Below are positions 1-58,477 of a stretch of 58,477 nt of DNA, in pieces. Under the pieces are notes generated by a model that saw only the letters and a program-made list of their open reading frames with translations, ran no database searches and was not told the origin of the DNA. Within the stretch, counting starts at the first letter, position 1; each line of letters starts with the position of its first letter. A program made the position numbers and the translations under genes. Source of the DNA: Acuticoccus sediminis (GTDB lineage Bacteria > Pseudomonadota > Alphaproteobacteria > Rhizobiales > Amorphaceae); contig NZ_QHHQ01000014.1 in NCBI RefSeq assembly GCF_003258595.1, forward strand, positions 1 to 58,477, in the 5' to 3' direction.

Positions 1-173
1 GCCAGGCTCGAGGACGTGCGCGGACCGATCTACGGCAAGCTGGCGCGCCCTCGATCCGCGGGCGAGTTCTTCACCTCGCATGATATTCCGCACAGCCTGA
101 TCGCGGCGCCGACCGGATCGGGCAAGGGTGTCGGCGTCGTGATCCCGACCCTCCTCACCTACAAGGGCTCGGT
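1..173. repeat. Terminal redundancy, left copy (identical to 58305-58477)
   Basis: Bases 1-173 and 58305-58477 are the same sequence read in the same direction. Both lie inside one continuous virD4 reading frame. This is the usual signature of an assembled circular molecule written out with overlap, giving a true length of about 58,304 bp. It is not a biological repeat. Confidence 0.93.
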
Positions 174-1797
174 ATTCTGCCTCGACGTGAAGGGCGAGAA
201 TTTCGAGCTGACCGCGCGGCGTCGCCTCGCCATGGGCGACAGGGTCTTCAAGTTCAGCCCCTACGATCCGCTCGGGCGGACACATCGCTACAATCCACTC
301 GCATACGTCGCCGATGTTCACCCGCGCCGCCGCTTCACCGAGGCGCGCCGGCTGGCAGCCTCGCTGATCGTCGCGCGCGGCAACGGGCAGGGTTTTCTCG
401 AAGGCGCGCGGGAGATCTTTGCCGCGACGGCGCTGCTCGCCATCGAGCGCGGCACGCCCCGGATCGGAGCGATCTATGATGCGCTGGCCGAGCCAGGGGA
501 GGCGTTCGAGGTGTTCCAGCGCCTCGCGCGGGAGGTCGAGGCCGAGGAGGCGAAGAAGATCTTCAACCGCATGGCGGGCATGGAGTCGCGCATCCTGTCC
601 TCCTACCTCTCCGTCCTCGCGGACGGCGGGCTTGGCCTTTGGGCCGATCCGGCCGTTCGGGACGTCACGGACGAGTCGGACTTCGGGATCGACGATCTGC
701 GCCGCGATCCGACGTCGATCTTCGTCATCGTCTCGCCGAACGACATCGTGCCGCTGGCACCGCTGGTCCGGCTGATGTTCCAGCAGACCATCGCCCTTCT
801 GCAGCGTGCCGAGCCCGGCCCGGACGAGCCCTATCCGGTGCTGTTCCTTCTCGACGAGTTCGCTTCGCTCGGCCGGATGGAGGTTCTGCAGCAAGCCGTC
901 ACGACCCTGCGCGGCTACGGCGGGCGCATAATGATCGTGGTGCAGACCCTCGCCAGCATCCGCGACAATGCCCTCTACGGCCGGGAGGGTGCGGCGGTTT
1001 TCCTGGCGAACTGCCGCTTGCAGCTCTTCATGTCACCGGCCGACAACGACACACCAGAGTACGTGTCGAGCGCCATCGGCGATTTCACCCGGGTTGCGAA
1101 ATCGAAGTCGTGGCGGTCAAACGAGTTCATGTCGTCCTTTTCGGAGCGGGAGGAGGGCACACGCCTGATCCGCGCCGCCGAGTTGCGGCAGCTGGGGACC
1201 GACAAAGTGGTCGCCCTGGTGCAGAACATGAAACCGGTCCTCGCGCAGCGCGTGACCTACTACGAGGACAAGGAGCTTCTGCCCTTGTTCGAGGGGCAGA
1301 CGGGCCGCCTGCCGGAGCCGCCCTCGCTCTACCCGGAAGACACCAACCCGTTCCTCGCGAAACGCCTTACTGCCGAAGCGGAGCGCGAGGGAGAGATGCC
1401 GACAGCCGATGCAGCCGAGACGAACGAGGAAAAACCGATACAGCCTGAGGCTGAAGAGACGGACGATGTTGGGGCGGCCGATACCGATCGGATCAAAAAC
1501 GAAGACCCGGCATCGGAATCCAACGCCGTGGACCAAGTCGAGGAGGGGGAAGCGGAGGCCCTTGAGGTGCTGAACGAGATCCAGCAGCGCCAGGCTCTGA
1601 TCCTCGCCAGAATCCCGGAAGCGAGAGGGCGTTGGCGTCATGGCGAACTCGACGGCGCAGAACGTGAGCCCGGCGTCCGCCCCAATTCCGAGATTGAAGA
1701 CGCGGCCCCGCCCCGGCAGAGCCGTTTGCGGGCTGCGGGAAGCGACGACATCCGAGCGGCCCAGGCGAGAATTCGTGCGCAGTCCGGCCAGGGTTGA
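1..1797 (+). CDS. virD4: VirD4/TraG-type coupling protein, main part (continues from 57969)
   Basis: This is the larger part of the type IV coupling protein, the inner-membrane ATPase that hands the relaxase-DNA complex to the VirB channel. Translation is open from base 1, and base 1 equals base 58305, so the gene starts at 57969 and crosses the window ends. The joined protein is about 710 aa. Numbered on the joined protein, Walker A PTGSGKG lies at about 149-155 and Walker B LFLLDEF at about 394-400. The C-terminal ~150 residues are acidic, Glu-rich and of low complexity, unlike the ATPase core. It ends TGA at 1797 and is followed by about 250 bases in which I see no gene. The VirD4 family call is firm. 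Confidence 0.93.
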   Translation, partial: ARLEDVRGPIYGKLARPRSAGEFFTSHDIPHSLIAAPTGSGKGVGVVIPTLLTYKGSVFCLDVKGENFELTARRRLAMGDRVFKFSPYDPLGRTHRYNPLAYVADVHPRRRFTEARRLAASLIVARGNGQGFLEGAREIFAATALLAIERGTPRIGAIYDALAEPGEAFEVFQRLAREVEAEEAKKIFNRMAGMESRILSSYLSVLADGGLGLWADPAVRDVTDESDFGIDDLRRDPTSIFVIVSPNDIVPLAPLVRLMFQQTIALLQRAEPGPDEPYPVLFLLDEFASLGRMEVLQQAVTTLRGYGGRIMIVVQTLASIRDNALYGREGAAVFLANCRLQLFMSPADNDTPEYVSSAIGDFTRVAKSKSWRSNEFMSSFSEREEGTRLIRAAELRQLGTDKVVALVQNMKPVLAQRVTYYEDKELLPLFEGQTGRLPEPPSLYPEDTNPFLAKRLTAEAEREGEMPTADAAETNEEKPIQPEAEETDDVGAADTDRIKNEDPASESNAVDQVEEGEAEALEVLNEIQQRQALILARIPEARGRWRHGELDGAEREPGVRPNSEIEDAAPPRQSRLRAAGSDDIRAAQARIRAQSGQG

Positions 1798-2030
1798 ATG
1801 ATGGTTTGCCGCTTGCGAGTTCTTAATCAGACTGCAGGCTCTGACTCAGAGCCGCTGTTCACTCGCCGGTGAACCGATCAGAAAGCGGACATCGGTCGTG
1901 GGTTGTCCGACTTCGCTCAAAACTCGCCGGGGGATCGAGGTTTCGAGAGCTTGGATTTCGCGAGAGGGATTTGGGAGGGGTACCTTCAACCGAGTGAGGC
2001 GGCCGAAACGGGGCGCTGACAATGAGCGAA

Positions 2031-2042
2031 AACGTTCGTTTT
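2031..2042 (+). repeat. 12-bp direct repeat, left copy (AACGTTCGTTTT)
   Basis: AACGTTCGTTTT occurs here, just beyond the stop of the HTH-ImmA gene, and again at 6357-6368, just beyond the E2-like gene. The two copies bracket the HigB/HigA-ImmA and CBASS genes. They could be scars of a cassette insertion, but 12 bp is short and chance is possible. Confidence 0.35.
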
Positions 2043-2050
2043 TGAGCCGG

Positions 2051-3202
2051 CTACGCGGAAGCAGCAAAAAGCCGTCGGACCTCGCCGCGGCCGAGCATCC
2101 GCGAGAAGCGGCGATAGTCGCTGTACTCCCGTTGCCAGCGGCCCGCGATGATAGCGGGGTGAACGTTGGCGCGCTCCGCGATCGCGAGGACGTTGCGCGG
2201 CGTGAGGTCGGGTCTGTTTGCGCGAGTCCAAACCTCCGGCGGGATCAGGGCATCGGAGGCGAACCGATCCGCCTCGGCCTCCATGTCGTCTTCGCCGGCA
2301 ACCTCAAGATCATCGACGATGATCGGCCGGTTTCCGCCGAGATGCAGGAAAGCGTGGGCACACTCGTGGAGCAGCGTGAACCAGAAGTTGTCGACGCGAT
2401 CGTGGCGTAACGTCAGCGCAACGACGGGAGTGCCGTCCTGCCGGCGTAGCGCGGCCCCATCGAGGTACGTCCCCGGTAGATGGTCGATTACTACCAAGAT
2501 GACGCCCATCCTTGCGAGCAGGTGGCGGGCTTCCACGGGACCGTTCGATTGAGTGCTCAGGCTGGCAAGGGTTCGTGCAGACTGGGGGTTCAATTCCATC
2601 GTCCGCGGCGACAGCGTAACGGCACGAGCCTGCAACAGCACGGCACCGCACCACGCGGCCAGCGCCGACTGATCCGTCTTCGCGTTGGTGCGGGCGGTTC
2701 GCGTCTTGCGCAGAAGAGCGGCGGACGGCGCCCCAGCAAACGACCGCTCAAGGTAATGGGAAAACGTCTCAGCGTGACCCATGACGCCAAGGGACCGTAG
2801 CTTCTTCATTGCGGCCTTGGACGGGGCGGGCGGCTCGTTGCGCGTCTCCACTTCGAGCCCGATCAACGATGCCGCGGGGATGCCGAGGTGGTGGTGAAGC
2901 GCCCTGATCATGTCGATTGACAGTGGACGAGCGCCGGATAGAACTTCGGATACTCGCGAGCGAGAGCCGATGTAGGGTTCGAGGTCCCGCGGCTTCAACC
3001 CGCCTTGTGCCATGCGAAACTGGATCGCTTCGAGCGGCGTCGGCGGCGGAACGGCCGCTCGGTCGCTCTCCCAACGCTCGGTCAGCACGGACAGCACCTC
3101 GAGCTCGTCCTGCGCGGCAGGATCAGAGCTGTCGATCAGCTCCCTCATGCGCTCGAGGGCACGCTCATTGTCCCGCGTGGATCGGATGGGCACGAGTTTC
3201 AC
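2051..3202 (-). CDS. Fused HTH (HigA-like) and ImmA/IrrE metallopeptidase protein
   Basis: This 383-aa protein starts at GTG 3202 in a 4-base GTGA overlap with the upstream toxin-like gene. The open frame runs on upstream to 3715, but that part is antisense to the toxin-like gene and to capV. Residues ~55-115 form an XRE/HigA-type helix-turn-helix (PLEAIQFRM then RSRVSEVLSGARPL). The C-terminal half is an ImmA/IrrE zinc peptidase with HECAH at about 278-282 and a downstream E-AD motif. HTH-ImmA proteins act as repressors or antitoxins relieved by proteolysis. It lies divergent to CBASS, and CBASS operons are known to be controlled by an HTH repressor and an ImmA-like peptidase (CapH and CapP), so this fusion could combine both roles. 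That link is inference. Confidence 0.85.
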   Translation of the reverse strand: MKLVPIRSTRDNERALERMRELIDSSDPAAQDELEVLSVLTERWESDRAAVPPPTPLEAIQFRMAQGGLKPRDLEPYIGSRSRVSEVLSGARPLSIDMIRALHHHLGIPAASLIGLEVETRNEPPAPSKAAMKKLRSLGVMGHAETFSHYLERSFAGAPSAALLRKTRTARTNAKTDQSALAAWCGAVLLQARAVTLSPRTMELNPQSARTLASLSTQSNGPVEARHLLARMGVILVVIDHLPGTYLDGAALRRQDGTPVVALTLRHDRVDNFWFTLLHECAHAFLHLGGNRPIIVDDLEVAGEDDMEAEADRFASDALIPPEVWTRANRPDLTPRNVLAIAERANVHPAIIAGRWQREYSDYRRFSRMLGRGEVRRLFAASA

Positions 3203-3477
3203 CGGGGCGTCCCCGCACGTGTTCGGTCGGTCGGACCAACCTTCTCGATCAACGCCATGTCGAGCTCGACGTTGAACGCGACATCGACGACATGCGTCGG
3301 CCCCAACGGGATGGCGAGGCGGCATCCGTTGCTCTGCGCGAGCGGAAAACGCCGCTGGACGTCCTCGATCCGTGCGCAGGACAGCACTCTCAACTCTGCG
3401 ACGAACGCAGCAGCCGCGCCGCGAAGTGTTTCGTCCGTCTGGAGCGGTTGGAGACGTGTCAAGCCAATCACCTTCAT
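3199..3477 (-). CDS. HigB/RelE-like toxin (weak family match)
   Basis: A 92-aa basic protein encoded directly upstream of the HTH-ImmA gene and overlapping it by 4 bases, the layout of higBA modules where the toxin comes first. The pattern of a DVQRRFP segment followed by a hydrophobic strand and a FNVELDMALIEKVGPTDRT end recalls HigB, where a similar segment ends in FVGTH. HigB toxins are ribosome-dependent mRNA endonucleases. The identity is by eye and by context, and catalytic residues cannot be assigned with confidence. It is 101 bases from the divergent capV gene. Confidence 0.55.
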   Translation of the reverse strand: MKVIGLTRLQPLQTDETLRGAAAAFVAELRVLSCARIEDVQRRFPLAQSNGCRLAIPLGPTHVVDVAFNVELDMALIEKVGPTDRTRAGTPR

Positions 3478-3500
3478 CTGCCCGCCTAGCGCGAGAGTGA

Positions 3501-3513
3501 TCCCGAAACGGGA
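3501..3513. promoter_or_regulatory. Palindrome in the higBA/CBASS divergent intergenic region
   Basis: TCCCG-AAA-CGGGA lies in the 101-base gap between the toxin-like gene (-) and capV (+). It is a candidate operator for the HTH-ImmA protein, which would place the toxin operon and the CBASS operon under one regulator. Nothing else in the gap is recognisable. Confidence 0.35.
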
Positions 3514-3578
3514 CGTCTCTTGAACGTCGCCTGATTCGGCTTATCTGACCAGGATAGGACCAAATTGGGACCGCTGTC

Positions 3579-4628
3579 ATGGCCGTGCAAGCTGATTCCG
3601 AGCGCGATAGTTGGTCCGAAACGGCCTCGCGCGACCCTGATCCGCCGCCGAAGCGTATCCTCTGCATCGACGGGGGCGGCATCCTCGGCACGTGCCCGGC
3701 AGCATTCCTGGCCAAGCTCGAGGACGATCTCGACGCTCCGATCGGCCGCTACTTCGACCTGATCGCCGGCACCTCGACCGGCGGCATCCTCGCGATCGGC
3801 TTGGCGCTCGGCTTGCCTGCGAAGGAGCTGCGCGACCTCTACGTCGAGCGCGGACCCGTCATCTTCGGACAGACTGGCCGAACTGCTGCGACCCGCTGGA
3901 TCCAGCGTCGAGTGGCCTTTGCGCGGCAATTCGTATGTCCGAAGCACGACGCGAAGGTTCTGCGGCGTGAACTCGAGGACGTACTGGGCGATCGCCGGAT
4001 CGGCGACGCCCACACCCGCCTGCTCGTTCCGGCGTGGGACCCGGAGTACCGCAGCGTCTACATCTTCAAGACTGCGCATCACGAACGGCTGAAGAACGAC
4101 TACAAGCAGCCGGCTATCGAGGCCGCGATGGCGACGGCGATGGCTCCGACGTACTTCGCGCGCCACCGTACAGCGGACAATGTCGGCCTTTTGGACGGCG
4201 GCGTCTGGGCCAACAACCCGATCGCTTTGGCGGTTGTCGAGGCGATCACGATGCTTGGATGGCCCGCCAGAAGCCTGCGAATCCTCAGTCTCGGCTGCGG
4301 GGACGAGGTGTATCGCCTGCCCGAGGCGCCGGGGTTCATTGGTCTCGGCTTCGACGCGGTGAAGCTTTTCATGAGCGGGCAGTCACGTGGCGCGCTCGGG
4401 ATGGCAAAGCTGCTGACGGGGGACCAGTACGAGCGGAAGGCGATCTTCCGCTACTCCCCGACCATGTCGAAGGGGGACTTCGGCATGGACGACACGAGCC
4501 AGATCGGCCGTCTCCGCGGCATGGGCGCTGCGGCGGCGCGGCATGCCCAGCCCGAACTCGAGCCGATCTTCTTCGCCGCACCCACCGCCAAGTTCCTTCC
4601 CTGCCATCAGCTCGAGAAACCGCGATGA
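3579..4628 (+). CDS. capV: Patatin-like phospholipase, CBASS effector CapV
   Basis: This 349-aa patatin-family lipase is the first gene of a three-gene operon. It has the oxyanion motif DGGGILG near residue 27, the nucleophile motif GTSTGG near residue 64 and the catalytic Asp motif DGGVWANNP near 205. CapV effectors are activated by the cyclic nucleotide made by the neighbouring CD-NTase and degrade the bacterial inner membrane, killing the infected cell. Its stop overlaps the start of the next gene (ATGA at 4625-4628), indicating translational coupling. The family and the pairing with a CD-NTase are clear. Confidence 0.93.
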   Translation: MAVQADSERDSWSETASRDPDPPPKRILCIDGGGILGTCPAAFLAKLEDDLDAPIGRYFDLIAGTSTGGILAIGLALGLPAKELRDLYVERGPVIFGQTGRTAATRWIQRRVAFARQFVCPKHDAKVLRRELEDVLGDRRIGDAHTRLLVPAWDPEYRSVYIFKTAHHERLKNDYKQPAIEAAMATAMAPTYFARHRTADNVGLLDGGVWANNPIALAVVEAITMLGWPARSLRILSLGCGDEVYRLPEAPGFIGLGFDAVKLFMSGQSRGALGMAKLLTGDQYERKAIFRYSPTMSKGDFGMDDTSQIGRLRGMGAAAARHAQPELEPIFFAAPTAKFLPCHQLEKPR

Positions 4629-5824
4629 ACGCATTTACCCGCACGATCCTGAGCCAGAGGGACTCCCTCCGCCGGACCGAGATCCTGACGATTCTCGAGG
4701 CGATCTGCCAACGGCTCGAACTGACGGCGACGCAGTTCGACCGAGCGAAGGTGGCGTACGGAGCCGTCGGGGAGTGGCTCTGCCAAGGCCAGCATCCTCT
4801 CCTCGCTGCTGCGATGATCGACCTGCACGGATCTGGGGCGCTCGGCACATCGGTCAGGCCGATCTGCAAAGCCGAATTCGACGTCGATCTGATCTGCTTC
4901 CTTGCGACCGCCCCGGCCACGCTGGCTCCCGCGGAAGCCAAGCGGCTCGTCGGCGATCGCTTGAAGGAGCATGCCGGCTACGCGAAAATCCTGGAGCCGA
5001 AGAAGCGGTGCTGGCGGCTGAACTACGCTGGCGACTTCCATCTCGACATCTCGCCGACGATCGCGAACCCGCGGTGCTCCTCCGGCGGGCAGCTTGTCCC
5101 CGACCGCGACCTGCGCGCGTGGCATCCAACGAACCCGCCTGGGTACCGGGACCTCTTCCGCCGACGGGCCGCGCTCCAGCCGCGGCTTTGGGTACCCAAG
5201 GCCGATCGGCAGCTCGAGGCACAGGTCGCGCCGTTCCCAGAGCAGCAAGTGGTCAAGGGTATCTTGCGTCGGACGGTGCAGCTTTTGAAGCGCCATCGCG
5301 ACGTCCATTTCCTGGCGATCCCGGGCGAGGTTGCGCCAATCTCGATCGTCATCACGACACTTGCAATGCGCGCCTACGAGGCGTGCGTTTTGAACCGCAC
5401 GTTCGCTGACGAGCTTGAGGTGATGGTCGAGGCCATCCGGATGATGCCGGCCTTCATCGAGCGCTACTACGACCGAAGCGGTCGCGAGCACTACGCGATC
5501 TGGAACGAGACGACGTCGGGCGAGAACTTCGCCGAGCGCTGGAACTCGGAGCCGCAGCGTGTGGAGGCGTTCTACGCTTGGCAGGCGAAGGCGTTGGCTG
5601 ACTTCGAGGCGCTGCGCGACGCGGTCGGCGAAGACACGATCGCGAAGCGGCTGCGTGAGCCCTTCGGCGACCATGTCGTAAACCCCGTCATCGATGCGCG
5701 GACGGAAGCGATCTCAAGCGCCCGGACGTCGGATCGGCTTCTGGTCGCCCCCGCGGTAGGACTCACTCTCACGCCATCGGCCCCCGCGACAGCGGTCCCG
5801 AAAAACGTCTTCTTCGGCGACTGA
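4625..5824 (+). CDS. cdnA: CBASS cGAS/DncV-like nucleotidyltransferase (CD-NTase)
   Basis: This 399-aa nucleotidyltransferase has the polymerase-beta core signature: G69-S70 (HGSGALGT), the metal-binding pair in EFDVDL (D86, D88) and a third acid in FHLDISP (D141). CD-NTases make cyclic di- or trinucleotides on phage infection to switch on the effector, here CapV. The start is the ATG inside the ATGA overlap with capV; the longer upstream frame is only a shadow of capV. The C-terminus ends VFFGD, so a glycine lies one residue from the end. In type II CBASS the C-terminus is the site of ubiquitin-like conjugation, but whether the final Asp is removed cannot be told. The product nucleotide and clade are not deducible by eye, and the symbol is generic. 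Confidence 0.9.
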   Translation: MNAFTRTILSQRDSLRRTEILTILEAICQRLELTATQFDRAKVAYGAVGEWLCQGQHPLLAAAMIDLHGSGALGTSVRPICKAEFDVDLICFLATAPATLAPAEAKRLVGDRLKEHAGYAKILEPKKRCWRLNYAGDFHLDISPTIANPRCSSGGQLVPDRDLRAWHPTNPPGYRDLFRRRAALQPRLWVPKADRQLEAQVAPFPEQQVVKGILRRTVQLLKRHRDVHFLAIPGEVAPISIVITTLAMRAYEACVLNRTFADELEVMVEAIRMMPAFIERYYDRSGREHYAIWNETTSGENFAERWNSEPQRVEAFYAWQAKALADFEALRDAVGEDTIAKRLREPFGDHVVNPVIDARTEAISSARTSDRLLVAPAVGLTLTPSAPATAVPKNVFFGD

Positions 5825-5825
5825 T

Positions 5826-6305
5826 ATGCGGCCCCGAGCGCAGCGCGCAGATCTGACGTTGCCTCAGCAGCTGGTGTTTCTGCGCAGCAATCCGATCTGC
5901 GCCGGCACCGGCGCCGCCCGGCGGGGCCACCTTCACTGGCGCTGCTGCATCCAACCGTCCCCACTCGGCCGAGACTACGACATCCTGATCTCCTACGCCG
6001 ACGGAGGCTCACCCAACGTCATAGTCACGGCGCCCGACCTCGAAGCCCTCGCAGCAGGGCGGCCGCTGCCGCACGTGTACCACGATCCCTTGCGCTTATG
6101 CCTGTCCCTACCCGGGTCGGGTCAGTGGACACCCTCGAAGCGGATCGACCGGACCATCGTCCCGTGGACCTACCTCTGGCTCTACTACTTCGAGGAGTGG
6201 CTCGGGTCTGATGAGTGGAAAGGCGGGGGCGAGCACCCGACGAACACTCCATCGGGCGACCGCAAAAGCCGTCAATTGCGACGCAGACTCGAAGCTCCAA
6301 CCTAG
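5826..6305 (+). CDS. CBASS E2-like conjugating protein (short type II)
   Basis: This 159-aa protein begins two bases after the CD-NTase stop. Its C-terminal half fits the prokaryotic E2-like family found beside CD-NTases: a candidate catalytic Cys92 in DPLRLCLSLPG, followed by W101, the IVPWTYLWLYYFEEWL helix and a WKGGGEHP end. In full type II CBASS the E1-E2 fusion Cap2 conjugates the CD-NTase C-terminus to targets and Cap3 reverses this. Here only the E2 part is present, with no E1 or JAB gene, matching the short type II (E2-CBASS) layout. The reading frame ends at TAG 6305; 178 bases without a gene follow. Confidence 0.8.
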   Translation: MRPRAQRADLTLPQQLVFLRSNPICAGTGAARRGHLHWRCCIQPSPLGRDYDILISYADGGSPNVIVTAPDLEALAAGRPLPHVYHDPLRLCLSLPGSGQWTPSKRIDRTIVPWTYLWLYYFEEWLGSDEWKGGGEHPTNTPSGDRKSRQLRRRLEAPT

Positions 6306-6356
6306 GTAAATGGCGGTTTCAGCTGTGTCTCAAAAAGGGTCGTTTTCGCGAGGCCT

Positions 6357-6368
6357 AACGTTCGTTTT
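6357..6368 (+). repeat. 12-bp direct repeat, right copy (AACGTTCGTTTT)
   Basis: Second copy of the 12-mer at 2031-2042. It lies 52 bases beyond the end of the CBASS E2-like gene and could mark the right edge of the HigBA-CBASS cassette. Confidence 0.35.
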
Positions 6369-6394
6369 GAAGGATCCTGCCTCGCGCAGCCTGC

Positions 6395-6416
6395 GTCCGG
6401 AATTGGCACTTCATGC
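6395..6416 (+). repeat. 22-bp direct repeat flanking the PIN TA pair, left copy
   Basis: GTCCGGAATTGGC followed by a CTTCA block matches 7318-7339 at 20 of 22 positions by eye. The two copies bracket the PIN toxin-antitoxin genes. The right copy overlaps the last codon and stop of virB11. This fits a small cassette inserted at the end of virB11 with duplication of the junction. Confidence 0.55.
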
Positions 6417-6483
6417 CGTGGCAAAATAGAGTCCCACGACGATACGATCCTTTGACGAGGCATCTCGCGTGTGACTGGAGCCG

Positions 6484-6900
6484 CTATTCGGTTTCGAACG
6501 GGTTCAGCACGTTTACACCTAATCCGGCGACGTCCGCGGCGTTGCGGGTAACGAGGGTAAGGCCGTTAGTCTTGGCAGTCGCGGCCAGAAGCCCATCGAC
6601 GACGGCTACTGGACGGATCGCGTTCATCCGGCCCCACTCCTCGGCAACCGCGCTATCGACCGGCAGCACGCGGTCGCTGAAGTCCGTGACCACATCGCCG
6701 AGCCAAGACTCAAGCGCTGCGGCCTTGCGAGGATCGGTGCGGCGCGCGAGCTCCACGCCCTTGCGGATCTCGCCCAGCACGAGTGCGCTGAGCCACAGAG
6801 CGTCCTCGGCAACACCTGCCCACCATACTGCGACGGCGGGGTCGCAGCGCCCCCCTTTGCGAACCTCGGAAATGATATTCGTGTCGATCAGAAAACTCAC
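6484..6900 (-). CDS. vapC: PIN-domain toxin (VapC/FitB-like)
   Basis: This 138-aa PIN-domain ribonuclease begins MSFLIDTNIISEV, with the first conserved acid at Asp7. Further acids are in LGEIRKGVE and VDGLLAATA, which together form the Mg2+ site of PIN nucleases. VapC-type toxins cleave tRNA or rRNA. The start overlaps the antitoxin stop in an ATGA junction, so the pair is co-translated with the antitoxin first. The TA module probably stabilises the plasmid. Confidence 0.88.
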   Translation of the reverse strand: MSFLIDTNIISEVRKGGRCDPAVAVWWAGVAEDALWLSALVLGEIRKGVELARRTDPRKAAALESWLGDVVTDFSDRVLPVDSAVAEEWGRMNAIRPVAVVDGLLAATAKTNGLTLVTRNAADVAGLGVNVLNPFETE

Positions 6901-7181
6901 AAGGACACGTCGCGGCCGAGGTCCCGCTGGCGTTCAAGGTCAATATCGTCGAGCGGCGCGGCGGTGAGCAGTGCCTTGAGGCCGCCGGTGCGCCGACCAG
7001 CGATCTTCTCGCGCAGGATTGCACGCGTCTCAGCCTCGCGCTCCGGGTCGCCGAGCGCGGCAGCGATCTCGCGGACTAAGGAGGCGTCGTCCTTGCGCAC
7101 CTGGACTTCCAGACGCACGAACCCTTGACGCTCACGACGCTTGCGCCACCGCGTAACGGCAGATTGTTCGGTGGACGACAT
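6897..7181 (-). CDS. vapB: Antitoxin of the PIN-domain pair
   Basis: This 94-aa charged protein lies directly upstream of the PIN toxin and overlaps it by 4 bases. The N-terminus (about 1-40) is very basic and probably binds DNA. The C-terminus, with ALLTAAPLDDIDLERQRD, is acidic and probably binds the toxin. It does not show a clear AbrB or ribbon-helix-helix signature by eye. The antitoxin call rests on position, size and the palindrome directly upstream. Confidence 0.75.
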   Translation of the reverse strand: MSSTEQSAVTRWRKRRERQGFVRLEVQVRKDDASLVREIAAALGDPEREAETRAILREKIAGRRTGGLKALLTAAPLDDIDLERQRDLGRDVSL

Positions 7182-7191
7182 ACCCGCGCTC

Positions 7192-7217
7192 CATTTCCGG
7201 TAACACTACCGGAAATG
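7192..7217. promoter_or_regulatory. Perfect palindrome, likely operator of the PIN TA operon
   Basis: CATTTCCGGTA (7192-7202), a 4-base spacer, then TACCGGAAATG (7207-7217): a perfect 11-bp inverted repeat starting 10 bases upstream of the antitoxin ATG. TA operons are usually repressed by the antitoxin or the TA complex at such sites. Confidence 0.75.
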
Positions 7218-7317
7218 TGGGCGGCCGACAATCGGATTCAAGGTCTGTCCTCTATCCGAGCGGGCCCGATGAGGGCCGTCATGTCCGTTGATTGAATGAC
7301 GGCGAGGCTCCTACCGT

Positions 7318-7339
7318 GTCCGGAATTGGCCCTTCAGGC
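7318..7339 (+). repeat. 22-bp direct repeat flanking the PIN TA pair, right copy
   Basis: Partner of 6395-6416. It spans the 3' end of virB11 (stop at 7334-7336), so the virB11 end is the likely ancestral copy and 6395-6416 the duplicated one. Confidence 0.55.
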
Positions 7340-8332
7340 TGGCAGAGGGGCAGCTTTCAAGGAGGGTCGATAGACCTCCAGCACGCCACGCTGTCCACCC
7401 CGTCGGCCGACCTGGATGATGAGATCGATCGTCTTCCGCGCATAGTCCAGCACATCCCGGCGGGTCTGGTTCATCCCGGCCCGCATCACCATCATGGCGA
7501 GGCGTTCGAGCGCGAGCGCAGGACTGTCGGCGTGGATGGTGCTGATCGATCCCGGATGACCGGTGTTGATCGCTTCCAGGAAATTGAACGCCTCCTCACC
7601 GCGGATCTCGCCCAGGATCAAGCGGTCCGGGCGCATGCGCAGCGCGCTTTCGAGGAGCCGCGCCGGCGAGCGTTCGGATCCGGTGCGCCGGTCCGCGATC
7701 AGGGGCACCGTATTCGGATGCGGCAGGTGCAGCTCCGGCGCGTCCTCGATCGTCACCATCCGCTCGGCATGACCGCTCAGGGAAAGCATCGCGCGGGCGA
7801 GTGTCGTCTTTCCTGACGACGTGCCCCCCGACACCAGAATGTTGAGCCGATCGTTGATCGCCTTTTGCAGCAGCTCCTGTAGCCGGCCTTCGTCCGCCAG
7901 CGCCGCCAGCTCTGCAAGATTGGCTTGCCGCTCGCCTTCGACGTCGACTTGGCGACCTTCGAGGAAGGCGACCTCCGTCACCGGCAGCACCCGGGAGAGG
8001 TACTTGCGGATCGAGACCGACACGCCGTCCTCGATCGCCGGCGGCACGATAACCTGCACGCGCATCGACTGGCCGAACACCTTTACGCGGCCCGAGACGA
8101 TGGGATGATGCGGTCCAAGCTGGTTCTTCGACTCGCCGGCGAGGTGTGAGCCGAGCATCTTCAGCCGCGCGGCCGGAATAGCCCCATCCCAAAGCTGCAT
8201 ATGCGACTGCGAGGCGTATTCCACCCAAATGCGCCCGTCGGGGTTCACCACCACCTCGTTAACCTCGTCGGAAGTCAGCGGAGCGCGCAGGGGGAGGAGG
8301 CCCTGCTCGGCGTGGCTGGCTGGCGCTGTCAC
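7334..8332 (-). CDS. virB11: VirB11 ATPase of the type IV secretion system
   Basis: This 332-aa hexameric traffic ATPase is the last gene of the virB operon. It acts on the cytoplasmic face of the inner membrane with VirB4 and VirD4 in pilus assembly and DNA transfer. Walker A GGTSSGKTT is at about residue 168-176. Walker B LILGEIRGEE lies near 240, and the His box ISTIHADSPALAL follows. The length is normal for VirB11. The start lies 5 bases after the virB10 stop. Confidence 0.95.
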   Translation of the reverse strand: MTAPASHAEQGLLPLRAPLTSDEVNEVVVNPDGRIWVEYASQSHMQLWDGAIPAARLKMLGSHLAGESKNQLGPHHPIVSGRVKVFGQSMRVQVIVPPAIEDGVSVSIRKYLSRVLPVTEVAFLEGRQVDVEGERQANLAELAALADEGRLQELLQKAINDRLNILVSGGTSSGKTTLARAMLSLSGHAERMVTIEDAPELHLPHPNTVPLIADRRTGSERSPARLLESALRMRPDRLILGEIRGEEAFNFLEAINTGHPGSISTIHADSPALALERLAMMVMRAGMNQTRRDVLDYARKTIDLIIQVGRRGGQRGVLEVYRPSLKAAPLPA

Positions 8333-8337
8333 GGCTG

Positions 8338-9651
8338 TCAGAACACGAGGTCGCGGTTGACCATGACTGAGATCGCGGTGCCCTGATCGATATAGATCAC
8401 CGGGCCGAGCGTGAGGTACTCCGCCATCACGCCCTGGGTCGTGTCTTCCAGATCGCTCGACAGATCCTCCGCGGCATCGCGTGACGTGTCGCTCGTCCCT
8501 TCTCTCAGAATGAACTGCGGGCCGAGCGTGATGAGGGAGATCAGCGCCGCCGAGCCGAAGCGCTGGCGGAAGCGCGTATCGACCTGGCCGGACTGGCCCG
8601 ACATGCCAAGCTGGTCGGCACCATAGCCGCCGAGCTCGACACTCACGCCGGCCGGCGTCACGGCCCGGTTCCAGGCGATTTGCGCCCGGTTCTGCGCAAT
8701 GGAGACGTCGGAATTGTAGCTCCCGATCAGCCGGGACCCGCGCGGTAGCAGGACGTTCTCGCCGTCGTAGGAGTAGACGTCGTGTGAGACGACAGCGCGG
8801 ATGATGCCCGGCAGCTCCGTAGAGACTGCCGTCTCGAGCACCGCGGCGAGCGATGTCCCCTGGACGATGGTTCGCCCCGGGTTGGCGATCGTCGTTGCCC
8901 GCACCGTATCGTAGCTCTGCGTCGAGGCGATGCGCATGAAGTCTTCATTGCTCGAACGCTCGCGATCGCCGCTCTGGACGGAGGAGGCGGCGGCGACAGC
9001 ACCGCCGCCATCGAGCACCAGCGCGTCCGACTGCACCTGCTCATGCGCGATCGCCTCACGGCGCATTCGCTCTTCCTCAAGCCGCGCCCGTGCGGCGGCC
9101 TCCTCCTCGCTCAGCTTGTCGGCCGCTGCCGCCTCGCGCGCGGCCTGCAGGCGCTTCTCGTACTCGGCCTCCTGCACCTGACGCTCACGGTCGAACTGGT
9201 CACGCAGCGCTTCGGCCTGCTCATCGAGCAACGCGCGGATCTTGTCGACCTGATCGCCGCTTTGCGTGCGCATCTCCTCCAGCTGCCGTTCAAGCGCCGC
9301 GATCTGCGATCGATAAGCACTGTCGTCGATCGCCGGGCTCGTCGGGGCAGGGCGCATCGGCGGCTCCACATCGACGATTGACGTCTCCACATCGTCAGGC
9401 AGGGTGATTTCCGTCGAGATGCCGCCATCCATGCGGGAGGTTTCCTGCATCGTCTCGCTGGTGGAGGCGCCACCACCCAATAGCGAGCGCACCTGGTCGG
9501 GCGCGAGGACGACAACTGAGAGCGCGGCGAAGGCGCCCCCCATCACAATGCCGATGAGAACCCGCGAGCGCTTGCCCTTCGGTTTGGTCTCCAAGGCGCG
9601 GCGGCGCTCCTCGACGAGGCGATCGCGGTCTGAGGTCTTGTCGTCCGTCAT
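8338..9651 (-). CDS. virB10: VirB10 T4SS core-complex energy sensor
   Basis: This 437-aa bitopic protein spans the envelope and links VirD4/VirB11 energy to the outer-membrane core. A short cytoplasmic N-terminus precedes one membrane helix at about 25-45. Next come a Pro-rich stretch, a Glu/Arg/Ala-rich coiled coil at about 110-200, and the TrbI/VirB10 beta-barrel domain with LLPRGSRLIG near residue 300. The start is the ATG at 9651, sharing one base with the virB9 TGA stop; a longer frame upstream only shadows virB9. Confidence 0.94.
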   Translation of the reverse strand: MTDDKTSDRDRLVEERRRALETKPKGKRSRVLIGIVMGGAFAALSVVVLAPDQVRSLLGGGASTSETMQETSRMDGGISTEITLPDDVETSIVDVEPPMRPAPTSPAIDDSAYRSQIAALERQLEEMRTQSGDQVDKIRALLDEQAEALRDQFDRERQVQEAEYEKRLQAAREAAAADKLSEEEAAARARLEEERMRREAIAHEQVQSDALVLDGGGAVAAASSVQSGDRERSSNEDFMRIASTQSYDTVRATTIANPGRTIVQGTSLAAVLETAVSTELPGIIRAVVSHDVYSYDGENVLLPRGSRLIGSYNSDVSIAQNRAQIAWNRAVTPAGVSVELGGYGADQLGMSGQSGQVDTRFRQRFGSAALISLITLGPQFILREGTSDTSRDAAEDLSSDLEDTTQGVMAEYLTLGPVIYIDQGTAISVMVNRDLVF

Positions 9652-10415
9652 CAGCGGTCTCGTCCGCGCGCGTTGCCTGACCCGAATGCGCCGCTTCGGC
9701 GGGCGACGGAGCCGTGCGCGACGGAGATCGTCTCGTCGCCCAGGCGGAGCGTCCAACGGTCCGACGTGCGCGAGACGACGAACCCGTCTTGGGTCTGCGA
9801 GACGTTGACGATGGCTTCCTGTCCGCGCGCGTTGGCGGCAAAGATCGAGGGCCGTGGGGCGTCTGGCGCGAAACGGAAATAGGTGCTGCGACCGTCGTCA
9901 TAGACCTGCACCGGGACGATGCTGCGCGCCGTGCCCGCGTAGAAGTAGTTGAAGTCCTTCGGCCGCGCTGCGCGCTCTTGCTGCGCTCGTCGCTGCGCTG
10001 CTTCCTCATCCGGATAGCGGAAATCGATGCGATAGCTCAGGTTCGGGTCACCCGCACGGCCACGCTTGGCGCGCAGCTCGAACGTGTAGACGCGCCGGTC
10101 CGTGTAGACCGTCATGTTGGTGTAGGCGTTTTCGATCAGCGGCTTCACCGAAAGCACGTCGCCGCGCGACAGCCGCACGATTTGCCAAGACGCGCTGTCG
10201 CCGACCTGCACGGACTCCACGTTCTCGCCGGCGGCGAATTGCAGCGACGTGATGAATTTCATGTACACGTCGAGCCGATACACTTGGTGCTCGTTGTAGG
10301 TGTAGTGGCGGATGCGTGGATCGGCTGAGTAGGGAAGCGGCTTCACTTCGGCCTCGGCCGCTGCCACCGAAGCGACGAGCGCCAGGATTCCGAGGGTCAT
10401 CCGACGGATTGCCAT
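9651..10415 (-). CDS. virB9: VirB9 outer-membrane core component
   Basis: This 254-aa periplasmic protein forms the outer-membrane-associated ring with VirB7 and VirB10. It has a signal peptide (MAIRRMTLGILALVASVAAAEA), and mature residues show the VirB9 pattern with YTYNEHQVYRLDV early and repeated beta strands to the C-terminal FVVSRTSDRWTLRLG. It is tightly packed between virB8 (2-base gap) and virB10 (1-base overlap). Confidence 0.94.
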   Translation of the reverse strand: MAIRRMTLGILALVASVAAAEAEVKPLPYSADPRIRHYTYNEHQVYRLDVYMKFITSLQFAAGENVESVQVGDSASWQIVRLSRGDVLSVKPLIENAYTNMTVYTDRRVYTFELRAKRGRAGDPNLSYRIDFRYPDEEAAQRRAQQERAARPKDFNYFYAGTARSIVPVQVYDDGRSTYFRFAPDAPRPSIFAANARGQEAIVNVSQTQDGFVVSRTSDRWTLRLGDETISVAHGSVARRSGAFGSGNARGRDR

Positions 10416-10417
10416 GG

Positions 10418-11134
10418 TCAGTTCTCCCGGGCGCGAAGGGTCTCGGCATCGACGCGATAGTTCGTGACGGTGAACCCCAGCGGGTTCTGCCAGACCTGTT
10501 CGAGATTGCGTTCGACGCGCGGCCGAAACTCGAAGCCGACCGTCGCGACGAAATTGCGCTCGATCGGATTGTCGCCGGGTCGTTCCAGGCGTCGTGTGAA
10601 GCGGACCTGTGCCGTCGTGTCACCCAGCATCGAGATCGAGGCGATCTTGACGGTGATCAGCGTGTCCGTGCCGTAGATGTTGGGCGGATAGTTCTCGGCC
10701 GAGGAGTTCCAGAGCGCGCGCAGCGACGAGCTCGCTTGCCCGACCGAGGTGTTGGCCACCATGGGAATGCGCGCGGCGTTGTCCGCCACGTCATAAGTCT
10801 CGCGATCGGTCACGTAGCGGACGATCTCCGCCTCGCGGACGGCCTCTTGCTCCGACAGGGAGCCGGGCCGGGTGGTGACGATCTGCTCGCTCTCGCCGGT
10901 GGACCTGTCCACCATCACCACGTAGGGGCGGATCTCCTTCATCGGCAGCGCGATGCACAGCGCCACCACGGACGTGAGTGCGACCGTGATGCTGCCTGCC
11001 GCGATGAAGCCCAGGACATTGCGTTGACGGCGGAGACCGAAAAATACTTCATCCGCAAACCCGGTTGCGATCTCGTTGCTGCTCTTTGCCACTCGGACAG
11101 ATTCCTTTCGCGACGCGACCGGGGGCGCGTCCAA
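10418..11134 (-). CDS. virB8: VirB8 inner-membrane assembly factor
   Basis: This 238-aa bitopic inner-membrane protein nucleates the T4SS. It has a cytoplasmic N-terminus, a single membrane helix at about 41-64 and a periplasmic NTF2-like domain containing EIRPYVVMVDRSTGE, with NPLGFTVTNYRVD near the end. The length and gene order (B6-B8-B9) are normal; virB7 is displaced to the gap between virB4 and virB5. Confidence 0.94.
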   Translation of the reverse strand: MDAPPVASRKESVRVAKSSNEIATGFADEVFFGLRRQRNVLGFIAAGSITVALTSVVALCIALPMKEIRPYVVMVDRSTGESEQIVTTRPGSLSEQEAVREAEIVRYVTDRETYDVADNAARIPMVANTSVGQASSSLRALWNSSAENYPPNIYGTDTLITVKIASISMLGDTTAQVRFTRRLERPGDNPIERNFVATVGFEFRPRVERNLEQVWQNPLGFTVTNYRVDAETLRAREN

Positions 11135-11193
11135 ATTCCTGCGGTGCCGTGCGGGAAGCCCCTAGGCAGGACGGCGGGGGAGGGGATCGGCCA

Positions 11194-12384
11194 TCAGCCT
11201 TCGCCCGGACGCCTTGTGCCCTGCGGTGAGCGCATCAAAGCCTGGAGTGCGGCGGTGCGGTTTTGCCTTGCGGCCTCGCGATCGTTCCGGTTCTCGCGGG
11301 CGGTCTGGATCATCGCCGCCTGCCCCGCCTCACGGCGTTCGCCGAACGAGGTGCGCTGGCCGCGCTCCTGGTTGCGAAGGCCGATCATCTCGCGGTTGCG
11401 GTGCATGGCGGCCGAGGTTTGCTGGGCATCTTGAAGCGCAGCGCTGATCCGCGAGCCGGCTCCGCCACCAGCGCTGCGCGCCGCTCCAATGGCCGATGCA
11501 GTCTGCAGGACCCGCGGCGTCGCCATCTGCGTCACGCTCTTGATGCCGCCGCCGCCAGCGGCTGCACCCTGACGGGCCATTGCCACGCCGTTGGCCGTCG
11601 CGACGAACGTGCCGGCAAGGCCGTTCACGAGCGTCGGCACCTGGATCATCAGGAAGATCGCCGCCGCGCCGACGATGAGGAAGCCCGCCGCTTCTTGCAG
11701 CTCATAGGCGCCTTCGGCTTCGGAAATCATATCCTGCCCAATGCCGACGATTGCTCCCATGACCCCGGCGAGGATGAGAGGGATGAGGGCAAAGCCGAGC
11801 GTGAAGCGCACCCAGCTCTCAAAGAGATTGCCGGTCGCCTTGAACATCAGCGTCGGGATGAAGACCGGTGCGAGGCTGATCGCCATGGCGAGGCCGACCT
11901 TGGCGATGGCCGAAACAATGATGGCGACGCACGCCATCAGCGCGCCAACCACCCACACCAGCACTGAGGTTAGAGAGATCGAGAAGTAGCCGCTTTCCTC
12001 GTCGGCTCGTTCCGAGAAATCGAACAGGCCGGTAATCATGTCGTCGAGAGCGACGTTGAGGTTGGGCGCATCGACAGCCCCCAACAGCTCCGCGCCGATG
12101 GCGCCCGGCGTGTTCGTTACGATGTCGTAGATCGGCTGGAATTGCGCCCATGTCGTCGCGACCGTCAGGACAATGATGTAGCGCACCATCCAGCGTGTGT
12201 ATTCGGTTACCCGAATCGGCACCCACTGGACCAAGGTGTTGAACGCAATGAAGGCAAGGCCGACGAGGCCCATGGCTTGCATCAGACCGGAAACGGTGCC
12301 ACCAAAATCCGCGAAAACGCTTTCCGCGTACCCTTCAATGGCACTGTCGACTTTGTCGAGGGTCTCGACAACAAATGTCGCCAT
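11194..12384 (-). CDS. virB6: VirB6 polytopic inner-membrane channel protein
   Basis: This 396-aa protein is a TrbL/VirB6 family member that forms part of the inner-membrane DNA passage. Hydrophobic segments lie at about 30-50, 65-85, 135-165, 170-190, 200-225 and 235-260. After these comes a long cytoplasmic-looking Ala/Arg/Gln-rich C-terminus (about 290-396). The first conserved feature is the short amphipathic N-terminus before the first helix. It is separated by 28 bases from the extra exported protein gene upstream. Confidence 0.92.
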   Translation of the reverse strand: MATFVVETLDKVDSAIEGYAESVFADFGGTVSGLMQAMGLVGLAFIAFNTLVQWVPIRVTEYTRWMVRYIIVLTVATTWAQFQPIYDIVTNTPGAIGAELLGAVDAPNLNVALDDMITGLFDFSERADEESGYFSISLTSVLVWVVGALMACVAIIVSAIAKVGLAMAISLAPVFIPTLMFKATGNLFESWVRFTLGFALIPLILAGVMGAIVGIGQDMISEAEGAYELQEAAGFLIVGAAAIFLMIQVPTLVNGLAGTFVATANGVAMARQGAAAGGGGIKSVTQMATPRVLQTASAIGAARSAGGGAGSRISAALQDAQQTSAAMHRNREMIGLRNQERGQRTSFGERREAGQAAMIQTARENRNDREAARQNRTAALQALMRSPQGTRRPGEG

Positions 12385-12412
12385 CGTCCTCTACCTCTCG
12401 AAATCACCGTTC

Positions 12413-12838
12413 TTAGCGGACCCAACCCTTGGGGATCGCGCCAACCTCCCGGCAGTAGTCGAGAGCAGCCTTGTACCCGTCGTCCTCCTCCTGCAGCGCG
12501 AGGTAGTAGGGACGAACCTTCTTCCGCGGCATTCCCCACAACTCATCGGGCACCATGGCTTCAATGGCGTCCCAATCCCGGCGACCGCGCAGGCAGCTAA
12601 TTTCGTGAGTTTGACCTTTCGCAAACGCTTCGCATTGCTGGCGGACATGCGCGGCGTCCCAACGCAGCTGATACTCTTTCAGAACGCGCTCCATCGCTCG
12701 GTTGGGTGAGCGTGCCGAGAGCTGATCCCTATCGACACTTCCGCCAGTGCAGCCCCAATTGGCCGGTTCCGCCGAGACAGGCCCCGCGAGGATGGCCATC
12801 GATGCGGTCAGGGCGATGGTAAATGGGATCGACTTCAT
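12413..12838 (-). CDS. Exported protein of unknown function in the virB operon
   Basis: This 141-aa protein has a clear signal peptide ending at about residue 23 (VSAEP). The mature part is small and charged, with four Cys (GCTGG, QQCEAF, SCLRG, DYCREV) that could form two disulfides. It lies between virB5 and virB6, where the Agrobacterium operon has no gene, with 5 bases to virB5. I do not recognise a family. Position suggests a periplasmic accessory of the T4SS, perhaps an entry-exclusion or pilus-assembly factor; that is inference. Confidence 0.75.
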   Translation of the reverse strand: MKSIPFTIALTASMAILAGPVSAEPANWGCTGGSVDRDQLSARSPNRAMERVLKEYQLRWDAAHVRQQCEAFAKGQTHEISCLRGRRDWDAIEAMVPDELWGMPRKKVRPYYLALQEEDDGYKAALDYCREVGAIPKGWVR

Positions 12839-12843
12839 GGATC

Positions 12844-13554
12844 TTACTCCTCGGTGCCGTGCATGAACCGGCGACCTGCGGTGCGATCGCGGGCAGCCGA
12901 GATGGCATCGGTGCCGACCGTGGCCGCCATCGCGGCCTGCAGGCGCAGGTTCTCGTTCAGGAGGACGGCGACTTCCGCCATCATCCGTGTGTTGTAGTCG
13001 AGGCTCGCCTTGAGGTCGGCGTTGGCGTCGATGCCGTCGATCAGCCTGTTGATCCGCTCCATCGACGCGTTGGCGCGCTGGTACGTGTCCTCGGCCGTCG
13101 CGACCGTTGCCATGCCCGATCCAGCTTGCGTGGCAAGTGCGCGGTCCTGCGCCAGATCGGAGCCGAAATAGGCCGAGAGATCATCGAGGTCGAATGTGTC
13201 TTTCAGTTCGCCGATCCGGTCGCTCAGAGCCGACGTATTGCCGCCGGCAATCGAGCCGCTGCCAATCGCGCCGTCCATGATCGAAGTCAGGCTGTCCGCC
13301 GCCTGGCGTGCCAACTGATCCGTCGTCGAATTGAGGATGCTGCTGATCCCCTTGTCGCCGGTGATGCTTTCGAGCTGATCCTGCAGGCTCGTGAGCTGCT
13401 CGAGCTGCGCCTCGTAATCCTGCCGCATCTGTTCGAGCTGCTGCACGAATTGCGCGACTGCCGTGCCGTCGAACACCGGGACGCCCTGCGCATGGGCGGC
13501 CGGGCCCCCCATCAAAGCCACCGAGACCGTCGCCAGGATAGTCATCCGTTTCAT
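12844..13554 (-). CDS. virB5: VirB5 pilus-tip/minor pilin protein
   Basis: This 236-aa protein starts at ATG 13554, overlapping the upstream lipoprotein stop (GAATGA). The signal peptide MKRMTILATVSVALMGGPAAHAQ precedes helical, Gln/Leu-rich sequence (FVQQLEQMRQDYEAQLEQL), typical of VirB5/TrbJ family proteins that sit at the pilus tip and contact the recipient. A longer frame starting at 13641 overlaps the lipoprotein gene and is not the likely start. Confidence 0.92.
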   Translation of the reverse strand: MKRMTILATVSVALMGGPAAHAQGVPVFDGTAVAQFVQQLEQMRQDYEAQLEQLTSLQDQLESITGDKGISSILNSTTDQLARQAADSLTSIMDGAIGSGSIAGGNTSALSDRIGELKDTFDLDDLSAYFGSDLAQDRALATQAGSGMATVATAEDTYQRANASMERINRLIDGIDANADLKASLDYNTRMMAEVAVLLNENLRLQAAMAATVGTDAISAARDRTAGRRFMHGTEE

Positions 13555-13691
13555 TCGACCACGACACTCCGCTGGTTGATCGGTGCCCACGCGCAAGCCT
13601 TGTTCTTGCAGGGCCATTTCTCTGCGGTGTAGCTCGCGCATCCGGCCGTCGAGGCAGCCAGCAAGAGCGCGAGGAGGATCCTCCCGGACAT
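13551..13691 (-). CDS. virB7: VirB7-like small lipoprotein
   Basis: This 46-aa gene fills the gap between virB4 and virB5: it starts at ATG 13691, one base after the virB4 stop, and ends at TGA 13551 overlapping the virB5 start. The product begins MSGRILLALLLAASTAGC, a lipoprotein signal with a lipobox ending at Cys18, and has two further Cys (WPCKNKACAW). VirB7 anchors the core ring to the outer membrane and cross-links to VirB9. The position after virB4 rather than after virB6 is unlike Agrobacterium. Confidence 0.85.
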   Translation of the reverse strand: MSGRILLALLLAASTAGCASYTAEKWPCKNKACAWAPINQRSVVVE

Positions 13692-13692
13692 C

Positions 13693-16074
13693 TCAAAGCT
13701 CCTTCCAGAAGGCTGGGTTCTCTCGCCAGCCAGGCGGCGAACGCTCGTCGCCCGGACCCGACACCAAGCCCGTCAGGAGCGACCCGAGGGCACCGAGATC
13801 CATGTCGACGAAGACGCTGCTGTCGCCGGAGCGGATCGAGGCGTAGCGGTGGCCGGACCCCGACGACATGAGGAATTCCTGTTCCCCATCCGTGAGGCCC
13901 AGCGGTGCGAGCTCCGCTGCCGTGTTGCGGGAATTCGGAAACAGGATCGTCGTGGCGATGCTTTCGAGGATCGAGCTCCCCGCGCGACTTTCGGCGATGT
14001 GCGACACGCGCTGCGTCAGCATGACGACCGCGACGTTCTTCTTGCGCATCGTCAGCATCCAGTCTTTCAACCGGCTCTGGAAATACGCGTCGTCGAGGAG
14101 CTTCCACGCCTCGTCGAGCACGACGAGAGTCGGCCGGCCGTCCTCGATTGTCTGCTCGATGCGCCGGAACACGTAGCTCAGCCAAGCCGTGCGCACGTTC
14201 GGGATGTCGAGCACTTCGGTCAGGTCGAAGCCGGTCACGTCATTGGCGAAGTGCAACGGATCCGCGTCGGTGCCGCCGAACAGCCAGGCGTGCTGGCCAC
14301 CCTCGTCCCATTGCGCCATGCGCGTGTAGAGGTCCTGCTTGTCGTCGACGCCGCGGAGCTGGGATCGGAAATGGCTGATCGTCTGCAAGGCCGGATCGGA
14401 GTCGGCGTTGCTCGCGGTCATTTGGGCCAGCGCTTCGGCCTGCATCGGCGAGAGGCCGGCCCCGTCCTGCGACAGCAGCGCCCCAAGCCAATCGGTCAGC
14501 CAGGCCGTGCCCCGGGCATCGCCTTCCGCTCGGAATGGATTGAAGCCCGTCTGCTCCCCCATGCGCACCGCCGAGTAGCTTCCCCCAAGCGCGCGGAGGG
14601 CCATCTCGAGCCCGCGGTCCTTGTCGAACGCAATGATGCGCGGGCGCGGCTCGATCCGCTGCGCCTGGGCCATCAGGAAGGCGATCGCGGCCGTCTTGCC
14701 CGAGCCGGTGCGCCCGACGATCAGCGTGTGACCCACAGTGCGCTCGCCGGGTCGGCCAGCCAGATGGAAGCTGAAGCGATGCGGCTCGTGGCCGAGCGTG
14801 CGGAATGTCGTGATCGGTGCGCCCCAAGGCGTCCGGTCTGGCTTCAGCCCTTCGCCGTTCGCGTGGAGGGCGGCGAAGTCCGCGAAGTTCGCCGACGAGA
14901 TCATGGCCGCGCGAGCACGGTAGCTGTGGTTTCCTGGATGCTGCGCGAAGAAGGCACTGCGCGCGCCGATATCCTCGCGGACCACGACGCCGCCGGTGCG
15001 TTGACCGGCGCTGCGGACACGTGACGCGCTCTCATCGAGCTCGGCCTCAGCGCGGGCAAAGACGGTGATGGAGGCTTGATGCAGGCCGAAACTGATCCGG
15101 CCGGATGCCAGATCGTCGGCCGCATCCACAAGCTGCGCCTCGAGCGAGCGCGCCGCATCGTCGGCGGCCCGCATCTGCCGCGCCGTCCGCTGGACGCGCG
15201 CCAGCGCCTCAAATTGCTCGATCGGGGTGAAAGAGTGCGTGACGACCGTGTCGTGTGGCAGATCGAGCCTGTCGAAGACGCCAGCATGCGTTTCGGTCGG
15301 ATACTTCTTGTAGGTGAAGACCGCACCGAAGCGGGTTTCGTCGGCGTCATTGCCGAAGACGACGAATGTGTCGTCGCGGAAATCGACCCGCGATGCCGCC
15401 ATCAGATCAGCCAAGGGCCGGAATTCAGCCCCCGGCGCAAGCGGCCGGTAGATGCCCGAGACGCAGGCCTGCAACACCCCGAGCCACTCGCCCTCGGCAA
15501 GGTATAGGCGGCGCGGCGAGGCGGCCGAGAGGGCTCCCATCATGTGCCCGACCACCTCGTTAAGCCGGGCGATGCGCCGCTCGCGCATCGCCAAGAGGTC
15601 GCGTTTGCTGCCGCCGGAGATCCGCGCCCATAGACTGGTCAGCGTCATCGGGCGCACCACGACCGTGACCATGATCCGCCGCGAGCGCAGCCCCATACTC
15701 TGAAGGTCGGCTTGCCAGGCACGATCCACCGCCGCGGCGAAGCCGTCGCCATCGATCGGTGGCATCGCGACACTCGCCGGGTTGGAGAGTCGATGGACAT
15801 AGAACGCGACGTCCGGTCCTGCCTGAGCGATGACGCCGCCCAGCGCCTCGGCGAGATCGGCGACTGCGGCCAGCTCGGCCGTCAGCGCCTCGATCCCGTC
15901 CACCATGAATGCGGCCATGATGTCGCCATCGCGGAGTATCACGACGTCGTCGCCGATCGGGACGACGTAGGGCAGGTGCCGGGCGAGCATGTGCTCACCC
16001 GAGACGCCTTTGGGCTCCACGGCCTTGCGGCCATGCCCCCTTTGCACGTCAAGCACGGTAGATGATCCCTTCAC
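13693..16074 (-). CDS. virB4: VirB4 ATPase of the type IV secretion system
   Basis: This 793-aa AAA+ ATPase is the largest energy unit of the T4SS and works at the inner membrane with VirB3. Walker A GRTGSGKTAAIAF lies near residue 457 and Walker B LVVLDEAWKLLDD near 651. An N-terminal CagE/TrbE/VirB domain occupies about 200-420. It overlaps the end of virB3 by 26 bases, indicating tight coupling. The length is typical. Confidence 0.95.
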   Translation of the reverse strand: MKGSSTVLDVQRGHGRKAVEPKGVSGEHMLARHLPYVVPIGDDVVILRDGDIMAAFMVDGIEALTAELAAVADLAEALGGVIAQAGPDVAFYVHRLSNPASVAMPPIDGDGFAAAVDRAWQADLQSMGLRSRRIMVTVVVRPMTLTSLWARISGGSKRDLLAMRERRIARLNEVVGHMMGALSAASPRRLYLAEGEWLGVLQACVSGIYRPLAPGAEFRPLADLMAASRVDFRDDTFVVFGNDADETRFGAVFTYKKYPTETHAGVFDRLDLPHDTVVTHSFTPIEQFEALARVQRTARQMRAADDAARSLEAQLVDAADDLASGRISFGLHQASITVFARAEAELDESASRVRSAGQRTGGVVVREDIGARSAFFAQHPGNHSYRARAAMISSANFADFAALHANGEGLKPDRTPWGAPITTFRTLGHEPHRFSFHLAGRPGERTVGHTLIVGRTGSGKTAAIAFLMAQAQRIEPRPRIIAFDKDRGLEMALRALGGSYSAVRMGEQTGFNPFRAEGDARGTAWLTDWLGALLSQDGAGLSPMQAEALAQMTASNADSDPALQTISHFRSQLRGVDDKQDLYTRMAQWDEGGQHAWLFGGTDADPLHFANDVTGFDLTEVLDIPNVRTAWLSYVFRRIEQTIEDGRPTLVVLDEAWKLLDDAYFQSRLKDWMLTMRKKNVAVVMLTQRVSHIAESRAGSSILESIATTILFPNSRNTAAELAPLGLTDGEQEFLMSSGSGHRYASIRSGDSSVFVDMDLGALGSLLTGLVSGPGDERSPPGWRENPAFWKEL

Positions 16075-16324
16075 CCTTGAACCAGCTCGGCGGAAGGGGC
16101 GTGCGGATCATCGTGATGAACACGACGTCCGCGATCCGGGGGTCATAGTTCGCCAGCAGCCGGAGGCCGATGTAGCTCACGACGCCGGTGACCACGAAGT
16201 AGGTGAACGAGAGCGTCGCGATGAAGCCCCCGAACGTGACACCGAAGAGGATGATCACGTAGCTCATAGGGAGGCCCGCGATGCTCACGGGCCTCGTCAG
16301 CGCCTGAAAGCACGGGTGGCTCAT
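16049..16324 (-). CDS. virB3: VirB3 inner-membrane protein
   Basis: This 91-aa protein has two adjacent membrane segments (about 20-40 and 42-58), as in VirB3, which helps VirB4 in pilus biogenesis. The start is the ATG of an ATGA overlap with the virB2 stop at 16321-16324; the longer open frame is antisense shadow. Its 3' end overlaps virB4 by 26 bases. Confidence 0.92.
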   Translation of the reverse strand: MSHPCFQALTRPVSIAGLPMSYVIILFGVTFGGFIATLSFTYFVVTGVVSYIGLRLLANYDPRIADVVFITMIRTPLPPSWFKGEGIIYRA

Positions 16325-16611
16325 GAGTATCCGGAGAGGAGCGTCGCGGCGCCAAAGAGGATGGCGAGGCCGATGAGAACCGAACCGGCGAACATCCAGT
16401 TCATGCGGCCCGTCGCGAAGGCGAGGCCGACACCCGCGAGGGCGACGAGGCCGATGGCACGACCGAGCGTCCCCGTCAGCGCCTCGCCGAGTGTGGTGAA
16501 GAAGTTCGTGACCGGCGAGAGATCCTGCGCCATCGCCGCGCTCGTACCCGCCACGGTGAGCACCGTCGCGAGGCCGGCGATGTGACGGGCCTTCTTCAGT
16601 TGAATTCCCAT
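16321..16611 (-). CDS. virB2: VirB2 major pilin (propilin)
   Basis: This 96-aa propilin has a long signal sequence ending AMAQ at about residue 29. The mature part has two hydrophobic helices (about 51-68 and 73-92) separated by a short RMNW loop, the fold of VirB2/TrbC pilins that form the T-pilus. The start overlaps the virB1 3' end by 16 bases. Confidence 0.92.
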   Translation of the reverse strand: MGIQLKKARHIAGLATVLTVAGTSAAMAQDLSPVTNFFTTLGEALTGTLGRAIGLVALAGVGLAFATGRMNWMFAGSVLIGLAILFGAATLLSGYS

Positions 16612-17267
16612 ACGCCGCTCCTTTGCATTTGAGGGCTGGTGGACACCTCACGCACCGCAGCCCCGCTCACAGGAACTCGACGCTCAGGCTCTGATGTCGC
16701 CGGCGCGTACCCGGCGGCGGCAGTGATGGTGGCGACGTATGCCCGCGTTTCGCGAAAGGGCGGTACACCGCCATGCTCGATCACGCGACGCGGGCCGGCG
16801 TTGTAGGCGGCGAGCGCCAGTCGAACGTCGCCGAAGCGGGCGAGCTGCGCCGTGAAGTACCGCGCGGCTCCATCCAAATTCTCGGCGGGATCGAAGGGAT
16901 CGGAGACATCGAGGAGGTTCGCGGTCTCCGGCATGAGCTGCCCGAGACCTTGCGCGCCTTTCGGCGAAGTCGCCTGCGGATCGAACCCGCTTTCCTGATC
17001 GATCAGCGCCACGAAGAAGTCCACGAACTCCGTGGCAGTGAGACCGGCGGTTCGCGGTCCCGGCCCTCCTGCGTGACGAAGGCCGATCGTGTACGCCATT
17101 GCGCGCAACTGGTTGCGGTCGGTCCATATAGGAACCGTCATCCGAGAGTCCTGCCGCGGATCGCCGGCAAGGGTCGCGGCGCCGTTCGATCCGAACTCCA
17201 TGACCATCGCAATCGACAGAGTCGCGTCGACGCAAAGCAGCATCGGTAGAAGGAGTAGGGATCGCAT
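16596..17267 (-). CDS. virB1: VirB1 lytic transglycosylase
   Basis: This 223-aa protein is the first gene of the virB operon. Start ATG 17267 gives a signal peptide (MRSLLLLPMLLCVDA). The SLT domain has the catalytic Glu in LIDQESGFDP, then GAQGLGQLMPETA and ALAAYNAGPRRV, the three goose-lysozyme-type motifs. It opens gaps in peptidoglycan for the secretion channel. An in-frame extension to 17477 is present but would hide the signal peptide. Confidence 0.93.
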   Translation of the reverse strand: MRSLLLLPMLLCVDATLSIAMVMEFGSNGAATLAGDPRQDSRMTVPIWTDRNQLRAMAYTIGLRHAGGPGPRTAGLTATEFVDFFVALIDQESGFDPQATSPKGAQGLGQLMPETANLLDVSDPFDPAENLDGAARYFTAQLARFGDVRLALAAYNAGPRRVIEHGGVPPFRETRAYVATITAAAGYAPATSEPERRVPVSGAAVREVSTSPQMQRSGVWEFN

Positions 17268-17654
17268 CAGGCGAAGAGGTCGAGGATTCTTCCCCGGCGA
17301 AGATCGAGTACCAGCATGGGTGGGAGTGCGTATGGCCGTGCCATGGCGGTAAAAGGTGCGACCCTGAATCCCGCGGCAGTAAGGATATAGGTCAGGCCAC
17401 GGCCGGTACGGGTGAATCAATCTTAGATTGCGAAAATGACGATCAGGATCACCGCCGAGCCAAGGAACTCGACTCATTGCGACCGCTCCCAGATGAGCGG
17501 GTGCTTATGACCCATATCGGATCTATAAATACACCTTTTGAAGGAAAAATATTCAAAAAGAAAATCGCGTATTAACGATATTAATTCGAGATGCTTATGT
17601 AATTTTCGATAGAAAAGCTTATTTGTCTTCTTCGATTTCTTCAATAGAACGATT

Positions 17655-17945
17655 TTAGTCGATCTTTTCAGTAGGAATCCACGGTATGAAAACGCCGTCT
17701 TCGTTTGGAAACATACTTTGGTGATACGATAAAACAGCGTTGGCAGAGCGAATGCGTTTCGGCTCGCCATTCCTTGAGATGAAAACCTGAGATTCGGTTC
17801 CGTCGGAGCGAACGCCGAACACCAGCCAGTGGGTCTTACCGCTCTCATCTCTGATGGGATGATATCGAAGTGTCCCACCGGCATCCAAGAACGGTCGCAC
17901 AACATTGCCGAGCAGCACCTTTCCCTCTGTGTCTGGCTTCCTCAT
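17655..17945 (-). CDS. Hypothetical 96-aa protein
   Basis: Start ATG 17945 is preceded by a good ribosome site (GGAGG five bases upstream), better than the ATG at 18002. The product has strands such as THWLVFGVRSDGTESQVFIS and no membrane segment or Cys pairs. I do not recognise the family. It lies upstream of virB1 on the same strand in an AT-richer stretch, with about 390 bases between them that hold no gene I can support. It could be a regulator or cargo gene; nothing in the sequence decides. Confidence 0.6.
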   Translation of the reverse strand: MRKPDTEGKVLLGNVVRPFLDAGGTLRYHPIRDESGKTHWLVFGVRSDGTESQVFISRNGEPKRIRSANAVLSYHQSMFPNEDGVFIPWIPTEKID

Positions 17946-18187
17946 GTGACCCTCCAATCTCAAAGAGAGGTCAGCATAAAGATCCACATGCCGCGTTTCC
18001 ACGACGGCTCACTCAGGTTCGTTCGCGATGATTACACATCACATTTGCATCATAACGTCAATATGAATCAAATTTCAAAAATGAGTCCATTTGATGTTTA
18101 GTGTATCTTGTGCCCAGAGAATGGCCGCGGGCGCGTCGGTCGGACGCTAGATTTCACATGCAGCTGCTGGGGCGCTTATGGATGGGG

Positions 18188-18218
18188 ATGATGGAGTCTC
18201 CAGTAGCTGGAGGATCAA
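18188..18218 (-). promoter_or_regulatory. Orphan MerR-type promoter (CueR/HmrR-like dyad)
   Basis: Read on the - strand: TTGATC, a 19-base spacer beginning CTCCAGCTACTGGAG (a perfect dyad), then CATCAT. The 19-bp spacer with a central dyad is the MerR-family hallmark. The CTCCAG/CTGGAG arms resemble copper-type sites more than the other four MerR sites on this plasmid. It faces the hypothetical gene 243 bases downstream. On the other side a decayed transposase begins, so the original gene may have been displaced. Confidence 0.55.
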
Positions 18219-18222
18219 CCCC

Positions 18223-18690
18223 CTATCTGTCGTCGCCTCTAAGCTGTTCTGCGATATGGGCGCGGCGTCCCAGGGCGACGCCCCTCAGTCCGCTCGTACC
18301 TTGGGCGTCTTGTGCGGGGACACGTTGTCGAGGACGACGTGAACGATCCGACTCGGCGGGATGGCGCGCTCCGGCGCATTCAGGAAGCGGATGAAATCCT
18401 GATGGCGCTAGCGCGCCTTCTCCCGAAGGCCTCGCCGGACAGGGCGTTGAGCGCGGCGAACAACGTTCTGGGCCGTTGCATTTGAAGTCGCGGGTCCCTG
18501 ATGGCGCCGCGACCCTCTTCAACGGTAGGCCGCGCTAAGTGCGATCGAGGGCCTGGATCTGTCCCTTCTCGCGTCGATCGACAGCACCACGGCGTGTGCC
18601 AGCGACTCCACGTTAAGCCCCACGACATAGAGCAGCTGAACGCCTCGAAGAACGACGTTTCGCGGGACACGGCAGGGCGGCGGCGTCCAG
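18223..18690 (-). pseudogene. Decayed IS630-family transposase (C-terminal half)
   Basis: Fragments of an IS630 DDE transposase are spread over three frames on the - strand: a NVESLAHAVVLSID segment, then LPLKR, then TLFAALNALSGEAF, then DFIRFLNAPERAIPP and VVLDNVSPHKTPKV. The order matches IS630 proteins. At least two frameshifts and an internal stop separate the pieces, and the N-terminal helix-turn-helix part is missing. It is a dead relic. Confidence 0.75.
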
Positions 18691-18758
18691 GGCGTCATGA
18701 CGCTGCTTCTGCAAGAGGGGGAGGATGGGGTCTTGTTCCGCGAGGCTGCAAATCAGGG

Positions 18759-19394
18759 TCAGGCGAGGGCTGGGCGCCGCTCGTGCAGGACGAGGCGCCT
18801 GAAGTTGTAGGTGAGGTTGGCGAGGCCGCTCTTTGCCTTGGCGCGAGCGATCCCGATGGTGCGGATGGTGAGCGCCATCGGCCCCTTCTGGTGAGCGAAG
18901 ACGGGCTCGATGGCGGCGCGGGCACTCGATCGCGCGGCGTTGGCGCGACGGATGTGCGGAGCCATCGGACGGCCTCGCGGCTTACGGCGGTGGACCTGGC
19001 TCTTGAACCCGTGGCTCTCCATGAACGTCTCGTTCGCCTGCGAGCGGTAGGCGCTGTCGGCCCAGACGGTGGAAGCGGTGTTGGTCCTGTCGAGCAGGCC
19101 GTCGCGCAGCTTGGCGCCGTCGTGAGCGGCGGCGTCGGTGACATCCCACCGGCGGATGAAGCCGTGCCGTCGGTCGATCGAGATGTGGTTCTTGTACCCG
19201 AACAATGGGATCGCGATGCCGGCGTGGCGCGTGCCGTCGTTGCGCTCGCGCGCCTTGCCGAAGACCAGCGTCCAGCGCGCGTCGCGATCCTTCTGGCGCA
19301 GCTTCGCCGGATGGCCCTGCCGCACCTCCGGGACGCGGCCGGCCTTGATGTCGGCCTTCTCGCCGTCGCTGTTGCGCTGCTTGGGTGCGGCCAA
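18759..19394 (-). pseudogene. IS5-family transposase, N-terminally truncated
   Basis: This 211-aa open frame covers the catalytic half of an IS5-group transposase: a DARWTLVFGKAR segment, GYKNHISIDRRHGFIRRW with the first acid region, ADSAYRSQ with the second Asp, and RAAIEPVFAHQK with the Glu. A full IS5 transposase has about 130-150 more N-terminal residues, which are absent beyond 19400. With the IS630 relic next door this marks a junction between the T4SS block and the metal/envelope island. Confidence 0.8.
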
Positions 19395-19432
19395 TCCGCG
19401 ATTGGGAGTCTGAAGTTCCTTCAGTCAATCAA

Positions 19433-20266
19433 TCATAACTCAAGTATCCGGGCCAACTCAATCGCACCAAGAATCACTGGTTGGTGAGCTAAGTAGATTG
19501 CCAGACTGTGACGGCCGGCTTGACACAGTCTCCGGACGAAATGCGCCTTTCGAAACTTCCGAAAGGTTCGCTCTAACGCGTGAACCGCACCTTGCTTGGC
19601 CGCGCTCATCCCGAGAAGTGTTACCCCGAACCATGGGAATACGGGCACAAAGTCTAGGCTGGGTGGCGCGGAAGACGAGAAGCCAATCCAGGCGAGCCAT
19701 GGGGCATTGAAGGCGTCGAAGGAACTCATAATGCCGGCGAGGATCACGAAGATTCCCAGCTGCGCGAGACTCGCGGAATCGAGGCCGAGAAGTAAAGCGC
19801 CAAGGAGACTCGCGACAACAATCGCGTGGAGAATCCCGAAGTAGACAAAGGCGTCCGGAACGAAAAGAAATGTCGCTCCCGTGACAGTGAGCGCGGCAAC
19901 TGCGATTGCGAAAACCCGTTTGGCGAATCCTCGTATTCGAAAGCCTCTGCGGTGAGCGAGCACTAACCCGACACCTACCAGCGCCATAAAAGTCGCCGCC
20001 AGAGTGCGTCCGAATGCGATCCAGGCAGGATGGGTCGCCAAACCCGTAGGGACAGAACCGTAGAGATCGAGATCCCAAACCAAGTGGAACAGAACCACTC
20101 CCGTAATGGCGCATCCCCTAACCGCGTCGACTACAATTAGTCGGCTCGTTGCGGAGGCTTTGCGTCCGTCCAAAAGGTTGCTGGAGAATGCAGCGCACAT
20201 CCTGCGCCGAAAATCGGTCAAACCGAGCAAGAGACCTGATCCGCGTCCGTCATACGGACTAGCCAT
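19433..20266 (-). CDS. Multi-pass membrane protein of the HGSNAT/DUF1624 acyltransferase type
   Basis: This 277-aa protein contains the RLIVVDAVRGCAITGVVLFH motif near residue 43, typical of DUF1624/YeiB-like membrane proteins related to heparan-alpha-glucosaminide N-acetyltransferase. About six further hydrophobic segments follow. Such proteins move acetyl groups across the membrane or modify surface glycans. Start ATG 20266 overlaps the upstream lipoprotein stop by 8 bases (ATGGCTAG), so the two are probably coupled; a longer frame to 20317 exists. A role in envelope modification is inference from the neighbours. Confidence 0.7.
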   Translation of the reverse strand: MASPYDGRGSGLLLGLTDFRRRMCAAFSSNLLDGRKASATSRLIVVDAVRGCAITGVVLFHLVWDLDLYGSVPTGLATHPAWIAFGRTLAATFMALVGVGLVLAHRRGFRIRGFAKRVFAIAVAALTVTGATFLFVPDAFVYFGILHAIVVASLLGALLLGLDSASLAQLGIFVILAGIMSSFDAFNAPWLAWIGFSSSAPPSLDFVPVFPWFGVTLLGMSAAKQGAVHALERTFRKFRKAHFVRRLCQAGRHSLAIYLAHQPVILGAIELARILEL

Positions 20267-21215
20267 CAGTAATTCTTGGGAGCGGATCAACAGGCTTTGC
20301 GTTATTTCGTAGTTCAAAGTGCAATTGGGGTGAGGTTATTTTTCCCGTCTGACCAACAGTTGCTATGGCATCTCCTCTATTTACCGTATCGCCGCGGCGG
20401 ACTTTGATTTTGTCATTGTGAGCATAGACAGAAACCCAACCGTTATTGTGTTGAATGAGCACCAAATTGCCAAAGTCCTTAATGCCATTACCTGCGTAGA
20501 TTACAGTTCCGGCGGATGCCGCAAGCACCGGAGTGCCGGCCGGGGCCGCTAGATAAATTCCACTGTTAACTTCTCCGTTCGACTGAATGCCAAATCCTGA
20601 TACAATTTTTCCTCTAATAGGCCAAAAGAATCGAATTGGGGTTGATTTATCTTCTGATGACAATCGAGACGATGGTTGCACAGAAGCAGAATTATAAATA
20701 TCTTTTGAATCGACAGATTCTTCAATTGAGTATTCTGATTGAGCGTCACCATCAGGATTTTCATTTTGATATTGACGATCAATCAAATGCGCCTCAGATG
20801 AAAGGTTATTTTGATTTGTGGAGTCTTGTAATTTTTGAGACGAGTCGACATTATTTGCTGTGTTAGGCATTGGGAGCGCCCTTTGTCGATCGGCGTGACT
20901 TGGGTCTCCACCTCCACCTCCATCGTCAGCGTCATAGCTCTTCAACGGGCTGGCAATTGTTGAACTTGGTCGGGGGCTTGTAGTTGGCGCGACGGAATCG
21001 TCCGACGCGGCCGTCGTGTTGAGGGGTGCGGAGCCCGAGCGTCCCTTTGGACTGCTGTCGACGACACTGGCCTGCGTGGATGGGTTGGGGGTCGTGGAGG
21101 TCGCGAAAATGGGGGAATTGTATCCTCTGTTGGAGCTTGAGCATCCAGCGACGGGCAACGTGAGTAATATCGCGGAGACGACAAAGCACCCGGGATACCT
21201 ATATTTCAATCTCAC
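20259..21215 (-). CDS. NlpD-like lipoprotein with degenerate LytM/M23 domain
   Basis: This 318-aa protein has a lipoprotein signal with LPVAGC and a 150-residue low-complexity Ser/Asp/Asn linker. The C-terminal LytM fold runs from about 195 (FFWPIRGKIVSGFG to QLHFELRN). At the first zinc-ligand site active M23 peptidases have HxGxD, but here the sequence is NSGIYLA, so the enzyme lacks His and Asp and is probably not catalytic. Such degenerate LytM proteins (NlpD, EnvC) activate amidases. The linker (20640-20860) is strikingly AT-rich compared with the rest of the gene. Confidence 0.8.
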   Translation of the reverse strand: MRLKYRYPGCFVVSAILLTLPVAGCSSSNRGYNSPIFATSTTPNPSTQASVVDSSPKGRSGSAPLNTTAASDDSVAPTTSPRPSSTIASPLKSYDADDGGGGGDPSHADRQRALPMPNTANNVDSSQKLQDSTNQNNLSSEAHLIDRQYQNENPDGDAQSEYSIEESVDSKDIYNSASVQPSSRLSSEDKSTPIRFFWPIRGKIVSGFGIQSNGEVNSGIYLAAPAGTPVLAASAGTVIYAGNGIKDFGNLVLIQHNNGWVSVYAHNDKIKVRRGDTVNRGDAIATVGQTGKITSPQLHFELRNNAKPVDPLPRITDG

Positions 21216-21349
21216 AATTTTACTCCTGCGAGATTAGGGTGGGTATATCATAGGCCATGAATAATATTCTGGTGATCTGCAAATAGTACAGTTTTAGTGA
21301 TTATAAATACAAATATTTTACAGATTAATATTTCGCGTATCTTCCTCCG

Positions 21350-22024
21350 TCAGGCGGCCGGCTGATCGTCGGGTGGAAGCACTACGACCCGCGTGCCCAC
21401 GGGTACTCGGTCATAAAGGTCGATGACATCCTGATTAATAAGACGCACACAGCCTGACGATACCGCGCGGCCTATCGAATAGGCCTCTTGCGTGCCGTGC
21501 AGACGATAGAGCGTGTCCCGCCCGTTCTGATAGAGGTAGAGTGCCCGCGCGCCGAGCGGATTGCTGAGGCTTGGCTCCATGCCTTCCCGGTACGGCTCCA
21601 GGTCGGGGTCGCGGGCGATCATCTCCGCTGGAGGTGTCCAGGTGGGCCATTCCTGTTTTCGGCGGATGATCGCGGTTCCGGACCACGAGAAGCCAGCACG
21701 CCCGACACCTATTCCGTATCTCAGCGCCCGACCGTCTTCGCGAACGAGGTAAAGATAGCGCGATGCGGTGTCGACGACGATCGTTCCCGGTCGTCCGCCG
21801 GTCGGATCGAGAACCTCACGTCGATAGAATTCGGGTTCGATCTTCGAAAGGTCGACTGTGGGGATCGGAAAGCGCTCCTCGGGCCGCGGCCCATACATAG
21901 CCATCACCTGTGGGGATATCGTGGGGGTGACGGGAACTTCCGGTACCGCTTGACATCCAGCGACGGCGAAAGCGCCAAAGCCAGCGACGACAGTGCGGCG
22001 GGAGATTTCGATCATAGGTGACAC
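21350..22024 (-). CDS. L,D-transpeptidase (YkuD family)
   Basis: This 224-aa periplasmic enzyme makes 3-3 peptidoglycan cross-links or attaches lipoproteins. The N-terminus has twin Arg then AVAGC (SRRTVVAGFGAFAVAGC), suggesting a Tat-exported lipoprotein. The YkuD catalytic motif is present: HGTQEAYSIGRAVSSGCVRL, with the His and the nucleophilic Cys both intact. It is transcribed on the same strand as the M23 gene upstream (157-base gap). Confidence 0.88.
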   Translation of the reverse strand: MSPMIEISRRTVVAGFGAFAVAGCQAVPEVPVTPTISPQVMAMYGPRPEERFPIPTVDLSKIEPEFYRREVLDPTGGRPGTIVVDTASRYLYLVREDGRALRYGIGVGRAGFSWSGTAIIRRKQEWPTWTPPAEMIARDPDLEPYREGMEPSLSNPLGARALYLYQNGRDTLYRLHGTQEAYSIGRAVSSGCVRLINQDVIDLYDRVPVGTRVVVLPPDDQPAA

Positions 22025-22181
22025 TCGCTAGCTCTCGGCTTGGCCGCGCCGTCTCCTCGCGACCGCGTGGCATGAAATTGCTTTTGATGTGCAGTGCGTG
22101 AGTGCTCTCTCCGGAGCGAGATCGCTTGGGCGGTCCTGGTTTTTTTCGTGCTCGGCGCGGATCCGTGGGGCATCTTGGGAC

Positions 22182-24158
22182 TCACGTCATCGAACGATGC
22201 GCATCACCGTGCGCGGTCTCGTCCAGCGCATCGATGCGCTTGCGTTCCTCCTCGAATGCGCGGAGTGCATCGCCGGACAATTCACGCTCGTGGGGGACGC
22301 GCTGTCTCAGCGGGTCGACGCGTCGGCCGTTGACCGACAACTCGTAATGCAAGTGATTGCCGGTCGAGAGCCCTGACGTCCCGACGTATCCGATCACATC
22401 GCCTTGGCGAACGGAGCTGCCGGCCTTGATGCCGGCGGCGATTTTCGACATGTGCGCGTAAAGTGCTTCGTAGCCGTTTTCGAGCCTCAGCTGAACGGCG
22501 CGGCCGAACCCTCCCTGCCAACCTGCCCGAGATACCGTCGCATTCCCGGCGGCATAAATCGGTGTGCCGCGCGAGGCGGCCCAGTCCACGCCGGTGTGCA
22601 TCTTGCTGGTTTTCAGGATCGGATGGCGGCGCATTCCGAAGCCGGACCGGAATGCACCGCCAGCCATCGGCTTGCGCAGGAGCAGACGTGACACGCTACG
22701 GCCGCGCTTGTCATAGAGCTCGACCTTGCGGCTCTCCGGATCCTGAAAGCGATAAGCGCGATACTCAACACCATTGAGTGTAAGCGCGGCGAACAAGATT
22801 TCCTCTCCTGCCGCGTCATTGGCGGATCGATCCTCCCCGTCTTGCTGGGAGAAAATTACTTCAATCCGGTCGTGCGCGCCGACGGGCCGGGTCAGATCGG
22901 CCTCGAATGCGAACGCACGGATCAGCTCACCGATCAGACGTTCAGGGACTCCCTTCGTCAAAGCTGCTTGATATAGACCCTCATAGACGGTCGGGCTGCC
23001 GCGTCCGCCCGGATCCGGCAGTTTGGTTTCGGCGATGGGCGGAGGTGCCGTCCTGGTAGGCCGCGCGACAGTGAGATCTCCGGCATCGGTCCGGGCGAAA
23101 CTCAGGAGCGGCTCTCCGTCACGATAGGCGGTGAAGCGTTCGATCTGCCTACCGGATGAACCCGCCTTCGCGAGACCAAAGTTTATCTCCACGATATCGC
23201 CGGCCTCGAGCGTGCCGCCATTGAGGCCGACACTCATAACCTCGCGAGACCGCTCCGCCTCAGCGGGCGCGACTCCACTGCCTATGAGAATGTCTCGAAT
23301 CGTATCGTTCGGCTGAACTAGATCGACGAGAGTATTCAGGGAGCGAGCCGATACATCCGCCGACTTAACAAGATAGGTAATATTGGCGTCCAAGACTGTC
23401 ACGTTGGATGGCACGTACAGTGTGTCAGTAAAGGTCTCGAGAGGAACGTCAGATGACGTCATCTCTTGAAATTCTTTCTTATTAACGACGCCTTCTAGGT
23501 GCGAATTCGAGTAAGTATTAGTAACATGAGACAGGTCATACTCCATTGATCCAATATCTTGTTCATTATCAAAGTCGTAATCTTGAGGGAACGGCGTTAT
23601 TTCGACAGAAAAATCCGCATTTAGTTCGCCGGAATATATTTGACTCGACGTTTTGAGAGGCTCTGGAAGCGATCTGATCGTATTTGCGAGATTGTACGGA
23701 GGGATCGTTCCTTCTAGTGATTCGCGAGATTGAAGAAAGGGCTGAGATACAAAGCGGTAGGGCCTGGTTTCAACAATCTGCTTCTCACTTTCTTGTTTGA
23801 CGACCGCTACAGCCATCGTCGTCTCGTGCGCCTCGTCGATAGCCTCGGGTTCCTCCCGCGCCGCAATGTCACCTTTGGCTGATGGCGCACCGAAGTTCGA
23901 TTTCCGCGGCGCTGTTTGTGCAACGATCGTATCGAGAATGACCGGCTGCTGCGCCTTATAAAGCGTTGCCCAAAGGGCCCCGGCCACCAAAACTGTCGAT
24001 GTTACACTCATTGCGAGGAAGGCGAGTTGCCACCGTGTCGGATCGGAAGAACGCAGGAATCTCCGTCGATCGAATTGCGCATCGATGGAGATTGGAGGGA
24101 GATCCCCCAAATCGTCGAGCCTTTCGCGCCCGCCCGTTTCAAACCGCTTTCGTCCCAT
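22182..24158 (-). CDS. Membrane-anchored M23 peptidase (MepM-like)
   Basis: This 658-aa protein has a cytoplasmic N-terminus, one membrane helix at about 43-66, a long periplasmic linker with SLNTLVDLVQPNDTIRDIL (LysM/OapA-like), and a C-terminal M23 domain. The zinc ligands are present (MHTGVDWA and NHLHYEL), so it should be an active D,D-endopeptidase cutting peptidoglycan cross-links. Start ATG 24158 overlaps the upstream gene stop by one base. Codons of the linker (23400-23780) are AT-richer than the domain. Confidence 0.87.
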   Translation of the reverse strand: MGRKRFETGGRERLDDLGDLPPISIDAQFDRRRFLRSSDPTRWQLAFLAMSVTSTVLVAGALWATLYKAQQPVILDTIVAQTAPRKSNFGAPSAKGDIAAREEPEAIDEAHETTMAVAVVKQESEKQIVETRPYRFVSQPFLQSRESLEGTIPPYNLANTIRSLPEPLKTSSQIYSGELNADFSVEITPFPQDYDFDNEQDIGSMEYDLSHVTNTYSNSHLEGVVNKKEFQEMTSSDVPLETFTDTLYVPSNVTVLDANITYLVKSADVSARSLNTLVDLVQPNDTIRDILIGSGVAPAEAERSREVMSVGLNGGTLEAGDIVEINFGLAKAGSSGRQIERFTAYRDGEPLLSFARTDAGDLTVARPTRTAPPPIAETKLPDPGGRGSPTVYEGLYQAALTKGVPERLIGELIRAFAFEADLTRPVGAHDRIEVIFSQQDGEDRSANDAAGEEILFAALTLNGVEYRAYRFQDPESRKVELYDKRGRSVSRLLLRKPMAGGAFRSGFGMRRHPILKTSKMHTGVDWAASRGTPIYAAGNATVSRAGWQGGFGRAVQLRLENGYEALYAHMSKIAAGIKAGSSVRQGDVIGYVGTSGLSTGNHLHYELSVNGRRVDPLRQRVPHERELSGDALRAFEEERKRIDALDETAHGDAHRSMT

Positions 24159-24538
24159 CAGGCGCGCCGCGCCCAGTCGACGGCTTGCTCCGCTTCGCCG
24201 GCATCAAACCAACGCATCTCGGCACGGGTCAGGAAACTCGCAACCGCAACTCCCAACTCCATCCACTTCTGATCACCCACGATGGCGATTCGGCTGAAAT
24301 CATTCCAATGAATGATGTCTATCCGAACATATTCGGAAAATGTTTCTGGATCTGAGTACCCAGTAAATCTGGAAAGATCTACTACAAGGCCTGGTTGGTG
24401 CGCGGAAGCAAGAGACTCCTGAAGAAGAATATGAATTCCATAGAGATCATCATCAGTGAGACTTCCCTCGCAAGCGATCCCGACGATATCAGGATATTCC
24501 TTCAAGGACTCAGTGAACATGAAGGTGGTCCTCGACAC
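24158..24538 (-). CDS. SpoIIAA/STAS-like protein
   Basis: This 126-aa protein has the fold signature of SpoIIAA-like/STAS proteins: VGIACEGSLTDDDL near the start, PGLVVDLSRFTGYSD, then RIAIVGDQKWMELG and the final MRWFDAGEAEQAVDWA. These bind small hydrophobic ligands or act as regulatory switches; the exact role here is unknown. It is the first gene behind a strong MerR-type promoter and shares one base with the M23 gene. Confidence 0.7.
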   Translation of the reverse strand: MSRTTFMFTESLKEYPDIVGIACEGSLTDDDLYGIHILLQESLASAHQPGLVVDLSRFTGYSDPETFSEYVRIDIIHWNDFSRIAIVGDQKWMELGVAVASFLTRAEMRWFDAGEAEQAVDWARRA

Positions 24539-24553
24539 GGAGACAACCAGCGG

Positions 24554-24584
24554 AGCTTAGGGGCTCTAGCCACTAGAGCTTCAA
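24554..24584 (-). promoter_or_regulatory. MerR-type promoter of the SpoIIAA-like/M23 operon
   Basis: On the - strand: TTGAAG (24584-24579), a 19-base spacer containing the perfect dyad GCTCTAG-TGG-CTAGAGC (the leading G is the last base of the -35), then TAAGCT (24559-24554). The spacer length is the MerR hallmark, and the sequence matches the sites at 25251, 30724 and 36094. It starts 16 bases upstream of the SpoIIAA-like ATG. Confidence 0.75.
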
Positions 24585-24727
24585 GGGGGCGGGAGTGACA
24601 ATCGCGCTTTGATAGCCCGCAAACCCCGCCGTATCCTCGTTGGCGACTGCGTAACGATTACGTGAGGTGGGGATGGCCTTGTCCCTCTGGGCCGCCTGAC
24701 TTGGCGGGAGCAACGCCAAGCTGCCGC

Positions 24728-25156
24728 TTAAGCGCCTATCCCTTCATGGTCGGTCAAGCATTCCGAGTGGTCGCGCAGGACCTCCAGAACCCGACATCCG
24801 GCAGTGCTGCCACCCCCACACTCTTGTACCATCCGGGCAAGCTCTGTCCGAAGCGCCTCGAGGCGGGCGATCCGCTTCTCGACCTGCCTTAGCTGTCGGC
24901 GAGCGATAATGTCCGCCTCCGCGCACGGCCTGCTGGGCTGATCCGACAAATCGAGCAGCTCACGAATCGCCTCCAGAGAGAAACCCAGCTGACGAGCATG
25001 TCGAATGAATGCAAGCCGATCCTGCTCGCGATCTCCGTACCGACGTTGTCCGCCTTCCGTGCGATCTGGCTCAGGCATCAGGCCGATTTGCTCATAGTAG
25101 CGGATAGTCTGGACCTTTGTTCCAGTCTTCCGTCCCAGGGCACCTATTGTCAGCAT
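24728..25156 (-). CDS. MerR-family metal-responsive activator (Zn/Cd/Pb type)
   Basis: This 142-aa regulator has the MerR winged helix (TIGALGRKTGTKVQTIRYYE, residues 3-22), a dimer coiled coil and a metal-binding end. Cys78 (PCAEAD) and Cys113 (QECGGG) match the conserved pair of ZntR/CadR/PbrR; Cys121, His130 and Cys133 could complete the site. It is divergent to the SCO-Dsb-PCuAC-LspA operon and probably controls the four matching 19-bp-spacer promoters. A neighbouring lspA recalls the pbr lead-resistance loci, where a signal peptidase II gene is also present, so Pb or Cd is a fair guess. Confidence 0.88.
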   Translation of the reverse strand: MLTIGALGRKTGTKVQTIRYYEQIGLMPEPDRTEGGQRRYGDREQDRLAFIRHARQLGFSLEAIRELLDLSDQPSRPCAEADIIARRQLRQVEKRIARLEALRTELARMVQECGGGSTAGCRVLEVLRDHSECLTDHEGIGA

Positions 25157-25250
25157 GAGGATCCTCCAAGGCTATCTTACCCGCGAAGCTCAGCACCAAG
25201 GCATCGAGATTGCCGTGGCGTGACAATCGGTCTTCGTTGGGCAACAGGGC

Positions 25251-25281
25251 TTGAACCTACAGTGGCTAGAGGATGTAGCGG
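25251..25281 (+). promoter_or_regulatory. MerR-type promoter of the SCO-Dsb-PCuAC-LspA operon
   Basis: TTGAAC, a 19-base spacer with ACAG-TGG-CTAGAGG, then TAGCGG. It resembles the pbrA/cadA promoters bound by PbrR and CadR. It lies 34 bases before the first gene and 94 bases from the merR start on the other strand. Confidence 0.75.
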
Positions 25282-25314
25282 TTCGGATAGCTGAAGCCAA
25301 AGGCGAACGATCCG

Positions 25315-25923
25315 TTGAGTTTGAGTGCAGTCCGAATAATCCTGTGGGTGCTGGCGTGCGTCGGATTGATCGCGTTTGCCTTGCTGTCTGTGTGGGCCAC
25401 CCGTCGCGGAGAACCCAGAGAGGCACAGCCCGACCCACCCTTTTACGCGGATTTCTCGCTCACCGATCAGCGGGGCAATTTGCGTACTGACGAGGATTTC
25501 GCTGGTCGCTGGATGCTGGTGTTCTTTGGCTTCGCAAATTGTCCTGACATTTGCCCCACGACCCTTGTTGAGGTCTCGCTCATCCTAAAGGAACTCGGAG
25601 GCGACGCTGATAAAGTGCAACCTCTTTTCATATCGGTTGACCCTGAGAGAGATACTATAGATGCGCTTGCTAATTATCTGCCTAATTTCGATGAAAAAAT
25701 ACTAGGCCTGACGGGAACCGTTGAACAAATTGATAAAACGGCAAAATCATTCAGAATTTACTATGAGAAGCTAGAAGAGCCGTCAACGCCGGCAGGCTAC
25801 ACGATGGCGCACTCGTCGCAGCTGTTCCTCTTCGATCGCAGCGGGGGTTTCGTCACCTCGTACTCCTACGGCACGCCGGCGGAAGAGGTCGCCCTCGATT
25901 TGGAAAAACGGATGAGACAATGA
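25315..25923 (+). CDS. SCO1/SenC-type thioredoxin-fold protein (copy 1)
   Basis: This 202-aa membrane-anchored protein has one N-terminal helix (about 7-28). The SCO copper site follows: Cys76 and Cys80 in CPDIC, with the conserved His in AHSSQLFLF near 164. SCO proteins deliver copper or maintain thiols for the CuA site of cytochrome c oxidase. Start TTG 25315 is needed for the whole membrane helix. It overlaps dsbB by 4 bases. The middle of the gene (25620-25780) is AT-rich. Confidence 0.9.
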   Translation: MSLSAVRIILWVLACVGLIAFALLSVWATRRGEPREAQPDPPFYADFSLTDQRGNLRTDEDFAGRWMLVFFGFANCPDICPTTLVEVSLILKELGGDADKVQPLFISVDPERDTIDALANYLPNFDEKILGLTGTVEQIDKTAKSFRIYYEKLEEPSTPAGYTMAHSSQLFLFDRSGGFVTSYSYGTPAEEVALDLEKRMRQ

Positions 25924-26345
25924 CACCGCGTCTACTCAAGGAGGGGGCGCTAGCCGCTGCATGGCTCATGGCTTTGTTCGCGTCCCTCGCGGTCCTCTTT
26001 GTCGGCGAGGTGATGGGACAACAGCCCTGCGTCCTGTGCTGGTTTCAGCGCGCCTTCATGTTTCCGCTCGCCATTGTTCTTGGGCTCGGTCTATGGACTC
26101 GGGATCGGACGGTCGGTCGCTACGGTGTCCTTCTCGCGCTCATGGGTGGTGCGATCGCACTTTGGCATGTCGGACTGTATTTCGGCTTCCTTCCGGAAAA
26201 GATCCAGCCTTGTGAAGCCACCGGACCTTCGTGCACCGATGCCGATCAGCTCGTTCTCGGCCTGCCCATTCCGGCCCTGTCCCTTCTGGCGTTCGCTTTG
26301 ATTGGCGCTTTGTCCGCGATCTCCTTGAGGGAAGCTTCCGCATGA
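25920..26345 (+). CDS. dsbB: DsbB-family disulfide oxidoreductase
   Basis: This 141-aa four-helix membrane protein has CVLC after the first helix and a second periplasmic Cys pair in QPCEATGPSC. It passes electrons from DsbA to quinones. The start is in an ATGA overlap with the SCO gene, and the stop overlaps the DsbA-like gene, so the two redox partners are made together. Confidence 0.9.
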   Translation: MTPRLLKEGALAAAWLMALFASLAVLFVGEVMGQQPCVLCWFQRAFMFPLAIVLGLGLWTRDRTVGRYGVLLALMGGAIALWHVGLYFGFLPEKIQPCEATGPSCTDADQLVLGLPIPALSLLAFALIGALSAISLREASA

Positions 26346-27004
26346 TTCGGAAACTATTGATCCTTTCTGTCCTCGTTCTCGCAGGTGCCACTTTCACCGG
26401 CGCCACCTGGTACAACATGCGTCCCGAGCCTGTTTCCAAACTGACCAGCGTGCCGCCGAAGTTGGCTGAAGGGCTTATCCGGTCCCACTCTCCGAGTCTC
26501 GGTCCACAAGATGCCCCTGTCACTATCGTCGAGTTCTTTGATCCAGCTTGTGAAGCTTGTCGCGCGTTCTATCCAATCGTGAAGGACATCATGACGAAAG
26601 AGGGGGGCAGCGTTCGGCTGGTTCTCCGCTATACGCCGTTCCACCGCGGGGCCTCGGAGGAGGCAATCCGCGTTCTCGAAGCTGCGCGGATGCAAAATGC
26701 CTTTGAGCCTGTCCTTGAAGCGATCCTCCGAGAGCAGCCGAGATGGGCAACCCATGGGGCAGAAGCCACAGACGAACTCCTTCAGATCGCAGCAGCCGCC
26801 GGTCTGAATGTCGAACAGGCCCGCTCTCAGATGCTGTTCCCAGGCACAACCGGGATCATCAACCAAGATCGTGCTGATGTTGAGGCGATGGGGGTCAAGG
26901 GAACTCCAACCTTCTTCGTGAACGGAATCCGTCTCGATCCTTTCGGAGAGGACGAGCTTCGAGCGTTGGTGGCAAAGGAAATTAAAGCATCAGGCGGCTC
27001 GTAG
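26342..27004 (+). CDS. DsbA-like thiol oxidase
   Basis: This 220-aa exported thioredoxin-fold protein has an N-terminal membrane/signal segment, the active site CEAC in FFDPACEACRAFYP, a helical insert and the cis-Pro loop GVKGTPTFFVNG. It is the likely partner of the DsbB encoded just upstream. Start ATG 26342 overlaps the dsbB stop (ATGA); the longer open frame to 26231 overlaps dsbB. It may keep SCO and PCuAC thiols in the right state, which is inference. Confidence 0.9.
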   Translation: MIRKLLILSVLVLAGATFTGATWYNMRPEPVSKLTSVPPKLAEGLIRSHSPSLGPQDAPVTIVEFFDPACEACRAFYPIVKDIMTKEGGSVRLVLRYTPFHRGASEEAIRVLEAARMQNAFEPVLEAILREQPRWATHGAEATDELLQIAAAAGLNVEQARSQMLFPGTTGIINQDRADVEAMGVKGTPTFFVNGIRLDPFGEDELRALVAKEIKASGGS

Positions 27005-27498
27005 TGATGTTCAAACTATCCAAAGTAGAAATACTCCGAGGCATGCGGACAGCTGGATTCGCCGCAATCGCGCTGTTGCTCGCCCTGTCCAGCACGGCAT
27101 TCGCAGCATCGGACGATGTGTTCGTCGAAGACGCCTGGTCGCGCGCCTCGATTGGAACCAACCGGCCAGGCGTCGCCTATATGACGATCCGCAATGCCGG
27201 CGAGACGCCCGTCACCCTGATCGGGCTGACCTCGTCAATTGCGATGAGAGCAGAGGTGCACCGCACCGCAACGAACGAGCAGGGCGTCAGCTCCATGGAG
27301 CCGGCCGGTGACCTAACTATTGCACCTGGCACGATTTTGACACTTGCTCCGGGCGGCCTCCACGCGATGCTTATGAACTTGCAGGCGCCTATAAACAAAG
27401 GCGATCGCTTTAAACTAACGCTGAAATTTGCCGAGGGCGGCGAGGTAACGGTCGAAGTCGTGGCTCGTGGCATAGCAGCGCGAGGTCCTCGCGATTGA
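27004..27498 (+). CDS. PCu(A)C periplasmic copper chaperone
   Basis: This 164-aa DUF461/PCuAC protein has a signal peptide (cleavage near AFAAS, residue 34) and the copper-binding pattern of an early His (AEVHRT), a Met and the late GGLHAMLM motif. It delivers Cu(I) to the CuA centre together with SCO. Start GTG 27004 overlaps the previous stop; ATG 27007 is an equal alternative. Its stop shares one base with the next SCO gene's ATG at 27498. Confidence 0.9.
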   Translation: MMFKLSKVEILRGMRTAGFAAIALLLALSSTAFAASDDVFVEDAWSRASIGTNRPGVAYMTIRNAGETPVTLIGLTSSIAMRAEVHRTATNEQGVSSMEPAGDLTIAPGTILTLAPGGLHAMLMNLQAPINKGDRFKLTLKFAEGGEVTVEVVARGIAARGPRD

Positions 27499-28121
27499 TG
27501 CGGCGCCGGCACATCCTGAGGTATGGCTCTGCGACTGTCGCCTTGACGGCCCTGACGCTGTTCGCTGGATGGTGGCAGGTGGACGGACCGCCCACTCCTT
27601 CATCTCCTGGACCATTTCCGCTCCCTCTTGCCGAAATGACCTTCAAACTTGTTGATCACGAGGGCCAGAGCGTAGGTCCCCAATCGCTCGTCGGGCGGCC
27701 GACAATGGTGTTTTTTGGCTTCACCTATTGTCCAGACGTCTGCCCAACGACGTTGTCGGATATCACATCGTGGCTTGATGCGCTGGGTGAGGTGGCGGCG
27801 CAGTTAAACGTGATCTTTATCACCGTCGATCCGGCGCGCGATACCGTCGAAGTGCTGTCTCAGTATATAAAATATTTTCACGCGCAGATCCGAGGTTGGA
27901 CGGGATCTGCGGCGGAAATTTCTCGTGCCGCAAGGGACTTTCGCGTTTCATACGAAAAGGTTTCCAGGGATGGCGACGCCTATACCATGAACCATACAGC
28001 GAGTGTTTTCTTGTTTGATGCCGGTGGACGCTACATCAGCAATATAGATTATCATGAGTCGAGGGAGTTTGCCGTGCCAAAAATATTACGCGCGATAGAT
28101 ACCCAAAGCGATGCGAGTTGA
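27498..28121 (+). CDS. SCO1/SenC-type protein (copy 2)
   Basis: This 207-aa SCO protein has an N-terminal anchor (residues 10-28), a CPDVC copper motif near 75-79 and the conserved His in MNHTASVFLF. ATG 27498 shares one base with the PCuAC stop; a TTG one codon upstream is also in frame. Only about half of its residues match copy 1 by eye, so the two are distinct paralogues rather than a recent duplication. Confidence 0.9.
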   Translation: MRRRHILRYGSATVALTALTLFAGWWQVDGPPTPSSPGPFPLPLAEMTFKLVDHEGQSVGPQSLVGRPTMVFFGFTYCPDVCPTTLSDITSWLDALGEVAAQLNVIFITVDPARDTVEVLSQYIKYFHAQIRGWTGSAAEISRAARDFRVSYEKVSRDGDAYTMNHTASVFLFDAGGRYISNIDYHESREFAVPKILRAIDTQSDAS

Positions 28122-28650
28122 TGCGCCCCGGACGCGCGAAGTACGCATGCCTCTCCATATTAAAGCAAAAAAGTACAAAGTAACGTCTCTGCAGAGCGGA
28201 TTTTTAGTCGCCATTATTGTGTTATTCATTGATCAGGGCAGCAAGTTATTGGTGACCGCCCAAGCCGAAATTCTCCGAGGCGGCATGCCCATCTTTCCAG
28301 GATTGAATTTCGTTTTCATACAAAATGCGGGGGTAAGTTTTGGGTTATTTGGATTTGCCCCACATCTCGTCTTGATAATTTTTGGAATATTAATTTGTTG
28401 CATTCTTGTCATAATTATATACAAAAATAATGACTTGCACCATAACATATCTTGCGGAATGATTATTGGTGGTGCGCTAGGAAATATTATTGATCGAATT
28501 CGCCACGGCCGGGTCACGGATTTTATTGATGTATACGTAGGACAATTCCATTGGCCTTCGTTTAATATGGCCGACGTCTCCATCGTGACAGGAGCCATAA
28601 TTCTCTCTTTTGGAGAAATTTTCTTTAAACGCAAAGAGGCCACGCGATAA
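28111..28650 (+). CDS. lspA: Lipoprotein signal peptidase II
   Basis: This 179-aa aspartic membrane protease removes signal peptides of prolipoproteins. It has four membrane helices, and the two catalytic Asp regions are present: GNIIDRIRHGRVTDF and FNMADVSI. It begins inside the SCO gene's last codons; ATG 28147 is an alternative start. The gene is far AT-richer than its neighbours, pointing to separate origin. lspA genes also occur in heavy-metal operons such as pbr, and several proteins here are lipoproteins it could process. Confidence 0.92.
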   Translation: MRVDAPRTREVRMPLHIKAKKYKVTSLQSGFLVAIIVLFIDQGSKLLVTAQAEILRGGMPIFPGLNFVFIQNAGVSFGLFGFAPHLVLIIFGILICCILVIIIYKNNDLHHNISCGMIIGGALGNIIDRIRHGRVTDFIDVYVGQFHWPSFNMADVSIVTGAIILSFGEIFFKRKEATR

Positions 28651-28699
28651 TTTAGTCCGCCGCATTGCATTTGGTGTGCTCGATTTAGTCTTGCCAATA

Positions 28700-29956
28700 T
28701 CAGTCCCTGAACAGGGGGATCGGAACGCCGAAGGTGTCGGCGAGCAGAACGAAATTTAGCCCCAGCACCATGGTTGCACCGGCATAAGCGAGCATGCGGG
28801 TCATCGGCCCCGCCGCATATGGCCCCATGAGATCGCGACGTGATGTGAAGACGATCAGCGCAACCATGGGCACCGGCAAGGCAATCGACAGCACCACCTG
28901 TGACAGCACCAGCGCTTCGGTCGCGTTGTAGCCCAGCGCGACCACGCCAAAGGCGGGTACCATGGTCACGAGTCGGCGCAGCCAGATCGGCACTCGTACA
29001 TGCAGGAACCCCTGCATGATAAGCTGCCCCGCCATTGTCCCGACCACCGAGCTCGATATCCCCGAGGTGACCAGCGAGACCAGAAACACCGACGCCGCCG
29101 CGGCACCCAGCAGCGGGGTCAGTGTCCGGTAGGCCGTTTCGATCTCGGCGACATCGCTGTGGCCCTGGTGAAAGGCGCTCGCCGCCATCATCACCATCGC
29201 CATGTTCACCATGCCAGCGATGGCCAGCGCGATCATCACCTCGATATTGGAATAGCGGAGCACCTTGCCGCGATCCTCTTCATTGCGGATCAGGGCGCGG
29301 GTCTGGGTCAGACCGGAATGCAAATAGATCGCGTGCGGCATCACCGTTGCGCCGATGATCCCCACCGCGATGGTTAGGGCGGCGGCGTCAGGCAGGGTCG
29401 GCGTCACCAGACCAGCCGCCGCAGCACTCCAGTCGACCGGCGCGATCGAGAGTTGGATGAGGTAACAGAGCCCGATGATGGCGACCATCGTCCCGATGAT
29501 CAGCTCCATCGGCCGGAAGCCGTGCCGCTCGAAGATCAGAATGCCATAGGTGACGATGGCGGTTGCGACCATACCCCAGATCAGTGGTAGGCTGAAGATC
29601 AGCGACAGGCCGATCGCCCCCCCCAGGAACTCGGCGAGATCAGTCGCCATGGCCGCGACTTCACTGACGCACCACATGACCCAGACAACGGGCTTGGGAA
29701 ACTGATCGCGCGACATCTCAGCAAGGTTCTTGCCCGTCACGATGCCGAGCCGGGCCGACAGCGCCTGAAACAGCATCGCGATGAGATTGGCGAGCAGCAC
29801 CACCCACAGGAGCTGGTAGCCGTAGCCCGATCCCGCCTGAATGTTCGTCGCATAGTTGCCGGGGTCCATGTAGGCGATGGAAGCGATCACGGCCGGACCC
29901 GCAAAAAGAAGCTTGCCCGAAAGACCGCGGCGTTGGCCGGATAGGACGGCGGACAT
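28700..29956 (-). CDS. mntH: Nramp-family Mn2+/Fe2+ transporter MntH
   Basis: This 418-aa proton-coupled divalent metal importer has 11 membrane helices and the Nramp metal motif DPGNYATNIQAG near the N-terminus. The MPHAIYLHSG motif lies in helix 6. I prefer ATG 29956 to the open frame's start at 30016, because 30016 lies inside the -10 element of the predicted promoter. It is divergent to mntR, with an MntR-type operator between. Confidence 0.93.
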   Translation of the reverse strand: MSAVLSGQRRGLSGKLLFAGPAVIASIAYMDPGNYATNIQAGSGYGYQLLWVVLLANLIAMLFQALSARLGIVTGKNLAEMSRDQFPKPVVWVMWCVSEVAAMATDLAEFLGGAIGLSLIFSLPLIWGMVATAIVTYGILIFERHGFRPMELIIGTMVAIIGLCYLIQLSIAPVDWSAAAAGLVTPTLPDAAALTIAVGIIGATVMPHAIYLHSGLTQTRALIRNEEDRGKVLRYSNIEVMIALAIAGMVNMAMVMMAASAFHQGHSDVAEIETAYRTLTPLLGAAAASVFLVSLVTSGISSSVVGTMAGQLIMQGFLHVRVPIWLRRLVTMVPAFGVVALGYNATEALVLSQVVLSIALPVPMVALIVFTSRRDLMGPYAAGPMTRMLAYAGATMVLGLNFVLLADTFGVPIPLFRD

Positions 29957-30015
29957 TCCCGAGCGAGTGCGTTCTGTGCTGATCAACGCGGCACTCCGAG
30001 TTTTGCGACATACCA

Positions 30016-30051
30016 TTTATAGCCTATGCTATACTTCCTGCAATAGGCTAT
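30016..30051 (-). promoter_or_regulatory. mntH promoter with MntR-type operator
   Basis: On the - strand: TTGCAG as -35, a 16-base spacer, then TATAAA (30021-30016) as -10. Inside lies ATAGC-N4-GCTAT (30019-30032), the half-sites known from the enterobacterial mntH operator. A wider 9-bp inverted repeat pairs ATAGCCTAT (30019-30027) with ATAGGCTAT (30043-30051). MntR with Mn2+ would block the polymerase. Confidence 0.75.
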
Positions 30052-30175
30052 TTTCGCCAACCAGATTCGCATGCGTCGGGAATGAAATTAAGCCTCGGCT
30101 ATCTTATGGATCTCCTACTCGGTATGGTACCGCTGCGATTGAATCTCTGCCGGACCTCGATCTGGAAGTGCAGCT

Positions 30176-30613
30176 ATGGACGAAGCGAACACTGAGGCAC
30201 TGGAAGCACCTCCTTCGGAGGAGGCCAGCCGTTTTGCCCGTGCGCGTGCGGCCCAGGCCAAAGCCGTCCTAGAGGATTACGTTGAGATGATCGGGGATCT
30301 CATTGCGACTCATGGAGAGGCGAGGGTCGCCGATATCGCGGAACGCATGGGAGTGGCGCAACCGACAGCCACCAAGGCGGTGACCCGACTCAAGCGAGAA
30401 GGATTTGCCACCTCGAAGCCCTATCGAGGCGTATTCCTCACACCGAAAGGGTCAGAGTTGGCTGACTATGTGCGCACTCGACATCGCACCGTGGTGGCCC
30501 TACTCATCGCCGTAGGCGTGCCGAGGGACATTGCCGAAGCCGATGCCGAAGGGATCGAGCACCACGTTTCCAGTCGGACCCTGGCGGCATTCGAAGCATT
30601 CGTTGCACGATAA
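30176..30613 (+). CDS. mntR: DtxR-family manganese regulator MntR
   Basis: This 145-aa protein has a winged helix (ATHGEARVADIAERMGVAQPTATKAVTRLKREG) followed by the dimer and metal-binding helices with VRTRHRTVV and AEGIEHHVS. MntR represses mntH when Mn2+ is plentiful. The protein has a 17-residue acidic N-terminal extension before the usual start. It is divergently transcribed from mntH. Confidence 0.92.
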   Translation: MDEANTEALEAPPSEEASRFARARAAQAKAVLEDYVEMIGDLIATHGEARVADIAERMGVAQPTATKAVTRLKREGFATSKPYRGVFLTPKGSELADYVRTRHRTVVALLIAVGVPRDIAEADAEGIEHHVSSRTLAAFEAFVAR

Positions 30614-30723
30614 GCTGCCGACGAAACTCATCCCAGTGGCTAAGTCTCCCAGAGGCATTTTAGTGACTCGCCAAGCATGAACTGCCGAGACGCCGCGTGC
30701 CGGCGGTTTCTCACGGTGGGCTC

Positions 30724-30754
30724 TTGAAGCTCAAGTCGCTGTAGGAATTACCTT
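30724..30754 (+). promoter_or_regulatory. MerR-type promoter of the P1B-ATPase gene
   Basis: TTGAAG (30724-30729), a 19-base spacer CTCAAG-TC-GCTGTAGGAAT, then TACCTT (30749-30754). It matches the other MerR-type sites on this plasmid and lies 35 bases before the ATPase start. Confidence 0.72.
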
Positions 30755-30789
30755 GTGGGCTCAACCAGTCAGCCAGCTAGGACCTACAG

Positions 30790-33150
30790 ATGTCCGATTG
30801 CACCCATCGCCATGATCATGGTCACGTCCATGATCACCCGCATCGTGATCAGAAAGAGGTCGGCTGTTGTGGCGACGGAACCACGTGCAGCGTCCCGATA
30901 GCATCCTCATCGTCGACAGGCGCGGGTCGAAGCTTTCGCGTCAGCGGACTAGATTGCGCCGAGGAAGTCGCCATCCTGAACAAGGCGGTTGGCCCCGAGG
31001 TCGGCGGCACCGACCATCTGGCCTTCGACGTGCTGAACGGCCGGATGATCATCTTGGAAGGAGCACGGTCGGTTCCGGACGATCGTATCGTTGAGATCGT
31101 TGCCGAGACCGGGATGAGCGCCGAGCTTTGGGACGACGACAGCGCTGCCGCGGACCAAGTGGCTCATCTCGGTCGTCAACGGCAGTTCACGTTGCTGAGT
31201 GGCGTATTCTGGAGCGCTGGCTTGCTCTGGCACATATTGGAGACTGGCCTCTCGGGGGCGCTCAGTCTCTTTGCCGGACATGGGGAAGAGCCGATGCCGG
31301 TCCCCGAGGCCGGACTATTCGCGCTCGCAATCCTGTTCGGTGTCTGGCTCGTCGCCCCGAAAGCCTGGTCGTCGGCGCGGCGGCTTTCTCCCGACATGAA
31401 CCTCCTCATGGTCGTCGCGATCGCCGGCGCTATCGGGCTCGGCGAATTCTTCGAGGCGGCGACGGTCGCCTTCTTTTTCTGCCTGTCCCTCTACCTGGAG
31501 AGTTGGAGCGTGGGACGGGCGCGCCGTGCAGTCGCGGCCCTCCTCGATTTAGCCCCGCCGACCGTACGGGTGATCCGGCCCGACGGCAGCGAGGCAACGG
31601 TTCCCGCAGAGGACGTGCGTATCGGAGACCAGTTCGTGGTGCGCGGCGGCGACCGCATTCCGCTCGACGGCGAGGTGACGGCGGGCGCCGGTGCGGTCGA
31701 TCAGTCACCGATCACCGGCGAGAGCGCTCTCATTCCCAAGGAGCCGGGCGACGAGGTCTACGCCGGCACCATCAATGGCGAGGGAAGCCTCACGGTACGC
31801 GCGACCAAAGCGGCATCGGACACGATGCTGTCCAAGATCATCCGCATGGTCGGTGACGCCCAGGCGCGCCGCGCGCCGGTGGAGCAGTGGGTGGCGAAGT
31901 TCGCGCGCGTCTACACGCCGGCGGTTTTGGCTCTCGCGGTCCTTTTGGCGGTCCTGCCCCCGCTACTCTTCGGCGAGGCATGGGTGACCTGGTTCTACAA
32001 CGCGCTGGTGCTTCTAGTGATCGCCTGTCCCTGCGCGCTAGTAATCTCGACACCCGTCTCGATCGTCGCAGCCCTTGCGTCCGCGGCGCGCGCGGGTGTG
32101 CTGGTCAAGGGTGGCGCTTATGTGGAGGCGCCGGGGCGGACGACGGCCATCGCGATGGACAAGACCGGCACCATCACCATGGGCGAACCCGAGGTGACCG
32201 CTGTCCACCCCCTACGGGAACGGAGCGAACGGGACCTCCTGTCGCGAGCGGCCGCCCTCGAGGCGCGTTCCTCGCATCCGCTTGCGCGCGCCATCCTCGC
32301 TCGCTCGGAGCGTGATGGCATCCCCGCGATTGTCGCCGAGGACACCCGCACCATCCCAGGCCGGGGCTTGGAGGGGCGCTTCGACGGACAAGCGATCTGG
32401 CTCGGATCCGATCGATTTGCGTCCGAACGAGGGTTCGCCGACGCGATCCCAGCAGGCCTCAAGTCCGAAATCGAAGAAAAAGGAAACACGCTCGTCGTGG
32501 TCGGTGACGAGATGGGCGTCATCGGTGTCCTCGAGCTACGCGATCGCATCCGGCCGGATGCGGGGGCGATCATCGCCAAGCTCCGTGCACAGGGTGTCGG
32601 CACGATCGCGATGCTCACCGGCGACAACGCCAATACCGCGCACGCGGTCGCGGCCGAGGTGGGCATCGATCCGGCCTGCGTCTGGGCCGAGCTGTTGCCC
32701 GAGGACAAGGTGATCGCCGTGGAGGAACTGGTCGCCACCCATAACGTGGTCGCTATGATCGGGGACGGTGTCAACGACGCGCCGGCAATGGCACGCGCAC
32801 ACTACGGTATCGCAATGGGTGTTGTCGGCTCAGATGCGGCGATCGAGGTCGCCGACATTGCGCTGATGACCGACGACGTCAGCAAAATTCCATGGCTGAT
32901 CGACCATTCGCGCCACACGATGCGCATTATTCGCGAGAATATCGGTATTTCGCTTGCGACCAAGGCCGCCTTCGTCGGCTTGACGGCGTTCGGTATTGCA
33001 TCGATGTGGGGTGCGATTGCCGCAGATGTGGGGGTCTCGCTGTTGGTCGTCGCCAACTCGTTGAGGCTTCTGAACCCCCGCAAGCCCGTGACGTCAATAG
33101 AGCGGTCGTCCCCCTCGATCTCGACCTCGCCCGCCGTGCCCGGGAAGTGA
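30790..33150 (+). CDS. P1B-type heavy-metal ATPase (Zn/Cd/Pb exporter)
   Basis: This 786-aa pump has a His-rich N-terminus (about 10 His in the first 20 residues) with a CC pair, then an HMA-like domain with GLDCAEEVAIL, the DCAEE form seen in Zn/Cd/Pb ATPases. The transport motif CPC is near residue 411. The phosphorylation Asp in DKTGT is near 457, SSHPLARAI near 495 and GDGVNDAP near 658. All catalytic motifs are intact. It exports metal to the periplasm and is controlled by a MerR-type promoter. Confidence 0.93.
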   Translation: MSDCTHRHDHGHVHDHPHRDQKEVGCCGDGTTCSVPIASSSSTGAGRSFRVSGLDCAEEVAILNKAVGPEVGGTDHLAFDVLNGRMIILEGARSVPDDRIVEIVAETGMSAELWDDDSAAADQVAHLGRQRQFTLLSGVFWSAGLLWHILETGLSGALSLFAGHGEEPMPVPEAGLFALAILFGVWLVAPKAWSSARRLSPDMNLLMVVAIAGAIGLGEFFEAATVAFFFCLSLYLESWSVGRARRAVAALLDLAPPTVRVIRPDGSEATVPAEDVRIGDQFVVRGGDRIPLDGEVTAGAGAVDQSPITGESALIPKEPGDEVYAGTINGEGSLTVRATKAASDTMLSKIIRMVGDAQARRAPVEQWVAKFARVYTPAVLALAVLLAVLPPLLFGEAWVTWFYNALVLLVIACPCALVISTPVSIVAALASAARAGVLVKGGAYVEAPGRTTAIAMDKTGTITMGEPEVTAVHPLRERSERDLLSRAAALEARSSHPLARAILARSERDGIPAIVAEDTRTIPGRGLEGRFDGQAIWLGSDRFASERGFADAIPAGLKSEIEEKGNTLVVVGDEMGVIGVLELRDRIRPDAGAIIAKLRAQGVGTIAMLTGDNANTAHAVAAEVGIDPACVWAELLPEDKVIAVEELVATHNVVAMIGDGVNDAPAMARAHYGIAMGVVGSDAAIEVADIALMTDDVSKIPWLIDHSRHTMRIIRENIGISLATKAAFVGLTAFGIASMWGAIAADVGVSLLVVANSLRLLNPRKPVTSIERSSPSISTSPAVPGK

Positions 33151-33183
33151 CCGACCTGACATGCTTCAACCGGCACCCGAATG

Positions 33184-34188
33184 CTACATCAGCGTTACGA
33201 CGCAGATCGCGGTGATCAAGACGACTGCGAACATCGAGAAGGCGGCCAAGCCAAGCGTCTGACCCATTCGGCGATTGGGTTGCTCCACCTTCATCCAGAG
33301 CTCTTCGGCCGTCTCCGGAAATTCGAGCGCGGCACTGTTTGATCCGCTGCGCAACGAGTAGCGCATTGCCCAACGCCGTTCTTCAGCGCGATTCCAACCC
33401 ATGAATGCGATCATGATCGCCGCGAGCATAATGAGAGAAGATGGAACCCATATGATGTAACCACCGAGCGACTCATCAGTCATCGCAGACCAACCATAAA
33501 GGCGGCCTGTAACATCGTAGGCGGGATAAAGGACGACTTCCTTTAATGTCGTCAGCGAACCCAGCAATATGTTCGAGATGATGGCGCAGAACAACAACAG
33601 GATCCGTCCGGCCTGTGGCGGACCTTCTGGAGCGTCGCGCCGATCGAGCACCACGGCGAAGAAATTCAGTCCAGCGAGGATCATCCCAACGTGCGCCAGG
33701 ATGAGGAACAGTGGCTTGTCGAGCGCGGCATTGTGCACGGCAGGCAGCTGCCAAATGTAGAGCGCCGCGACCAGCAGGCCCAAGGCCATCGGCAAAGTGG
33801 TGCAGAGCCCGGCAAGCCGCGCCACCATCGGGCGCCGCCCCACGATGATCAGCCATCGGCGCAGCCCGGACGGCAGGCCGGCGCGCAGGACCGGCCAGGG
33901 ATAGGCGATTACGATAAGCAACGGACCTATCAGCCGGACCAGCAGATGCTGCACCTGGTGCAGGGTAAAGAGCCTCGCCGCGGCGGGCGCGATCGGGGCG
34001 TCGAGCGCAACGGCGAGGCTCAGGAGCCCCGCGACGAACAGGGCGTGTCGGAACGCCCTGACCGGCTCGCCGACGAGGTGCAGCTGACGCAGCCCCCGCA
34101 GGTAGGCGATCGCCGCAAGACCGATCAACAGGAGGGCGACAGGCGAAAGCGCCGCCCCCAACGGATCGGCGTGGAGCAGAGCATTCAT
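33184..34188 (-). CDS. CtaG-like cytochrome c oxidase assembly protein (copy 1)
   Basis: This 334-aa protein has about eight membrane helices and the pattern of the caa3-type CtaG family (LHQVQHLLVRLIGPLLIV with two His, then HVGMILAGLNFF). These integral proteins help copper delivery to cytochrome oxidase. It shares a 53-base divergent gap with copy 2, which has the same HxxxH pattern. Converges with the ATPase gene (33-base gap). Confidence 0.8.
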   Translation of the reverse strand: MNALLHADPLGAALSPVALLLIGLAAIAYLRGLRQLHLVGEPVRAFRHALFVAGLLSLAVALDAPIAPAAARLFTLHQVQHLLVRLIGPLLIVIAYPWPVLRAGLPSGLRRWLIIVGRRPMVARLAGLCTTLPMALGLLVAALYIWQLPAVHNAALDKPLFLILAHVGMILAGLNFFAVVLDRRDAPEGPPQAGRILLLFCAIISNILLGSLTTLKEVVLYPAYDVTGRLYGWSAMTDESLGGYIIWVPSSLIMLAAIMIAFMGWNRAEERRWAMRYSLRSGSNSAALEFPETAEELWMKVEQPNRRMGQTLGLAAFSMFAVVLITAICVVTLM

Positions 34189-34241
34189 CGCCTTCCTTCC
34201 CCTCTCCGCCGCGCTCTTCCTGCCGAGAGAGCATCCACCGC

Positions 34242-35150
34242 GTGACCAGCGTCATGGGCAGGTTGCCGGGACGCACCCGCGGATGGCCTGGCTGCGCGGT
34301 GCTGTTTCTGATTGGCGCGGCACTGTGGGCGGTCTCGACCTACGTGCCGTCGCGAATGCCGGCGTGGGGGCCCTACGAATTCTCGTGGCCTATCTGGCTC
34401 GCCGTCACGCTGTCCGGCCTCTGGTTTCAGCGCGGTCTGTCCCGCCTCGCTCCCGTGGACCGGCCTGGCCCCTGGCGCCGGATCGCCTTCTGGGCGGGCC
34501 TCGCGCTGATCTACGGCGTCACGCAGACCGGATTCGAATACCTTGCCCAACGGATGTTCTTCATCAACCGGCTGCAGCACGTGGCGATGCACCACGTCGG
34601 CCCGGTTTTGCTGGCATTGAGCGCGGGCGGGCCCGCCATCCTGGCCGGCGCACCGGGCTGGGTGCGTCGGGCATGCGACAGCGCTCCCGCAACTCTCTTC
34701 ATGGCTTTTGTCCAGCAGCCGCTCGTGGCCGCGTTCCTCTTCGTGGGTCTGTTCTGGCTCTGGCTGATTCCGCCTGTGCATTTTGCCGCGATGATCGACC
34801 CCGGCCTGTATCAGGTCATGAACTGGTCCATGGCGGTCGATGGCGTCCTCTTTTGGGCGCTCGTGCTCGACACGCGCGTCTCGCCACCCGCGCGGGTCGG
34901 GTTCGGTGTCAGGGTCGTGCTCGCGGTCGCGGTCATGTTCCCGCAGATTGTGCTTGGCGCGCTGATCAGCTTTGCCACCAAGGATCTCTTTCCATACTAC
35001 GCCTTCTGCGGGAGGTATTTCCCCGACATTGACGCTCTTACAGATCAGCAGATCGGCGGTCTGGTGATCTGGATACCGCCTGCGATGATGAGCGTCTTGG
35101 CGCTGCTTCTTGTCCTCAACAATATGCGTCGCGCAGGGGCAGATATCTAG
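34242..35150 (+). CDS. CtaG-like cytochrome c oxidase assembly protein (copy 2)
   Basis: This 302-aa integral membrane protein of the same DUF1404/CtaG class has seven or eight helices. LQHVAMHHVGPVLLAL has the conserved His cluster, and PPVHFAAMIDPGLYQVMNW lies in the middle. Its sequence differs widely from copy 1, so they are old paralogues. The start is just downstream of the divergent copy 1 gene. Confidence 0.8.
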   Translation: MTSVMGRLPGRTRGWPGCAVLFLIGAALWAVSTYVPSRMPAWGPYEFSWPIWLAVTLSGLWFQRGLSRLAPVDRPGPWRRIAFWAGLALIYGVTQTGFEYLAQRMFFINRLQHVAMHHVGPVLLALSAGGPAILAGAPGWVRRACDSAPATLFMAFVQQPLVAAFLFVGLFWLWLIPPVHFAAMIDPGLYQVMNWSMAVDGVLFWALVLDTRVSPPARVGFGVRVVLAVAVMFPQIVLGALISFATKDLFPYYAFCGRYFPDIDALTDQQIGGLVIWIPPAMMSVLALLLVLNNMRRAGADI

Positions 35151-35172
35151 GCGCAGTCGCATCCTCTTCGCC

Positions 35173-35802
35173 TTATGCATCTGCGATCAGGCGTTCGATG
35201 TCGCGGGTCGCTGCAGCGATATCCGCATCGGCCGTCTCAAATGACGGCCATATCAGCCGCGCCTCCCCCTCGGCGTCGAAGACGTAGATCGACTTGCCGT
35301 GCGACACTTCGTAGTTCGCGTCGCCGGGGACATGATCAGCAATCTTGTACGTCACGCGCAGCCGCCGCGTCAGCTTGATGAGCTGATCATCGGTACCGCG
35401 CAGTGCCGTCGCCCGCTCGGTGAAATTCTCAACGTAGCGAACAAGTTGCTCCAGCGTGTCCCGCTCCGGGTCGACTGTCACGAATAGGATCGAAAGACGT
35501 CCGGCATTTTCCCCGAGACTTTGAGTCAGCGCCGTCAGATTTGCTAGGGTCATGGGGCAGACATCCGGGCAGAACGTGTACCCAAAGAACAGTGCGACGA
35601 TTTCTCCGCGAAAGTCCGTTTGCTTGACGATCTGCCCATCTGACGCACGAGTTAGCGTGAAATCCAGGTCCGGCATCGAGCCGGAGACGTCCGTTCCATA
35701 CCAGTTTTGGGCGTCGCATCCGGCAAGGGAGATCGCCAGCAGAACCTTGGCGCCAAAGCCCAAAGCCGTGCGGCGACTCAACGGCCGTTCAATAGGGACC
35801 AT
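35173..35802 (-). CDS. SCO1/SenC-type lipoprotein (copy 3)
   Basis: This 209-aa protein has a twin-Arg signal with a lipobox (AISLAGC). The SCO site CPDVC follows near residue 80 and the conserved His lies in SHGKSIYVF. It is the third SCO paralogue on the plasmid and the only one with a lipoprotein anchor. It overlaps the small membrane protein gene by 14 bases and so shares its MerR-type promoter. Confidence 0.9.
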   Translation of the reverse strand: MVPIERPLSRRTALGFGAKVLLAISLAGCDAQNWYGTDVSGSMPDLDFTLTRASDGQIVKQTDFRGEIVALFFGYTFCPDVCPMTLANLTALTQSLGENAGRLSILFVTVDPERDTLEQLVRYVENFTERATALRGTDDQLIKLTRRLRVTYKIADHVPGDANYEVSHGKSIYVFDAEGEARLIWPSFETADADIAAATRDIERLIADA

Positions 35803-35971
35803 AGATCACCAGGAAGGCGACGCCGAATGCTCCCGCAAAGAACATCAACATGACGCTGAACAGCAGAAGCGCTGCCGTACGGTTAGCGCCTCGCCGCGAC
35901 GCGGCGTGCTCCTCGGCGCTGATGCCTCCGGGCTGCGGCTCCCCTTGGGGTTCAGAATGTCCCTCGGACAC
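35789..35971 (-). CDS. Small single-pass membrane protein
   Basis: This 60-aa protein has a charged N-terminus and one hydrophobic helix (AALLLFSVMLMFFAGAFGVAFLVIYG, residues ~34-58, here given in part). I do not recognise a family. It is the first gene behind a MerR-type promoter and is fused in layout to the SCO gene downstream, so a role in oxidase assembly or metal stress is likely. Confidence 0.65.
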   Translation of the reverse strand: MSEGHSEPQGEPQPGGISAEEHAASRRGANRTAALLLFSVMLMFFAGAFGVAFLVIYGPY

Positions 35972-36063
35972 AGAAATCTCCAGTCGTCTCGACTGGCGCT
36001 AGCCGTCCCTCTCGCAAACCGCACCGATCAGCGCGAGGGACGGGGATTGCGCCCTCTGACCGA

Positions 36064-36094
36064 CTTCTAATTCCTCCAGCTGCTAGAGCTTCAA
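36064..36094 (-). promoter_or_regulatory. MerR-type promoter of the small membrane protein/SCO operon
   Basis: On the - strand: TTGAAG (36094-36089), a 19-base spacer CTCTAG-CA-GCTGGAGGAAT, then TAGAAG (36069-36064). Fourth member of the TTGAAG-N19 family on this plasmid. Confidence 0.72.
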
Positions 36095-36137
36095 CCACTA
36101 TCCCTTCGAGGACCGTCGACGTCTTTGGCTAGCATTC

Positions 36138-37193
36138 TTAACTACGCAACGACGATCGTTGCTCATCGTAGGGGCCGCGGTTCCTGCAGAAGCTCAGGAA
36201 ATGCCTGTCAGCATCTTTCACCGCGATGCCCTTGTCGGCGACCCAGGACCGCCACTCAGATTCCAAGTGATGAACGTCCCAGCCGGGCGCGGCGCCACGT
36301 GCCAGAGCATAAGTGTCAGGATCGAGACGCAATGCAGCTACCAGGAAAGACTGGACGGCATGCTCCTCCATCGCACGCTTTCGATGCACGACCACATTAC
36401 TGCCCCGGATCACAAAGGCGTAATCTGGCATGTGATCGTGCTGATCATCGTCAGCGATGATCTTACTGATTAAACGACGAAATTCTTTATCTGTAGAACC
36501 CGACCCACACTTCTCACGTAGAGTTCCAAGTCCAACCTTCCATTCCGATTGCATACCACAATGTTTTCGCGCCAATTCATATAACCTCCTCTCTAATGGC
36601 TTCCGAAGAAGGAAGTATTGTTTATTCAGTGTAAGAACATTGTTATTCTCAATAGCATCCCACACCCAATCCGACAGTGTGATTTCCACGTCGAGCATTC
36701 TCCCTTCACGTGTTTCACGGACAATTTCAGCTGATTCTATCAAGCCAAATACCTTAAAATACTCTCGATTTCCTTGGCGGAGGTTAGTTTCAATTTGAGT
36801 CCCCTGCAATCGGCGAAGTGCATCTTTCAGCAGTTCGTAACCGCGGCCTGAGGTTTGCCGATTGGTCGCTACAAGCAAATCATACGCTTTGAAACGCATC
36901 GACCGATGTACCTTCCGGTCCTCATTCAATGCCGCCATGCACTGGCTAATACAGTAGATCAGAACATCTCGATCGTGCACCGTCGCAAGACCATAACGGG
37001 ATGGCGAAATTTCAATCCAATTGCCGCCGCGTTCATAACGACGAGACCGCATATCGGGCTTGGTCGATAGCGAAAACACGGGGTGTTCCATCGAAGACAT
37101 ATCGCCCTTTGGCACCGCATCTACGATATCGCAGACGAACAGGTCCCTTTGAGGATGCCGGTCCGGGAGTAGGGGAGAGCGGTCAATCGTCAC
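36138..37193 (-). CDS. repA: RPA-type plasmid replication initiator
   Basis: This ~351-aa initiator of the RPA family is recognised by RDLFVCDIVDAVPKGD followed by MEHPVFSLS near the N-terminus and NVLTLNKQYFLLRKPLERRL in the middle. It binds the seven iterons just upstream and opens the origin. The conserved RDLFVCD part argues for a start upstream of ATG 37100; GTG 37193 is chosen, while GTG 37202 and TTG 37208 are possible. Any of these overlaps iteron 1, which would allow autorepression. The gene is AT-richer than the plasmid average. Confidence 0.85.
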   Translation of the reverse strand: MTIDRSPLLPDRHPQRDLFVCDIVDAVPKGDMSSMEHPVFSLSTKPDMRSRRYERGGNWIEISPSRYGLATVHDRDVLIYCISQCMAALNEDRKVHRSMRFKAYDLLVATNRQTSGRGYELLKDALRRLQGTQIETNLRQGNREYFKVFGLIESAEIVRETREGRMLDVEITLSDWVWDAIENNNVLTLNKQYFLLRKPLERRLYELARKHCGMQSEWKVGLGTLREKCGSGSTDKEFRRLISKIIADDDQHDHMPDYAFVIRGSNVVVHRKRAMEEHAVQSFLVAALRLDPDTYALARGAAPGWDVHHLESEWRSWVADKGIAVKDADRHFLSFCRNRGPYDEQRSSLRS

Positions 37194-37395
37194 TTCACAC
37201 ACTCGCAATCCGGAGATTCGTCATTTTACACACGCGCGCGAGCATCTTCGTCATTTCACACACCATTCGTCAACGAACTTCGTCATTCCACACACCCCAA
37301 CAAAGGGATGCAACCAAAGGGGGAGCTACTCCCAACGTCACTTCACCCACCAAGGATCGTCACTTCGCACACCGTTTTTCGTCACTTCACACACC
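37188..37395 (+). repeat. Seven 16-bp iterons, replication origin
   Basis: Consensus CGTCAYTTCACACACC. Copies start at 37188, 37219, 37249, 37281, 37336, 37358 and 37380; the first four are spaced 30-32 bases, the last three 22 apart (two helical turns). All point the same way. Copies differ at one to three positions. Such arrays bind the initiator and set copy number. Confidence 0.9.
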
Positions 37396-37790
37396 AGGTC
37401 TCACGTAGAATGCCTGAAAACCTCAGTTATGTCAGGAATTTACCGCTAAAACTCAAATCCGTAACTCTATCTCTAACTGATTCTAACTCTCCACGGTCTC
37501 GATTGTTGCTCACGGCAGAGCCGTCATAAACCGTGGGTGGCGTAGGCTACCACACGATAGCCGTTGGGGTTCAGTGCATGCCCTAGGCGGAAAGAATGCA
37601 CCATCTAACGTGCGATTACGGTCATTCGTTCGGATCAAAAACCCTGTCTTTCTCAAGAGAGAAAAATAAAAGATCACCTTCGCGATGTCATCTCGCCAAG
37701 TTGGTAAGATATACTGATCACGCGATCAGCTTAATACAGTAAGGTTTATGTAAGAACGCGCCTTCGAAGTTCCATAATATAACTTATGCG
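37396..37790. other. Origin-side non-coding stretch with a GATC palindrome
   Basis: No gene is supported here. There are short imperfect repeats of CTAACT near 37460-37490 and A-rich sequence at 37655-37675. A palindrome CTGATC-ACGC-GATCAG lies at 37714-37729. It is probably the rest of the replication origin (unwinding and control region) and the promoter-distal side of the WGR gene. Confidence 0.45.
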
Positions 37791-38051
37791 TCAGTCGCTT
37801 GCAGCGCGATAGCCTCGCGTTGTCTTTTGCCGCGAGAGTTCGATGAGTGCATCGACCGCAGATCCTGCAGACGGGTATAAATCCCGACGCAAACGACAAC
37901 TCACGCCTATCCGGCCCCACTCTCGCACGAGCGCCCATTCTCCGAACAATGTGCGCTGCACGGAGAGAGCGTAGAAGCGGTGCTTGTTGCTGCTCCGATC
38001 GATGCACCGTAGGTGCAAGTCAATCGGGAAAAGATCGAGCTGGACTGTCAC
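37791..38051 (-). CDS. WGR-domain protein
   Basis: This 86-aa protein is one WGR domain with WALVREWGRIG and the KHRFYALSVQRTLFG strand before it. WGR domains bind nucleic acid (known from PARP and MolR); small single-domain versions are common on alphaproteobacterial plasmids, function unknown. It lies beside the origin. Confidence 0.85.
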   Translation of the reverse strand: MTVQLDLFPIDLHLRCIDRSSNKHRFYALSVQRTLFGEWALVREWGRIGVSCRLRRDLYPSAGSAVDALIELSRQKTTRGYRAASD

Positions 38052-38189
38052 AGGAACTCCTTACGAGTGAACGTCGACCGCGCAGCTGGATGGCAATGAT
38101 AGAGCGTAAGTCTCAAGACGTTGAGGCACATAGACGCATCGTCCACGGCGAAGATTACCTGGGTCTATTTGCGGCCAGAACGCCAGAAT

Positions 38190-38750
38190 TCAGCCATCGC
38201 TCGCGGCGCGGACATAGGCGTACAGGGTAGGCTTGGAGATGCCCATCATCGCGCAGATCCTCGCGACGGTGAGTTTCTTTTCACGATAAAGCTGAACCGC
38301 AAGGGCCTGCTTGTCAGCGTCGAGCGCACTCGGACGGCCGCCAAGTCGCCCGCGGGCTCTCGCGGCAGCGAGGCCCGCTTGTGTGCGTTCACGAATGAGA
38401 TTGCGCTCGAATTCAGCGAGAGCGCCGAAAAGGTGGAAAGTGAGTTTCCCAGTCGAGGTCGCGGTGTTAATCGTCTCGGAGAGGCTCTCCAGGGCTACTC
38501 CATGCTCTTCGAGGTAGAGCGCCCAGGCTATAAGATCCTGCAGCGAGCGACCGAGACGATCGAGCCGCCAGATGACCAGGGTATCCCCGGTGCGCAGGAG
38601 CTCTTTGACCTTTTCTAGCCCCGGCCGTGCAGACACGGTCCCGCTCGCTTTGTCCGCGAGAACCTTCTCGCAGCCAGCCTTTTGAAGCGCGTCGCGTTGC
38701 AGGTCGAGATTCTGCTCAATCGTAGAGACCCTAGCGTAGCCGATCTTCAT
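38190..38750 (-). CDS. Serine recombinase (resolvase/invertase family)
   Basis: This 186-aa protein has the catalytic Ser in YARVSTIEQN (Ser9 from MKIGYARVS) and the core motifs DRLGRS and EFERNLIRERT. The C-terminal helix-turn-helix is RICAMMGISKPTLYAYV. Full length for a Tn3-type resolvase. Start ATG 38750 follows AGGAACGACCC. It could resolve plasmid multimers or be left from a transposon. Confidence 0.92.
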   Translation of the reverse strand: MKIGYARVSTIEQNLDLQRDALQKAGCEKVLADKASGTVSARPGLEKVKELLRTGDTLVIWRLDRLGRSLQDLIAWALYLEEHGVALESLSETINTATSTGKLTFHLFGALAEFERNLIRERTQAGLAAARARGRLGGRPSALDADKQALAVQLYREKKLTVARICAMMGISKPTLYAYVRAASDG

Positions 38751-38991
38751 GGGTCGTTCCTGCTGGAGAGTTAGACAACCCGTCAATGCCAGAGAATGAT
38801 TAACATTGATTTCTTGACTGAGTTATTTGCCGCGTCAGCCGTGGAAAGGAGTTCAATCTCCAGCCGATTTGCACTGGGCAAGAAACCGTCCGTTTCTTTG
38901 ACTAGGGTCGGGCGTCCGACGCGTGCCTACATTTTTTGAGGTCTGGTCGCCGAGCTGGGTGCGGCGTTTCTCTGCGCCGACTCTGAGCTTG

Positions 38992-39105
38992 ACGCCCGAG
39001 CCGCGCAACGCATACGCCGCCTATGTCGCCAGCTGGCTCAAGGCCTTGAAGGACGACAAGCGCTTCCTGTTCCAGGCCGCCAGTTACGCGCAGCGAGCCG
39101 TGGGT
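38992..39105 (+). pseudogene. Fragment of an ArdC-type antirestriction gene
   Basis: An open stretch encodes YVASWLKALKDDKRFLFQAA, matching the C-terminal part of the intact ArdC-like protein at 51769-52677 (YVEGWLKALKEDKRAIFRAA). The rest of the gene, including the zinc-binding HExxH, is missing. It lies between the recombinase and a truncated IS630, so it is a remnant of a larger transfer gene block. Confidence 0.75.
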
Positions 39106-39138
39106 TTACTCCACGGCTTTCAGCCGCTGATCGAACGA

Positions 39139-39173
39139 GGACGACGAGGCCGCCTGAAGCGGCCTCGTCGTCC
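39139..39173. terminator. 15-bp perfect hairpin
   Basis: GGACGACGAGGCCGC, loop CTGAA, then its exact complement. On the + strand it is followed by CTAAAAG, without a T-run, so it may be a Rho-independent terminator of weak form or a structural element. It lies directly after the ArdC fragment. Confidence 0.5.
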
Positions 39174-39272
39174 CTAAAAGCTTTCGCCGCTTGATCGGCG
39201 GCATCAGCCGGGTCGTCGATGTAATACTGCTTCTGTCTCTTTTGGCTGCCGAGCGTCCCCAATGTCCAACAA

Positions 39273-39855
39273 TCACGCTGACCGATCGTGCCCTGCGACG
39301 AGTGTCGTCGTCTTCCAGTGGCCGAACGGAAGCGGCATGCGCAGGCGCTCACCGACGGCGCATCGGCCGTGGGTGCGAGCCATCTTCGTGTTCGCCCATG
39401 TCTCGTCGATGAAAATCAGCCGCTCGGGCTCGAGCTCGTCCTGGCCGTCGAACCAGACACGCCGGCGGGCGAGGATGTCCGCACGGTCCTGCTCGGCCGC
39501 ATGGCCGGTCTTTTTTGCGCGTGATGCCGTGGCGCCTGAAGAAGCGCGACAGCGCCGAGATGGAGACCGTGCCGCCGGTCTCGCCGAGCCTTGCCTTCAG
39601 CTCCACCAAGGTGATGTCGCCCGCGACGTCCAGGATCGCGAGGATGCGGTTCGCGTGGGCTTCGGTGACGTGCGACCAGCGGTCGCCTCCTTGCCGCTTC
39701 GCGCGGCACGAGCCGGTGCGGAGCCACGCCTCGTACCATCGGATCGCGGTGGACGGGGCGACATCGAACCGGGCCGCGGCCTGCCGGCGGGACATGCCGC
39801 CGTCGATGGCGCAAACGACGCGCAGACGAAGATCGTCAGAGAGCAGCTTGGGCAT
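39273..39855 (-). mobile_element. Truncated IS630-family transposase with frameshift site
   Basis: The - strand encodes an IS630 transposase in two frames: first MPKLLSDDLRLRVVCAIDGG with helix-turn-helices to FFRRHGITRKK, then in the other frame KTGHAAEQDRADILARRR to LIFIDETWANTKM and FGHWKTTTLVAG. The switch is at an A6 run (39511-39516), the usual programmed frameshift site of this family. Translation stops at 39273, before the last DDE residues, so the element is truncated and inactive. Its outer end lies near 39951, where GAGCGGTTCGCG follows a TA. Confidence 0.82.
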
Positions 39856-40023
39856 CACGGCTGGCCCTCCATCGCCAGCCATGATGGTGAATCAGACTTC
39901 CGCCGATTCGGGAATCCCGCACCGATCTACACCGAGCGCGAACCGCTCTAGATTCGGTGAGGACAGTGCGGCAATTCGGCCGGGCGCGGCTCGGCCGGGT
40001 GCAAAAGAGTGATCGTTCCATTA

Positions 40024-40043
40024 ATTTCAGAAAAATCTGAAAT
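40024..40043. promoter_or_regulatory. Palindrome upstream of the bd oxidase operon
   Basis: ATTTCAGA-AAAA-TCTGAAAT, a perfect 8-bp inverted repeat, 40 bases before the cydA ATG. It does not match an FNR box. It is the only candidate operator in the 131-base gap. The regulator is unknown. Confidence 0.5.
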
Positions 40044-40082
40044 CCATGGACTGTCCTGTCTACGCAAATCCGGTGAGGCCCC

Positions 40083-41504
40083 ATGTTCGAGAATGTCGAC
40101 GCGGTGATGCTGGCGCGGATCCAGTTCGGATTCACGATCGCCTTCCACTTCGTCTTCCCCGCCTTCACGATCGGGCTGTCGAGCTTTCTGGCGGTGCTCA
40201 ACGGCATGTGGCTCTGGACGCGCGACGACGCCTATCTCCAGCTCTGGAAGTTCTGGGTGAAGATCTTCGCCGTCGCTTTCGCGATGGGCGTCGTGTCGGG
40301 CATCACGATGAGCTACCAGTTCGGCACGAACTGGGCCGTCTTCTCCGACAAGACCGGCCCGGTGCTCGGCCCGCTGATGGCCTACGAGGTGCTGACCGCG
40401 TTCTTCCTGGAGGCCGGCTTTCTCGGCATCATGCTCTTCGGCCGCGAGCGGGTCGGCGACACGCTCCACATGATCGCCTGCCTGATGGTCGCGGTCGGCA
40501 CCGCGATCTCCGCCTCCTGGATCCTCAGCGTGAACTCCTGGATGCACACGCCCGCCGGCTACTCCATCGCCGAGAACGGGCAGTTCGTGCCGGAGGACTG
40601 GTGGGCGATCATCTTCAACCCGTCCTTCCTGCCACGCTTCGCCCACACGCTGACGGCCGCCTACCTCACGACCGCCTTCATCGTCGGCGGTGTCGGCGCG
40701 TACCACCTCCTCAAGGGGCGCGCCGGCAACAAGAGCGTCGCGACCATGTTCTCGATGGCGATGTGGATGGCCGCCCTCGTGGCGCCGGTGCAGATTTTCC
40801 TCGGTGACGCGCACGGTCTCAACACGCTGGAGCACCAGCCGATGAAGATCGCCGCGATGGAGGGGCACTATCCCGACTATCCGGACGGCGCGCCGCTCTT
40901 CCTGTTCGGCATCCCGAACGAGGAGGAGGGACGGATGGACTATGCCGTGTCCATCCCCAAGCTCTCCTCGCTGATCCTGAAGCACGATCTCGACGCTCCG
41001 CTCGACGGGCTCAACTCCGTCCCGCGGGAAGACAGGCCACCGGTCGCGATCCCCTTCTTCGCCTTCCGCGTGATGGTCGCCATGGGCTTCCTCATGCTCG
41101 GCATCGGCGCGTGGAGCCTGTGGAGCCGGTATCGCGGCACGCTCTACACGAACCGCTGGCTTCATCGCGCCGCCGTGGTGATGGCGCCCTCCGGCCTCAT
41201 CGCCGTCCTCGCCGGCTGGATGACCACCGAGGTCGGCCGCCAGCCCTACACGGTCTACAACGTGCTGCGGACGGTCGACAGCGTGTCGCCGGTGGCTGCG
41301 CCAGCCGTCGGCGCGTCGCTGCTCGCCTACATCGTCATCTACTTCATCGTGTTCGGGGCGGGCGTCTTCTACATCCTGCGCCTGATGGGCAAGACGCCGA
41401 CACCGCGCGACAAGGGCGTGTCGAAAGAAGACGGGCCGATCCGCACCGCAGGTATTACCCCGGCCGCGCAGGTCGCGGGCCCCGGCAACCTTCCGGTGGA
41501 GTGA
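40083..41504 (+). CDS. cydA: bd-type (cyanide-insensitive type) quinol oxidase subunit I
   Basis: This 473-aa integral membrane oxidase subunit carries the hemes. It has the early ligand region AFHFVFPAFTIG (His near 21) and the GFLGIMLFGRERVG helix. The short Q loop is of the CIO type, and GWMTTEVGRQPYTVYNVLRT follows. It reduces O2 to water with quinol and does not pump protons. bd oxidases resist metal and cyanide stress better than heme-copper oxidases, which fits the metal island. Confidence 0.94.
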   Translation: MFENVDAVMLARIQFGFTIAFHFVFPAFTIGLSSFLAVLNGMWLWTRDDAYLQLWKFWVKIFAVAFAMGVVSGITMSYQFGTNWAVFSDKTGPVLGPLMAYEVLTAFFLEAGFLGIMLFGRERVGDTLHMIACLMVAVGTAISASWILSVNSWMHTPAGYSIAENGQFVPEDWWAIIFNPSFLPRFAHTLTAAYLTTAFIVGGVGAYHLLKGRAGNKSVATMFSMAMWMAALVAPVQIFLGDAHGLNTLEHQPMKIAAMEGHYPDYPDGAPLFLFGIPNEEEGRMDYAVSIPKLSSLILKHDLDAPLDGLNSVPREDRPPVAIPFFAFRVMVAMGFLMLGIGAWSLWSRYRGTLYTNRWLHRAAVVMAPSGLIAVLAGWMTTEVGRQPYTVYNVLRTVDSVSPVAAPAVGASLLAYIVIYFIVFGAGVFYILRLMGKTPTPRDKGVSKEDGPIRTAGITPAAQVAGPGNLPVE

Positions 41505-41509
41505 GACCC

Positions 41510-42532
41510 ATGGGACTCGAGATCAGCCTCAACCTCACCGTGGCCTGGGCGTTCCTCCTCGCCACCGCGATCTTCATCTACGTCCTGCTCGACGGGTTCG
41601 ACCTCGGCCTCGGCATCCTCTACCCGTTCTTTCCGCAGAAGCGGGACCGCGACCTTCTGATGAACTCGGTCGCCCCGGTGTGGGACGGCAACGAGACGTG
41701 GCTCGTGCTGGGCGGAGGCGGCCTCTTCGCCGCCTTCCCCCTCGCCTACTCGATCCTGATGCCCGCGCTTTACGCGCCGGTGATCGCGATGCTGCTCGCG
41801 CTCGTGTTCCGGGGCGTCGCGTTCGAGTTCCGCTGGCGCACGGTGAGGTGGCGGGCCGCGTGGGACTGGGCCTTCATCGGAGGATCGACGATGGCCGCGC
41901 TGTGCCAGGGGATCATCCTGGGGGCGATCCTGCAGGGCGTCGCCGTGGACGGGCGCAGCTACGGGGGCGGATGGCTCGACTGGCTCTCGCCGTTCTCCGC
42001 CGTCACCGGCGTCGCGGTCGTGTGCGGCTACGCCCTCCTCGGCGCGACCTGGCTCAACATGAAGCTGATGGGCGAGCCGCAGGAGAAGGCGCGCTCCCTC
42101 GCCTGGGGCTTCGCGCTGGCGACGGTCGCCTTCATCGTCATCGTCAGCCTGTTCACGCCCTATCTGGAGGCCGGATACTACGACCGCTGGTTCCGGTGGC
42201 CCAACGTGATTTACGCCGCGCCGGTGCCGATCGTGGTCGGCCTGCTGACGCTGTTCCTGTTCCGCGCTCTCCACGTCCACCAGCATGACAAGTGGCCGTT
42301 CCTGCTGGCGCTCGCCCTCTTCCTGGTGACGTTCATCGGCCTCGGCATCTCGATCTGGCCCTACGTGATCCCGACCGAGGTGACGATCTACGACGCGGCC
42401 TCGCCATACAAATCGCAGCTCTTCATGTTCGTCGGCGCGGTGGTGCTGATCCCGATTATCCTCGCCTACACGGCCTATTCCTACTGGGTCTTCCGCGGCA
42501 AGCTGGACCCGGACAAGGGCGGCTACCACTGA
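41510..42532 (+). CDS. cydB: bd-type quinol oxidase subunit II
   Basis: This 340-aa partner of CydA starts at ATG 41510, 5 bases after the cydA stop. It has about eight helices with the family signature YVLLDGFDLGLGILYPF near residue 24 and APVWDGNETWLVLGGGG near 60. The long frame that starts at 41111 is a shadow over cydA. It ends in a TGATG overlap with the next small gene. Confidence 0.94.
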   Translation: MGLEISLNLTVAWAFLLATAIFIYVLLDGFDLGLGILYPFFPQKRDRDLLMNSVAPVWDGNETWLVLGGGGLFAAFPLAYSILMPALYAPVIAMLLALVFRGVAFEFRWRTVRWRAAWDWAFIGGSTMAALCQGIILGAILQGVAVDGRSYGGGWLDWLSPFSAVTGVAVVCGYALLGATWLNMKLMGEPQEKARSLAWGFALATVAFIVIVSLFTPYLEAGYYDRWFRWPNVIYAAPVPIVVGLLTLFLFRALHVHQHDKWPFLLALALFLVTFIGLGISIWPYVIPTEVTIYDAASPYKSQLFMFVGAVVLIPIILAYTAYSYWVFRGKLDPDKGGYH

Positions 42533-42627
42533 TGGCGCGCAAGCTGGCTTGGTTCGTGGCACTGTGGCTTGCGGGGGTGGCCGCCGTCAGCCTCCTCGCC
42601 TACGCCATCCGGGCGATGGTGATGTGA
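42532..42627 (+). CDS. cydX: CydX-like DUF2474 small membrane protein
   Basis: This 31-aa gene is absent from length-limited ORF lists. It begins at ATG 42532, sharing one base with the cydB stop, and encodes MARKLAWFVALWLAGVAA followed by one hydrophobic stretch and a short tail. Single-helix proteins of this type (CydX, YbgT, DUF2474) stabilise bd oxidase hemes. Confidence 0.85.
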   Translation: MARKLAWFVALWLAGVAAVSLLAYAIRAMVM

Positions 42628-42690
42628 GCGGCGCCCAGAGCATTCTGCGCTCGTTCGAGTGCAGACAAGATGCCCTCACTCTTTAAAGGC

Positions 42691-42738
42691 GAGCACGTTT
42701 TTCTGGCTCAAGTGAATCCATCTGAGCGAGACGTGCTC
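42691..42738. repeat. REP-like intergenic palindrome
   Basis: GAGCACGT (42691-42698) and ACGTGCTC (42731-42738) form an imperfect stem around CTGGCTCAAGTGAATCC. It resembles the short intergenic palindromes scattered in Rhizobiales chromosomes. Only one copy was noticed here. It marks the edge between the bd oxidase operon and the cluster that follows. Confidence 0.5.
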
Positions 42739-42819
42739 TAGCGTGCAGACCCCGTAGAAGGGGTTTGGTGCAAAGCCTTGATCATGTTCGACGACGTATG
42801 AGAACAGCCGCACGGGGTC

Positions 42820-43232
42820 TCAGCATTTGTTGCGCGGCGTGGGCTGGTCGGCTCGCCGTGTCCCGTCGGGGCGTTCCCATACAGCCGCCGCCGACTCTTG
42901 AAGCACCCGATCGAGCTCGCCCGAGCCCACTGCCACGACAGCTGATCCAAAATCATCAAGAGCCGCTGGAAGCTCTTCAGCTTCGTCATGGAGCCAAATG
43001 CCGATTACCCGCAGGCTGGCCCCCGCAAAGGCGCGTACTCGCTCTGCCAAAGTTCGCTGTCAGCCTCGACTGCCGGCAGGCAGACCACGCCGATCGTGTC
43101 GCTGCCGGACAGCGCCGAGAGGTCCGCCGGCATACCGAACACGACATCAAATCCGCGCGCTTCGAGTATGTCTCGGATCCGCACCCGGTCTTCGCCGCTC
43201 AGCGTTTCATTCAGAACATGGGCCTGCGTCAT
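42820..43232 (-). pseudogene. Conserved hypothetical gene, broken by a one-base frameshift
   Basis: Two overlapping frames join into one plausible ~137-aa protein. The first runs from ATG 43232 (MTQAHVLNETLSGEDRVRIR) to SELWQ; the second continues with ERVRAFAGASLRVIGIWLHD to the end at 42820. The switch is near 43043, where CAGAGC would read in frame if one G were present (CAGGAGC). The strand/helix pattern, with TIGVVCLP then RVIGIWLHDEAEELPAAL, recalls TIR-like or SLOG-like nucleotide-binding folds, but this is a guess. Sequencing error is possible. Confidence 0.6.
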
Positions 43233-43442
43233 CCCTCTATCTCCCGCAGCTGCTACTTAAGTCGGTATGGCTCGACCGATCGCAGGTAGTGAATGGTGAG
43301 CTAGGCATGGTTCACCTTTTGTTCAAGGGGCGGTCGCACAGCGCGGGCAAATTCGCTTCACCGCAGCCGCTCAGGTTGAATGTGCGGAGAAAGCGGTGAG
43401 TCAGAATGGATTCAGATTGGTAGCGCGTTGGTGCTGTCCAAT

Positions 43443-43468
43443 CTTCATGAAATAGTAAAGTCATGAAG
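43443..43468. promoter_or_regulatory. Inverted repeat overlapping the RHH gene start
   Basis: CTTCATGA (43443-43450) and TCATGAAG (43461-43468) form a perfect 8-bp inverted repeat that overlaps the ATG at 43463. A small RHH protein encoded at this point would be expected to repress its own operon from such a site. Confidence 0.6.
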
Positions 43469-43672
43469 ACTAAGACAGCACCGATGTTGACCGACATCTA
43501 CGACAAAGAGCCGACGCTGCAGCTCTTTCTGCCGGTGGCGACCAAACGCGAGATCACGCTGCGGGCGGCTGAATCCGGCGAGACGATTCGCGTGATCGTC
43601 CTACGCGCGCTTGATGCCTATGGCATTCATGTGCCGAAGGAAGCGCTGGTCGATCGGCGGAAATCACCATGA
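43463..43672 (+). CDS. Small ribbon-helix-helix-like DNA-binding protein
   Basis: This 69-aa protein has the RHH layout: a strand FLPVATKREITLR, then helices with SGETIRVIVLRALDAYGI. It is probably the autoregulator of the MazG-UDG operon: an inverted repeat covers its start and its stop overlaps the next start (ATGA 43669-43672). No partner toxin is evident. Confidence 0.7.
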   Translation: MKTKTAPMLTDIYDKEPTLQLFLPVATKREITLRAAESGETIRVIVLRALDAYGIHVPKEALVDRRKSP

Positions 43673-44826
43673 AAGCCTTCACGATTGCCGCATACCAGGC
43701 CGAAGCGCTGAAGACGGACCAGCGGCGCCGCGGTGATCTCGGCCTCGCCTTTCCGCTTCTAGGCCTCTTTGGGGAGACCGGCAGCCTGCTCAGCGAGGTG
43801 AAGAAGAAACAACGCGATCCCATTGCCTATCTTGGCTACAAGGAGTCCGTGGTCGAGGAGCTGGGCGACGTGCTCTGGTATCTCGCCGCACTGGCTGCCC
43901 GCGCCAGACTCGGCCTCGACGAATTGGCAGTCAACCTCGACCGCAGTCTCGCGGATTGGCAATCGGCAGGCTCTGCTGAGCTAAGCTTCGCCGCCATCGA
44001 AGCGCCCGCCGTCGGGGTGTCCGCCTCACCGTCACCGGCTTTCGAGCAGACCCTGCTGAAACTGGCCGGCGAAGTCGGCCTATTAATGACCGATCATGCG
44101 GCTGGACGGCTTGAGCGCAATCGCTCCGCACTCAAGGGCCGTCTGATCGGCGTGCTGCGGGCGCTGCGGGCCGCCGCTCATGAGGCCGGAATCACACTGG
44201 AGGACGCGGCCAGAGCAAATCTGGCGAAGATCTTCGATCGCTGGCCTGTCGACCGGCATTACCCCCCGCTGTTCGACGAGGCGTTTCCGGCCCATGAGCA
44301 GCTGCCGCGGCAGCTCGTCATCGACATCGCAGAGGTCGAGCTGAACGGCAAAACCATGGCCAGACTGACCTGCGAGGGCCGGCCCATCGGCGATCCCCTG
44401 ACTGACAATCGGGACGACGATGACGATTACCGCTTCCATGATGTATTCCATCTGTCCTATGCCGCTCACCTCGGATGGTCGCCGACTCTCCGGCGACTGC
44501 TCCGGGTCAAGCGCAAGAGCAATCCCCGGGTCGATGAAGTGCAGGACGGTGCGCGCGCCGTCCTGATCGAGGAAGGGATCGCGACATGGATATTCAACCA
44601 TGCGCAACGGCTAGCCCTGTTCGAGGGGATTTCCACCCTCGACTATGGGCTGCTCAAGTCCGTGCGCCGCTTCGTTGCCGGATACGAAGCCGAAACCTGT
44701 CCCCTATGGCTGTGGGAGGAAGCAATCTTGAAGGGCTATGAAGTATTCCGCGCCGTGCGCGTGCATCGCGGCGGCCGCGTCAGCATCGACCTTGAGGCCC
44801 GTTCGATCCGGTACGATCAGCCATGA
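43669..44826 (+). CDS. MazG-like nucleotide pyrophosphohydrolase with a C-terminal extension
   Basis: This 385-aa protein has a MazG-type all-alpha NTP pyrophosphatase core at about 1-90: GLFGETGSLLSEV and SVVEELGDVLWYLAAL give the EExxE and EExxD metal ligands. A second, degenerate copy lies at about 125-195 (LAGEVGLLM to NLAKIFDRWP). The last ~190 residues (DYRFHDVFHLSYAAHLGW, then VLIEEGIATWIFNHAQRL) form a conserved helical domain of unknown role. MazG enzymes hydrolyse (d)NTPs to (d)NMPs and often sit in defence loci. The start overlaps the RHH stop. Confidence 0.85.
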   Translation: MKAFTIAAYQAEALKTDQRRRGDLGLAFPLLGLFGETGSLLSEVKKKQRDPIAYLGYKESVVEELGDVLWYLAALAARARLGLDELAVNLDRSLADWQSAGSAELSFAAIEAPAVGVSASPSPAFEQTLLKLAGEVGLLMTDHAAGRLERNRSALKGRLIGVLRALRAAAHEAGITLEDAARANLAKIFDRWPVDRHYPPLFDEAFPAHEQLPRQLVIDIAEVELNGKTMARLTCEGRPIGDPLTDNRDDDDDYRFHDVFHLSYAAHLGWSPTLRRLLRVKRKSNPRVDEVQDGARAVLIEEGIATWIFNHAQRLALFEGISTLDYGLLKSVRRFVAGYEAETCPLWLWEEAILKGYEVFRAVRVHRGGRVSIDLEARSIRYDQP

Positions 44827-45497
44827 GTGCCGCCGTCGATGCCATTGTCCAGGCGCTGAGCAGCGTTGAACTGGAGAATGTCTTCAATCCATATGCCGAG
44901 CGATGCCCGCTGCATGATCGAAGCGATGCGCCGCGCCGGCGGCAGCAGAACCTTGCCATGAGTCTGGAAACGGCGGTCGACCTCAAGGTCCGCACGATCT
45001 GGATTGCCCGCGACCTGGGCTATCGCGGCGGCCGCCGCACCGGCTTGGCGCTGACTGACGAGGTCCATCTCGATTCCTATAGCGTGCTGTTCCAGGGTCT
45101 GCGCGTGGCCAAGGCCACCAAAGGCCCCGCCATCGGCGAACGCACGGCAACCGTCATCTGGCAGATGCTGCAGCGGCTGGCCGAACCCGTCTTCCTCTGG
45201 AACGTCTTTCCGCTCCACCCGCATGAGCCGGGCGCGCCGATGAGCAACCGTTGCCATACGCGTCGCGAGCGGCAAGCCTGCGCTCGCTTCCTGCATGACA
45301 TTATGGATCTTCTGCAGCCGGAAACCGTCATCGCAATCGGTGGCGATGCCCACCGCGCTGTCGATGAACTGGGGGTCAGTGCCATCCAGGTTCGCCACCC
45401 GAGCTATGGCGGGCAGAACACTTTTATCGCGCAGATCGAGCAGGCCTACGCCCTGCCGCCCTGCCGGACGCCCGATCTATTCACGCAGCCTGCGTGA
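44823..45497 (+). CDS. Uracil-DNA glycosylase superfamily protein
   Basis: This 224-aa protein has UDG fold motifs: motif A IARDLGYRGGRRTGLALTDE, equivalent to GEAPGYRGC of family 4/5 enzymes but with the acidic Glu replaced, and motif B RHPSYGG near 196. Between them lies the NVFPLHPHEPG loop. It would remove uracil or a related base from DNA, or only bind it given the altered motif A. It overlaps mazG by 4 bases and the convergent thymidylate-synthase-like gene by 17. Confidence 0.8.
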   Translation: MSAAVDAIVQALSSVELENVFNPYAERCPLHDRSDAPRRRQQNLAMSLETAVDLKVRTIWIARDLGYRGGRRTGLALTDEVHLDSYSVLFQGLRVAKATKGPAIGERTATVIWQMLQRLAEPVFLWNVFPLHPHEPGAPMSNRCHTRRERQACARFLHDIMDLLQPETVIAIGGDAHRAVDELGVSAIQVRHPSYGGQNTFIAQIEQAYALPPCRTPDLFTQPA

Positions 45498-46248
45498 GCA
45501 AGGCCGCCTGGCAAGCCGCAATCAAAGCCTGCACCTCCCGCTTTTTGCCCCCGGCGAGATCGAGTTCGGCATGGGTGGACTGGATGGTCAGGCCGCCGAG
45601 GGCGAATCCCGCCTCCCGCGCGATGAACTGCTGGAGGCGGCCGAGCCCGATCAGATTGCCGAGCGTTCGCGCCACATAATGGTGGTTCCGGTACACGGCC
45701 ATCATATGCAGCCGCCCATCGGGCGCAGGCTTGAGTTCGATGAAGCTGAGGCACTGCCGTCCTCGCGGCTTGATCAGATCACGGGCCGGATCGAACAAGG
45801 CGATCTCATAGCACTGTTTGTAGTTCCACGCCCCGTCGGCCTTGAGCTGCCGGAGCATCCGGATGTTCTCTGCAATCTGATCCACATGGCTCTTGTCCCG
45901 GGTTTCCCAGTGAACCATGCGCTCGAAATAGCGGCCCCAGCCGCCCTGCCGGCACATACGCTTGGCATAGACGGCCAGATAGCGCGCCCGTAGCCCCTCA
46001 ATGCCGTCGCCTCGATCGAGGCTGGCCGGAAAGATCGTATTGGCTACGGTTGCGATGCCCTGCTGGCCATGGGCCTTCAAATACCGGTCGACGAGGTCGA
46101 TCGCCATCTCCTCCTCGGAAGACACGGCCACCGGGTCTTCGATGTGGAGCATCAGGCCGCCCAGCTCGCCCTCGCGGCTCAACCGCTCGGCCGCCTCAAG
46201 CCAGGCGCGTACCGGCGTTGGCGCCGCTGACATCGGATTGTAGAACAT
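45481..46248 (-). CDS. Thymidylate-synthase-fold enzyme
   Basis: This 255-aa protein matches the C-terminal half of ThyA: GRQCLSFIELK has the nucleophilic Cys (C166), DGRLHMMAVYRNHHYV has the phosphate-binding Arg (R187), TLGNLIGLGRLQ has the Asn that reads uracil in ThyA (N198), and STHAELD has the His (H226). The Asp of the ThyA RSCD motif is replaced and the HxY tail is altered. The fold also makes hydroxymethyl-dUMP/dCMP for DNA hypermodification; Asn at 198 favours a uracil substrate. Start ATG 46248 has a strong AAGGAG site. It overlaps the protease gene by 53 bases. Confidence 0.75.
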   Translation of the reverse strand: MFYNPMSAAPTPVRAWLEAAERLSREGELGGLMLHIEDPVAVSSEEEMAIDLVDRYLKAHGQQGIATVANTIFPASLDRGDGIEGLRARYLAVYAKRMCRQGGWGRYFERMVHWETRDKSHVDQIAENIRMLRQLKADGAWNYKQCYEIALFDPARDLIKPRGRQCLSFIELKPAPDGRLHMMAVYRNHHYVARTLGNLIGLGRLQQFIAREAGFALGGLTIQSTHAELDLAGGKKREVQALIAACQAALLTQAA

Positions 46249-46921
46249 CACCGTCTCCTTCCTTGATGACAAAGGCGCCGACCAGTCGCGGAGCCAGACA
46301 GTCCTCCCTCACCCAGGCATGGCCCTCATGCCCCCAGCGGGAACCCCAGGAATTGCGCAATAGCATCACCGGCTCGCCCGCGTGACGGCCGTGTCCGACG
46401 ATCACCATGGCGTGCCCGTCGTTCCGATCGATCGGCTCGTGGCGATCCGGCGCCAGCAGCACCTCGGTGCCGATAAGGGTCCAGTCCGCCGGAAACCGGT
46501 ACGTCCCGGACAGGAAGACCCCGACCACCACGGGGCGCCCGGCAAGAAGCCCGGCTCGGATGCCGTGCAGACCTGGCGCACAGCTGCTGGACTCGCAGGT
46601 GAAGAGCGATGAGACCCCGCCCGGCGGCTGCCATGACGCAGGATCGGGCCAGGCGGCTGAGTACGGCCAAGCCGCCTCTACCGGCTGTCCCGTGCCGCGC
46701 AGGATCGCCTGTGTATCCGGCATCGTGGTGCCGCAGCGCGGTCCCGTCCCAGCCCGCCTAGCGGCATGAAAGTAGAGCCATTCGACGCACAGCCAGTCAG
46801 GGTGGCCGCGCGCATGCCGGTGCGCATCGGAAGCGGCAAACGATAGGCAGGTCGGGCGGCGGCCCTGATCGCGAACCGTGCCCAGGTCTCTACGCATGTC
46901 GGTCGAAATCTGCAGCGTCAT
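46196..46921 (-). CDS. Papain-like (C1) cysteine protease
   Basis: This 241-aa protein has a complete papain triad: Q19 and C25 in VRDQGRRPTCLSFAAS, H170 in DGHAMVIVGHG and N190 in LLRNSWGSRWG. There is no signal peptide, so it is cytoplasmic, which is unusual for papain relatives. Its start overlaps the stop of the ImmA gene (ATGA). In this operon it could process a host or phage protein, or the acyl-carrier-like protein; this is inference. Confidence 0.88.
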   Translation of the reverse strand: MTLQISTDMRRDLGTVRDQGRRPTCLSFAASDAHRHARGHPDWLCVEWLYFHAARRAGTGPRCGTTMPDTQAILRGTGQPVEAAWPYSAAWPDPASWQPPGGVSSLFTCESSSCAPGLHGIRAGLLAGRPVVVGVFLSGTYRFPADWTLIGTEVLLAPDRHEPIDRNDGHAMVIVGHGRHAGEPVMLLRNSWGSRWGHEGHAWVREDCLAPRLVGAFVIKEGDGDVLQSDVSGANAGTRLA

Positions 46922-47943
46922 GGGGCCGCCAACCGCTCCAGCCGCTGCCGCTCGAATAACCCCGCCTCGTCACTGGTCGCGGTCCGGCAATGCAGGGTCA
47001 GCGTGTGCGGATCGTCTTCGGGATCCCAGGGACGGCACTCCTTCAGCCGCAGTGTCTCGGCCAGCGGGCGCTCCGCCTGCGCCAGTATCCGCCGCACGGT
47101 CGGGGCGCCAATCTGGCCCTCAGGCACGGGTTCCCGGCCGTCCTTCAGAATCACGAAGCCGGCGTCCCACAATTCATCGAAGGTCCAGACATAGCCGGCC
47201 CCGGTATCTTCCCGCAGGCGCAGCAGGAACAGGTCGTCCCGACCGGCCTCGACCACCGCCCCCTCGTCCTTCTCGGTCAGATGCCAGACATCGCTGCGCC
47301 GGGGGTTCGGCAATGGCTGACCGTCTAGCAGGCCCAGCTTGAGGCTCTGCGGCCGGGTCTTCAGGAGCTGCTGACGCAGCCCGGCGCCGATCACCTTCTC
47401 GCGCTCAAGACCATAGACCGCGCCGCTGAAGCTGGTGCCGAAGCGCAGGGAGGCCTGATAGACATTCTCCGGGCTGGAAAAATGCTCCGGCCCCCAGCCC
47501 TGAACTTCCATCTGCGCCGCGATCAGATGCGGCGGCAGCAGGAAATAGGACGCAAACGCATCCGCTTCCCGTTCCTCCGGCGGCACCAGCCTGAAGGCCC
47601 GGCCATCGGCGATCGGTCCGCGGCGCAGGATGCCGTCGTCATCGGCATGGGGATCGTGCTGCAGAATCAGATGGCCGAGTTCATGCGCCGCGGTGAACCG
47701 CTGCATACCGAGCGGGCGCTCGGTATTCAGGATGATACCCGCCATCCCGCTCTGCTTCATGAAGGCGCCGAGCAGTTTCTCCATCGGCTTGAACATCAGC
47801 GCCGCGCCGGTGCGGTCGATGCTGTCGAACACGTCGACCCGCTGTACCCGCTTCCCTTCCCGGTCGAGGCCGAGATCATGGAGCAGGCCGAGCGCCGCCT
47901 TCATGCCGCGGAGGATGGAGATACGATCCTGCTGGCGGGTCAT
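46918..47943 (-). CDS. ImmA/IrrE-type zinc metallopeptidase
   Basis: This 341-aa protein has HELGH at 87-91 (RFTAAHELGHLIL) and a downstream Glu in READAFASYFLLP, the ImmA/IrrE zinc site. The C-terminal ~190 residues form an additional domain of unknown function. Such proteases cut XRE-type repressors, as ImmA does with ImmR in ICEBs1. It lies 3 bases after the XRE gene, so it is probably the anti-repressor of this operon. Confidence 0.9.
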   Translation of the reverse strand: MTRQQDRISILRGMKAALGLLHDLGLDREGKRVQRVDVFDSIDRTGAALMFKPMEKLLGAFMKQSGMAGIILNTERPLGMQRFTAAHELGHLILQHDPHADDDGILRRGPIADGRAFRLVPPEEREADAFASYFLLPPHLIAAQMEVQGWGPEHFSSPENVYQASLRFGTSFSGAVYGLEREKVIGAGLRQQLLKTRPQSLKLGLLDGQPLPNPRRSDVWHLTEKDEGAVVEAGRDDLFLLRLREDTGAGYVWTFDELWDAGFVILKDGREPVPEGQIGAPTVRRILAQAERPLAETLRLKECRPWDPEDDPHTLTLHCRTATSDEAGLFERQRLERLAAP

Positions 47944-47946
47944 CGG

Positions 47947-48303
47947 TCAACCCTTCGACTTCGCCTGCAGGAACTCGGCAAATCGCTGCAACTCCTGCCG
48001 GTCACCGTCCGACAGGGCCGATGCCGTGCGGGCGAGAAACGCCACATCGGCCGGCACGGCCGGTTCATCGCCGGTGAAGAACTGCACCGGGCGCTGATAC
48101 AGATGCGCTAGCTTCTTCAGCTCAATGGCGCTGACCGACCGCTTGCCCTTCTCGATATCCGATACGCCGGTGCGGGGGATGCCAAGATGCGTTGCGACCT
48201 GCTCCTGCTTCAGGCCGATATATTCACGGGCTTCTTTCAGCCTTGCGCCCAGAACCTGACCCTCGTCGGCCGGGCCGGCAAAGCCGAGTGGCTGTGTGCT
48301 CAT
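47947..48303 (-). CDS. XRE-family repressor
   Basis: This 118-aa protein has an XRE helix-turn-helix at about 20-75 (LKEAREYIGLKQEQVATHLG then TGVSDIEKGKRSVSA) and a short helical tail. Start ATG 48303 lies in an ATGA overlap with the acyl-carrier-like gene. Pairing with the ImmA-type peptidase suggests control by proteolysis. The palindrome at 48629-48645 is the likely operator. Confidence 0.9.
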   Translation of the reverse strand: MSTQPLGFAGPADEGQVLGARLKEAREYIGLKQEQVATHLGIPRTGVSDIEKGKRSVSAIELKKLAHLYQRPVQFFTGDEPAVPADVAFLARTASALSDGDRQELQRFAEFLQAKSKG

Positions 48304-48584
48304 GATACCTGTGCTCCCTCCTGTGGCTGCTTCTCCGTCCAGAGCGTCCGGCATTGCGCGAGAATGCTGCGGACGCAGGTCTCGGCATCATCGAAGCCGC
48401 CGGGCGGCATGACCGTTTCCGGCAGAGTGATGCCCAGTTCCCGCTCAACCCGGAGCGTCACCATCACCACCACCAGCGAGTCCACTTCCGGCCGCCAGCC
48501 ACCCTTGGTTGGTGGCCGGTCTGCCGGCGCACGGGCGATCTCATCGCGGATCGCCGCTTCGATCTCTTTCTCCGGAAACTGCAC
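48300..48584 (-). CDS. Acyl-carrier-protein-like small protein
   Basis: This 94-aa protein, start GTG 48584, has the ACP pattern: a helix, then EVDSLVVVMVTLRVERELGI with DSL where ACPs carry the phosphopantetheine Ser (Ser36), and ITLPETV in the third helix. If real, it would need a host phosphopantetheinyl transferase. Why an ACP-like protein sits with nucleotide enzymes is unclear; it could be a ubiquitin-like or carrier partner. The family call is by motif only. Confidence 0.6.
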   Translation of the reverse strand: MQFPEKEIEAAIRDEIARAPADRPPTKGGWRPEVDSLVVVMVTLRVERELGITLPETVMPPGGFDDAETCVRSILAQCRTLWTEKQPQEGAQVS

Positions 48585-48628
48585 GGCATCCTCTGCGTGT
48601 CGCCTTCTCAGACGTCATATATGGACTA

Positions 48629-48645
48629 TGTCTGAATTTCAGACA
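48629..48645. promoter_or_regulatory. 17-bp palindrome, likely XRE operator
   Basis: TGTCTGAATTTCAGACA, perfect with 8-bp arms around one base. It lies in the 65-base gap upstream of the acyl-carrier-like gene, overlapping a candidate -35 (TTGTCT on the - strand). A TCAGAC half-site recurs at 48608-48613. This suits autorepression by the XRE protein. Confidence 0.7.
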
Positions 48646-48649
48646 AGGC

Positions 48650-49345
48650 CTATGACAGCATGATCTGCGCGACGAGGATCAGGAAGCCGACAATCACGGC
48701 GACGGCCAGGCCCACAAACACATTGACCAAGGTGCTCAAGCTGTTTGTCCTGGACTGGATCTCGTTCAGCTTGGCGTCGAAGCGCCTTTCCAACTCCCTG
48801 TAGTCTTCCGAGAGTCGCTGCAAGCTCTGAATCTCGCCGCTGATCCCGGTCAGCATGTCCGGTTTGATTCCGGCGAACCCAGCTTCTTCCTTCTTCATGG
48901 TGGTAACGCCGTCGAGGGCTGCATACCAGATCAGAAACAGTGGCTGACCGCGCTGAAGATGCAGCGGCCGAGGCCCGGCATTGAGAACCGAAAAGAGCAA
49001 GTGCCCATCATACCCCGGATCGACGTGGAACCCGGAGATGTTGATAAGACCATTAAACTTCAGCTTAGCCTTGATAGATATAAATGCTAGCGCATCGTCC
49101 GGAACCTTGATCCGTTCTTCAGTCACCAGGAAGGCAAATTGCCCCGGCGGAATTGTGAAGCTGTCACCTTGCGCCAATTTGCGCTTAGTATGTCGATCCG
49201 GAGCTAAAATCTGCCGGTCTGGACTTACATAAATCTCTTCGCCAATGCGCAGCGTGTAGGCAGCACAGTCGATTGCCACCTCGGCATAGGGCTCAACGAG
49301 TTCAGGTAGCCTTTGCTTTAGCGTCTCTCCACTCCAGAACGCCAT
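48650..49345 (-). CDS. dCTP-deaminase/dUTPase-fold protein with a membrane anchor
   Basis: This 231-aa protein has the trimeric dUTPase/Dcd fold: ISIKAKLKFNGLINISGFHV then DPGYDGHLLFSVLNAG and LHLQRGQPLFLIWY. At the Dcd catalytic Glu position (in IVLEFYN) it has Ser or Phe, and the SSxxR motif is changed, so it may bind nucleotides without deaminating. A coiled coil at about 170-200 (LQRLSEDYRELERRFDAKL) precedes one C-terminal membrane helix. A membrane-tethered Dcd-like protein is unusual. It has its own upstream region and the next gene a separate operator. Confidence 0.75.
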   Translation of the reverse strand: MAFWSGETLKQRLPELVEPYAEVAIDCAAYTLRIGEEIYVSPDRQILAPDRHTKRKLAQGDSFTIPPGQFAFLVTEERIKVPDDALAFISIKAKLKFNGLINISGFHVDPGYDGHLLFSVLNAGPRPLHLQRGQPLFLIWYAALDGVTTMKKEEAGFAGIKPDMLTGISGEIQSLQRLSEDYRELERRFDAKLNEIQSRTNSLSTLVNVFVGLAVAVIVGFLILVAQIMLS

Positions 49346-49780
49346 CTCGCTCCCTCACCTGCTGCCGTATTATCCGTTCTGCGATAACCAATCGGGGGGC
49401 GGCGCGCAGCACCTACATGCCGCAGGACACCGGCGCCAATGCGGTGCCGTCGGTCTACGAATCGATCTTGCTCCGCAGCCGTCAATTACGAACGTTCCGC
49501 AAAGGAGCGGCTTCAATCTGTAATACCAGCGCGCCTTTCCAATCATCCATTCCGCGCTGGTCAAGCCCGCGCGGCGCCTGAGCGTCACCGGCACGCGACA
49601 AATCAACGATTTGGCGCGTCGGTATAAGCGCAGAGCTGTCCGCCGAAACGTGGCAACTCCAGGATTAAGACGGCGCAGATTCGAGGGAACGGGCGATCGG
49701 CAACGGGCCTGTAAACGACGGACTTCTTCAACGGACTCGGTCCGATTTTGATAGGGCAGCATGGGGTGATGCGTCTGTCC
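49346..49780. other. Gene-free stretch
   Basis: About 435 bases with several short open frames on both strands but none with a family match, ribosome site or coding-like composition that I can support. It separates the 42.8-49.3 kb cluster from the orphan antitoxin relic. Confidence 0.5.
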
Positions 49781-50106
49781 CTACCGCGCCGGTTTTGATG
49801 TGACCAAGAGCGACACACCTTCCGCCGTCTTGAGATGGGCCACGAGGGCGAACAGATTGTCGGCCCGCGGATTGCCCTCCTCGCTCAGCATCCGCATCAG
49901 GCCCTTCGGGCTCTTGTGCAGATTTGTGAGCCGAGCTCCTCGAAGCCGCCGGTTGCGTTGACGTAGTTGCGCAGCAGGACCTTGCCGGTGGCGAGGTCAC
50001 CGTCGAGGAAGGCCTCGAGCGCCTCCTGGAGGAGGCCCACGCGGAACGCCGGGTCACGGTCGGCCCGCGCCTTCACCGTCTCCTTGAAGCTCTTCGTCAG
50101 TGCCAT
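49781..50106 (-). pseudogene. Antidote protein gene (HI1420-like XRE), frameshifted
   Basis: ATG 50106 begins MALTKSFKETVKARADRDPA and continues to GGFEELGSQ. The natural continuation NLHKSPKGLMRMLSEEGNPR to VTSKPAR and the stop at 49781 is in another frame, shifted near 49922. It belongs to the addiction-module antidote family seen intact at 53233-53562. No toxin gene lies beside it. Confidence 0.72.
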
Positions 50107-50367
50107 CTCTCGAACACCCTCTCCGCTTGCGCTCTCTGTAGTCCGCCCATAGTCCCTTCGCCCGGTTGTCTTTGCGGCGGCATACCGGCTTCGCCGTTGG
50201 GTCTTTATCCGGTCGCCCGTCTCGCCTTCTCACCCCGTAGAGCAGCGCCCAAGCGGTACTGGGTGGTGCTCGCATCGCATTCTCGTCAAATTTGAAATGT
50301 AATCGATAATTCAAATTTGCAGCAAATGCGCCAACACGCTCGCGCTGCGGCCACACGAGTTCCCTTG

Positions 50368-50940
50368 ATGAAACACTCCTCCCGCTGGCTCGTCATCGGT
50401 TCCGCCGTGCTGGCGATCGGTGCAACCACCCTCCCCGCCCCGACGGCCCAGGCGGCCAGTGCCTATGACATCGACTGCAAGCTCATCCTGTGCCTCGCCG
50501 GCGGCTTTCCGGCCGGGTGTGCCGACGCCTTTGAGCACATGATCGACCGCATCACGTCGGTCCCGCCGAAGTCGCCGATCGGGCTGTGCCTCATGAGCGA
50601 CGGCACGCCCTACGACAACTACGACGTGGACTATGGCTGGCTTTCCGCGACCTCACCCGAGGCGTTCTCCTGCCCCGAGGATAAGCAACTCCATCACGAG
50701 GTGCGGAACGAGGACTACCGGACTGAAGTGCGCGCCTTCTGCTACACCTCCTCCATCAGCTACGGTGCGGGCGACGACGGGACGACCGTCTATTTCGGCA
50801 AGTCCGCGCCGGAGCGGCACACGTTGCGCACCCACATCGTCGTCGAGCCTGGGACCGACGCGGCCTATTCGCCGGGCTGGCAGCAGTGGGACACCGGCGT
50901 TCAATACGGCGGGGGCGTCGTCAACGTCATCACCTACTGA
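50368..50940 (+). CDS. TrbM-like exported conjugation protein
   Basis: This 190-aa protein has a signal peptide (MKHSSRWLVIGSAVLAIG to AQAAS). It continues with YDIDCKLILCLAGGFPAGCADAF, the Cys-rich start typical of TrbM, and more Cys later (LCLMSDG, FSCPED, AFCYTS). TrbM-type proteins occur in conjugative operons, function unclear. ATG 50368 is chosen because it opens the signal peptide; the frame extends to 50317. It shares one base with the next gene. Confidence 0.68.
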   Translation: MKHSSRWLVIGSAVLAIGATTLPAPTAQAASAYDIDCKLILCLAGGFPAGCADAFEHMIDRITSVPPKSPIGLCLMSDGTPYDNYDVDYGWLSATSPEAFSCPEDKQLHHEVRNEDYRTEVRAFCYTSSISYGAGDDGTTVYFGKSAPERHTLRTHIVVEPGTDAAYSPGWQQWDTGVQYGGGVVNVITY

Positions 50941-51248
50941 TGCGGGCTGCCCTCGGCCGTCTCGTAGTTGCTGTAGGGGTCAGCCTGCTCAAGGCGGGCA
51001 TGGCCTTCGGCCAAGCCTGCCTGCCGCCGGCCGAGCCCTACCCCTACGCCCCGCCGAGGAACGACCCGGAGCTGCGCGCCTTCATCAACGACGAGTACGC
51101 TGCGTACTTGGAAGGCATCGAGGACTACATGCAGTGCCTGGACGACGAGGCGCGGCGCGCCCAGGACGAGGCCCGCGTGATCTTCGATCGTTGGATCGGC
51201 TATTTCGGCGATGAAGCCGTCATTCGTGATCGCCGTCCGGCGCAGTGA
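50940..51248 (+). CDS. Small exported protein, unknown
   Basis: This 102-aa protein begins at ATG 50940 in a TGATG overlap with the TrbM-like gene. Signal peptide MRAALGRLVVAVGVSLLKAG, then PPAEPYPYAPP and an acidic helix (FINDEYAAYLEGIEDYMQCL). I do not recognise a family; coupling suggests a partner of the TrbM-like protein. Confidence 0.6.
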   Translation: MRAALGRLVVAVGVSLLKAGMAFGQACLPPAEPYPYAPPRNDPELRAFINDEYAAYLEGIEDYMQCLDDEARRAQDEARVIFDRWIGYFGDEAVIRDRRPAQ

Positions 51249-51768
51249 TCGGCGCCGCCCTCAGCTGATCGAGGGTGTCACCCAGGCGAGCCGATTGCGA
51301 TGAGCCGGCCGGGCCAATCCCGCACGCGGGACCGGGCTCTACTCGGCCCGTAAACGGGCCTCCCCGAGCCTGAGCGGGGCGTTCTCCCTGCAGCCCAAGG
51401 GCGCCGTGTGGCGTCTCTCCGAGCTGCCACCCGCCGCGGGCTGCATGGTCGCCCTCCCCCCTCAGTCTCGGCCCATTCGGGTCACGATCCCTTTGGCGCA
51501 GGGGGAACCGCCGGTTCCCCCACGCAAGCTCGCGCGCAGCTGGCGGGGGGTGTCCCCAACCACGGTCACGGCCTGACGGCCGCGCTGCGTGGCCAGGTGA
51601 TCCCCCTCCCCCCGCCCCCTTCGGGACGCTGCGCGCGAGCTTGCGTGGCACCCCCTCCTGCCCTCGCCGGGAGGCAGGGTTTCAGGAGAGGGCCGCTTCG
51701 CGGGCCTCTTCAGAAACCCCGCCCAATGATCGGTACCAGGACCGGACGGGCTGCGACGGAGGCCACAC
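51249..51768. other. Gene-free stretch
   Basis: About 520 bases that are GC-rich with C-runs (51440-51640). Long frames exist only because stop codons are rare in this composition. No gene, clear operator or terminator is supported. The ArdC promoter should lie near the right end. Confidence 0.5.
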
Positions 51769-52677
51769 ATGGCGAAGGCGAAATTCGACGTCTATGAGCA
51801 CGTCACCAGCGAAATCATCGCGCAGATCGAGGCCGGGACACCGCCCTGGCGCAAGCCATGGACGGGCGGCACTGGCGGCGCGTGCCTTCCTCGCCGCTTC
51901 AGTGGTGACGAGTATCGCGGGATCAATGTCCTGATGTTGTGGGCGACTGCGGCGATGGCGGGCTTCTCGTCGGCGCGCTGGATGACGTACCGGCAGGCGG
52001 GCGAGCTCGGCGGGCAGGTTCGCAAGGGCGAGAAATCCGCGTGTGTGGTGAAGTACGGCACCATCGAGCGCGAGGGCGACAACGGCGAGGAAAAGCGCAT
52101 CCCCTATTGCCGCGCCTACCGCGTCTTCAACGCCGACCAGATCGACGGTTTGCCCGAGGAATTTTACATCCGCCCCGACCCGGCCCGCGACCTCGGCACC
52201 GCTGCTGACCCCGAGCTTGACGCCTTCTTTGCGCGCACCGGCGCGACCATCGAGACGAGCGCCGACCCCCGCGCCTACTATGACGTTCAGGCCGACCGCA
52301 TCCATATGCCGCCCGTCGCCACCTTCCACGACGCGCAGGGATTTTACGGCACCCTTGCGCATGAGCTCACCCACTGGACCGGCGCGAGCGTCCGCCTTGA
52401 TCGCTTCTCGCGGTTTTCCGACCGCAAGGCGTATGCCTTCGAGGAACTCGTGGCCGAGATCGGCGCGTGCATGCTGGGCGTTCAGATCGGCGTCACGCCG
52501 GAATTCGATCAGTCCGGCGCCTACGTCGAGGGATGGCTCAAGGCGTTGAAGGAGGACAAGCGCGCCATCTTCCGCGCCGCGTCCGAGGCGCAGAAGGCGG
52601 GGGACTTCATCTTGCAGCGTGCCCGCCGCGAGGAATGCCCGAAGTCCGAGGAGAGCGAGGAGGCGCTTGCCGCCTGA
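51769..52677 (+). CDS. ardC: ArdC-type antirestriction protein
   Basis: This 302-aa protein has the ArdC N-terminal ssDNA-binding domain (about 1-130, with TPPWRKPW and YRGINVLML) and a zincin-like C-terminal domain with HELTH near 200 (TLAHELTHWTG). The end, YVEGWLKALKEDKRAIFRAA, matches the fragment at 38992-39105. ArdC binds incoming single-stranded DNA and protects it from restriction. It lies about 4 kb from oriT on the side predicted to enter first, and on the strand that the transferred ssDNA would template. Confidence 0.92.
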   Translation: MAKAKFDVYEHVTSEIIAQIEAGTPPWRKPWTGGTGGACLPRRFSGDEYRGINVLMLWATAAMAGFSSARWMTYRQAGELGGQVRKGEKSACVVKYGTIEREGDNGEEKRIPYCRAYRVFNADQIDGLPEEFYIRPDPARDLGTAADPELDAFFARTGATIETSADPRAYYDVQADRIHMPPVATFHDAQGFYGTLAHELTHWTGASVRLDRFSRFSDRKAYAFEELVAEIGACMLGVQIGVTPEFDQSGAYVEGWLKALKEDKRAIFRAASEAQKAGDFILQRARREECPKSEESEEALAA

Positions 52678-52702
52678 TCCGACCGCTGCAGCAGGCAGAT
52701 CG

Positions 52703-52734
52703 AGCCGCCGCGCCAGATGGTGCGGCGGCTTTTT
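52703..52734 (+). terminator. Intrinsic terminator after ardC
   Basis: AGCCGCCGC, a 10-base loop, GCGGCGGCT, then TTTT. It is 26 bases past the ardC stop. Confidence 0.85.
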
Positions 52735-52893
52735 CGTGCGCGCCGGGCAGATGGAGCGCCCAGCAAGGCGAGGACGACCAAGACGAGGCGGATAGCCCGA
52801 AATTGTGCGGGCCGGCGGAGAGCTACGCCCTCCCCCGGCCCGCACCGGCGCTTCGCGCCGAAAGCCGGGTTGCGGCCAGGTGTCGATTCAAAT

Positions 52894-52943
52894 TGTATCC
52901 TGCAGGAGACAAGGCGCTTGCAATGTGTCTCCTATAGGATACA
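52894..52943. promoter_or_regulatory. Paired operators of the RelE-type TA operon
   Basis: TGTATCCTGCAGGAGACA (52894-52911) and TGTCTCCTATAGGATACA (52926-52943) are near-perfect reverse complements of each other (16 of 18), each also an imperfect dyad. The second abuts the toxin start codon at 52944. This is a strong candidate for autoregulation by the antitoxin. Confidence 0.75.
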
Positions 52944-53249
52944 TTGCCCCTTCCCGAGTTCGACAAGTGGCTGCGGCGGCTCCGAGACGTGCGTGCCCGT
53001 GCTGTCATTGCCCGTCGGATCGGGCGGATGAGGGCCGGCAACTTCGGTGACGTCAAGCCGGTCGGCGGCGGTGTCAGTGAGCTTCGCATCGACTTCGGGC
53101 CAGGATACCGCGTGTATTTTACCCAGCGAGGCCGAACGATCGTGGTTCTGTTGTTGGGTGGCGACAAGGACAGTCAGCAAGCCGATATCGCGAAAGCGAA
53201 AACTCTTGCATCGACGATTGGAGATGTGGGCGATGACGAACAAGATTGA
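52944..53249 (+). CDS. RelE/ParE-family addiction toxin
   Basis: This 101-aa protein belongs to the HI1419-type killer family: DKWLRRLRDVRARAVIARRI, then GDVKPVGGGVSELRIDFGPG and YRVYFTQRGRTIVVLLLGGD. The start is TTG 52944, directly after the operator, because a stop (TAG) is only three codons upstream. The N-terminus is about 5 residues shorter than usual. It overlaps the antitoxin by 17 bases. Confidence 0.88.
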   Translation: MPLPEFDKWLRRLRDVRARAVIARRIGRMRAGNFGDVKPVGGGVSELRIDFGPGYRVYFTQRGRTIVVLLLGGDKDSQQADIAKAKTLASTIGDVGDDEQD

Positions 53250-53562
53250 TGTGAGCACGCTGCCGGAGTTCGACGAGGCCGACTATCTCGACAGCGCGGA
53301 GGCGCGTGCAGCCTACCTGTCGGATGCCATGCAGGACGGTGATCCCGCGGAGTTTCGGCGGGCTCTCAGCCAGGTGGCGCGATCCCTCGGCATGGGGGAG
53401 ATCGCCGCCGAGGCGAATGTCGGGCGGACGAGCCTCTACAAGTCCCTCGGCGAGCAAGGCGACCCGAAGTTCTCGACGGTGCTGCGGGTGATGGCGGCGA
53501 TGGGCCTGGGGCTTTCGGCCCGGCCGCTCGATCCTGCCGAGATGGACCCACGGCAGACCTGA
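53233..53562 (+). CDS. Antidote protein of the RelE-type pair (HI1420-like XRE)
   Basis: This 109-aa protein has YLDSAEARAAYLSDAMQDGD, then RSLGMGEIAAEANVGRTSLY (helix-turn-helix) and SLGEQGDPKFSTVLRVMAAMG. It neutralises the toxin and represses the operon. ATG 53233 is chosen; ATG 53224 is in frame three codons earlier. Confidence 0.88.
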   Translation: MTNKIDVSTLPEFDEADYLDSAEARAAYLSDAMQDGDPAEFRRALSQVARSLGMGEIAAEANVGRTSLYKSLGEQGDPKFSTVLRVMAAMGLGLSARPLDPAEMDPRQT

Positions 53563-53638
53563 CCGGGCGGGAAGCCATCGCGCCCCCCTGCCCTTCTGAG
53601 GTGATCCGGCTCCGCGAGCGCTCGCCCGCAAAGAAATA

Positions 53639-53660
53639 GGCCGGAGCTTTCGCTCCGGCC
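53639..53660. terminator. Hairpin between the TA operon and virC2
   Basis: GGCCGGAGC-TTTC-GCTCCGGCC. On the - strand it is followed by TATTTCTTT, so it can end the virC transcript; on the + strand it follows the antidote gene by 76 bases without a T-run. Probably bidirectional. Confidence 0.7.
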
Positions 53661-53874
53661 ATCACCTTCACGGTCATCGCCGTCCCCGGCTGTACCGTGG
53701 CGTCAGCCTATCAGGCCGACGCCGAGGTTCAAGTCGGCGGCCGCGGACCACTCCCCTCAATCATCTTCTGAAAATATCCTCGGGGGAGCGCGCAACGCGC
53801 GCCGGGGGCAGACAGCCCCCGCAGCCGTGGCCCGGCTTTGCCGGGACGCGGCTCCTGCGGCGGATCCGATCCGT

Positions 53875-54537
53875 TCAGCCGGCCGCCAACGAATGGCTCA
53901 GCGCCTGGCGGCAGATGGCGGCAGAGAGCTTGCCCGGCGGGAACAGCGCCATCGGATCGAGGATGGCCCGCGCCTTCTCGTAGACGTCCGGGCTGATGGC
54001 CCGGCTTATCTGGATACTCCCCGCCCCTCTCGGGTACTCGGGCAGCGCACTGCCGATGGTGCCGGCTTGGATCGCGGCGCTGTAGGCGGTCAGCGCCGGC
54101 GCCAGCAGAAGCTGCAGAGCGGATTTGTCGCCATAGACCGCGGCGGCCTGGTCGAACTTCGCGCTGTGACCCTGTGCGGGTATGGCGAGCCGCGCTTTGA
54201 GCAGTATCGTCTCGCCTTTGGGGGTGGCGGGCGCCGGTTCCGGGGCTGGCGCCGCGTCAGCAGTTGCAGGCGATGCGGTGGCGGCTGGTCGAGCCGGGGT
54301 TGGGCCGGCTGGTGCCGCGACTTTTGGCTTCGGCTCGGGTTCGGGCGCCGTTTTCTTGACCGGGGCGAGGGACGTCTGTGCGGGTGTCGGCGCCTCAGTG
54401 GCGGGAGATTGTACTTCGGCTTCTCTGGTCTGTGCGGAAGAGCCTTCCGTGTCGCCGAAGAACCCACCCTTTGGGGAGCGCTTGCGCCGGAATTCGTCGA
54501 AGGACGGGGTATCCTTGCCGGGTCTGACGATGCCCAT
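53875..54537 (-). CDS. virC2: VirC2-like overdrive-binding protein
   Basis: This 220-aa protein has a long Ala/Pro/Lys-rich N-terminal half and a C-terminal tandem RHH-type domain. From about 110 it follows VirC2: ETILLKARLAIP, SALQLLLAPALTAYSAAI, LPEYPRGAGSIQISRAISPD and ILDPMALFPPGKLSAAI. VirC2 binds overdrive DNA near the Ti border and boosts T-strand production with VirC1. The gene starts in a TGATG overlap with virC1, the same order as on Ti plasmids. Confidence 0.85.
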   Translation of the reverse strand: MGIVRPGKDTPSFDEFRRKRSPKGGFFGDTEGSSAQTREAEVQSPATEAPTPAQTSLAPVKKTAPEPEPKPKVAAPAGPTPARPAATASPATADAAPAPEPAPATPKGETILLKARLAIPAQGHSAKFDQAAAVYGDKSALQLLLAPALTAYSAAIQAGTIGSALPEYPRGAGSIQISRAISPDVYEKARAILDPMALFPPGKLSAAICRQALSHSLAAG

Positions 54538-55241
54538 CAGTGATCCTCCTCGAGGGCGGCAAGCAATTCGTCGGTAAAGGAGCGGATCTCGATCAGGGCC
54601 ACCTCGGTGTGGCCAGCGGCGATGCGTTTGGACGGCGTTTCGGTCAGACGCTTGTGGTAGAGATGGAGGAGACCTAGCCCCTTGATCTCTGAGTAGATGC
54701 GGCGGGCCGGAATCTTCGCGTCGAAGGTCGGCATTTCCTTCAAAACGTCGAGGCTGCTCTCCTCCCCCTTGGACAGCCGTCCCGTGGGGACGCGGTTGAG
54801 CGAGAGGCCGACAGGCCGGTCGATCTTCATCGTCTTCATGAACTCGACAACGTAGCGGAGCGTCTCCAACGCTTCGTCGATCTCGATCACGGACAGCCCG
54901 GTCGGAATGACGATGAGGGAGGCGTTCATCAGGATCGCCTGGTTGAGGTCAGACCCACCACCACGGGTGTCGATGAGGCCGATCTGGCATCCGTCTTTCT
55001 CGGCCGCTTCGTAGCTCTTCTCGAACTCGTCGAGATCGAGCGCGCCGTAGACCGCGCACTTGGCCTCGTCCCAGGTGCCGATCTCGCTGCCGTAACCCCG
55101 CCATGTGGCGAGGGGCTCGTTATCGTCCGCTTCGAAGCAGGCAACCTTCATCCCGCGCTCGGAGAGGATGGAGGCGACGGCCATCAGCGTCGTGGATTTG
55201 CCGCTCCCGCCTTTGAAGGATGTGAACGCGATGAGCTTCAT
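54537..55241 (-). CDS. virC1: VirC1-like ParA-family ATPase
   Basis: This 234-aa protein has the deviant Walker A FTSFKGGSGKSTTLM and matches VirC1 along its length: ADDNEPLATWRGYG, IGLIDTRGGGSDLNQAI, VIPTGLSVIEIDEALETLRY and NRVPTGRLSKGEE. VirC1 gathers the relaxosome at the cell pole beside the T4SS. It is also the only ParA-like ATPase found here, so it might double as a partition protein. ATG 55241 is chosen; the longer frame runs into oriT repeats. Confidence 0.9.
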   Translation of the reverse strand: MKLIAFTSFKGGSGKSTTLMAVASILSERGMKVACFEADDNEPLATWRGYGSEIGTWDEAKCAVYGALDLDEFEKSYEAAEKDGCQIGLIDTRGGGSDLNQAILMNASLIVIPTGLSVIEIDEALETLRYVVEFMKTMKIDRPVGLSLNRVPTGRLSKGEESSLDVLKEMPTFDAKIPARRIYSEIKGLGLLHLYHKRLTETPSKRIAAGHTEVALIEIRSFTDELLAALEEDH

Positions 55242-55708
55242 GCCGACTGCCTCGTCTCCTGATGCTGCGGTGCTGCATCGCTGCGAAGATGTGACCGCGC
55301 GGCGATGCGTTGATGTGGCGAGGTACGTCGCCGTTGGGGCTTTGCTGTGTCGCGGTAGCACGGCAATCCTGCAATGGCGTTAATATGCGGTCCTGCAATG
55401 CTGTGGTGATGCGGAGAGAGAACGACGTGTTTCTGTGTTGCTGCGGAGCCGTATCGAGGCATCGGTGTGAGGCGGTGAATATGCAGAGCTGCAAACAGGC
55501 AGATCAGTAATTCTGCAGTGCTGTGCCGCTGCGAGGTCGTGCTGAGCCAATGCGGCGTTGATGCATCGCTGCAGTGGGGTAACGCTGTGATGGCGTATGG
55601 TGGTCAGACTCTCGTGGAGCGCGGCTCCCTCAGCTCAAACGTGATGCGATGGGTCGGCCCAACGAGGCGGTTGCGTCTTCAAAGACAATGGGTTGAGGTG
55701 AGGTACGA
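55242..55708. repeat. Repeat-rich oriT-side intergenic region
   Basis: About 470 bases without a gene, filled with degenerate copies of short GCTGC/TGCAG motifs: TGCATCGCTGC at 55274-55284 and 55562-55572, CTGCARTGCTGTG at 55393-55405 and 55513-55525, TCCTGCAATG at 55367-55376 and 55391-55400. It lies between divergent virC1 and virD1, beside the border-like site. It probably binds VirC1/VirC2 (overdrive-like) or acts as a centromere. Confidence 0.6.
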
Positions 55709-55722
55709 GGCAGGATATATTG
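55709..55722 (-). other. T-DNA-border-like nic site (oriT)
   Basis: GGCAGGATATATTG is identical to the 14-base core of the Ti-plasmid T-DNA border. On the other strand this reads CAATATATCCTG-CC, containing the VirD2 nic sequence TATCCTG; by analogy the cut falls between complement bases 55711 and 55710. It lies 53 bases upstream of virD1. Beyond the core (GAAAGTA) it does not follow the border. Only one copy was seen, so this serves as an oriT, not as a pair of T-DNA borders. Confidence 0.85.
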
Positions 55723-55774
55723 GAAAGTAGAACTTTCGCGATTAGAGCCACCTCACCTCTCCGATCCTCCCCGC

Positions 55775-56251
55775 ATGACCGACGATCCCGACCGCCAGCC
55801 ACCCTGGCCGAACCGCCGATTCTCGGGCGGTTCGTGGACGAGCGACGCCTCCAGCTCGGCGACCAATCGGGCCGAGAAGATAGTCTCGGTGAAGATGACG
55901 GAGGCCGAGCTCACCGCGTTCGACGAGGCGATCGCCCGCGCCGGGCTCAAGCGAAACCGCGCTTTGAGGATTGCGGCACGTCGGATCGGCGGGTTTCTGG
56001 AGGCCGATGCCGAGACGCTCGCCGTCCTCAAGGACGTCCAGGCCCAGATTGCCGGCATCGCGCGGAACGTGAACCAGATCGCCAAGTCCGCAAATCGGAC
56101 CCACGACCCGGACTATCGTGCCTTCATGGAGGAGCGCAGAGACCTCGGGAAGGCGCTGTCGCGCCTCGATACGGAGCTTCGCACCATCACCGAGACCGCG
56201 ACCCGGCGCACCGACGGCGAGGCGCGGCTGCGCAAGGCGTCGTCATCGTGA
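55775..56251 (+). CDS. virD1: VirD1-like relaxosome accessory protein
   Basis: This 158-aa protein matches VirD1: KIVSVKMTEAELTAFDEAIA then GLKRNRALRIAARRIGGFLE, with the RIATRRIGGFLE block of VirD1 nearly identical. VirD1 opens border DNA so that VirD2 can nick it. A Pro/Ser-rich N-terminal 30 residues precede the core. The TGA stop overlaps the GTG start of virD2. Confidence 0.9.
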   Translation: MTDDPDRQPPWPNRRFSGGSWTSDASSSATNRAEKIVSVKMTEAELTAFDEAIARAGLKRNRALRIAARRIGGFLEADAETLAVLKDVQAQIAGIARNVNQIAKSANRTHDPDYRAFMEERRDLGKALSRLDTELRTITETATRRTDGEARLRKASSS

Positions 56252-57966
56252 GGCAACCGGTCCTCGAGCTTTTGGCGAAGGGGAAGGGGGCTCCCGCCTA
56301 TGTTTCCGCCGTCGACGCCGTCATGGGCGAGGATTGGGGCGAGATCGATCTCGGACGCGGCGGACGCGCGGCCATGCGGCAGTCCATCGCCGCGGCGCAT
56401 CAGGAGGATATCGCTCCTGGCGGAGCGCCGATGCCGCCTTGCGTTCCAGGGCATAGCGCTCAGGCCGTGGTGAAGATGGTGCGGACCGGCGGCGCCCGGA
56501 ACGTCGCCGGGCTGAAGGCGCAGATGAACTATCTGGCGCGGCAGGGTGGCGTCGAGCTGCAGCGCTCCGAGCGCTTCATGGGCATCGAGATCGACGAGGA
56601 GGAGGTCGCGAACATGGTCCGTGCCTGGGCCATGCCGACCGACGGCGAGGCCCGCGCGGACCGCACCTCGCACTTCATCGTCAGTTTCCCGCAGGGGACC
56701 GACGAGGCGGCGGCCGAAAGAGCTGGCCGCGCGTGGGCCGAGGAGATGTTCGGCTCAGGTGCCTATGGCGGCGACAGCTTCGACTACTACACGGCTTTCC
56801 ATACCGACCGTGACCACCCGCACATCCATGTCGTCGTGCATCGACGCGGCCTCGACAACGGGACGTGGCTGAAGGTCTCCAAGCGCAGCGAGTTCAATTA
56901 TCAGGCGATGCGAGACCTCGCCGTGACGGTAGGGCAGGGGGAAGGGATCGACCTCGAGGCGACGCCGCGGTACGCCCGCGGCGTTCACGAGCGGACCGTT
57001 CCCGACGCCGAGTTCCGCCGTGCTTCAAAGGAGGGGCGCACACCGGTGGCGCCCGCTCACTCCGAGGTTTCTGCGATCCGAGCCGCGGCCGCGATCATCC
57101 ATTACGCCCGTCGGTTCGCGGCCGAGGCGACGATGCTGGAGCGCGACGCGCCAGGGATGGCGGAGGCCCTCCGTCGGGTCTCTGCCACGATCGAACATGG
57201 AAAGGCCTTATCCGAGCGGCAGGACGAGCACACGAGGATCAGCCGAGAGGAGATTGCCACGATGAGCCAGAAGCTCGACCAGGCGCGCATCGAGACGCAA
57301 TCACGGTTCGACCGGATGGACGAGGGGATCGCCGATTTGCCGGGCGGGGCGGAGCGCGTGCGACTGATGCGGCAGGTGGCGAGCCTCAAGGCCGAGGCGG
57401 CGCCCTACATGCAGGGCGCCCAGTATCGTGATTACCAGCGGCCTGCCGCGCCCGGGCGCTATCAGAGCCTCGCCGGCACCGACGCGCAAAGTGCGGCGCT
57501 CAAGGAAGCGGCCGATGTCGAGGTGCGCCAAATCGCCGAGAGATACGGCCTTAATGGCGAGGCGACGGTGGAGCGCTATTCGGGCGGGCCGCCGTCCAAA
57601 GCCCTCGCGGACCAGTATGGCGCGGCGGAGGCGCGTGAGCGCGAGCTGTCGCGAAGCCTGCGCGGCGACCGCAAGGAAACCCGCGAGCAGCGCGATCACG
57701 CCTTGCAGCGCATGCATACGGAGATCGCTGCCGTCTATCAGACGGCACGCGAGGAAGCCCGGAGCGGGCCGGCCGTCGACGCTGGACCCGGGATCCGCAC
57801 CACGGCACCGCCTGCGCGCAGCGCGGCGGGAGAGGCTGACAAGGGCCGTACCGATAGGGACACCGAGGCGCAGCGAGCTGAGACCGATCGGCAGGAGCGC
57901 GACGAGCAGCAGAGAAAGAACGCCGCCCGCAAAGCGCGCGAGCGAGATGGAGGACGCGGGCTGTAG
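56248..57966 (+). CDS. virD2: VirD2-like relaxase
   Basis: This 572-aa protein starts at GTG 56248, in a GTGA overlap with virD1; the open frame continues upstream only over virD1. The relaxase domain lies at about 70-260. It has the catalytic Tyr95 in LKAQMNYLARQGG, SHFIVSFPQGTDEAAAERAG as in VirD2, and the metal motif HTDRDHPHIHVVVHRRG at 185-201. It nicks the border-like site and leads the strand into the T4SS. The N-terminus is about 70 residues longer than VirD2 and the C-terminus is rich in Glu, Gln and Arg without a clear bipartite nuclear signal. Confidence 0.93.
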   Translation: MRQPVLELLAKGKGAPAYVSAVDAVMGEDWGEIDLGRGGRAAMRQSIAAAHQEDIAPGGAPMPPCVPGHSAQAVVKMVRTGGARNVAGLKAQMNYLARQGGVELQRSERFMGIEIDEEEVANMVRAWAMPTDGEARADRTSHFIVSFPQGTDEAAAERAGRAWAEEMFGSGAYGGDSFDYYTAFHTDRDHPHIHVVVHRRGLDNGTWLKVSKRSEFNYQAMRDLAVTVGQGEGIDLEATPRYARGVHERTVPDAEFRRASKEGRTPVAPAHSEVSAIRAAAAIIHYARRFAAEATMLERDAPGMAEALRRVSATIEHGKALSERQDEHTRISREEIATMSQKLDQARIETQSRFDRMDEGIADLPGGAERVRLMRQVASLKAEAAPYMQGAQYRDYQRPAAPGRYQSLAGTDAQSAALKEAADVEVRQIAERYGLNGEATVERYSGGPPSKALADQYGAAEARERELSRSLRGDRKETREQRDHALQRMHTEIAAVYQTAREEARSGPAVDAGPGIRTTAPPARSAAGEADKGRTDRDTEAQRAETDRQERDEQQRKNAARKARERDGGRGL

Positions 57967-57968
57967 GG

Positions 57969-58477
57969 GTGGACGTCGTGGGGAAGACCGCACGCGACGT
58001 TCTCGTCCTCGCGCTGATCGGGCTCGCTATCGGGCTCATGCTGGGGGTGCTCGCTGCCGGTGGCTACACGACCTGGCGCAGCGGCGGCGACATCGCCGAT
58101 GTCGGCTTCGGAACGTTCTTCGAGCACGCCCCGTGGATCGTCGGCCGGTTTGGCGAGCCCTTCCGAACGGGTCTCATCGTCCTCGCCGGCGTCGCGGCCT
58201 TCTTCGTCGTGGCGGTCCCGGCCATCGGCCACAAGCCCAAACGCACGAGCCACGGCTCGGCCGAGTGGGCCAAGCCCCAGGAGCTGCGCAAGGCCGGTCT
58301 CACGGCCAGGCTCGAGGACGTGCGCGGACCGATCTACGGCAAGCTGGCGCGCCCTCGATCCGCGGGCGAGTTCTTCACCTCGCATGATATTCCGCACAGC
58401 CTGATCGCGGCGCCGACCGGATCGGGCAAGGGTGTCGGCGTCGTGATCCCGACCCTCCTCACCTACAAGGGCTCGGT
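57969..58477 (+). CDS. virD4: VirD4/TraG-type coupling protein, N-terminal part (continues at base 1)
   Basis: The true start of virD4 is GTG 57969, two bases after the virD2 stop. The first 112 codons up to 58304 lead into base 1. They encode two membrane helices (about 10-31 and 67-88) with a short periplasmic loop, as in VirD4, then HGSAEWAKPQELRKAG, the family's SxxW pattern before the ATPase core. The last 173 bases duplicate bases 1-173. Confidence 0.92.
   Translation, partial: MDVVGKTARDVLVLALIGLAIGLMLGVLAAGGYTTWRSGGDIADVGFGTFFEHAPWIVGRFGEPFRTGLIVLAGVAAFFVVAVPAIGHKPKRTSHGSAEWAKPQELRKAGLTARLEDVRGPIYGKLARPRSAGEFFTSHDIPHSLIAAPTGSGKGVGVVIPTLLTYKGS
58305..58477. repeat. Terminal redundancy, right copy
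   Basis: Same as bases 1-173. Removing one copy closes the circle and restores virD4 as one gene of 710 codons plus stop. Confidence 0.93.

Follow-up and report, generated by a model that had tools for sequence, protein, structure and literature searches.

A plasmid-borne cassette of nucleotide enzymes and a protease with a likely built-in brake that looks like an undescribed immune system

Introduction

What is the function of a gene cassette that sets enzymes for unusual DNA letters beside a protein-cutting enzyme? The cassette in question, a compact and plasmid-borne group of nine genes, lies in a 58,477-nucleotide stretch of DNA from Acuticoccus sediminis (contig NZ_QHHQ01000014.1; this whole stretch is referred to here as the ‘window’). 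A preliminary description, made from the sequence alone, had taken its two overlapping operons to be one unit, and had suggested a conflict system concerned with the dUTP/dTTP pool. Having followed up these proposals computationally, we suggest that the cassette looks like an undescribed immune system, in which enzymes acting on unusual DNA letters are combined with a protein-cutting enzyme that has a built-in brake.

Gene content of the locus

All of the genes named in the preliminary description were found, together with the overlaps between them; the features of the locus are as follows.

43443-43468, no strand: palindrome CTTCATGA-N10-TCATGAAG spanning the RHH start; likely RHH operator, judged by its sequence
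43463-43672, + strand: RHH-like small protein (RHH label by eye); likely autoregulator of the MazG-UDG operon
43669-44826, + strand: MazG pyrophosphohydrolase fused to MazG_C (PF18722, 5.5e-81; PF03819, 4.3e-07)
44823-45497, + strand: UDG-superfamily protein (PF03167, 38.1 bits against a cut-off of 24.3)
45481-46248, - strand: TS-like (TS-fold) protein, Cys nucleophile kept; ORF open to a TTG at 46272
46196-46921, - strand: papain-like C1 protease, no signal peptide by eye (PF00112, 3.5e-08; papain family in the PDB, 9.1e-08)
46918-47943, - strand: ImmA/IrrE (M78) metallopeptidase with C-terminal chagasin domain (PF06114, 1.7e-12; PF09394, 3.3e-06; PADLOC capP, 5.9e-18)
46996-47238, - strand: chagasin (I42) domain of ImmA, residues 236-316 (PF09394, 27.7 bits; amoebiasin-2, 3m86, 9.2e-07)
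47947-48303, - strand: XRE repressor (PF01381, 1.6e-12; PADLOC capH, 4.2e-14); ORF open to an ATG at 48354
48300-48584, - strand: ACP (PF00550, 0.0069, below cut-off); Ser36 (48477-48479) is the predicted phosphopantetheine site
48629-48645, no strand: palindrome TGTCTGAATTTCAGACA 5' of ACP; likely XRE operator, judged by its sequence
48650-49345, - strand: DCD/dUTPase-fold protein with a C-terminal hydrophobic helix by eye (PF22769, 5.8e-18; dCTP deaminase in the PDB, 8e-17); optional partner

Overlaps of four bases occur at four junctions (RHH/MazG, MazG/UDG, C1/ImmA and XRE/ACP), while UDG and TS, on facing strands, share 17 bases and TS and C1 share 53-77, depending on the choice of TS start; ImmA and XRE are separated by three bases, and ACP and DCD by 65. 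Nothing in the leading segment, 42820-43462, recurs across loci.

Recurrence of the set

A survey anchored on the TS-like protein yielded 99 loci, corresponding to 49 lineages at 80% TS identity, which cover seven phyla and extend to distant bacteria and one archaeon, on mobile DNA. Across these lineages the TS-like gene is accompanied by XRE in 48, by ImmA in 48, by ACP in 46, by C1 in 44 and by MazG/MazG_C in 41, such that the set is found well beyond this one plasmid and the proposal of a single unit is borne out. That two unrelated operons happen to adjoin was rejected, given that TS and UDG converge in 36 of the 37 lineages having both, and that 48 of the 49 lineages carry the set. The DCD gene, which had been counted as part of the unit, is indeed present in the window; saying this, it was rejected as a core member, being found in 8/49 lineages.

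MazG is absent from eight lineages, two of them cut by contig ends and one degenerate (L019), and a family of ~190 residues, a possible stand-in for MazG although its profile match to MazG is weak (E 0.064), occupies four MazG-less loci (L006, L013, L020 and L088). The five lineages that lack C1 comprise Streptomyces, two cyanobacteria, a viral contig and Sinorhizobium L117, which implies that the rest of the set can work without the protease.

Reverse searches of plasmid records placed 16/18 records with C1, and 20/23 with ImmA, among the 21 with the TS-like gene; in L117, a further ImmA record, the set is present and its TS is more distantly related. Fourteen of the 21 were typed as conjugative or mobilizable, in agreement with the mobile-element setting that had been proposed. 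The cassette is also rare (7/385 alphaproteobacterial genomes).

Each operon had been credited with its own palindromic operator; both palindromes are there, and the one on the XRE side is conserved. The sole match to TGTCTGAATTTCAGACA on the + strand of the window (≤3 mismatches) is that at 48629-48645, and a similar motif (≤2 mismatches) lies within -250 to +150 of the ACP ORF start in 39/46 lineages, compared with 21 such matches across 791,533 bp of other sequence, a placement that exceeds chance. The RHH-type palindrome, in identical order and spacing, was seen in three of 13 other loci inspected (L021, L040 and L060), with a related pair in L004, and appears less general than that of the XRE operon. 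Relatives of the RHH-like protein, which itself has no Pfam match, sit 5' of MazG in 13/49 lineages and in one TIR-context locus (L111).

An exchangeable core

One position in the set, which we term the ‘DNA-base slot’, is filled by UDG in 37 lineages and by HMUDK_hel (PF18723; E values to 5e-114) in 11, by one or the other in 48/49 and never by both. Besides matching the UDG profile, the UDG proteins carry the motifs RDLGYRGGRRTG (36/37) and RHPSYGG (37/37); the HMUDK_hel proteins, by eye, have no P-loop kinase domain. The swap is disfavoured as a single event, with four changes on a tree of 46/49 lineages (L019, L020 and L100 excluded; a quick tree with long branches), two of them forced by starred branches. 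Because DCD is optional and UDG replaceable, the earlier notion that four enzymes act together as one sensor of the dUTP/dTTP pool is unsupported.

The same pairing turns up in another setting. Surveying 385 alphaproteobacterial genomes for MazG_C, we found 15 loci, six with the XRE-ImmA-TS arm, seven with Thoeris-like TIR plus Nmad2, two undecided and none with both arms; in every one of the 15, either UDG or HMUDK_hel is present, and never the two together. The TIR and SIR2 proteins of such loci match ThsB (3e-64) and ThsA (6.8e-182), for which no match was found by PADLOC among the nine window proteins. Comparison of these loci shows MazG_C with UDG/HMUDK to be, as judged from sequence, a movable core that can be exchanged between arms: here a MazG-MazG_C plus UDG/HMUDK_hel core is joined to an ACP-XRE-ImmA-C1-TS-like arm, which stands in place of the TIR, SIR2 and Nmad2 of the Thoeris-like loci. 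It is this shared core that upholds the link to known defence. The copies from the TIR context of Sulfitobacter S190 are 67.7% (UDG) and 73.3% (MazG_C) identical to those of the window, whose UDG is nearer to some copies from its own context (Acuticoccus, 95%; L021, 86%). The interchangeable core was missed in the preliminary description, as were the I42 domain on ImmA and the genuineness of the ACP.

In phages, thymidine is hypermodified by a pathway that includes a TS homologue, a MazG-like protein and the 5-hmdU DNA kinase family, and HMUDK_hel, the TS fold and MazG_C (which matches the phage family phrog_229 at 4.5e-51) are all enzymes of this kind. Might the cassette then be a DNA hypermodification kit of a mobile element? 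The TS-like protein, a kinase, MazG and HMUDK/UDG would both produce and manage a C5-modified thymine, by which the element marks or protects its DNA; ACP would donate the acyl group, and ImmA/XRE and C1 would be confined to regulation. Conjugative plasmids are often the carriers, and in five lineages a dTMP-kinase-like gene adjoins ACP (annotated as such in L013; by eye in L032, L062, L101 and L099). We consider this rather unlikely, since the core alternates with TIR/Nmad2 modules, which are immune, and UDG, where it takes the place of HMUDK, ought to remove bases and not to decorate them. Moreover, tblastn found no match to the TS-like protein in 50,697 phage records, on which count a phage origin was also rejected, and one of 34 candidate stretches on viral contigs was confirmed. 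Unlike the phage pathway, the set is cellular and plasmid-borne, includes an ACP and a protease switch, and often has UDG in place of HMUDK.

The TS-like protein and the ACP

The description of the TS-like protein as a TS-fold enzyme holds for its fold and nucleophile, though not for any closeness to ThyA. Its score against PF00303 (12.3 bits) does not reach the cut-off of 24.3, and it is far from true ThyA; its predicted fold is nevertheless that of TS (AlphaFold2 pLDDT 91.7), the 50 best PDB matches listed in a fold search are all TS or MilA (best E 4.8e-11), and the Cys nucleophile is invariant (47/47). In a weak single-sequence alignment to the host ThyA (E 0.0047), the equivalents of E. 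coli H147, D169 and Y209 are not kept, these being Leu, variable and Asp, respectively.

The ACP is, on the evidence of its family profile, genuine: this profile matches an ACP in the PDB at 3.8e-07, and Asp35-Ser36, the Asp-Ser pair of a phosphopantetheine site, is invariant in 38/38. When its fold was compared with the four-helix fold of ACPs and other known structures, the best match was an ACP, at an E of 0.14, with none at ≤0.001. Homologues of AcpS accompany the set in six lineages, and a PPTase in Haloarcula; no recurring acyl-loading enzyme was seen, by eye, among the 30 commonest flank clusters listed.

A probably restrained protease and its putative switch

The best PADLOC matches of ImmA and XRE are capP and capH. 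As in CapP/CapH, a protease and repressor pair associated with CBASS, an M78 protease with an HExxH motif (HE[LF]GH in 47/48 lineages) adjoins an HTH repressor of the XRE type, and a palindrome, the putative operator, lies 5' of the downstream operon that would be controlled; unlike CapP/CapH, ImmA here has an I42 domain and the operon holds the ACP, C1 and TS-like genes. The best reading, by analogy, is that an ImmA/XRE switch of the CapP/CapH type controls the cassette.

The chagasin (I42) fold is that of inhibitors of papain-like proteases, and the C1 proteins of the set have the Cys, His and Asn motifs of papain (Cys 43/44, His 43/44 and RNSWG..W 41/44 lineages). The I42 match of the window lies just above the Pfam cut-off of 27.2 bits; such a domain was found in 8/8 ImmA proteins tested from loci with C1, four of these matches falling beneath the cut-off, versus 0/6 from loci without. 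Two motifs follow the same division, GYxW (44/44 C1-bearing versus 0/4 C1-less lineages) and RPW (40/44 versus 0/4), and correspond to two loops by which chagasin makes contact, L2 and L6, as given in the available part of the source (PMC2607524). The loops of chagasin itself are L2 (NPTTG), L4 (GxGG) and L6 (RPW/F); in ImmA the GYxW edge is kept for L2, NPTTG itself being not kept. By virtue of its C-terminal I42 domain, then, ImmA is likely to be a brake on C1 as well as the protease that would cut the repressor. One change suffices for the C1/I42 pairing on the TS tree, so that the covariation is close to a single event, and many independent gains are unsupported. Chagasin/ICP resembles this arrangement in its I42 match, its GYxW and RPW loops and the papain-family gene alongside; it differs in that here the inhibitor is fused to a metalloprotease, is cytoplasmic and sits beside its presumed target.

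A protease next to its likely inhibitor also calls to mind plasmid addiction, with C1 as toxin, ImmA-I42 as antitoxin and the nucleotide enzymes as passengers. ImmA and C1 are co-strand in 44/44 lineages having both, they overlap by four bases in the window, I42 is an inhibitor fold, and both ImmA and XRE match the RmrA models of RosmerTA in PADLOC (although here they are separate proteins, and ImmA has I42). We regard a toxin-antitoxin module as quite improbable all the same, in that XRE, ImmA, ACP and the TS-like gene persist without C1 in 4/49 lineages, as well as in L117, and that genes such as TS-like, UDG and MazG, were they passengers, would hardly have been retained across seven phyla.

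A model for the cassette

Synthesising these findings, we propose a model to which we would give about an even chance: the cassette may be an inducible conflict system, most probably anti-phage or anti-plasmid, built of exchangeable modules, with the restrained C1 protease as its likely effector. In the resting state, XRE bound to the TGTCNGANNNTCNGACA palindrome would repress the operon that encodes it, and C1 would be kept inactive by the chagasin part of ImmA, such that the protease can be made early and harmlessly. Infection might then yield ssDNA or a modified nucleotide that activates ImmA, much as ssDNA is stated to activate CapP (PMC13373217) and PprI (PMC10904395) in the available parts of these papers; ImmA would cut XRE, and the operon would be expressed. 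The nucleotide enzymes could now work on uracil/thymine nucleotides and on bases with C5 groups, the TS-like protein via its Cys nucleophile, MazG by removing pyrophosphate, and UDG or HMUDK_hel by engaging the base in DNA, while holo-ACP supplies or holds an acyl or aminoacyl group; the outcome may be that an odd nucleotide is built, or that one belonging to the invader is detected and excised. Finally, with ImmA spent, cut or bound elsewhere, C1 would be freed to degrade proteins, and the cell or the invader would be stopped.

A bolder variant, which we rate as a long shot, is that the TS-fold enzyme dispenses with folate and takes the group that it adds to C5 of a deoxyuridine nucleotide from an acyl- or aminoacyl-ACP; the acylated pyrimidine would trigger the system or poison the invader, and ImmA-I42 would read this state and free the papain-like protease, as an inhibitor-gated cysteine-protease ‘death switch’ in a prokaryote.

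Activation by ssDNA could also belong to a plasmid response to DNA damage, in which ssDNA from transfer activates ImmA, MazG, UDG and DCD clean up uracil or damaged nucleotides, and the protease clears blocked proteins; the ssDNA-activated relatives of PprI, the homologies of UDG, MazG and DCD, and the plasmid setting are in its favour. This nucleotide-hygiene role strikes us as very unlikely, as it leaves the ACP, the divergent TS-like protein and the exchange with TIR/Nmad2 unexplained.

If the conflict-system model is right, enzymes of phage DNA hypermodification would form an interchangeable immune core in bacteria and archaea, one that plugs into different arms, TIR/Thoeris in some loci and a chagasin-restrained papain-like protease in others; an ImmA-type switch would both cut a repressor and restrain a protease, and carrier proteins would gain a possible immune role.

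Relation to described defence systems

That no described system has this set, as the preliminary description had put it, agrees with our searches. PADLOC gave no match at E≤1 for RHH, MazG, UDG, TS, C1, ACP or DCD and, as regards CBASS, no CD-NTase or Cap effector match in the nine window proteins besides capP and capH; the literature on chagasin, ImmA, MazG, papain, TS, ACP, Thoeris and Nmad, in the parts available, gave no description of it. The nearest account is DefensePredictor (2026; PMC13092281), the available text of which places TS and 5-hmdU kinase domains in validated defence systems, predicts MazG, MazG-C, UDG, dUTPase and NMAD proteins to be defensive, and presents systems with TS, dNMP kinase, 5-hmdU kinase, NMAD and MPP. 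The words papain, chagasin, acyl carrier, metallopeptidase, ImmA, ACP, TIR and Thoeris are absent from that main text; on this comparison of wording, the cassette may still coincide with one of the systems that it predicts.

As a side observation, genes of defence type (caspase, CHAT, Shedu, AbiEii, VapC, RES/Xre and restriction) were present in 10 of 16 annotated plasmid regions (L004-L018 and L020), an uncontrolled count that we do not use as evidence.

Conservation of the set

All nine cassette genes and both palindromes are confirmed in the window, and the set recurs outside this plasmid, contrary to the refuting condition given in the preliminary description: of 49 lineages (loci grouped at 80% identity of the thymidylate synthase (TS)-like protein; L-numbers denote loci), only L019, with a degenerate TS, lacks it. 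These lineages derive from 99 loci including the window, whose ORFs were searched with in-house profiles (E-values from which refer to small databases); the TS-like protein retrieved 21 plasmid records, of which 17 regions were compared and four near-identical sphingomonad records left out, and an alignment-based search of the genome collection contributed the best 80 of 177 relatives, with one further locus from viral contigs. XRE and ImmA each occur in 48 lineages, ACP in 46 (L099 has an additional ACP seen by eye, and the L100 contig ends before the ACP position), the papain-like protease C1 in 44, MazG in 41, RHH (labelled by eye) in 13 and DCD, whose hydrophobic helix was assigned by eye, in 8. 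Genes labelled by eye as dNMP kinases lie at L032, L062, L099 and L101.

The set spans Pseudomonadota, Planctomycetota, Bacillota, Acidobacteriota, Actinomycetota, Cyanobacteriota and Halobacteria, seven phyla as listed. In an even sample of alphaproteobacteria the TS-like protein was found in 7 of 385 genomes, so its distribution is rare and patchy. Eleven sphingomonad records (L042-L059, L069), from Sphingopyxis, Novosphingobium, Sphingobium, Aurantiacibacter and Hankyongella, share an 18.7-kb stretch at 99.8-100% identity; this favours recent transfer, with contamination the less likely reading.

Reverse searches of plasmids largely returned the same records: 16 of 18 with C1 (the others being Deinococcus, with a lone, larger C1, and Priestia), and 20 of 23 with ImmA, where the remainder comprised the set in its HMUDK version but lacking C1 (Sinorhizobium NXT3), a MazG_C some 1.2 kb from ImmA (Streptomyces laculatispora) and an unrelated locus in phage-like surroundings (Bacillus pumilus). 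UDG and MazG_C retrieved 45 and 34 records, respectively, and so occur outside this set too.

A movable core

Of the 49 lineages, 37 have UDG and 11 HMUDK_hel, never both, with one lineage having neither; on the tree the swap takes a minimum of 4 changes, and well-supported branches force 2 of these. Searching the 385 alphaproteobacterial genomes with MazG_C located it 15 times across 13 genomes; UDG accompanies it at 10 of these loci, HMUDK_hel at 5, and no locus has both. The XRE-ImmA-TS arm is present at six (the window, L150, L151, L154, L156 and L157; in L156 the arm is incomplete, its TS reduced to a fragment and the ACP without a match), and a TIR protein with Nmad2 at seven (L146, L147, L148, L152, L155, L158 and L159, the last with a weak TIR match, 6e-05); L149 and L153, at contig ends, were counted in neither. 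The two arms never coincide, and UDG and HMUDK_hel are each found with either. HMUDK_hel also occurs without MazG_C (L160, L161).

Ten plasmid UDG loci lacking the TS-like gene were inspected: TIR genes are present at five, a metallophosphoesterase opposite MazG at two, and neither at three. At two of these loci the adjoining protein is Nmad2 (Pfam), a TIR protein matches ThsB (3e-64) and a SIR2 protein ThsA (6.8e-182). Thoeris being an anti-phage system, the modules point to a role in defence. L112 and L113 each have several TIR genes in a Thoeris-like island, where a ThsB-type TIR is followed by Nmad2, MazG_C and UDG.

The metallophosphoesterases have, at the C-terminus, a domain resembling TS (E 5.4e-06 when profiles are compared). 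Proteins of this architecture, of ~730 residues, adjoin the cassette in six lineages (L031, L078, L040, L022, L011 and L023) and lie opposite MazG-UDG at L120:2440-4629 and L123:3214-4629. Four lineages lacking MazG carry a ~190-residue family (L006:9724-10224, L013:4142-4948, L020:8264-8914, L088:9764-10378), possibly a MazG substitute, to which the profile match is weak.

Regulation and a putative protease brake

As seen in the preliminary description, each operon has a palindrome of its own, a likely operator: the palindrome upstream of ACP, TGTCNGANNNTCNGACA, is absent from the MazG-UDG operon of the window, which carries another. The former type was found in 39 of 46 lineages, the seven without it including archaeal, cyanobacterial and Streptomyces loci. 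The best PADLOC relatives of ImmA and XRE are capP and capH; ssDNA is reported to activate CapP, which cuts CapH (PMC13373217), and likewise its relative PprI (PMC10904395).

ImmA residues 236-316 match the chagasin family of papain-like protease inhibitors (PF09394, 3.3e-06) and, in the PDB, amoebiasin-2 (9.2e-07). The corresponding Pfam I42 domain was found in 8/8 tested ImmA proteins with an adjoining C1 (E 0.03 to 2.7e-13; four above the cut-off) and in 0/6 without; a GYxW motif is present in 44/44 C1-bearing lineages versus 0/4 lacking C1, and RPW in 40/44 versus 0/4. C1 state changes only once on the TS tree, however, and the C1/I42 pairing is therefore close to one event rather than many independent ones. 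In chagasin, loops L2, L4 and L6 (the last bearing RPW) are described as contacting the protease (PMC2607524), and what is known biochemically of this family makes a stronger argument than covariation for ImmA braking C1.

The TS-like enzyme and the acyl carrier protein

The TS-like structure is predicted with confidence (pLDDT 91.7, pTM 0.92), and each of the top 50 PDB hits listed is either a thymidylate synthase or MilA, a CMP hydroxymethylase (lowest E 4.8e-11). The Cys nucleophile is kept in 47/47 proteins. In a weak alignment to host ThyA (E 0.0047), Arg190 and Asn201 fall at the positions of E. coli Arg166, which binds phosphate, and Asn177, which binds the base; His147, Asp169 and Tyr209 (E. 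coli numbering) are not conserved in that same alignment, and because of their loss the protein is unlikely to be an ordinary TS. A second, more ThyA-like synthase lies near the cassette at L011:13082-14134, L012:13053-14012, L117:2383-3438 and L099:6477-7505, identified by annotation or shared cluster (Pfam 1e-19 for the L117 copy).

For the ACP, Pfam alone falls under its cut-off (0.0069) and the fold search, in line with an ACP, is below significance (best E 0.14); a profile built from 38 relatives matches PDB acyl carrier proteins (3.8e-07), and the Asp-Ser pair is unchanged in 38/38. AcpS relatives lie nearby in 6 of the 49 lineages, and a phosphopantetheinyl transferase in Haloarcula.

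Relation to known systems

We found no named system with the whole set, and no counterpart for the apparent inhibitor-gated protease or the ACP. Validated defence loci reported in the DefensePredictor study (PMC13092281) contain TS and 5-hmdU kinase domains; for MazG, MazG-C, UDG, dUTPase and NMAD proteins the study predicts a defensive role. By text description, the kinds of protein overlap. Because TS, 5-hmdU kinase, MazG and UDG-type proteins are already linked to defence there, we would place the cassette, judged on sequence, with known nucleotide-modification conflict systems, and do not call it categorically new.

Replicon and host

The window contig, 58,477 bases long, comes from a genome of 7.76 Mb. 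A terminal repeat of at least 20 bases was sought at its ends and none was found; a TraG-like ORF appears split across them (window 57969-58475 and 1-1797), its frame open at both, which together with ORFs resembling VirB9/10/11, TraG and relaxase suggests that the replicon is probably a circular conjugative plasmid. The host's own ThyA is encoded on the chromosome. Immediately left of the cassette (window 40083-42532) are two ORFs that resemble, by eye, cytochrome bd oxidase subunits.
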